Program-made: the position numbers and the translations under genes | Notes under the pieces: generated by a model | Database searches by the model: none | Seen by the model: only the letters and a program-made list of their open reading frames with translations | Told to the model about the DNA's origin: nothing | Assembly (NCBI GenBank): GCA_019677205.1 | Contig: JAAMXY010000543.1 | Coordinates: forward strand, 1-37,819 | Source: Pinguiococcus pyrenoidosus | Taxonomy: Eukaryota > Sar > Pinguiophyceae > Pinguiochrysidales > Pinguiochrysidaceae | Reading direction: 5' to 3' | Length of the DNA: 37,819 nucleotides | Part shown: positions 1 to 37,819 of the stretch, in pieces | How the letters are laid out: the number at the start of each line of letters is the position of its first letter | Position numbering within the stretch: the first letter of the stretch is position 1

Positions 1-308
1 CTTTTTTTTTTCCTGGTCGGGTTTCACGGTTTCACGGGCTGACTGTTCATATTATGAATGTTTCCTGGGATCTGCTAAAGTCGGGCTGGATTAAGGCTCC
101 TACAGTTTTGAATTCTCGCGACGGTTTCCGCTTCAGCGCCACGTCCAATCCTTCCGCACTCCTCTTGGATTTCAACATTTCAAAAATAAGTAAGGCATTG
201 ATAACCAATGGACGGGCTCCGATTCTGCGAGTTCCCGCGGTTTTCGATCTCGAGAAGCCCACCCTCGCCGGATTGGCCTCCTCGTTTTTAAAGCCCGCGC
301 CTCCCGGT
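1..308 (+). promoter_or_regulatory. 5' flank of the retinoblastoma gene
   Basis: This stretch precedes the likely start codon of the retinoblastoma homologue. The reading frame stays open back to an ATG at 54, but codon use there (ATA, AAA, AGT, TTG) looks non-coding and the residues match nothing in the family, so I treat it as promoter and leader. It holds a CCAAT at 204-208 and GTTCCCGC at 231-238. The latter matches the E2F consensus TTTCCCGC at seven of eight positions. E2F control of RB genes is known in animals and plants; here it is only a suggestion. Confidence 0.35.
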
Positions 309-3300
309 ATGGGAAGCATCTCCGACACCTATGATCGAATCGCCAGCGGCCTCGGCTGCGATGACGCGACGCAGGCGCTCGGGCGGCAGATCCTGCGCCA
401 GATCCACGCGGCGCAAGTCAGCTCTTGTATCGCGGAGGAGAGCGAGGTCTGGGCGGCCATTGCGTTGTTTTTAGCTGCCTTCCGAAATGCCGCAGAAGCG
501 TCGAAGTCGGCCCCTCTGTTGGAGGCGTTGAGAAGCAAGGAGAACCTTGCAGACGTCAGCCGCAGAACACAAGTGGAATTGTCGCGCATACTGGGGGCGG
601 CCAAGGTACTGCCACAACCGCGCTGAGCCCACCCCTGGATCCAGGTGTCGAGTTGATGATACTTTGCAGATCAGCATCGTGGACTTCTTCGAGTATGTCA
701 AGCTGCTGCCCACTGGCGAGCTGCGGGCGGCGGACGCAGCCGTCGCCGTGAAGGGCATCAAAGCGAGCTATGTTGTTACCAACGTCATCTACGACAAGTT
801 CGTGAAGCTGTGGTACGAAAATCACGCAAGATGCCTTGCTGCTCTACCGAAGTCGTGTGACGCTGTCCTTACGCATCGTCAGGGCGGATCGACTGGAGAT
901 CCTGAGGAAGGCCACGAACGCGGAGATGGATCGTCTTCTTGACGGGCCGCATCAGGCGAACCTTCCCGGTTTCACTTGGGTTCTGTACTTGATTTCCCGG
1001 CAGTACGTAGAACCCAACAAGCAGGTAGGTATTGCAGAGCGCTGAAGCTCCCCACGTCAAGTGTCCCAAGAGCCTCATCCGAACGCTGACGTCCAAACGA
1101 AAATGGCAGATGGATGTGGTTGCCAGCTACCAGGTCCTTCTCGCCGTACTGAGCTTCGTGCTGAGGCACGCGTATCCTGTCCCAAAGTCCACGCCGAACC
1201 TCGCAGACACGCTGGCAGGTGCGGCAGGCGTGGCCGCGGACGCTGTTCGAGCGCATGAAGACGACATCGAGAAGCTCTGCAAGGAGCTCCTGGGGGCGTC
1301 GCAACTTGAGCTCCATGGAGCAAGGACGGATGACGATGGAGATGGCGCAGCCGTGAGCGGGCATGAGAAGCTGCAAAGTGGTCCACGCTTCGAGGATTTG
1401 CTCCACCCGGCGGTGCTGAAGCGAAACATGCTGAGCCTGAACAGCTTCTACGACCGCCTGGGCGTCGACATCACGAGGCTTGACGAGCGATACGTCCTCA
1501 ATGAGCAGCTGTCCCATCTCTTGGATACGCCGTGCAGGGTGACGACAAGTGGAAGGCGGCCCACCCCCCCGGAAGGGGCGTCCAGGCAGCTCACCTCCGA
1601 CTACAACGAGCACAGATATCGAACGCCGACGAAGCCAAAGCGAGCTTCGCCGCAGGCCGGTCTCGAAGCCACGCCAACGCCGCTGTCTTCCAGCCAGTCT
1701 GACATCAAGTGGATGTGCAGCCTCGACAACTTTGAGCAGCACCCAGGACCGGCGCTGGTGGCCGCCATGGAGGCGTGCTCCGAGAATCCGCAGCCGACCA
1801 TGGCGCAGCGGATCGACGGCGTGTTCGACGAGTTTCAGAAGTCGCAGTTCGCTCGGTCCCTAGAGAAGCACTCCAGGGATGCGCGGAACTCCACTCACGG
1901 AACGACATCGGGCAAGGCAGAGACCGCCGAGGCGGTCGATGGCGACGACGAAAACCCTCTCGGCCTTGGCTTCGGCCGGGGCTTCGGCTTGGAGAAGGGG
2001 AGGATTGTGGCGCTGTACTACGCAGTTCTGGAGGACATGATCCAGAGCGAGACGCGCCGCCTAAGATCAAAGGATCACAGCGCCATCCTGCGGAACGATG
2101 TTTTCCACAGGTCGCTGCTGGCGTGCTGCTGTGAGGTGATCCTGAAGCCGGCCTGTGTGATCGCGTTCACGTACCCCGACCTGCTTGGCTACCTGGGCTT
2201 GACGAGCTTCGACTTCCAAACGACAATCGAGCCTTTCGTCCGCGCTGCGCCCGACCTTCCCAGCGGGCTGAAGCGACATATGAACGATCTGCTCGACGTG
2301 ATTCTCCTGCAAGACGCCTGGAAGGACGGTTCGCCCCTTTTTAGCGCGCTGGATGAGCAGCGGGAGTCCGGCGTGTGGCCGTTGAGTTGCATCCTGGAGA
2401 AGCCCAGAAGAGCTCCGGAGCTGCTGGAGAGGAAAGAAGAGAGCGAAGGCGAGCCTGAGACGAAGCACGAAGCAACCGGTGGGAGGCGCACACGGATCCT
2501 GAAGACGTTCTTCAGCCGCGTTCTCGCTGCGTCGGCGGCTCGGTTGTACGCGTTGACACGGCAGCTGGCGCTCGACGATCTTCTGGTTGACCAGATCTGG
2601 ACGCTGCTCAAGCACTGCATCTTTGAGCATCACGGCCTCCTGCGCGGTCGCCACATCGACACGATGCTGCTCAGCAGCATCTACGCGGTCGCCAAGATCA
2701 CGACGCCTTCCTCGGCGAAAGCACGGCTCACCTTCAAGAAGATCATGGGTGCCTACAAGAACTCGGCCTTCAGCTCGCTATGGCTCCAAGTGGTGGCCCA
2801 CGTGCCGCTCGGGGAAGGGCAGGTGAGATGGACGGAAAAGGCAGAGGACACGGTGCCTTGTCCTTGCCTGCTTGTCCTTGCCTGTCTCGGTCTGCTAACG
2901 GGGAATCTCTGGTGGGTCTCAACAGGCAAAGCGGAACGGCAATATCATCGAGTTCTACAACGCGGTCTTCATCAAAAGCGTCCGAACTTACGTTCTGCGC
3001 TTTCAGAACTCCGCGCAACGGGCGCGCGGGTATCAGCGGTCGACTGGCCTTCCGCATCCGGGCATCCTGCGGTCGCCACAGCGGCTCCACAAGTCGAACT
3101 TGTTTCTCGCCGCGCCTGGTGATCTGAACAACCTCGCAATGACTCCCCGAACACGCGCTCTCTATGCCTTCGGGGAGTCGCCTTCGAAGGACCTCCAGCT
3201 CATCAATCGGGCGGTGAACAAAAGGCCGCCACCCCTCGAGGACTATGTAGATAGTGACGAGTCCGCCGAAGAGCAGCGGCGCAACAAGATCGCGCGGATA

Positions 3301-3354
3301 AAGAGGCGATTTCCAGTCCTGGACAAGCAGCAGCAGGGGCACGAAGGATCGTGA
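309..3354 (+). CDS. RB1: Retinoblastoma (pRB/RBR/MAT3) homologue
   Basis: Pocket protein that, in animals, plants and Chlamydomonas, binds E2F-DP and chromatin factors in the nucleus to hold cells before S phase. Model: exons 309-605, 670-812, 853-1024, 1110-2822 and 2926-3354, giving about 917 residues, close to the family norm. The second intron (813-852, 40 nt) is uncertain; a phase-0 alternative is 802-898. Exons 1-4 carry the N-terminal cyclin-like domain (ISIVDFFEYVKLL; VASYQVLLAVLSFVLRH). Pocket A is about residues 400-612 (YYAVLEDMIQSE, NDVFHRSLLACCCEV, LTSFDF). Pocket B is about 671-800 (IWTLLKHCIF, RHIDTMLLSSIYAVAK, IIEFYNAVF). The RbC core TPRTRALYAFGES lies near 847. Residues equivalent to human Y709, K713, Y756 and N757 of the LxCxE cleft are all kept. 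SP/TP sites near the C-terminus suit CDK control. The start is placed at ATG 309; ATG 54 is the in-frame alternative. Confidence 0.93.
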
Positions 3355-3442
3355 TGACGAGCGCCCAATGATTTCCGCTGCTTCGACGGGCGTGGGGAGA
3401 GAGCTTGCAAAGTTTCTTTTTAGTGTTGCGTGGGTAGCTTTT

Positions 3443-3540
3443 GACTTCTGGCTTCTAGCTTTTGGCTTCTGGCTTGTGGCTTGTGGCTTGTGGCTTGTGG
3501 CTTCTGGCTTGTGGCTTCTGGCTTCTGGCTTGTGGCTTCT
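3443..3540. repeat. 7-bp minisatellite, 14 units
   Basis: Fourteen tandem copies of a 7-bp unit, consensus GGCTTST (S = C or G). The first and third units are degenerate (GACTTCT, AGCTTTT). It lies in the 356-bp convergent spacer between the retinoblastoma stop (3354) and the proteasome stop (3711), so it is outside coding sequence. Apart from this repeat I see no gene in 3355-3710. Confidence 0.95.
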
Positions 3541-3710
3541 CCGGATTTGGAAGGCATTTACTTGGATGGGCATGGATAGTTTTCCGCTGTGGCAATGAGT
3601 GCTACGAGCAATTTTTGCAAAGAACGCGTGTTGCTCGACTGGCGCTTCAGCGAGGAGTCCACGGGCACAAGCCGCATCCATGGTTCAACCCTTGCGCAGC
3701 TAGGAGCGGC

Positions 3711-4715
3711 CTATGTCTCCATCGGAGTCTCGCCGTCTCCCTTGGCCTCTTCCGCAGCTTCCGCCGGCGCCGTATCTCCTCCGGAGGTGTCTCCTTCCGC
3801 GGCCTTGATTTCTGCAGACAGGGTGTTGACCTCGTCTTCGGAGACCTCGGTAGCGCCATCGCTGCGGACGATGACAAGGCCCATGTTGCTCGAACCGGAG
3901 TCGACGACTTCGAGAAGCGTTCGGACGGTGAGCTTCACAGCCTCCTCCTCAGAGAGCCCGGCCGTCCAGTTGTTCTCCAGCAGCTCCCGCATGTTCTTGC
4001 TGTTCTTGCCCCCGATCGCGTTGGCCTTCCACTCGCTATATGTGCCCGCCGGGTCGGTCTGGAAAAGCTGCGGCGAGCCGTCTGGCGAGAAGCCCGCAAG
4101 CAGCGCTGAAACGCCGAAAGGCCGCACGCCGCCCCTTTGCGTGTATCTGCGTACAAGATGGCCGCTTGTGGTGAGACGTCCGTAGCTTGGTCTCCAAGAT
4201 GCACCGAGCCTCCGGCCTTTCCACGATCCCTCCCACTCGGTTGGCCGCTGGTGGATCCTGAGCTTCGTACCTCTGCTGCGTCTTTGCCAAGAAGCGAGAC
4301 ACATACTCCACCGAGGGCGCGTCGTCGCAGGTGAGCCGGTAGCTCTGGCACTCGATCCGGGCCTTGGTGGTGAGCACCCGCGCATCGGCGGTGAGGCCGG
4401 CAAAGGCAGCGGTGATGTGATCGTCCAGCTGCACGACCTTCCGGATGGTGCGCGTCTCGCGCAGCTTTGCGGTCGCGCGGCGCTCCACGCCCAGCACCAC
4501 CACGTCGGTCCCGCGCACACCGACCACTGCGCTTCCCGCCTTCACCGCATTGATGGCATATTCGACCTGGGTCACCGGATGCAGGCGATGAGAACGGCAG
4601 AAGGGAGGCTTCGGAGGCGTTACAGCAACGGATCGAGGAGCTCGGAGAGGCGGCGCACCTGAAATAAGTGGCCGTCTGGGGAGAAAACTGTAATGGCGCG
4701 GTCGTAGCGACTCAT
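3711..4715 (-). CDS. PSMA7: 20S proteasome alpha-4 subunit (PSMA7/PAD1 type)
   Basis: Alpha-ring subunit of the 20S proteasome; alpha subunits gate the chamber and are not proteolytic. Exons on the minus strand: 4715-4659, 4566-4271 and 4146-3711. Introns are 92 nt (phase 0) and 124 nt (phase 2). The product is 262 residues. The N-terminal alpha signature is split by intron 1: MSRYDRAITVFSPDGHLFQ joined to VEYAINAVKAGSAVVGVRG. Then come GVERRATAKL, LDDHITAAFAGLTADAR, RIECQSYRL and GGVRPFGVSALLAGF, which match alpha-4 most closely among the seven alpha types. About 15 residues more than usual form an acidic Ala/Glu-rich C-terminus ending in ETPMET. It is divergent to the EH-domain gene across 512 bp and convergent to the retinoblastoma gene. 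Confidence 0.96.
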
Positions 4716-5227
4716 CGTACTCGCACGTTGCAAAGCTGCTGCGCTCAACGCCGCGCTGTTCGCGCCAAAGTTTCGAAAAGATTTGTGTCGCAGGATTTCG
4801 TTGGAATTCGGAAGGATGAAGAGAAGAAGACCTGAAGCCAAAGCATCGGCGTTCGTCATTCGTCACACGCTGGACGAATACTGACATGCGCGATATCCGC
4901 GAGAAGGCGAGAAGGTGGCATGACGAGTAGCGAACCAGCGCCGAGCGGCAGCTCCAGGGGCGCCAATCAGAGAATGCGGATGTGTTGAAAGGAAAAACCT
5001 CCGCTCTCAACTCCATCGATCATTAGATGCCACAGAAACTCTCAGATACTTTAACATTTAGAAACGCTCCTCCTGTCACACGCCGTTCTCTTCATGCTTC
5101 ATGCTCCATGCGCATCGCCCGATAGTCGAGGCCCATTTGCGCGCCTTCTCCAGAATCCGAGGTTTTTGAATTCCGGCCGGTACTGAAGAGCCGTTCAAAG
5201 GAGAGAGAGAGGGAGAGCAGCAGACGG
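4716..5227. promoter_or_regulatory. Divergent spacer between proteasome and EH-domain genes
   Basis: 512 bp separate the start codons of two genes pointing away from each other, so both promoters should lie here. I see no convincing TATA box and no coding sequence. A purine-rich run of GA repeats at about 5200-5222 sits just before the proposed EH-gene start. Confidence 0.4.
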
Positions 5228-6703
5228 ATGTGGGGCTTGCGGCAGAACCGAAGACGAGGTGAGCAAGGCACTGGACCGATGTTTCAAGCGCGTTCGAAGC
5301 TCTGACAAGTGAAGTACCTGACAATTACGTCTTAATACTTTGCTGTCGGCAGCTCCGGCTAGGCGACAGCAGGCCGTCACCGCGCCAACTTTCCAAGTTC
5401 TCCGAGAGATTCCGCCCGGCGTGGGGCACATCCGCGCAGATGAAAGACTCGTCCTGGTCACCGTGCCTCCCTCCATGCGTCCTGGGACCACCATTCAGGT
5501 GAGCAGCGCCCTCCGCTCAGGAGGAGAAGAAAGACGGCGAAGGAGTCTTGAGATGAGGGCTTGGGGTCGGAAGAACGGAAGATCCTGTGAAGAGGCGAAA
5601 GAGACGCGGTGGTTACGCATCATGTGGACGCAAAGCTAACCAGGGCCCTCGCGATTGCGCACGTCTGTAGGCGCGAGTCGAAGGCCGCACTTTCCACATC
5701 CCGGTGCCTCCCAAGTCCGGCTGGCGGGGGAATCAGTTCTATGCCAAGGTGCCGCTCCCGCAGCCGGCCGCGCCACCAGCCGTCGCGGCGGCACAGCCGC
5801 CGCAGTATCGCTACCGTGCAGCGCCGGCGCCAGTGGCTCCGCCCGGTGCGTACGGGGCTCCGCCCCCGGCCGTGCGACCTCCGCCTGCCTATGGAGCGGT
5901 CCAGACGGTGGTAAGTGCCCTCCCTGCTGTGGAGCATGCTTCTCTCACCTCCGACGCCTGGCCCTTGCCACCTGGCATCTGACACCGGACGCGACGGGAC
6001 TCTGCACAGGTTGTCGGCGGCGGAAGTGCGGCAACCAATGGATCTGCACCCGTTGTGGATGCTCCGCTGGCCGAGGCAGTGATCATGGACGACTCGGCCG
6101 AGCTGGCAAGGATGCCCATCGCGACCGGTACTGCCTTCGTGGTCTCCCAGAGCGGCGGCGGCGGCGGCAGCAGCAGCAGCAACAGTGGCGTGGTTCACCA
6201 CGGACCTCAGGTGCGTGGTAGTTCGGAGCGGCTCGGACATGTGTCCTCTTTCATGCCTTTTGTCGTGCTGACTCTGCTCTCGTTGCGCTCAGCCGCGAGT
6301 GGGCGGGTCTCCGGTTCCGTCCGAGTACTCTACGGCGAATCCGTTTCAGATGAACGCACCACCGGAGGCCGAGCCGGAGGACGCCGCGGGGTCGCACGGG
6401 CTCGATCCGGACTGGCTGCCCGGCCTCTTCATGGAGGAGTACCGGCGGACGTTCTACCTACATGAGCCCGTCAATGGCAAGCTCACTCCCGACAAGGTCC
6501 GAGACGCCCTCATTCAGACAGGCACGCCAGTCGACGTGCTTCGAGAAGTGTGGGAGCTGGCAGACGCAGACCGCAACGGCGAGCTGGATCTGGAGGAGTT
6601 TGCGCTGGCGATGTTCCTCTGCACGCAATCCCAGGCTGGCCAGCAGCTGCCAGATCGCTCGCAACCGCTACCTAGAGAGCTCATGCCGCCGTCCAAGCGA
6701 TGA
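5228..6703 (+). CDS. EH-domain (Eps15-homology) protein with Pro/Ala-rich N-terminus
   Basis: EH domains bind NPF tripeptides in endocytosis and membrane-traffic factors. Exons: 5228-5258, 5353-5498, 5671-5910, 6010-6210 and 6293-6703, giving 342 residues with all phases agreeing. The first tiny exon is inferred: ATG at 5228, a GTGAGC donor, and phase-1 joining to 5353; no Met opens the next exon. Residues 44-90 hold paired VTVPPSMRPG and FHIPVPP motifs, a repeat-like module seen in many algal proteins. Residues 88-140 are Pro/Ala-rich. The C-terminal EH domain (about 248-342) has GKLTPDKVRDAL, a complete EF-hand loop at 297-308 (D-A-D-R-N-G-E-L-D-L-E-E) and the closing LMPPSKR. A native NPF lies at 222-224. 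At one EH domain and no ATPase it is much smaller than Eps15, intersectin or EHD proteins. Confidence 0.85.
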
Positions 6704-7564
6704 GGCTTCGGAAGAGAGTCCCGAGGCGCATTTGAGCTTGTAGGAGATCTTCTAGCATCGTGAGCGTGAGCAGGGCATCTGGCCTGCTCGTAGCCTTAGC
6801 CTTGAGAGACGCCCCTGTGGGGGGCTGCGGATATGGACATCGCGGCTGGTCTGCAGCATCTGCACACTGGGACTAGCCGCGCGTGTCGTTTGCTGGTTCC
6901 CATCGTCGGCGGAGGCATTTCTCTTCTCGATCAGAGTACGACCACCACCAGGAAGCGTGCGTAGTTTGATGAGAAAGACAAGAGAAAGCACACAAAAAGC
7001 GAGCACAGGAATAGGAACTTTGATCTTCAATAGCCTTGCGTTGCGCGGAAGCAACATCGTGCGCTTCAACCCCTTGCTGCCTGCAGTACAGGACCTTTCT
7101 CTTTCAGGAGGCTACGCTCTACACAGGTCGGTTGACGCACTCGGCTTCCTTGGTGCGACCCTTTGTATACTGTATGCGAGTGCGCGCGACCTTCAACACG
7201 ACAGTAGGATTCACCTGCAAGCGCGACGCGCAAAGCGCAGAAGGTGCCATAGGACCCTTTCCCAAGGCCGCCCGCGGCGCACCAACGGGGTGAGAGCGTC
7301 ATCGTCTGGCGTCTTCTGATTGGCCATCTCCGTGCTGGTCATATAGACTATCCAAAGATCGTCACGAAACGGCTTTCAACCGAAGCGACAGAGACGGAAA
7401 TGTTCTTAAAGGAACGATCCGTTGGCACCGGAGCGCCAAGCGCGCCTTCATCCCAGATTTTTCCACCCTTGGGGACGTACCAGAGAGGCCTGCCGTCTGC
7501 TGACGCCTAGCCAGCACTCGTGGTCGCGGTTGCCACCGGAGCGGAGTGTTGGCTTGGAAAGGCA
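6704..7564. other. Spacer between EH-domain gene and giant gene
   Basis: 861 bp without a well-supported gene. It contains a doubtful minus-strand ORF (6752-7057, listed separately) and a hairpin at 6768-6789 with 7-bp arms GAGCAGG/CCTGCTC shortly after the EH-gene stop. The promoter and leader of the giant gene should lie in the last few hundred bases. No TATA box is obvious. Confidence 0.5.
6752..7057 (-). CDS. Doubtful small type II membrane ORF
   Basis: Uninterrupted minus-strand frame of 101 codons from ATG 7057 to TAG 6752. After a basic start (MLLPRNARLLKIK) comes one hydrophobic stretch (VPVLAFCVLSLVFLIKL-like, about residues 14-30). A polar, Arg-rich remainder follows. The pattern would suit a signal-anchored protein such as the start of a Golgi enzyme. 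However, the rest lacks any family motif, and the frame may equally be chance in spacer DNA. I do not recognise it. Confidence 0.2.
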   Translation of the reverse strand: MLLPRNARLLKIKVPIPVLAFCVLSLVFLIKLRTLPGGGRTLIEKRNASADDGNQQTTRAASPSVQMLQTSRDVHIRSPPQGRLSRLRLRAGQMPCSRSRC

Positions 7565-10500
7565 ATGACGTTGGCAGCCGTCGGCTTGCTAGCCGCCGCG
7601 CTCCTGCTGCCCGCAGCAGCCCAAGGCGGCTCTGCAGTCCTGCAGAGCTCGGTGCTGGAGGTGGCCGTGGGCGCTGCAGGGTCGTTGGGAGATGCCGAGG
7701 CCATCGCGTCCCATGCGGAGAACAAGACCTACATCTTCGTCGACGAGGTTGGGGCCATTGTCCCCGTCATCGACGGCGATGGCTTGGGCTTCGTTGCGCG
7801 CGCTCCCGGCGCCGCTTGGAACGAGAGCACGGGAGACTTCATGATGGTGTTCATCGCTGTGGAAGGTACCATGGCGCCCAGCGTGATGCAGCCTTGCATC
7901 CCAGCGGCAACATGCTTCGTGATTCGCACTGATGACGACCGTGGTTGCAGGCTGGGGATTGTACGTGGCCAACGAGGCCCTTGGCACATCCTTCAGCGCC
8001 ACCTTTCGCGGGCTCTTGGGAGAGAATGAGAACTTCCGTTCCACTCCGGAGCTGCATGAGCTCGGCACCGGAGACCGTCACGTGGCGATCACGCGTGGGG
8101 ACGTCACCGATGCGTCCGGGCAGCTGCGCGTAACGCACGTGTTCTCGTTGCAAGCGGCCTCTGCTACGCTCGCTGCGGACGTCTGCATTATGAACCTCGG
8201 GCCGACGACCTTGCAGGTGCGTACCGCGAAGCTTGGGCCACAGCTAGCCAAGCCCGTTTCATCAAGCCGTTCCATCTCCGTTTCTCCGTCGCTTCCACTA
8301 GGACGTCACGTACACCAGGCAGCTCGATCCGCAGTCGGCACAAGACGAGCGACGGACCTTGAACTTTCTTGGCCACGAGGCCTTTGCAGGGCAAACGACC
8401 GTGTCCGCGTCGAAGCTCTCCCCTGGCACGGGAAATGTGACGCTCTTCACGCCGGAGAAGAACAACGCGCGCACCAAGAGCAATGCCGCGTTCTTCCCAG
8501 ATGTCTTGTCGGGGTTTCCGCCGATCCTGGACCCATTGTACGCGTTCGAGTTCGACAGCAGCGGTGCGACGCCGACCACTTCGGATGACAAGCTGTACCT
8601 CTCCCTGCGGAAGGAGACCCTTGCAAGCGGAGAGACGCACTGCTTCGATTTTGGGTACTACGTCCAGACGGAGCCCATCTCGACGGCACTAGAAGAAGTC
8701 ACTCAGAGTTCGAACTGCCTGCGCTTCCTGCATGTGGCCATGGCGCCGGCGAATGAAAGCCTGGTGGCCCTAGCAGTCGACGAGTCCGTTCTGGACACAA
8801 GCAACCTCAGCGCGTTGATCAACATAACCAGTGCTGCAAACCCAGAGCGCTTCGTCCTCGTAGAGGATGTGGTCGTGGACGTGATCTCTTTGAACGATGG
8901 CGCAGATCGGCATGGCGTTGTGTCCGCGTTTGTGGACCTTGGCGGCCTTGCCGACGACGACGTCTTGCTCTTCAGCGCGGAGCTGAGGCAGAACGACTCC
9001 GTCCTCTGCCGCGATGATCGCGCTTCGTTCCTCGCTGGTGACCCACGGATCGAGTTCATGTCTCAAGGCGGCCTCGAGGACGGCGCGGCATTTCCGCTGT
9101 ATCAGTTCAGCCAGAACAATCTCTCCTTTCAGGTGACCTTTCCAGAGAACTTTACCGCGGCGGACTACGCATTGAGCGTGCAGCTTGTGTATCACGACAC
9201 GGATGTCAATGAGCTGGTGGCCGTGGCGGATGCCGCTTCCGTGAGCTCGGCCACCAACGTTGATGGCAACGTCACGGTGTTCGACGCGATCGTGGATGTC
9301 ACGTCCTTGACCAGAAACGACACCGTGCTGCTCCGGGCGCTTCTGACGTCCTCGACGCAGCCCTTCGACTTCGAGCCGCGCTCGTGGGCGACGCTGGCGC
9401 AGGTCTTTGAAGAGAACATTGCGCCGACGGTCACGCTATCGCATGCGACGCTGGACGAAACTTCCGTCCCAAACGCGTTGGTTGGAACCCTCTTGGTCTC
9501 CGATGACAACGTCGGGCAGAACCACGTCCTGTCGATCGTCGACAACCCCAACGACATCTTTGCCATCGTCAATGACACCCAGCTCGTCGTGCGAGACGGC
9601 GTGGATTATGAACAGCTCGTTGCGTCCTTTGGCACCAACGAGCTCGAGGTCAAGATCATGGTGGACGATCAGCAACTGATCAATTGCTGCACCGAGAGCG
9701 ACTTTGTCATCGAGGTCCTCGACGTGAACGAACCTGCGCGTAGCATCCAGCCTGCGAACTTGTCGATCTTGGAGAACGAACCCGTGGGGACACTGCTCGC
9801 GAAGCTTGAAGCCGTGGACGATGACGTGGGCGACAGCCACCTCTTCTTCTTGATAGACTCGAGCGTCGTGGTGCAAATCGACGCGTCCTCCGGCAACGTG
9901 ACCAGCCTGGTCGCCTTCGACTACGAGACGCAGAGCGTCTACGAAGAGGTCGTCCGCGTGGTGGACGACGGCATCCCGTCAAAGTCTGCTGACTTTGTGC
10001 TGCGCATCCAAGTTGACGACGTGCCCGAGGCGCCGACGTCCTGCAACGTGTCTTGCGCCTTTGCGCCGGCGAATGGTACCGATCCCTCCTTCGTCTTCGG
10101 AGGCCTCGGGTGCATCCTGCCCGAAGGCACCGATGCGGCCGCGCTGATCCTACGAGTCGACGTGCCCGAGGATGGATTCACGTACAATTTTACACTCACC
10201 GAGGCGTCGGAGCTAGACACGCTCGTGACGCTCTCCAGCAACGGCACGCTCGAGACGGCGGCGGATGCTGACATCGACTTCGAGTCGATTTCGACTCCTT
10301 TTCAGAAGTTCGAGGTGGATGTACGCAATGCGGCGTTGGCGGATCTGAACTACGTCTGCACCTTCACCGTCCAGGTCGAAGACGTGGCAGAGCCGCCGGT
10401 AGCCGAAGACCTTTTCTGCGAGACCGTGGAGAACCTCGACGAGGGTGACTCCTTCACAAACAGCACCGGGGCCGTGTCCGCCTGCCTGGTCACGGCGGAG

Positions 10501-13500
10501 GCGGTGCATCGCAACGAGGAGCTGGATTTCTCGATCACTGCGTTGAATTCGGTGGTTGGCGCCAACCTCACCGACGTGCTTTCGCTGCCCTTTGACATCC
10601 ATCGATGCAGTGGCGAGCTTTACGTTAACGGCTCGATGGACTTTGAGTTTGTGAGCGAGTACAACGTCACCATTACCGTGCGCTCGAGCATTTTTCCCTT
10701 CTTGGAGACGGAGATCTTTGGCATCATCACCGTCCTTGACGTCAATGACCCGCCGGTCTTCGTGTCAACGCCGGAGCTGCATGTGGACGAGCATGCCCCG
10801 CTGATGACGCAGCTGGAGCCGGCCTTGTCGTCAGTCGTCACTGATCCAGATGCCGATTCGTCCAAGGACTTCTGCTGTGATCTGGAGTACACGTTGACAC
10901 CCTCCGCGCCCGCCGAGGCGGGCATCTTCGAAGTCGCCGGCACGCACATTGTGGTTGCAGATTCCGAAGCTCTGGATTTCGAGAGGCAGGACAGCTATGA
11001 CATGATCCTCTCAGTCACGGACGCCGGCGGTCTGTCTACGGAGGCTCCGATCACCATTCGCATCAATGATGTGAACGAAGCACCCACAATCCAGCTCGGT
11101 GCGAACATCACGGTCTTTGCCTATCTCCTGGAAGACGCCGCAAACGGCACAAGCGTGGGCGACGTGGTCACGGTGCTCGACGAGGACCAGCATCAGCGTC
11201 TGGACTGCTACATCTCATCTGCTGATCACGTGGCAGCTTTTGTGCTGGATGAAAGCGCCGTGGCTGCCTCTGCGGGCCAGCGCCTGGATTTTCAGCTGCT
11301 CTACGAACAGGATGGCAGCGACCTCTTCATCGACTTTGAGCGTCACGCGTCGCCGGTTCTAGACATCCAGGTCTTCTGCCAAGACAACGCGACCGACAGC
11401 CTCAACGTCACGCGGACGCTGCCCGTCGAGCTGGTCAACGTCAACGAGAATCCGGAATGTACGGCGGAGGAGTTCGTGGTCAACGTCTTCGAGAACGTCT
11501 CCACCGCGCTGATCCTCGCGAACATGAGCGAGCTCTGCTCGGACCCTGACAACGCCGCAGTCCTGAGCTACGTATACGAGGACATCACTAGCGGGGTAGC
11601 GAGCCTCGACACCCTCGCGTTGCGCACGACTAGTGTTGGCACGATTCTCCCGCCGGTGCTGGGCCTGGACTTCGAGCGGCGGCAGAAGTACAAGATCAAC
11701 GTTGTTGTCAAGGACGAGTTCGGTCTGCAGGTTGCCGTTAACGTGAGCGTGAATGTCCAGGACGTCAACGAGCCCCCTGAGTGGGGCTCCTTCGGGACGT
11801 CGGCGCCGATCTTCATATACGAAGACGCTGTTGACGGGGACCTGGTGCAGATTGGCGTGCCCGGCACGTCGGATGATTTGGAGCTGCTGGCCTTCGATCC
11901 GGAGGGTCAGGTGCTCACCTACCACACCCTCAACACGTCCGCCTTTGCGGTCGCGAACACGTCGAATCTGCGTTTCACGGACGCGGTGGCGATCAACTAC
12001 GAGGACAGCACAAGCATCCCCGTGCAGGTCGTCGCCGATGACGGGCAGCTCACGGCGGATCTGGAGCTGACGCTCCAGGTCGTGGACGTCAACGAGCCGC
12101 CATCATGCTTGAACAGCACCTGCGTGTGGAAGGTGCACGAGGGCATCTCAGTCGACTGCGTCTTTGTCGCGACAGATCCGGACGGCTTCGACACGGCATA
12201 TGGTCAGCTAGTCGTCGCCGACACTTCCATCTTGGCAGAGACCTACTTCTCCGTCGCCAGTGCCTCTGCGCTCTCGGCGTCGGCCTTCCAGATGTCCTTG
12301 CTTGGCAACGCGACGGCCTTTGCCTTGGTCTCACCAACGAGCAACGTGACCGACCAAGTGATCGTAAGCGTTGCGGACGGCGGTGGCCTTGGGTGTACTG
12401 CTCATGTTGATGTCATCATCTACCTGGAGCCCACGAGTGATGCATTGGTATTGCCGACTTGTCCAGGCGCCACGGACGGCCTCGTTGTCGACGAAGAGGG
12501 CGCTCTCAATGCGACGGTCGGCGCAATCATTCCTTCCGACTCGGGAGTGACCGACGCCGCGTTTAGTGCCAACATTCTTCGGGTTGCGAACGCGACGTCC
12601 GTGGCTCTCGTGGGCGACAATCGAATCGCCAAGGCCGAAGGTGGCTACGCCACTGCCTTTCACTACGAGAGCACTAGCGCAGCCCTGACCAGGGCCGTCA
12701 CAGACTTTGAGTTCCACCTGCAGCGGCAGATCAACCTGACCTTCGCTGCCAGCAACGCGGACGGGACTTCCTTCTGCACCGCCGTCTTCGACATCGATCG
12801 GAGCACGGCGCTGCCGACACTGGCGGTGCTTCAGGTGTACGCGGACGAGAACCTGGAAGCCGGTCAGCCTCTGAGCAGCGGGGGCGTCGCTGTCTCAAGC
12901 ATCAACGAGCTGAACGGCGACGTGCTGGATGAAGTGCTGGACGACTTTGTCTACTTCCTCGAAGCCGTCGATCACTCGGAGGCGGAAAACCCGATCGCTC
13001 TCGACGCCACCACTGGTGTCTTGTCGCGAAAGGCCGACCCCGCGATCGTGCTGGACTTTGAGAGTCGCAGCTCGTACAGTTATGTGTACGGCGTGCGAAC
13101 CTCCAACAGCAGCAGCAACGCCACGTTGGCGCTGCTGGTGAATGACCTGCTCGAGGCGCCGCGGATTCTGAACGATACCATCCGTCTCGGCGAGCAGTCG
13201 ACCACATCGCCTTTCGACGGCCACTTCCTTCACGCCGTGGACGGCGACTTTCCGACCACATCTCCGTGCCTGGACTCGTGCGGCTTGCTGTACGAAGTCG
13301 TGCGAACCGAGACGACGCTCGGCGGGAGCATTCCGAACTACTTCTCGATTGACCCCAGCGACGGTCGCCTGTCTTTGCTGAGAGCCTTGGACTTTGAGGA
13401 CCTCGCCATCTTTCTCGTGGTCTTCCGGGTATCCGACGCCGGCGGCAGCGGCTTGGTATCCGACCACACCGTCGAGATTCGTGTTGGCGACGTCGACGAC

Positions 13501-16500
13501 GCCGAGATCACGTCCATCGTGCAGGACAGCGGCATCGAGACCTACGACGAGTACTACGCACAGGTCTTCGCGTCCACGGCCTCCCTTGACACGCTGACAG
13601 ACGGGTCCGCGCAGGCGATTGCGTCTCCTTTCCCCGTAGGAGCCCCCCTGGAGAGCAGTCTGTTCAGGCCGCTGAACCTCAGCATCAGCGGGGGAGATAC
13701 GATTCAGGTCCATGGCCGAGACATTGGGCCGACGGCGGAGCGCATGCTTCGTGACGGCATCGATGCCAACGCGGACATCTCCGTTGAAGCTCTGTATGGA
13801 AGCCTAACGTCCCCATCCACAGTCTTTCGAAGCAACTGCTCCTTGACGACGCCGAACACGCTGGTGTCGTGCGTCACTGTGGCGGGAACCGGTCGCGCCG
13901 ACCTATGGAAACTGAATGTCGTGGTGGACTACCCAGGTGGCTATGTGGCCAACGCCACCACGGCTGCGTTCACGGTGCCGTACTCGACATATGAGCCACC
14001 GGAGATACTTGAGATCTCCGATGCGTTGGACCTACGCACGGAAGGCGGAGGAGTCGTTGCTGTCGGCGGTGCGAACCTTGGATTCGACGTCGCTGTTGAC
14101 CGACAGCTCTACACGCGCTCCGTGGTGTACGCCGACGAGGCGTCCAGCGTGGTCGTCGCCGAAGCTTGGGCCTCAGCCCCCTGCGCTTTGACGGTCGTGG
14201 ACTCTGAGGTCGAATGCACTATTGGCGCGGGCGTCGGAACGATTACGGAGTCGTACCTCGACGTCGACGGGGTCGTGTCCCAAGCTTTCTCGACGGTGTC
14301 CCTGAGCTATGGGCACCCGCAGATCCTGAACATCACGGGACGCACCGTGTTCCCCACGGATGGCAGCGGCTCCGAATACGTGGAACTACATGGAATCAAC
14401 TTCGGGACGGATGCCTCTCTCCTCACGGTCACCTACGGCACCTCCGGCTCGCTTTCCTTCACGGCGGAGAGCTGCGTCGTGCTGGAAGCCCACACGCGTA
14501 TTGCATGCCTACCGGCTGCGGGTTCTGGCGCTTCTCACGTCTGGCAAGTGCGCCTGGGCCACCTGGTTTCCAACGAGAGCACGGTCACGACTGCGTACGA
14601 GGCACCGACGCTTTCGCGCGCTTACAGCACCTCGCCGGCGCCCTGGAGTACAGCGGGCGGCCAAGAGATCTACTTGGAGGGCAGCAACCTGGGCGACGAC
14701 GTGGCGACGGCCGCTGCCGAGGCTCGAATGATCAGCCTGCTGGACACCGTGACTCTGGTGGACTGTGAAACCATCACACCCCACGAGCTGCTCCGATGCG
14801 ATACTCCCGCGGCGACGGGCATGAACCTCCACTTCCAGGCGGAGATCGGCAGTCAAGTGTCGAACGTGGTGGCCACCAACCTCTCGTTCGCGACGCCGGT
14901 GATCACCGCGATTACACCGAGCCAGAACTTTCAGACCGTCGGTGGCGAAGTCATCGACGTGGAGGGGACCAACTTCGGCGTTAGGAACGAGACGATCCAG
15001 ACCGTCTTCTACTTTGGGGACGACAATACCACCTACTTTGTGACCGACCAGTGTTTCCTCCTCGTGGCGCACAGCACGATTCGATGCGTCACCCTTCCTG
15101 GAAGCGGCCGGAACTTGAAGTTCCGCGTGCAGATCGATGGCCAGTGGAGCGACGCACCGTCGTTTGCCTACCAAGCGCCGTCCGTCGCGTTTCTGCGGCT
15201 TGGGGACGGCAACCAGACGTCGCTTTCTGTCTACGGCGGCGACGTGGTACAACTGCTGGGAGCCAACTTTGGAGACGACGATGACGACGTCGACTTCGTC
15301 ACCTACGCCACGTCGTTCTCGGGGTCGCTCACGGCGACGGGCTGCTTGGTGGTGTCGCACGCTGAAGTGCGCTGCAACACGACCGAAGGGTTTGGGCAGA
15401 ACGCCACCTTCAGTATCTCGATCAAGGGTCAACTGAGTGAAGAAAGCGACGTTTCAAGCGGCGGGTTTCCTCTTCCCTTGTTTGACAACTTCGCCGGCGG
15501 AGCTTTCCCGCGATTGGCTTACGCGACGCCGAACGTTTCTCTGGTTAGCCCCAGCATCATCGACACCATCGGCGGCCAGGAAGTCTTCATCTACGGCACC
15601 GACCTGGCGCTCTTCCTGAACCCTGTGCTGGTTGTCGGCGCCTCCGAAGTCGCCTACACGGTCCGTGCCACCGGCAGAGAAGGAGATGAGATCTCTTTCT
15701 TTACGCCGGAAGGCGACGGTATCAGCGTCGCGCTGTCGCTTCGGTACTCTGCCGAGGTGACGTACAGCTTTGGTCACCTGAGCTACGCCGCGCCGGTGAT
15801 CGACGGCGTCTTCTCTCTGACACGAGACGGAGACGTCTACTACGCCGTCATCCGCGGTCGCAACTTCGGCAGCGCGCCGCTGGCCTTCTTGAGCAATGCC
15901 AACGGCACCACGGCACTGAATGTCTCGGTGGCGTCGCATCTGGAAATCTTCTTCTCCACCTCCTTTGCGGAGGGAAACGTCACCGTGGCGGTGCAGGGCG
16001 TCGTTTCCGAGCCTGCCGTGTACGTCTACGGCGAGCCGAGGCTCCTTGCCACGCAAGTGTTCCCTCCCGGGACCGATGCTCCTGCGGATCTGCTGCCGTT
16101 TGCGGACGTCAGCTCGGCGGCGCTAACGACGCTCAACACACACGGAGGGGAGCTACTGGTCTTGCTGGGTCAGTACTGGGGCACGAGCCTCGGCGCACTC
16201 GAGCTTAGCATAGACGACGAGCCGTGCGTTCCGATTCCAGGTACGTTCTCTCAACCCGGCCACCTCCGATGGAGCGGCGTCGTCTCGGCTTGTATCAAAC
16301 CTGTGCTCAGTTTGCTTTCTTTCGTACGCGTCAGGTTCTTTTGTGTCGTCGGGCACGACGTCTCTGAGCGACGTGGACCTCAACGTGCTATTCGGCAGCC
16401 TCGGCGCAGACGGCGAGGCGGAGCTGCAGCAGGTGGCCTGCACGACACCTGGTGGAGAGGGCCGCTGGCTGAGCTTGCAAGCAACGGTGTCCAGTAGCGA

Positions 16501-19500
16501 CAGCACTCCGTGCTGCAGCGCCTTCTCGGTGGTGAATGGCTCCGACGCCTGCCTCTCCAACGTCGAGTGCATCTCGTACGCGGCGCCCAGCGTCAGCGAC
16601 GTGATTGCTTCGCAAGCGCACACCGACGCCGCGGCGAATCCCTACAACATCAGCGTCGTCGGCACCAACTTTGGCGTCGACCCGGCCGTGACCATCGGCG
16701 GTGTTCCCGCTACCGTAATGCTGTTCTCGTCCGAGTTCGCCAGAAGCGAGCTTATCGTTCGCGCCGTGGAGGGCGCCGGAGCCAACCTGGACGTTTTGGT
16801 GACTTCCGGCGCACAGACGTCGGAGGCGTCGATGTCGGCGACGTTCAGCTATGATCCGCCCGCGCTTCTGCGGTCCAGCTTGCAAGACGCCGTGATACCA
16901 ACGCAAGGCGGATCTTTCGTGGTCCAGGGGTCCAACTTCGGCCCGGCGCCTACGGAGCTCTTGCTCGCCTTGGTGCTTCCCGACGCCAGCGAGTTTGCTG
17001 TTTCGGCCGTGAGCCACGACCACAGCTCGGCAACTTTTTCTCTGCCCGACGGCCAAGGCGAGGCCTTCCCCGTGGTTGTGAACGCATCTGGCCAGGCGTC
17101 TTCGCCAGGAGCTGACTACAACCTTAGCTACGCTAGCCCCGCCATCTCCAGCATCAACCCGACGTTCCCGGTGGTGTCCAACACCACCGGTGGCGCCGTC
17201 GCGACGCTGGTGGGCAGCAACTTTGGTACCCTGGATACCGCGACCATTGAGAGCGGCGTCACGGGCGTCTTCCACGGACAGCTGGCCTCCGACGTAGCCG
17301 ACATCCAGCCGGCCTCCACCACGTACCACGTGTGGAGCCACACCAACATCGTCTTTGAGGTGCCGGAAGGTCAAGGGCAGGAGGCGTCGTTCCTGGTGGT
17401 CACCGGCGACCAGTTCGCGACGCCGGCCATCCTTGTTAACTACCGCCCACCGGAGATCACGACGATCACGGTGGCGGCCGGCGTCGACAAGCCCACGGAA
17501 GGTGGCTTTCTCATCCAGCTGGAGGGATACAACTTCGGCACCTCCGGCGCCGCCATTCAGATCTTCGACCCACTGAGGAACGTGTCGACGTCGGAAGACG
17601 ACTTCCTGCGAATGCCCGAGGCCGCCGCCACCATCGTGAACCAGACGCATCTGCAGATCCTGGCCGTGGCGCCCGCTGGCATTGGCGCAGACCTGTCCGT
17701 TCGCTTGACGGTGGACGACCAGGAGGACGTCTTTGCGTCCTTCGCGTACGACACCCCGATCGTTGAGAGGGTGGATTTCTCCGATGGTGGCAATGCCGCC
17801 GGCGGGGCCGAGCTCACCATCTTCGGCAGCAACTTTGGCACCACGCGGTCGCCGGCGTCGGTGACGCTGGGAAACACTAGCGACTGGTGCCCCAGCGCCA
17901 GGTGGGTGTCGACGCTGGGATCGGATCCTTTCGTGCGCTGCGACGCGACGCCGGCCACGCGAGTTGGTACCTACAACCTGCTGCTCACCGTGGCGTTCCA
18001 GACGTCCAACGGCACGCTACTGGCGCTGGAATGCAAGCGAGGCTTCTTCGGTACGGACGGGGAGTTGTGTACCGACTGCGGAGATGGGTCTGGATTCTCC
18101 TGCCCGAACGACGGCATGGAGAATCCGACGGCAGCCAGCGGCTTCTGGGTCGCCCAGGTGGCCGTCGACTCCAGCGACGCCCTGGACGGATGTCCGCCCA
18201 ACACCCTGGACCGCCCAGAGACGTGCCCGCTGGCGCTTCCGTGTCTGCCGGCCGACGCATGCCTGGGGAACAACACCTGCGCAGAGGGCTACAGCGACTT
18301 GGTGGTTCGCTGCGCCGGCTGCGACGTGGGCTACTTCAAGGTCAATGGCCGCTGCAGCGAGTGCCCGGAGATCCACATCGCCGTGTACATCAGTCTGTTG
18401 ATTCTGCCTTGCGCCGCGGCGTACATCGCGTGGCGGCTGTCGCGCACCAAGGTGAACATTGGCATTCTGAGCATCGGCTTCGACTACGTGCAGACCATTG
18501 CGATTTTCGCCACGGCCGAGATCTCCTGGCCGCCGACGCTCGTGAGCATCTTCAACTACCTCACGCTCTTCAACTTCAATCTGGAGCTCATGGCGCCGGA
18601 GTGCTGGGACTCCTACGAGTACAGCTACGAAGAGAAGTGGTGGACGATCGAGTCCTTCTACCCAACCATCTTCGTCGGCGGCCTCGGCGCCGGCATCGCC
18701 ATCGGCCTGCTGGGCAGACTGGTCAAGGCCACGTGCTACAACATCGATGTCGCTGCGATCCCGCTGCTGGTCTTCCCCTACTCGGTGGACTTCTGCATCG
18801 GCGGCATCGTCATGTCCTTCTACTGGCTGTATCTCTTGGTTACGAACACCAGCATCGAAGTGTTCCACTGCGTCCCGACCGACCCGGACGACGGCAACCG
18901 GTACATGGCGGCCGTGGGGACGGACGGCGGGCTGTGTCATCGCGAGGGGACCATGCAGCAGCGCCTGCTGCCCTACGCGATCGTGTTCTTTCTGGTGTAC
19001 AGCATCGCCTTCCCCTTAAGTGTGGCGTGGCTGCTGAGCAAGAAGAAGGAGTACATCATCCGGGACCAGCTCATTCTGGCGAGCAGCGGCTCGGAGACGG
19101 TGATCACGGGTCCGAACGCGCCGGACGCCGGCGCGTCGCTGCCGTTTGATGTGAACGACGCGCTGCTGGTGAGCTTCCGCCGGCGCTTCGGCAGACTGTA
19201 CATGTACTTCAAGCCGCGGCGGTATTTCTGGATCCTCTGCATCCTGCTGCGCAAGATCTCCATCAGCGTGTGCAAGGTGGCCTTCGCGGGCAACACCGTC
19301 TTCATGCTGTGCACCATCCTCATGATCCTGTTCGTGAGCTACGCCGTGCACCTACGCGCCAAGCCGTACATGTCCACCAGCGAGTACGACAACATCCTGG
19401 AGAAGGACGCCGAGCTTCTGCCGGACTACGTCGACACCTTTGTGATCCTGCGCGAGCAGAACCGGGAGCGCCTGAAGGCCCGAGCGAAGAAGATGCGGCT

Positions 19501-21166
19501 GGGTGAGACGGGTTTCATGCAGTCGGACAACATCCTCGAGAGGCAGGGTACCACCACCACGCGCGTGCTCAAGTACTTCCTGGACTACAACACGGTCGAG
19601 GCTGTGCTGCTCTTCAGCGCGTGTCTCATCTGCCTGAGCGCCATCATGTTCGAGTCGCGACGCAGCGACCTGGACCAGAGCGCCGACGTGGGGCTCACGT
19701 CGTACACTCTGGTCATCCTCTTCGGGAGTCTGGCATACTTCCTCTACGTCGTCGCCGTCGACTCCACGCTGGCGCTGTGCCCCGACTACCTCAGCAAGAA
19801 GCCACAGTCCAAGGACCCAGACGAAGACGACTACGACAGCCCTGGCAAGAACGAGGAGGGCGTCGTGGAGGAGGAGCCACCCACCCCGGGCGTCGGCTTC
19901 CAGCTCTACAGCATGGCGAACTTCGCAAAGCCCCTGTCCGGCGCCGAAGATGGCGAGAAAAATGGCGGCGGCTTCGGCGATGATGATCAGAGGACGGCGG
20001 AAAAGAAAACCGAAGATGACAAGGAGACGCAAGTCCGCGTGAAGAGGGCCGAGAAGCTACGGCGCAAGAGCGTCTCGATCACACCGACCGCCGCCGAGAG
20101 GAATCTTGCGGCGCAACTGCGGCGAGAACTGATTCCCAGCAAGGCCAAAGCAGGGGTCGACGCGCAGTCCCCGTCGGCAGGCGGCTCGCAATCCTCAGGG
20201 GCCGATGGCGGCGAAGAGAACTCGCCGACACGGAAGGAGGACGCCGCGCCGAAGCGGCGCTTGAGTCGCTTCTTCCAGGGCATCTCGGACAAGATGTTCA
20301 CCCCGAAACCCGTCCGCGCGATTGTCGACGCCCGCGCCTCGCCCAACGAGCTTGACAACGAGCAGCCGTTCTTCCCCGAGGCCGAGTCGGAACCGCCGAC
20401 GCCCGTGTCCTTCGCCGCCAGCATGCCACCCGTTCCAGATGAAGCGATGGATCGCAGAGGAAGCATGTGGGAGCTGATGAACCCGCCGAAGAAGGAGGAC
20501 GAGAACTGGGAGTTCGAAGCGCAGGCCATAGCTGGTTGGTGGGGAGGCCGGCAGGAGGGGGAGGCGACGGGCGCGAGGCCACCCCCGCCAAGCGGCATAC
20601 CGCCACCCGGCGCCAAGGCCGGCACGTTGGAGCATCAGGTGAGCTCTGGTCGCCGCCGCGTGGTCGCGCCCATCAACGACATGCTTGGGGAACACGGCAG
20701 CAAGGCCGAAGGCCCGAGCACCAGGCAAGTGGCGATGGCGCCCGTTGCACCGACGCCGCCGGAGCCAAGGCCGCCGCAGCGAAGGCTGCCGGACCCAAGG
20801 CCTCCGCAGCGAAGGCTGCCAGAGCCAAGGCCGCCAGAGCCAAGGCCGCCAGAGTCAAGGCCGCCAGAGCCAAGGCGGCAAGAGCCGCGAGCAGCGCCAC
20901 AAGGCTTTCTGGGAGCAATGGGCGACGAACCTGAAAGAGACCAAGAGTCAAGGAAGCAAAGGCGCGTTCTCGCGTCGATGGACGCGATGCTGGGCGAGTC
21001 GTGGAGAGCCGACGACGGCAAGGACTCGGACAGGGGTTACGAATCAGAAGTGTATGTACCCGCCGCTCAGTCTCCACCGCCAGCGCCGCGGCCGCCACCG
21101 CCTCTTATGTCGCAGCGACCCAAGGGAGAATCTTCTCTGTCGCGACTTTTCAATTCCGAATCCTAG
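7565..21166 (+). CDS. Giant cadherin/IPT multi-pass surface protein (4445 residues)
   Basis: Exons: 7565-7865, 7951-8216, 8302-16240 and 16335-21166; introns 85, 85 and 94 nt, phases 1, 0, 1. Residues 1-20 are a signal peptide (LLAAALLLPAAAQ). About residues 557-1920 hold roughly eleven cadherin-like repeats marked by DVNEPP, DVNDPP, DVNEAP linkers and LDFE motifs. About 1980-3400 hold around fourteen IPT/TIG repeats, each with GG...V.G.NFG (starts near 2089, 2195, 2290, 2389, 2482, 2599, 2687, 2920, 3011, 3104, 3208, 3310). A Cys-rich stalk (about 3401-3515; CTDCGDG, CAEGY, CAGCDVGYFKVNGRCSEC) precedes about nine to eleven membrane segments from 3517 to about 3980. The last 465 residues are charged and Pro-rich and presumably cytoplasmic. 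Many N-x-S/T sites suit glycosylation. Likely role: calcium-linked adhesion or mechanical/chemical sensing at the cell surface. This is inferred; the multi-pass part resembles no receptor I can name with confidence. Confidence 0.92.
20755..20890 (+). repeat. Pro-Glu-Pro-Arg repeat in the cytoplasmic tail
   Basis: Coding minisatellite in the last exon of the giant gene. A 15-bp unit close to GCCAAGGCCGCCAGA repeats about eight times, with longer 30-bp periods at its start. In frame it reads (P/E)PRPP(E/Q) over about residues 4309-4352. Such runs form extended linkers and can bind SH3, WW or EVH1 domains. All three forward frames stay open here, which creates spurious Lys/Ala-rich ORFs. Confidence 0.9.
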
Positions 21167-21391
21167 ATGGCCTGGACGGAAGATAATCTGTGGCTTCCTT
21201 CTCATGTCGCCTCGGCTGGTTTCTCGCCTCCACTGCAAGTGCACAACCTCTCCTCCCCTCTCCTCTCCTCTCACCACCGGCACCTCAGCACCGGCACCTC
21301 ACCATCAGCAGCTCATCTCGCTGCGGCCTGCCTCACAGCACTTGGCGTCACAGCATTTTTCCATCTTCCTCCAAGCGACTTTGCTTCTCAA
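21167..21391. other. Convergent 3' spacer with pyrimidine-rich repeat
   Basis: 225 bp lie between the stop of the giant gene and the stop of the PPR gene. A CTCCTCCCC/TCTCCTC run and two copies of CACCGGCACCTCA occur at about 21246-21305. There is no coding sequence. Confidence 0.6.
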
Positions 21392-24300
21392 TCACTGCGA
21401 AGGCTGCGCTTGCCGATACGATCTCTTTACGGCCGCGCCCTTGAACATCGCCTTCAGCTCCGGGAATGCGTTTAGAATTCTCAAGGTGTTCTCGTTCGGC
21501 TTGATCCTCGCGTTGACCATGTCTTTGACCAAGGCCGCACACCGCTCCCTCGCGCCGTGACCCGCCAGCCAGTCCAGAATGATGTTGTATGTTGTGGCGT
21601 CCGGCTTGCAATTCTTTGCCGTCTTCATGCTCCGGAGGATGGACATCATTCCATCTGCCGCGCTCAGTGGCTTCACCCTGTGCGCCTGCAGGTAGAAATT
21701 GAGCGTGTGTGTGTTTGGGGGAACTCGCTCGCTAAGCATGTTCTTCAGAATCTGATTCGCGCCATCCAGGTCCTCCGCGTTGGCGTAGGCGCGAAGCAGC
21801 GTGCTGTAGGCACGCGAGTCGGGCTTTAGGCCTTGGTGCTGCATCCTCCTGAACACGTTCTCGGCCGACTCCGAGTCTCCTCGCCGCGCATATCCATTCA
21901 GCAGCACGTCGTAGGTGTAGCTGGTCAGCTCAATGCCCTGGCTTTCCATGTCCTGCACGAGGTTCTCGCACATCTCCATGTCGTACCGTCGCGAATAGTG
22001 TATCAATATGTCGTTGTACGACGCGGCATTTGGCTCCACGCGTGCATCGCGCATCTAGAGGGATCGTCAAAAGGGGATGAGACCATTCTGCGATGCGGCT
22101 GGAGCGATGTGGCTAGACCAAGCAACTGCGCGAACCTCCCGAAGGATGCGGAATGCCGACTGCACATCCCCCGTCCTTGCGTAGGCCGTCACGAGGGGAT
22201 TGTAGGTGCTCGCGTGCAGCAGCACTTCATTCTGCCGTGCCTTTCGGATCGCCGCCTCCGCGGCCTCCCTCTTGCCCGCGGTGCAGAAGGCATACACCAG
22301 GGCGGACATGGCCTTGTAGTCGGGCTTCACCCCGTACTTCAGCATCTCGAACAAGTGCGCCTGGGCGGCCTCTGGCCTCCCCGACTTGGACAACGCAATC
22401 ACCAGCGAGATGTAGAAAACCGCATCCCCCCGGATACCAAACTGGTTCATGCGCTCAAGGAGCTCCTGCGCCTTGTCCCCTAGCCCCTTCTGCGCATACG
22501 CGGACATGAGAGTCCCACACTGGTAGATGTCCATCCCAAAGCCAGCGTCGAGCTTGACATTCGTATACTTCTCCATCCGCTGAATGTCCCCAGACTTGTA
22601 GTAGTGGTGGACGACGGCGTTGTACGTCATCGCGTCGGGAACCACATGCGCCTTCTCCATCATCTTAAGGACGTCCTCCGCTCCGGTCGGCGATTCGGCG
22701 TCCAGGGCGGCAATGATGTTCGTGTACGTGGCAACATCTGCTTCGATGCCATCGCGGCCCATCTGGATCAAGAGCTCAGCCGCCGCGTCTAGGTCTCCTG
22801 CTCGAGCGAAGCCTCGGATGAGGGTGTTGTACATGTGTCGCGGGAGGAAGCCCTTCCGTTGTCGGATGGCCTCCACCAACTCCATGACGTCAGCAACCTT
22901 TCCCTGAACCACAAATGGCAAGATGGAAGGGGGGAGACGGAGCGAGGAGAGTACAGGTCAGGACGTAGGCGCAGACTTGGCGGCGCCCCAGCGTCACGAA
23001 CCTTGTCAGCGTGCGCAACCAGGAGAGCCGTGTGCATCTCGTCCGAAGGAGTCTGCCCGGCTTCGTGCATTTGGAGGACTACGCTGAGGGCCTCCGCGAG
23101 GCGACGCTGCTCAAGGTAGATCCCCACGACCGCTTCGGAAGCCACGAAGGGAAGCACGCCGCGGTTTCTCAGGCGGTCAAGCACGACCTTCAGGCCGTCG
23201 AAGTTGCCGGCCTTCCCGAGCATCCGGAGCAGCGGCACGTGGTCATCGGCGCTTCCGCTGCATTTCACCCGCTGCAGATACGACAGCATGAGCGTGCGAT
23301 TCGTGCCCCGCACGTGGCTCCCCACTTGCGCCAGGATGCCCTGCAGCATGTGCCCCGAGATGGCGATACCCTTGGCAGCGGCGGTGTGAAGCAACTTGGC
23401 CAGCGCTTGCGAGTCCTTGCTCTCCAAGCAGAATCTGAGCCGGGCCTCGAGCGCGCTCACCATCTCCTCGGGCGTGGCATCTATCTCCTCCATCGCCGTG
23501 CTGTACACCTCCTGACTCTTGGCATCCAGCTCCTCCATCATCTCTAAAATGCGCTGCTGCTTCGGGCCCTCCGCGCCTCCACCGCGCCGCCTCTCCCTTC
23601 GGAACAGCCTCATGACGCCGATCTCGTCCCCCTGCACCAAGATGAAGCGTCACCTCATCCCCATCGACGAGCACCGAGGGCACTGGCAGGTGCCTTGCAT
23701 GTCACTGGCAGGTGCCTTGCATCTCACCTCTCTGATCATCGCCTTCACAATTTTCTTAAAGGCCGCCACCGGCACATCTTGCTCGGCTTCTCTGAGCCAG
23801 TCCAGCACTTCCTTTGCCTTGTCGAGGCCCTTCTTGTCCTCCACCAAGCGCAGCAGCTTGCCCGTCCACTCGCCCGCCAGCGGAATGTGCGCCTGCATCA
23901 TCTTCATCATCGTCTGCTCCATGCCATCCGCGTCCGCCAGGTCATGAAACTTCCTCAGCGTCGGCACATACGTGCCATGGCGGCCGCTGAAAGGGAGATA
24001 CAGAAGACGGCGAAGCAGCTGCTGCGACTCGTCGGTCGGGAGCGCCTCAGCTGTCTTCAGCACTGTCCGCACCGTGTGCTTATCCGCCGCCACGCCCGAC
24101 TCTCGCATGTAGCGGAGCACGCCGAGCGCCTTCCGAAAGCCTGAGGAGCCACGCTCAGCGCCAAAGCCTCCAAAGATCACAGCGGAAACACAAACAAAGT
24201 GCACACCTGCACCGCCCGGGACCGCCAAATTGCGCGAGATCAGCGCGCGCCGAGAGCGCAGCGCGAGGCACAGCGGCCTCAAATGCCTAGACGGAAGCAT
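21392..24300 (-). CDS. Pentatricopeptide repeat (PPR) protein, P class
   Basis: PPR proteins are helical-repeat RNA binders, almost always in mitochondria or plastids, that stabilise, cut or promote translation of organelle transcripts. Minus-strand exons: 24300-23728, 23631-23002, 22903-22136 and 22054-21392; introns 96, 98 and 81 nt, all phase 0; 877 residues. The start (MLPSRHLRPLCLALRSRRALISRN) is Arg-rich without acids, as in organelle targeting peptides. Clear 35-residue repeats run from about residue 405 to 830. Examples are MYNTLIRGFARAGDLDAAAE, TYNAVVHHYYKSGD, SYNDILIHYSR, TYDVLLNGYARRGDSESAE and AYSTLLRAYANAEDLDGAN. The exon 3-4 join restores one unbroken repeat. The N-terminal 400 residues have weaker helical repeats. 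No DYW, E or SMR domain follows. It is divergent to the MRG gene. Confidence 0.93.
23682..23725. repeat. 22-bp tandem duplication inside PPR intron 1
   Basis: Two adjacent 22-bp copies starting ACTGGCAGGTGCCTTGCAT differ at one position (23682-23703 and 23704-23725). They make up nearly half of the 96-nt intron at 23727-23632. The second copy ends at the donor, so the splice donor region was part of the duplicated block. Confidence 0.9.
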
Positions 24301-24609
24301 CGCGCCTTGAGATCCGCCGCTCCACTTGGCACCGGCGTCCAGCGGCGGCGCTTCGATGGCGCCAGAGTGCTAACGCGAAGCTGCGCATTCTCGGGGCGTA
24401 CTTTGGCTGTAGCATGGCTGGATTCCGTCCACTGACGAAATGAACTTTCTATCCACTCCTACTTCCCTCTAGTATCCGATATGTACCCACCCTTGCATAC
24501 TCGAGTAGGGTCGGGAGGAGCGCGAGTACCTTTCGTTGGCGCGACGAGGAGGGGTTTGAAATGAGCGGATCCGTCGTTGGGATATTGCTCGCCACCGCGG
24601 CCACTGAGC
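24301..24609. promoter_or_regulatory. Divergent spacer between PPR and MRG genes
   Basis: 309 bp separate the two start codons, so both promoters and 5' leaders are expected here. No TATA box or coding sequence is evident. Confidence 0.4.
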
Positions 24610-26248
24610 ATGCCTGCGCGCCGGCGCGCCAGTAGACAGTCGAGGAAGAATGACGAGGAGGTTCCTGAGGCCTCCGCGGATGCAACGCCAGAGGGTGAGA
24701 CGGCGGCGGCAGAGACGCGCCCAAAGAAGCGAGACAGACGCGGGGCGCCCGCGAAGAAGACCGCCACATCCCGGAAGCGCGGTTCCGCTAAGCTCAGCGA
24801 CGATGGAGACAAGCCCCCCGATGCAGCAGTAGAGGCGAAAGACGAGAAAAGCGGCGGAGACTCTCCTCCTGCGAAGAAAGCACGACGCGGATCCTCTAAA
24901 TCCCACAAGGCGTCCAAGCCGAAAGAGCTGGAGACGTATGAAGTGGGCGAAACCGTAAGTTTTCGAGCTTGCCTCTACTCTCTATGCTTTTTTTTTCTGC
25001 TCTTTTCTGCTCTTTTCTGCTCTTTTCTGCTCTTTCTCTGCTCTCCAATCGTTCACTGAGTAAGGCGCCCTTGTCTAGGTGTATGCGCGTGACCTTGATC
25101 GGTTGTACAAGGGCAAGGTGGTGCGAGCTCGGAACGACCCCTCCGTCGGACCGCAGTACTTCATCCACTTCCTCGGGTGGAACAAGAAATGGGACTCCTG
25201 GCAGTCGCCGCTCACTATGTGCAAGGACACGCCCGCCAACGAGCGCCGGGCGAAGGAGATGGGCAGCGGCAAGGGATCGGCTGGCAAGAAGGACCGCCGC
25301 GCAGCGGCAGCTGGGGAGGGGCAGGAGGAAGATGCGGACCAGCAAGCAGAGGAGCTGGAAAGGAAGCGGGCCAAGCGGCAGAAGCTAGCCAAGCAGCAGC
25401 TTTTTGACGATTCTGAGCTGCCGCAGATGAAGGTGAGGCCTGCTGCCGCTCGAGCGTGCCGTCTTCCTGGATCTCGTCCGGGACCTATCCCCCGGCTCAA
25501 TGAAATCTCCATGCCTTGCTCTGATCAGGTGCCCATGGCGATGTGCCTCAAGTCGGCGGCTGTTGACGACTGGGAGAAGGTGACGAAGCAGGGGCTGGTG
25601 GTCCCGCTGCCGCGCGCTTTGAGCATTGGCGACGTGCTGCAAGCTTTTGTCAAGTCCCGGGCGGACGCGGAGGAGGATGGCGACAACGGCACACAGCAAT
25701 TCGCGGACAGCCTCGAGCGCTACTTCAACGAGGGGGTCAGTGCGCTATTCCTGTACCGCGAGGAAGAGCAGCAGTGGAAGGAGGTCCGAAAGCGCCAGCT
25801 GACTCCGTCGAAGGTCTATGGGCCGGAGCATCTGCTGCGACTGCTGGTGAAGCTACCGTTCCTTGCGAGAACCATCTCCATGGTCCCCCGGCAAGTGCAA
25901 ACCCTCAAGCGTCACATCTCGGAGCTGCTGCAGTTCCTGCAGAAGAATCAGGATGAGTTCTTCCTGGAGGAGTACGTCATCTGCGAGAAACCCAAGTTTG
26001 GAACCAAGTTTCCCCAGAAGTACAAGGACGACATCGAGGATGACAAACCCGAGGAGCAAGTCTCAGAGTTGCAGGTCTGCATGGTGTGTACGGGGGCTGC
26101 GGATGCTGTGGAGACTGCAGACGCTGGAGCATCTTGCCAGGAAGCTGCGACGTCTGTCGAATCTGCTGATTCGGTGCGCGCTGCGCAGGCCTCGGAAACG
26201 GCCCCCGGGGTTGAGAATGCGCCAAGCTTGGCAGTGGAGGTGTCGTAG
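24610..26248 (+). CDS. MORF4L1: MRG15/Eaf3-like chromodomain and MRG-domain protein
   Basis: Nuclear chromatin subunit. In yeast and animals Eaf3/MRG15 reads H3K36 methylation and sits in both the NuA4 acetyltransferase and Rpd3S/Sin3 deacetylase complexes. Exons: 24610-24954, 25079-25432 and 25529-26248; introns 124 and 96 nt, phase 0; 472 residues. The start is the first ATG of the frame. Residues 1-105 are basic with likely nuclear signals (RPKKRDRR, PAKKAR). The chromodomain (about 108-180) spans intron 1: ETYEVGET joined to VYARDLDRLYKGKVV, then YFIHFLGWNKKWDSW, including the aromatic-cage tryptophans. A charged Lys/Glu linker follows, then the MRG domain (about 245-430: VDDWEKVTKQ, YFNEGVSALFLYREE, VYGPEHLLRLLVKLPF, FLQKNQDEFF). 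The Ala/Glu-rich tail of about 40 residues is unusual. Confidence 0.95.
24991..25045. repeat. 10-bp pyrimidine repeat in MRG intron 1
   Basis: Three perfect copies of TCTTTTCTGC (25001-25030) with degenerate copies on both sides lie in the first intron, upstream of the acceptor at 25077-25078. The run forms most of its polypyrimidine tract. Confidence 0.9.
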
Positions 26249-26796
26249 GCGTACGGATTGCCGTCGCTCTTGATGATCAGGCAAGGCTGCAGGCACAGCG
26301 ATGTGCAACGAATCCAGGCTCTTCATTCGCACGCATTCGCACGCCTTCTGGTTCCGGACATAAATTAGTGTTGGGTCTCTCCAGTCTAGCCTTTCGGTGG
26401 TGACCTTCCGTGGCGGCGCCCTTGACTGCGGCCGAGACTTTCCTGTAGTCTCCATCCTAAGCCGCGCCGGCACTACCGACCACGACCCAAAGCGTCCGCA
26501 GTCAGAGTGCGAAGAGACTCGCCCACAAGCCTCCCATTTCCTCCCAGTCCTTGACGGGAGCCAGGGAACGCAGAGCCGGGGCTCCAGGCCTCTCTCACGA
26601 AGCCATCTCCGTGGCTATCTTCTGTCAATGGCCACCCTCTTCCGACCGCAGATGATGGCGCGTATTCGCCGCTTGCGATGACGTTTGCAGTCAAGAGCGC
26701 GGCCTTGAACGGCTTTTTGCCATTCCAGGTTTGGTGAGGTCATCACGTGCATTGCGCTGATGACGTGTCCAGCGATCCCTTTCTTTTCCTCTTCGC
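26249..26796. other. Convergent spacer, no gene recognised
   Basis: 548 bp lie between the MRG stop and the stop of the small minus-strand gene. Short open frames exist on both strands, but none shows a family motif, a plausible start with splice sites, or the codon character of its neighbours. An ATAAAT at about 26360 could serve MRG polyadenylation. Confidence 0.5.
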
Positions 26797-27158
26797 TCAG
26801 GCGTCCTCTGGGTCCATGGCTCCCTCAGCTGTCGCCCCTGCGCCAGCGTCGTCTGCTTGCGCTCTCGCGAGGGCAACTGACGCCGTGGGATCGCCGCCGT
26901 CCACCCCTGCTGAGCTTCCAAACCCGTTGTCTGTCGCAGCAGCCTCCCTTTCGCGCTTCTCCCGCTCTAGTCGGGCCTTTTGCTGCTGCCGCAGGGCTGC
27001 CATGGCGAAGAGAGACGGCGTGGGGGGCACGCAGCCACACGCGCACCTGCGAATTCGAAGAACTTCTTAGACACCAGCGACACCCCCGGCACTTGGCCAC
27101 ATTTTCGCACGAACGTGAACTCATGCGTGCTTCCATCCGCAGCGACTCTCTGCATCAT
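26797..27158 (-). CDS. Small hypothetical protein with Arg/Glu helix
   Basis: Two minus-strand exons, 27158-27047 and 26996-26797, join in phase 1 across a 50-nt intron to give 103 residues. A second Met lies at 27155. The first half, THEFTFVRKCGQVPGVSLVSKKFFEF, looks like a compact conserved domain. The second half begins with a highly charged helix (LRQQQKARLEREKREREAAA) and ends Ala/Asp-rich (AMDPEDA). I do not recognise the family. Support comes from the clean phase match, the codon character and the position opposite the next gene. A further 5' exon cannot be excluded, because ATGCAG before AGAGTC could also be an acceptor. Confidence 0.5.
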
Positions 27159-27585
27159 TCAGAAACAAGGCGAGGGAGGCGCTGCGCGAAGAATGGGAAC
27201 GCGTGCAACGCGCGCCAGAACTGTCGAAAACCGCCTGCGCACGCACGTCTTCTGCTTCGCCACGCGGACAGATACGGGTGGGTGCAGACGACAGATACAA
27301 AGCATGGAAACAAGAGGTTTTCCGGTCGCTGGCGTCGAACACAATCCATTGGTCGAATCTAAAAAGGGAAGTGAATTTCGTATCTGTTATGGCTCCTCCA
27401 TTGGTAGGTGATGTTCTGCCGGACGATTTACCTTATATAATGGCTGAAGAAGCCAGGAAGATCACACCGTGGCCAAGTGGCCCTATTTCGTCTCTGTCCC
27501 CAGCCCGAAAAGGCGCGTTTGTGTGTTTGTGCTTCAGCCCCTCTCTGTCTGCTCCCGTTCGCGCCAGCCCTCCTTGAACATCAAG
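27159..27585. promoter_or_regulatory. Divergent spacer with TATA-like and ATTGG motifs
   Basis: 427 bp between two head-to-head genes. ATTGG (reverse CCAAT) occurs at 27348-27352 and 27399-27403. TATATAA lies at 27434-27440, 146 bp before the start codon of the plus-strand gene. That spacing and order (CCAAT then TATA) would suit a promoter for the 27586 gene. It is the only clear TATA box I found near a gene in the window. Confidence 0.45.
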
Positions 27586-28465
27586 ATGTCCATCACCGCA
27601 CCACAAGGGCCTCTGCTGGACCTGGGCGACGATGCGCCGGCCCAGGTGGAGGAGCCAGCGCCGGCCCCGCTCGAGGAAGCCGCTGTGACAGACGTGCCCG
27701 CGGAGGCCACGCAGGAGCCAACTGAGGAGATGCAGCACGGCAGTGCACCGGAGATGGTGGATGAGGACCTGGAGACGGACGAAGTCGCGCCGCAGACGGC
27801 AGGAGGAGCAGCAGAAGAAGAGGAAGAGGGAGAGGAGGACCCGAGCGAATCGGTCAGCAGCAGCGCCGAGAATGTGATTCCGCCGCCGGTGCGGAACGGG
27901 CTTCGCTCTGCGCAGCAGCTGTGGCTGCTGGGCTTCAACCGCGCCAAGGAGCTGGGCGCTGCGGGGGTGCAGGCGGTGCAGGAGTCTCAGGCCTACAACG
28001 CGGTGAAGACCAAGCTGCAGGAGGCCAACGACTCCGAGGCCATGGGGAAGATCAAGGCCGGTGCGGCGTCCGGCTGGAACACGGTGAAGAGCACCTCGGC
28101 GAGTGCGTACGAGGCGTCGCGCCCGACGCTGGAGAAGGTCAAGACCACGACGGTCGGCGCGGTGGAGGCCGCGCGGCCCCACCTGGAGCGGGTCGGCCGC
28201 ACCACGGTGGAAGTGGCGCAGAAGGTGAGCAAGCCGTCGATCGCGTGTTGCCTACGAAGTCGATCGCCGTGGAGCCGCACGGAATGTCCCGGCCACGCGA
28301 CTTAGATATCCGGGGTGGCTGCAGGGATTGGAGACCGCTGCGGGTGCGACCAAGAAGGGATTCGACGTCGTCAAGGAGACCGTCACCGGCGGCAAACCAG
28401 GAGATGGAGAGAACGGCGGAGCCGGCAGCGGCCCCGGGCAGGCAGGAGGCTCCCAGACGGTGTAG
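27586..28465 (+). CDS. Acidic protein with amphipathic-helix repeats (LEA/perilipin-like)
   Basis: Exons 27586-28224 and 28325-28465 (intron 100 nt, phase 0) give 259 residues. Residues 1-100 are acidic and probably disordered, with Ala, Pro and long Glu runs. From about 105 to 240 the sequence forms amphipathic helices in loose 11-residue periods. Examples are AYNAVKTKLQEA, GWNTVKSTSASAYEA, TLEKVKTTTVGAVEA, GRTTVEVAQK and GATKKGFDVVKETVTGG. Alternating Lys/Thr/Val faces like these occur in synucleins, perilipins, apolipoproteins and group-3 LEA proteins, which fold on lipid surfaces or under water stress. No signal peptide or membrane segment is present. Function is inferred from pattern only; a lipid-droplet or membrane-coat role and a desiccation role are equally possible. 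It ends 49 bp from the convergent NPL4-like gene. Confidence 0.75.
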
Positions 28466-28514
28466 AGCAAGGGCGTTACTACGTCGAGACCACTAGGGTT
28501 TCAGAAGCGCATCC

Positions 28515-29070
28515 TTAGTCGTCTTCATCGTCATCTTCGTCGTCATCATCGTCTTCGCCTAGAGCGGCTTCGACCTGCGCCTTGAGCTGGCGAGGCACGG
28601 GCTGGTGCTTGCGGACCGCTGTGCAGATGTGTTTGAGAACGCCCTTATCAAGGAGCCTTTGCTCATTGAGCTTGCAGAGGATGTCAAAGTTTCTGATGCG
28701 ACGTTGGAACTGGACGTCCTTCCCGGAAGAGAAGAGGCAGCGATGCAACGTCTGGACCAGGTCGCCGTGCTTGCCGAAGTCCTTGGGGATGCCGGACAGA
28801 AGCTTCGTCTCGTGCTGATGAATCGGCACGGGGACCATGAAAAGGTCTGGATCCACCGTGTCCGTCTCCTTGTTCCCGAAGCGCACGGGCTCCGTCGTCT
28901 TCACAGTGCTCTCCGTGCTTCCGGGCGTCAAGCGGAGCACGCGTTCGTGGGCCATCATCACCGCCTGCCGAGACACGGTGAGGGGCGTCTCCCACACGCA
29001 CTTGCGTCCCGTTCCGGAGGCTTCTCCGCCGCGCCGCTCGTCGTCCTCGTCGTCCTCGTCGTCTTCATCG

Positions 29071-29102
<32 letters not shown>

Positions 29103-30165
29103 GTCTTCGTCACTCGGCGATACGCGGAAGGTCACGAACTTGGCTCCAAACTCACGTCCATACCTTTCCATGGCCCACGTCTGCAGGGCGATCGCCACCG
29201 CCAGGTCTCCGTCCCGCAACATCGTGTCCCGATCTTCATCGTCATCATCCGAGTAGCTGAAAACCCAACCAACGGGCCGCAGATGAAGCCACTCCGCCAC
29301 CTCCAATTTGCACGCGAGCTTGCTGCTCTTGAGGTAGGCCGCCAGCGACTTCGCATCGCAATACGCGTTGCCTTCGCGAGGCCGGGGCAGCTCGACGCAG
29401 AGCTCTGCCATAGCCGAGCGCGTGTCCCGATCGTGGTAGCCCAGCAGCAGCGCCCAGTGCGCAACCTCGAAGTCGTCACGAAGCACGCGGTGGCCGAAGC
29501 GCTGGACGATGGGGAACGAGACGCTCGCTCCGTCGATCAGCGCGCCCACCTGGCGCTTGACCTTGAAGCGGCGCTCCTCCTCCGCCTGCAGGTCCCGCAT
29601 ATCTCGCGCTCGGCCACCGGCAGCAGGCGCCGGAGGCGGCGGTCGCAGGAGATCCGGGAAAGGAACGAAGCCCGAGGCCTCCGCGGCGGCTCTCTTCTCG
29701 TCCTCGCGGATCTTGGCCTTGTCTTCCTTGGCCTTGAGCGCCGCTTTCCTCGCGAGCTCTCGGGACAAGTACAGGAAGTCGCCGTTCTTCAAACCGAGGC
29801 TGGAAGCCGTCGCGTCCTGCGCCGTTTCAGAGAACAGGGACGCAAGTCAGCTCCGCACGGCTCCGGCACCGCAGGAGAGTTGAAAGATACTCTCCGCGTC
29901 TCTTCACACAACCGCTCCTCGAGCATCTGCTTCGCACCGCATCGAGCTCCCTGGTCTGCGCGGCGTCCAGGAACACTTGTTCGCCGCCGTCGGCGGCTTC
30001 CCGAAGCGCAGTCTCCAGCTGCTTCTTGAGCTGTCCGGCCGCGTTCACTTGCACTCTGCTGGTGGCGCCGCTGCCCAGGCGCACCCGCAGGGTGAGGTTC
30101 TCGCTGGAGCAGAGCTGGAGCAGCAGGCAAAGCCCCAGCCCCACTCGCGCGCCTGGACTCAGCAT
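28515..30165 (-). CDS. NPL4-like protein with N-terminal UBX/UBL fold, possible signal peptide
   Basis: NPL4 with UFD1 recruits ubiquitinated clients to the Cdc48/p97 unfoldase. Minus-strand exons 30165-29938 and 29816-28515 (intron 121 nt, phase 0) give 509 residues. Residues 22-95 match the NPL4 ubiquitin-like domain (NLTLRVRL, GLKNGDFLYLS). A charged linker follows, then an MPN-like region (about 165-330: ASVSFPIVQRFGHRV, VAEWLHLRPVGWVFSYSDD, FGAKFVTFRVS, VSRQAVMMAHE). The NPL4 zinc-finger cysteines are not visible. Long Asp/Glu runs occur within and at the C-terminus (GEDDDDDEDD). Residues 1-21 (MLSPGARVGLGLCLLLQLCSS) look like a secretory signal. However, the same DNA also reads as an 82-nt intron (GTGAGCG donor, CTGCTCCAG acceptor) that would remove it. 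Closest known role: p97 adaptor; family assignment is fairly sure, location is not. Confidence 0.8.
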
Positions 30166-31040
30166 CGCGGCCGCCGAACGCTCACAGGCGCCAAACTCCA
30201 CGCGGAGTCGCGAGAGGATCGTCTCTGTCTGCCTCGGCAACGCGGGACAGAGAGCGGTCGTTGCTGCCCGCCCTTCCCGGCGATGGTTTTGCTCGCGGAG
30301 TGGCCTGAGGAGGTGGCAGGCGTGGTGGTGTGGGATCATGCCATGCAGACTGGACCAGTGCTATGTGGGGCAGAGGGAAAGGAAGGGGGGTGGGGATGAG
30401 GCGTGGCGTTGTCAAGCCTTTCTATTTCTAGCAAGAGTCGCGTGAACCGAGAAGGGCGCAAGGGAAAGGCCGAGACGGAGAGGGGAAGGGTATCGTGCAC
30501 GGCAAGTGGGATCAGCGTCTTCTTGTTGTGGGACGGTATCATCCTCAGCATCAAGGATGCTGAAATGCTGAAATGCTGAAACTGCGGTAGACAGATGTGC
30601 GCTCTTTCTTCATGAACTTGACCCGCTGCGCTCAACATTCCTGCTTGCTTCTGCCGCCAATTCTTTCGGCCAACACCAATGCTGCTGATGTTCCACTTTT
30701 CCAAGAGCTTTATCACACCAAAGTCGTCGTCTCGTCTATGCTCTCTTTGGAAGACATGCACCCTTCTCTGCTTTCCTTGCAGCGCAAAGCCAACGTAGAA
30801 AGGTTGTCGCTTCGTCCTGGAAGAGCATCGCAGAAACAGAGATTCTGCAGACTTCCCGCTGCCGGTACGTCCACGTCCGCTTGCGTAACTCAGCAAGCCC
30901 CTCGCGGTCTCTGTGAACGTCATTGTACATCAAGGAGGAAGAAGAAAACGGAAAAGAGGAGGAAGAAGAACAAGAAGAACAGAAACTGGCAAGCTTGGCG
31001 TGTGCTTGTCCCCAGTGCGTCCGCGCCTTGGCCCATTCGT
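30166..31040. other. Spacer upstream of NPL4-like gene, no gene recognised
   Basis: 875 bp hold the 5' flank of the NPL4-like gene and the 3' flank of the next minus-strand gene. A minus-strand frame of 195 codons (30336-30923) is open but lacks family motifs, shows no splice context and reads as low-information sequence. Three tandem copies of ATGCTGAA lie at 30557-30580, and a purine-rich GAAGAA tract lies at 30930-30985. Confidence 0.5.
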
Positions 31041-31917
31041 TTACTCCGCCCAGGACTTCTGCCGTGACCGCTTTCGAGGTCGCTTGGACGTCCTTTGACT
31101 CGTCGCGCTGCTCTCAGGACTCTGCGATTGGGATTCCTCTTCCCGCGCCGCTGCTTTTGTCGTCGTCTCCGCAGCCGCAAAGAAGAGGAAACCCGACCCA
31201 GCATCGCCGAGGCCGTCGGCCAGCTCCTCGGACGCGTCGGCGCTCTCCGGCTCAGGCTTACGTGGGGTCTCTGCCTCCGTTGTCGCCACCTCGACTCCCC
31301 AGCTGTCGCTGCGATCCATTCCCTCCTCTTCCACATCACTGAGAGACCTCGATCGCCTGGGTCGCCTCTTGACGCGCAGGGACTTCTGCCGCGCCGGACT
31401 GCAGCGCGAATCGAGCTCCAGCAGCTGCTTCTCTAGCAGCTCTGCGCTTTGCTGCAGCTCCAAGGCCTTGCTCATGACGCCCTCATGCTCTCTGGACACC
31501 TTGTCCAACATCTTCTGCAACCGCCGACGCTTCGCTGCCACCGAGGCGTCTTCCTCCGATCCTCGCTGGCGGCGACAAACAAGCATTAGGGCCTCAGGAG
31601 CGCTCCTCCGCAGCATTTCGACGACATACCGGGGCGACTTTGGTGTTCTTGGGGAAGGCCCACACCTTCTTGTCATCCACGTACTTGTAGCCCATGCTCA
31701 CGGCCTGGTGGAGATGCGGGGCGCACACGCGCAGCAAGCCCGTAGGGGCCTTGAGCAGGCGATAGCCCTCTCGCTTGCACTCCGCCTCCAGGCACTGCCT
31801 CCGCGCGCGCCCGCCGCCGTCCAGATACCGCCGATTCTCTCGCAGGAACACCACCGGGCCGGAGGGCTCTACCGGGGACGATGGGTCGCTCGAGTCCGCA
31901 ATTCCTTCCGTCGCCAT
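31041..31917 (-). CDS. Unknown protein with Cys/His cluster and basic coiled coil
   Basis: Minus-strand exons 31917-31630 and 31565-31041, intron 64 nt with a GTATGT donor, phase 0; 270 residues. ATG 31917 is the first Met of the frame. Residues 20-96 form a compact domain (FLRENRRYLDGG, LLKAPTGLLRVCAPHLHQA, YVDDKKVWAFPK) with C42, C47, C65, H68 and H70 spaced as in a small zinc-binding fold. Residues 97-155 form a coiled coil (KRRRLQKMLDKVSREHEGV, LELQQSAELLEKQLLEL). A basic patch (VKRRPRRSRS), an acidic Ser-rich region and a terminal nuclear-signal-like cluster (SKRPRKRSRQK) follow. The layout suggests a nuclear DNA- or RNA-associated factor. I do not recognise the family. Confidence 0.7.
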
Positions 31918-32342
31918 GGTGTCGACAGAAAGGTTCGACACCAGCTTGCTTGAACGCCGCGGCCTCGCAGCGCCCTCTACCCACCTCCCTCACCGGGTAT
32001 CGCTGCAAGGCCAGGAGGACCAGCTGCTGGGAGGAATTGGTCGCAAGGAGTCAAGGAGGGCACGCAGCTTGACCCTTCGAGAAGCACCACGACGCCGCAG
32101 TGACGGATGGAAGTCTGTCGCCGCGCGGAGACAGCGGAATGGTTGATGGCATCCCAAGGGGGAAGGCAGCGGAGCTTTGATGGACGGGGCTCTGGGCCAC
32201 GCAAGCAGCTGGACGAGACGCGTCCGAGCTTCTTTCACGCTGAGAGGGATTGGCGAAAGCCTCGTTTTGTGTTGGAGGCGGCGACGGGCATCGCGGGGAA
32301 GCGGTGTTTGGGAAGGCAAGCACCACGTTTGCTCGAAGGCAA
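31918..32342. other. Tandem-gene spacer, no gene recognised
   Basis: 425 bp lie between the PAP2 stop and the start of the next minus-strand gene. They should contain the PAP2 3' end and the promoter of the downstream gene. The open minus frame here is a read-through of the PAP2 last exon in the wrong frame. Nothing else is seen. Confidence 0.5.
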
Positions 32343-33689
32343 TCACCACTTTTGCTTGTCTTGCTTTCTTGCTAGCGGTCGCTCGCGATGCTCTCTGGGC
32401 AACGGCTTTCGGAAGCGAAGGATGAAGTAGTACGTGGCGATGAAGGCTGGCACCGCGAGCAACGTGTGCAGCGCGTGGTAGTGCCGCCACCAGCCGCCTT
32501 CCTACGAAGCATTCGCAAAGCACATCACGTGAGCACCGCGGCGCAGTCGCATCCTTGCTTGCACGCCAGAATGGAGCAGCGCACGCGCAGCATGGCCTCA
32601 CCTTTGTGAAGAGCGTGCCATTCAGGGCAAAGCTGCATAGCAAACCGAGGGCCGCGCCAACTGCAACATCTCCTGTTGGCATGCCACCAACGAGGGACAA
32701 CGTGAAGAAGAACAGAGCACAAGACGTTAGCAAAATCGCTCGTGCTTCCAACACGCCTCCTCTCCCTGATCGCCTCAGACCCGGCAGCAAGTCTTACCGG
32801 CATAGTGCGCAAAGAGATACACCCGACCGTACGCGCTGAGGACCAAAAACAAGTACGCCAACCACGGCGAGCAGTCTGCGGTGACGTACAGCGCCGTGGA
32901 GAAGACGGCTGCCCCTATGTTTCAAGCGTTGTGCGATTCGCGAGTAAGCACTGGAAGTGCCAGCGCACACCAGTCGGTCCGGACGGAGCTCTCCCGCTGG
33001 GGCGCACCTGCTGCGTCGCCGGATGGAAACGACTCGTACACCGTGTAGCCCTGGACATTCAAGTAGCTCAGCGGCGGGAGGGCGCGCCGGACGGAGGCGA
33101 GCTCCTCTGCAAGGGCGACGCCAGGTCGGATCCGCCTGGATCCAGTCTTCAGCATCATCACGAGCACCTGCGTGGCCATGTAGGAGCACAGGTAGAACGA
33201 CAGCGGCGCTGCGATCGACGCGGAATCCGCCTCCCCGACGCGGATGCCGCCGGGCAGGAGCTTCGCAGGCTGCTTCAAGAAGCCCATGTCCAGAAACTGG
33301 GAAAGCGCGGCTCCTCCAAGGACCACGAAGCTCAGGTTCTGAGTGTCGTACATGTCAGCCACGCCCTCTCCCGAGCGCAAGAGGCTCATCCACTTCTGGA
33401 CGCAGACGAGAAAGAAGCCGAAGCTCAGCAGCAGCCACAGCTGCAACTTGCTACTGCCCACCACCGCATCCGCATAGCAAGCCAATGTGCCGCACGACGT
33501 CGCCCCGAGCACCGACACGCAGGCCACGAGCCAAGGGCCCAGGCCAAGAGCGGTCATCGGACAGCCATGCCACACGAACGACGCGCTGAGAGGCCACTCA
33601 AGCGGCCCCAGGTAGCTGACCAAGATCGGCCAACTGATCACGCGGTCTGCGCGCGCGAAAGCATGCAAAATCTGACTCAAGATCTGCAT
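32343..33689 (-). CDS. PAP2-type lipid phosphatase, multi-pass membrane
   Basis: The PAP2 superfamily removes phosphate from lipid phosphates such as phosphatidate or polyprenyl diphosphates at membranes. Minus-strand exons: 33689-33008, 32908-32798, 32672-32602 and 32501-32343; introns 99, 125 and 100 nt, phases 1, 1, 0; 340 residues. Motif 1 is K181-T-G-S-R-R-I-R-P189 (KxxxxxxRP). Motif 3, GRVYLFAHYAGD (255-266), crosses an intron and keeps the nucleophile H262 and D266, although its usual first Ser is Gly. Motif 2 reads FPSGDAAGA (221-229): the expected PSGH histidine is Asp225. About six hydrophobic segments are present. The tail (WWRHYHALHTLLAVPAFIATYY then a Lys/Arg-rich end, DKQKW) is basic and probably cytosolic. 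Substrate cannot be told. Confidence 0.88.
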
Positions 33690-34074
33690 CAAAGCGGCGT
33701 CAAGCTGCTGCGCAGCAGCTATCAAAAGGCACCAACAACCGCAACAGCGCCAAGGTGGAAACTCTCAAGGACGCCAAAGCCGCTAAAGCTTCTAAAGCCG
33801 CCAAAGTTCAGCAAAAAAACGCCGACTCAAATCTGAAAGGAGCGGGAAAAGTGGTTTGAACTCCGACGGACTCCTCTGCGACAGAGACAGCGAAATACGG
33901 AGTCTGTCCCAGCAGCGCAGTTCAAACCGCTTTGCGCGCGCTTTGGAGCCTCCGACACCGATGATTCGACTGACCTAAAGTCTTCGGCGTCGAGAGAGCA
34001 GGTGCGGCGAGGCTGAGGCGCCAACGCGGGAGGCCAGAAGACCTCTGAACCGCCAGCAAGCGGACAGGAGCGCA
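33690..34074. promoter_or_regulatory. Divergent spacer between PAP2 and small membrane gene
   Basis: 385 bp between opposite start codons. A short imperfect repeat of GCCRCTAAAG-like units lies at about 33771-33807. It gives a Lys/Ala-rich translation in one forward frame that I reject as coding. No TATA box is evident. Confidence 0.4.
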
Positions 34075-34601
34075 ATGGTTTCACCGATCAAGCGGCTGGA
34101 GAGAGACATCTCGGAGCTGCCGTTCACGGCCGGTCAGTTCTTGGGCATCTTGATCTTCGCGCTGTTGTCCACGTTTCTGTGGTGGTGGGCCTTTTGCGGC
34201 CGACTGCGGCGACGGCGCGACGAAGAGGAGAGGTGTGTTTCCACAGCCATTTGCCGCTCCAGTGTCCTTTCGTTCGTTTTGGGCACAGCAGCAACAACTC
34301 ATCCTCATGATCTCGTTTGGCCCAAATTGCCAACGGCAGATATGAGAGGCTGTTTCGACGCAGAGAAGACATGCAGCATCATATTGACTGGTGTAAGAAC
34401 AGAGGAGAGCGGAAGCAGGTAAAGAAAGCCTGGGGCGTCTGGCCTCGTGTGTTTTCTTTTTGGCTCCAGCTTCTCCGCTCATTTCTCCCTTTCATGTGCT
34501 AGGCGAGAGAACTGGAGCAAGAAGCTAGGAAATTGGATGCGGAGCTCGAAGTACAGGAGAGGAAGCTCGCGCGCATTTCCGGCACGTCCCTTTCAAGATA
34601 A
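34075..34601 (+). CDS. Small single-pass membrane protein with coiled coil
   Basis: Exons 34075-34232, 34340-34418 and 34503-34601 (introns 107 and 84 nt, phases 2 and 0) give 111 residues. After a short charged start comes one membrane segment at about residues 20-42 (FLGILIFALLSTFLWWWAF). It is followed immediately by CGRLRRRR, so the C-terminal side should face the cytosol or matrix. The rest is a highly charged helix (YERLFRRREDMQHH, ARELEQEARKLDAELEVQERKL) likely to form a coiled coil. Size and layout suit a tether or an assembly factor of a membrane complex. I do not recognise the family. Three exons joining in phase and the conserved gene style support it as real. Confidence 0.72.
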
Positions 34602-34685
34602 TGGCGCAAACGGCTGCGACTTGCGCAGCTGATCGTCGTTGCTGTGTACTTTTAGCTGCTTTCGTTGTCACACGAGGTTGTCCTA

Positions 34686-37312
34686 TCACGTGTGCTCTTC
34701 GCCTTCAAACATGTCCTCGCTGAGCTCCTCGCCTAAGGCGTTATACGGCCGACCGCCCGGTCCTCTCCTCTCGGGGGTCACGGTGCTCCAAGCTTCCTCG
34801 AGGTGGCCAAGTCGCCTGCGGTAGCCCTTCGGCCCGTCATCGGCCAGCCATCTGTTCACTTCCTCGCGGAGGCCAGCGGCATCCGCAGGCGACAAGAAGT
34901 CACCGCCGTCCTCGAACGCCAGTGGAGAGAGGGCGAGAGCACCCACCGCGCAACGGGCAATGGCTGCTGCCTCGAGAGCGGTCCCGAGGGACGTCGACCT
35001 CCACTCCTTGTTGTACGCAGCGTCCACCAGTGGGCAGGAGAAGTCCCACAGCGCTTTCTGGATGGCGTCGCCGTCGTAGGCGCCGCGCTCGTCCATTTGG
35101 GCATCTTCCCGAGTCTTTGCTTGAACCCATCGCGTGCCGCGGTCGTCGAAGATCCCTCGTTCGGCGCACGCAAAGAGGATCACGAGAAGTCTCCTCGACA
35201 CGGCGAAGGAGCCCATCAGGTAGGGCAGCGGCGAGAAGAGGAGCATGCGGTACGCGTTGACGCGCCTCTGCTCCGGGGTGGCCACCGCGCCGACGGCTGC
35301 AGGGGCGCTCGCAAAGTCCTGGGCCAGCGCGAGGCGAAGACCCTTCGTGAACGCCCCGACTGCGGGTGCCATGGCCATGGCGTTGATGTTCGCTCCGATT
35401 CCTATTCTGGTCAGGGACTCCTTCGCGTCGACGGGCATGTAGTAGCCCTTCTGATACATGTCCGCGTTGATGACGATCTGACCATCCGACAGCGAAATCA
35501 GCGACTGGATCAGCTTGCGATTCTCCGTCAGAGCCTCCGGCTTCGAGGGCGTGGGGACTTTGATCTTCTTCAGCACGGCGTCCGTAATCGAGATACCCTT
35601 CTCGGACAGTGCTGAGACGCGCTCGCGCACCTTGTTGCTGTACGCATCTCCGGAAAAGTCCTCCAAGGAATACTCCCGCTTGGCCGAGGCCGCGTCCTGC
35701 AGCGCCTCGGCGGACTGGTACCGTGAGCCCTCCTCCAAGGCTGCTAGATCTCCGCCAGCGATATCTTGGTCGTGCACGAGCGCCACACAAGTCAAGGAGC
35801 CGCCGCCGTGGTCACCGTTGAATTTGCCAACACGGTGCAGGAGCGACGAGAAGAAGGCGCGCATCTCTCCGTCGTCGGTGCCTCTCGAAGGCGCCGCGCC
35901 TGACTCCTGGGACGCGCCCGGGTACAAGAAGCGATGCATGGCCGTTTCCTGGTCGCTCCAGAAGCTTCGCGCGACCTCCAGGTCGTCCATAATGACAATG
36001 GCTTCGTGGCCTTTGCTTCGAAACTCCTCGCCGACGGCAAGCGCTGCATGGCAAACGCAGACTGCCTCCGCCCGCGTCCCCTCGGAGTTTTCCTTCAGCA
36101 TGAACGACTCTCGGAATGTGTCAATGTACATCTCGGACGACTTGAAACCCTGGGGGATGAGGTTCTGGCCTCCAATGGGATGACGGATGTCGGCGAAACT
36201 GGCGCGATGCCTGCGGAAGCGATCCGGAGCATCGTCATCCACACTGCTGCGGAGGGTCGCCGCATCTCGAGACCGCTCCCGCTTCGCCTGCTCGATGCGA
36301 CGCCGCACTCTCTCCTCCTTCGGCCGGACGACGTAGACATCGCGAAATGCTTCCGTAAAGCCGTCCATATTGTACGAGTTGATGGCATTCCTGGCGACGT
36401 CGCTGACGGCAGCATAGATCACCTTCACATGCCGCTCGTTCTCCTCCTTCTGTCCAGGATGAAGCAGGATGCCCGTCGCCTCGCATAGGCCCTTCAGAGG
36501 CTTCCCGACGAGCAGCATGTTCTGCCCTCGGCCGATGGGCGCCAGCGCGTCAATGCCTGGGATGCCGCTGTGGTAGTTTTGCTGGATGGTGCCCAGCTGC
36601 TTCTGCTCCGGCACTTGCCCGAAGACGGGCAGCATGATGAAGGATCGCTCTCGCTGGTTGACGCGTCTCCCTGCACCTGCTCGCGGTTGCAGCTCGCGGC
36701 CCAGCGGAGTGCCGGAGAAGTTCCGCTCCCACACCTCTCCATCCGCATCCACGTGCAGCACGTCTGCGATGTCTCCCACTTGCAGGTGCTCCTGCAGCAG
36801 CTCTGTGTCAGCAATCCCGCCTGCTTCAGCGGGGGCTTCCTCCAGCGTCTCCAGTACTTGGCCCCGTGTTCTCAATCAGCATAAGAAGGCGGAGGACGCC
36901 GTACCTCATCATGGATCTCCATCTGCAGCTCGTCCCCGACCGTAAAGTCCCCTTTGGACGCCTCTAGCGGCATGACAAAGGCCAGCGGACTCCTGACAGC
37001 GGCGACATAGGCCGCTCTATCTCTTCCCTTTGCACGATCCGTTGGGTCAGTGGCCAGCAAGCCCTGCTGGCGCCCGAGAAGAACGAGAGCTACCTCTATG
37101 CGCAGGATCTTTCCCGGTCTCAGGTCCGCTGACGCGCCCACGGGCAGCCTGAAAACGTGCAGACTGCCGGGCCGCAGCTCGAGCAGCTTCGCGGTCATGC
37201 CGTCTGCGCCGCTGGGCCGGGTCTCGTGGAAATAGGAGGAGCGGCATCGCCGGAATCGCTGAACGAAAGGGTTGCACACGAGACGTCGCCGGCCCAACGG
37301 AAGTTTCAGCAT
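34686..37312 (-). CDS. F1-ATPase alpha-like protein with degenerate P-loop
   Basis: Relative of the ATP synthase alpha subunit, but long (about 837 residues against roughly 510-550). Minus-strand exons 37312-36905 and 36791-34686. The donor is clear, while the acceptor at 36792 is my choice because it is phase 0 and gives a normal 113-nt intron. The N-terminus (MLKLPLGRRRLVCNPFVQRFRR) is Arg-rich and looks mitochondrial. Homology: SGIPGIDALAPIGRGQNMLLVG, AIVIMDDLEVA (Walker B), ISLSDGQIVINADMYQKGYYMP, SLTRIGIGAN and VILFACAERGIFDD. The Walker A site, GDRQTGKT in true alpha, reads GKPLKGLCE (from G232): Lys and Thr are gone. The arginine finger equivalent is kept (R598 in SLTRIG). Charged insertions occur near residue 300 and after Walker B. 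It could be a non-nucleotide-binding structural subunit, or a repurposed paralogue. A normal alpha gene is presumably elsewhere. Confidence 0.86.
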
Positions 37313-37819
37313 GATTCTCGGGCACAGCCCGCGACTCCGGGATGCTGAGAGGGCAGTCCAACGGGGCTCGACTACGGGGCGGCGGAGAGAAGGCGCGTAT
37401 GGCGCGTTTGGGCGGAGGCGGTGGACAGACGCCGCATTATTGGCGGATCCCGCCACACTTCAACCGAGCACGGATACTACGCGTATGAACGGCATGGATA
37501 AACATTTTGAAAATATAGGTTATTTATGTAATTTCAAAATCAAGAGTAACGGGTATTCGGTTCGGAGCGACCTATTTTGTGTACATTCTTACAAGAATCA
37601 TCGGAAGAAACCTGAGAGATCCAGAGATCCAAGGACGGAAGGACGGAAGGACGGAAAGACAGAAGGACGGAAGGACGCGAGAAGGATCCGCCAGGTTCGT
37701 GATGTGAGAATCTCGCAACTCCAAACTGGATGGAATCTCAATCCTGATCTTTGGCGAGACGTCACAAGTTGAAGAAGTGTTATTCCGTCGTAATACGAGG
37801 AAATCTCGTGACCGACTGC
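37313..37819. promoter_or_regulatory. 5' flank of F1-alpha-like gene
   Basis: 507 bp upstream of a minus-strand start. Composition drops sharply to AT-rich at about 37495-37550 (AAATATAGGTTATTTATG), which is unlike the rest of the window and may hold the core promoter or an origin-like element. An open minus frame extends the start by 48 codons, but ATG 37312 gives the better targeting peptide. No other gene is seen. Confidence 0.4.
37631..37677. repeat. 8-bp tandem repeat
   Basis: About six copies of AAGGACGG in tandem, one degenerate (AAAGACAG), lie in non-coding DNA near the window end. Confidence 0.93.

What the first reader, a model, noticed from the sequence alone, without database searches (positions are those of the whole stretch)
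7565..21166. Giant cadherin + IPT/TIG + multi-pass membrane architecture
Sequence shows a signal peptide, about 11 cadherin-like repeats, about 14 IPT/TIG repeats, a Cys-rich stalk, then a cluster of roughly 9-11 hydrophobic segments and a 465-residue tail. Known families carry parts of this: classical cadherins and fibrocystin-like IPT proteins have one membrane pass, and adhesion GPCRs have seven plus a GAIN domain, which I do not see. Joining both repeat classes to a larger multi-pass core may be a distinct class of protist surface sensor or channel-like protein. The 7.9-kb third exon is also striking beside otherwise short exons.
Basis: partly seen in the sequence, partly recalled or inferred. 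Interest (0 to 1): 0.85.

Follow-up and report, generated by a model that had tools for sequence, protein, structure and literature searches.

The report
Giant cadherin-TIG receptor with channel-like core
A single-celled organism carries a giant surface protein in which adhesion repeats of the kind that hold animal cells together are joined to a membrane core distantly related to a stretch-activated fungal calcium channel, and the same design recurs in many other protists.

Summary
Four exons (window 7565-21166, +) give 4445 residues: signal peptide, 10 detectable cadherin repeats, 14 IPT/TIG repeats, Cys-rich stalk, nine predicted membrane helices, 462-residue tail. The fusion is real: a paralog in the same genome carries cadherin, TIG and core in one uninterrupted 4346-codon frame. 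The design is not unique. The genome has three members; a protein search found 91 relatives, 90 with TIG and 58 with cadherin in precomputed annotation, including named entries from Triparma, Cafeteria and Hondaea. The core is no orphan: it is homologous (profile comparison E about 1e-16, far above shuffled controls) to cores of other proteins in this genome that have a similar stalk but other ectodomains. The best of those sits at the Pfam TRP (PF06011) cut-off (E 1e-6). The window core itself is far below that cut-off, and no solved structure matched its predicted fold. Most relatives carry an NP[LMFI] tail motif, often NPLF or NPMF; the window copy lacks it. Best explanation: a calcium-dependent adhesion receptor whose tether pulls on a TRP/Flc-like core. 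Homology and topology are computed here; channel activity and force gating are inferred. New variant of a known kind.

The parts
7565..7865 (+). exon 1; aa 1-20 signal-peptide-like
7866..7950 (+). intron 1 (GT-AG, 85 bases; splice sites chosen by consensus)
7951..8216 (+). exon 2
8217..8301 (+). intron 2 (GT-AG, 85 bases; splice sites chosen by consensus)
8302..16240 (+). exon 3 (7.9 kb)
9415..13503 (+). cadherin block, aa 561-1923, 10 repeats detected; LDxE-like motifs at 9 places and DxNDxP-like at 7
13609..18037 (+). IPT/TIG block, aa 1959-3403, 14 repeats detected (interrupted by intron 3)
16241..16334 (+). intron 3 (GT-AG, 94 bases; splice sites chosen by consensus)
16335..21166 (+). exon 4 with stop codon
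18038..18364 (+). Cys-rich stalk aa 3404-3512; DUF7630-like at 18239-18364, below cut-off
18374..19777 (+). nine-helix membrane core, aa 3516-3983, predicted ectodomain outside and tail inside
19778..21163 (+). 462-residue cytosolic tail; no NP motif in its first 130 residues
20755..20886 (+). 15-base tandem repeat coding the Pro-rich PEPRPP stretch of the tail

Best explanation
A giant calcium-dependent adhesion receptor built onto a TRP/Flc-like core. The cadherin rods, stiffened by calcium, and the TIG string bind a partner outside (another cell, prey or own coat). Pull on them is passed through the Cys-rich stalk straight into the first membrane helix of a nine-helix core, which changes state and lets calcium in or otherwise signals. 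Shown by computation: single gene, repeat order, stalk, nine-helix outside-to-inside topology, homology of the core to a protist stalk-plus-core superfamily, distant kinship of that superfamily to Pfam TRP. Inferred: surface location, ligand, calcium permeation, gating by force.
For: C39 paralog has cadherin, TIG and core in one open frame of 4346 codons. In 72 of 72 relatives with at least two cadherin and two TIG repeats, the last cadherin starts before the median TIG. Core against other stalk proteins: hhalign score 132.8, E 7e-17, A1 against A4 E 9e-17; controls 21.5 reversed and at most 48.2 over 8 block shuffles; 96.2 when the Ectocarpus row is dropped. All 5 PF06011 candidates of the genome at E<=1 lie in this superfamily, two of them in the giant family; the core of C386a matches PF06011 at E 9.8e-7. 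Nine helices, pLDDT 83.8, pTM 0.85; K+R denser on the predicted inside in 68 of 68 cores, 0.187 against 0.060. Three superfamily-invariant cysteines (core 83, 172, 194) all fall on the predicted outside. LDxE and DxND-like calcium motifs. Fission yeast Pkd2, a TRP-like channel with a nine-helix membrane domain, passes Ca2+ when the membrane is stretched (PMC11277609, passages); that Pkd2 belongs to PF06011 is recalled.
Against: The window core scores only 11.9-14.1 bits against PF06011 (cut-off 28.5), and full-length C386a drops to 22.1 bits. No solved structure resembles the models (best Foldseek E 0.87 and 0.084). PKD_channel and Ion_trans profiles do not hit the giants. No pore or selectivity motif was identified. 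The window copy is a long branch (1.75) and lacks the tail motif, so it may be functionally divergent. No transcript or protein evidence.
Confidence: 0.45

Rival explanations
1. Adhesion or recognition receptor whose core is an anchor and signalling module, not a channel: binding outside is read by cytosolic partners at the tail (NP[LM]F-like motif, coiled coil or Pro-rich stretch).
For: NP[LMFI] in 66 of 81 tails against a shuffled mean of 3.0, maximum 9 of 500 shuffles; tails of C39 and C257 look coiled-coil-like (by eye). No channel profile above cut-off in the giants.
Against: Conservation inside the core is high and extends to polar residues in helices, more than a mere anchor needs; the window copy itself lacks the motif.
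Confidence: 0.3
2. The core is a lipid or small-molecule carrier tied to an adhesive ectodomain; some fungal Flc proteins are described as flavin carriers (recalled, not searched).
For: Distant PF06011 kinship is to a family of mixed reported functions (recalled); a weak ECF transporter match in one of three paralogs (E 0.0035, below cut-off).
Against: The ECF match is in one member only and below cut-off; Pkd2 of the same broad kind passes calcium (PMC11277609 passages).
Confidence: 0.15
3. Cell-coat, mastigoneme-like or prey-capture adhesin with no signalling role.
For: Cadherin and IPT features go with starvation-phase adhesion genes in the bicosoecid Cafeteria (PMC7852580, passages: cadherin named as stationary-phase gene; IPT row listed among adhesion functions, its phase not stated in the passage).
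Against: A nine-helix conserved core is costly for simple anchoring; other superfamily members pair the same kind of core with quite different ectodomains.
Confidence: 0.08
4. Gene-model or assembly chimera of two genes.
For: No transcript was available; alternative splice pairs exist.
Against: C39 paralog carries all parts in one frame; independent relatives in other organisms share the order.
Confidence: 0.02

Closest known systems
Stramenopile 'Cadherin domain-containing protein' entries (Triparma strigata TrST_g13361, T. verrucosa, Cafeteria roenbergensis, Hondaea fermentalgiana 'Protocadherin-like')
   Same: Cadherin, TIG and the same core, in the same order; 45% core identity of the C39 paralog to the Triparma strigata entry
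   Different: The window copy is a long branch and lacks the tail NP motif
Cys-rich stalk proteins with the same type of core in this genome (C386 two copies, C268, C215, C388) and Ectocarpus P0095
   Same: Stalk pattern and homologous core
   Different: Ectodomains are TNFR/ephrin-receptor-like Cys repeats, a lactonase-type propeller or Chlam_PMP repeats, no cadherin found
Fungal Pkd2/Flc, Pfam TRP PF06011 (family placing of Pkd2 recalled)
   Same: Nine-helix membrane domain and distant profile kinship through C386a
   Different: Window core far below the family cut-off; ectodomain is cadherin and TIG; fungal Pkd2 has a putative lipid-binding ectodomain
Classical and Fat-type cadherins; oomycete cadherins of Pythium (PMC2926784, section read)
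   Same: Calcium-type cadherin repeats
   Different: Nine-helix core and TIG block. The Pythium section read does not mention a multi-pass core or TIG; whether those genes have one was not tested
Polycystin-1/2, adhesion GPCR, fibrocystin
   Same: Large ectodomain on a membrane part; TIG repeats in fibrocystin (recalled)
   Different: No PKD_channel match; Pfam lists no GPS, REJ, PLAT or G8 at E<=0.01 in the large exons
Animal tip link (PCDH15/CDH23) with TMC channel (recalled)
   Same: Idea of a cadherin tether pulling on a channel
   Different: Here tether and core are one polypeptide; no sequence kinship tested

Membership tests
Cadherin-TIG-core giant family (this report) | Cadherin block, then TIG block, then stalk and core in one frame | tested here: met
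   paralog C39
Cadherin-TIG-core giant family (this report) | NP[LMFI] motif within 130 residues after the core (66 of 81 tails) | tested here: not met
   window tail lacks NP; a frequent but not universal trait, so not used as defining
Stalk-plus-nine-helix-core superfamily | Core homologous by profile comparison, above controls | tested here: met
Stalk-plus-nine-helix-core superfamily | DUF7630-like stalk above Pfam cut-off | tested here: inconclusive
   20.8 of 27 bits; the other members tested also lie below the cut-off
Pfam TRP PF06011 (fungal Flc/Pkd2) | Profile score over the curated cut-off | tested here: not met
   11.9 bits, 14.1 bits, cut-off 28.5; related C386a 28.4, 28.3 or 29.7 with neighbours, 22.1 full length
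Pfam TRP PF06011 (fungal Flc/Pkd2) | Nine-helix membrane domain | tested here: met
   helix count is my assignment
Pfam TRP PF06011 (fungal Flc/Pkd2) | Calcium permeation | not testable with these tools
   needs electrophysiology
Adhesion GPCR | GPS/GAIN domain with seven helices | tested here: not met
   no GPS at E<=0.01 in exons 3 and 4; nine helices in model
Polycystin channel PF08016 | PKD_channel profile match | tested here: not met
   31 genome matches at E<=1, none in the three giants
Voltage-gated-like Ion_trans PF00520 | Ion_trans profile match | tested here: not met
   83 genome matches at E<=1, none in the three giants
Classical cadherin | Cadherin repeats with calcium motifs | tested here: met
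Classical cadherin | Single membrane pass and catenin-binding tail | tested here: not met
   nine helices; Pfam lists no catenin-binding domain at E<=0.01 in exon 4
Known membrane folds in the PDB | Confident structural match of the core | tested here: inconclusive

The most novel reading that the evidence does not exclude
Tether and channel in one chain: protists have fused what animal hearing builds from separate parts, a cadherin tip link and a force-gated channel, into a single polypeptide, so that pull on the adhesive rod opens a calcium path and an NPxF-type tail couples it to endocytosis or cytoskeleton.
Probability: 0.2. Interest if true: 0.85.

Novelty: new variant of a known kind. 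Interest (0 to 1): 0.52.

Why it matters
Cadherins outside animals and their kin are usually catalogued by their repeats alone. If the core is a channel, these proteins would couple adhesion directly to calcium entry in protists with no catenin link shown, which bears on how adhesion and mechanosensing arose. The family is large, recurs in culturable protists (Cafeteria, Hondaea, Triparma), and gives a conserved core and tail motif that can be tested directly.

Tried and rejected
Two genes or chimera: rejected by the C39 frame. Adhesion GPCR, polycystin and Ion_trans channel: no profile match. Structural identity of the core: two models gave no confident PDB match; TRP, TMEM16, OSCA/TMEM63 and GPCR chains appear only at E above 0.4 in the first list and GPCR chains likewise in the second, which excludes nothing. 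Sequence search of the PDB: no match for the window stalk and part of the core or for the A4 profile. Core-only search, 5 hits, and exon-4 search, 9 hits at E<=0.01 of which P0104 is marginal; both scored only the roughly 8000 candidates sharing most words. Talin/PTB-type partner for the NPxF-like motif: no PID match, but no control rang, so this shows nothing; FERM_M 4 matches; EH 4 matches on 3 contigs. Organism name: not established; kinship to stramenopiles is inferred from the tree neighbours (Triparma) only. The tree is a quick one; the window and outgroup rows are long branches, its own warnings say joins of long branches may be false, and cadherin labels need about 11-12 changes; the 13 rows without cadherin may be truncated. 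Papers: searches brought up no description of this architecture; the library is open-access PMC only, and supplements were not readable.

Full report
What is there. The window lies in a 23.7 Mb, 768-contig assembly. Four exons on the + strand, 7565-21166, give a 4445-residue protein. Introns are 85, 85 and 94 bases with GT-AG ends; other in-frame pairs exist, so exact junctions are not proven. Parts in order: signal-peptide-like start; about 540 residues with no assigned domain (the part in exons 1-2, aa 1-189, was not scanned by Pfam); 10 cadherin repeats (561-1923); 14 TIG repeats (1959-3403); Cys-rich stalk; nine-helix core (3516-3983); 462-residue tail. The repeat counts come from home-made profiles seeded from the family; Pfam alone passes 2 cadherin and 3 TIG stretches.

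The fusion is real. The core finds two paralogs in the same genome: C39 (42% identity) and C257 (35%). In C39, cadherin, TIG and core matches all lie in one open frame of 4346 codons. C257 has two frames, cadherin mainly in the first and TIG plus core in the second, parted by what looks like one intron.

It is a family. A search with the C39 core (proteins of about 1670 to 5320 residues by the tool's length rule) gave 91 hits among 3301 candidates; by my count of the table 90 carry TIG and 58 carry cadherin PF00028. Named ones are Triparma strigata, T. verrucosa, Cafeteria roenbergensis and Hondaea fermentalgiana. Over the 104 proteins collected in three searches, home-made profiles find TIG in 99, and at least two cadherin repeats in 72; in 72 of those 72 the last cadherin starts before the median TIG. 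A quick tree of 68 cores and 6 outgroup cores puts the 68 in one group (support 100); 55 of 68 have at least two cadherin repeats. The window copy sits with C39, P0001 and Triparma strigata on a long branch, C257 with Triparma verrucosa, so at least two lineages of the family probably predate the split from Triparma (inference).

What the core is. Stalk-bearing proteins elsewhere in the genome (C386 two copies, C268, C215, C388) and Ectocarpus P0095 have other ectodomains but homologous cores: hhalign with stalks cut off in the scripts gave score 132.8, E 7e-17. Controls: reversed 21.5; eight block shuffles 28.9 to 48.2; without the Ectocarpus row 96.2, E 1e-11. A separate comparison of A1 (with stalk) against A4 gave E 9e-17. 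The Pfam TRP profile, searched over the whole genome at E<=1, has five candidates, all in this superfamily: C386, C268, C215, C257 and the window gene; C39, C388 and the second C386 copy are not among them. C386a reaches 28.4 bits on its core (cut-off 28.5, E 9.8e-7), 29.7 with neighbours, but 22.1 as a full-length protein. The window core gets 11.9 to 14.1 bits. So kinship to PF06011 is indirect, and I do not file the window protein as a member. PKD_channel (31 matches) and Ion_trans (83 matches) miss all three giants.

Structure and topology. Two AlphaFold models were made: stalk+core, pLDDT 78.5, pTM 0.80, and core alone, pLDDT 83.8, pTM 0.85. I read nine membrane helices by combining model helices with hydropathy. 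K+R is denser on the predicted inside in 68 of 68 cores, giving ectodomain out, tail in. Across a 38-row alignment, Q46, P59, C83, P103, C172, C194, Y215, P220, R299, P337 and E415 of the core are invariant; the three cysteines fall outside. No solved structure matched with confidence, which leaves the fold open.

Tail. Of 81 tails of at least 60 residues, 66 hold NP[LMFI] within 130 residues of the core, against a mean of 3.0 and a maximum of 9 in 500 shuffles; NPLF (19) and NPMF (17) are commonest. The sequences are related, so this is not 66 independent events. The window tail lacks it. NPxF/NPxY and NPF motifs bind PTB and EH adaptors (recalled); no partner was shown.

How it likely works. 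Calcium motifs of the cadherin type (9 LDxE-like, 7 DxNDxP-like) suggest rods that stiffen in calcium. The stalk leads directly into helix 1, so load on the ectodomain must reach the core (inference from order). The nearest studied channel, fission yeast Pkd2, has a nine-helix domain, passes calcium when the membrane is stretched, and its tail guides internalisation (PMC11277609, passages). By analogy, a tether-coupled calcium channel or sensor is the best single guess. In Cafeteria burkhardae work, cadherin is named among genes up in stationary phase, and IPT stands among enriched adhesion functions (PMC7852580, passages); whether those are members of this family was not tested.

What is known. 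Oomycete cadherins were reported in Pythium (PMC2926784, section 20 read) and cadherins noted in thraustochytrids (PMC8917795, passages). The passages I saw mention neither a multi-pass core nor TIG. Eight searches brought up no description of the architecture in open-access PMC. Verdict: real, conserved, not unique; new variant of a known kind.

Noticed in passing
window 6434-6700 (+): An EH-domain gene lies just upstream of the giant gene (54.6 bits); EH matches are found on only 3 contigs of the genome. EH domains bind NPF (recalled); the adjacency may be chance, and the window giant lacks an NP motif.
   Followed up: partly
G000 C70 and C424 (loci L001-L003, L005-L008): Open frames of 8873 and 8186 codons packed with TIG repeats, apparently without the core.
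   Followed up: no
L033 (C268:12500-21499): A lactonase-type propeller ectodomain joined to ephrin-receptor-like repeats, stalk and TRP-like core.
   Followed up: partly
window 20755-20886: 15-base tandem repeat, 8.8 copies, coding a Pro-Arg-rich tail stretch.
   Followed up: no
window 1032-3122 (+), 4036-5016 (-), 25079-26248 (+): Neighbouring open frames match retinoblastoma A/B, proteasome and MRG domains.
   Followed up: no
P0011 (4681 aa): A predicted protein with a second, partial core at its N-terminus (residues 13-287), perhaps two neighbouring genes merged by gene prediction.
   Followed up: no
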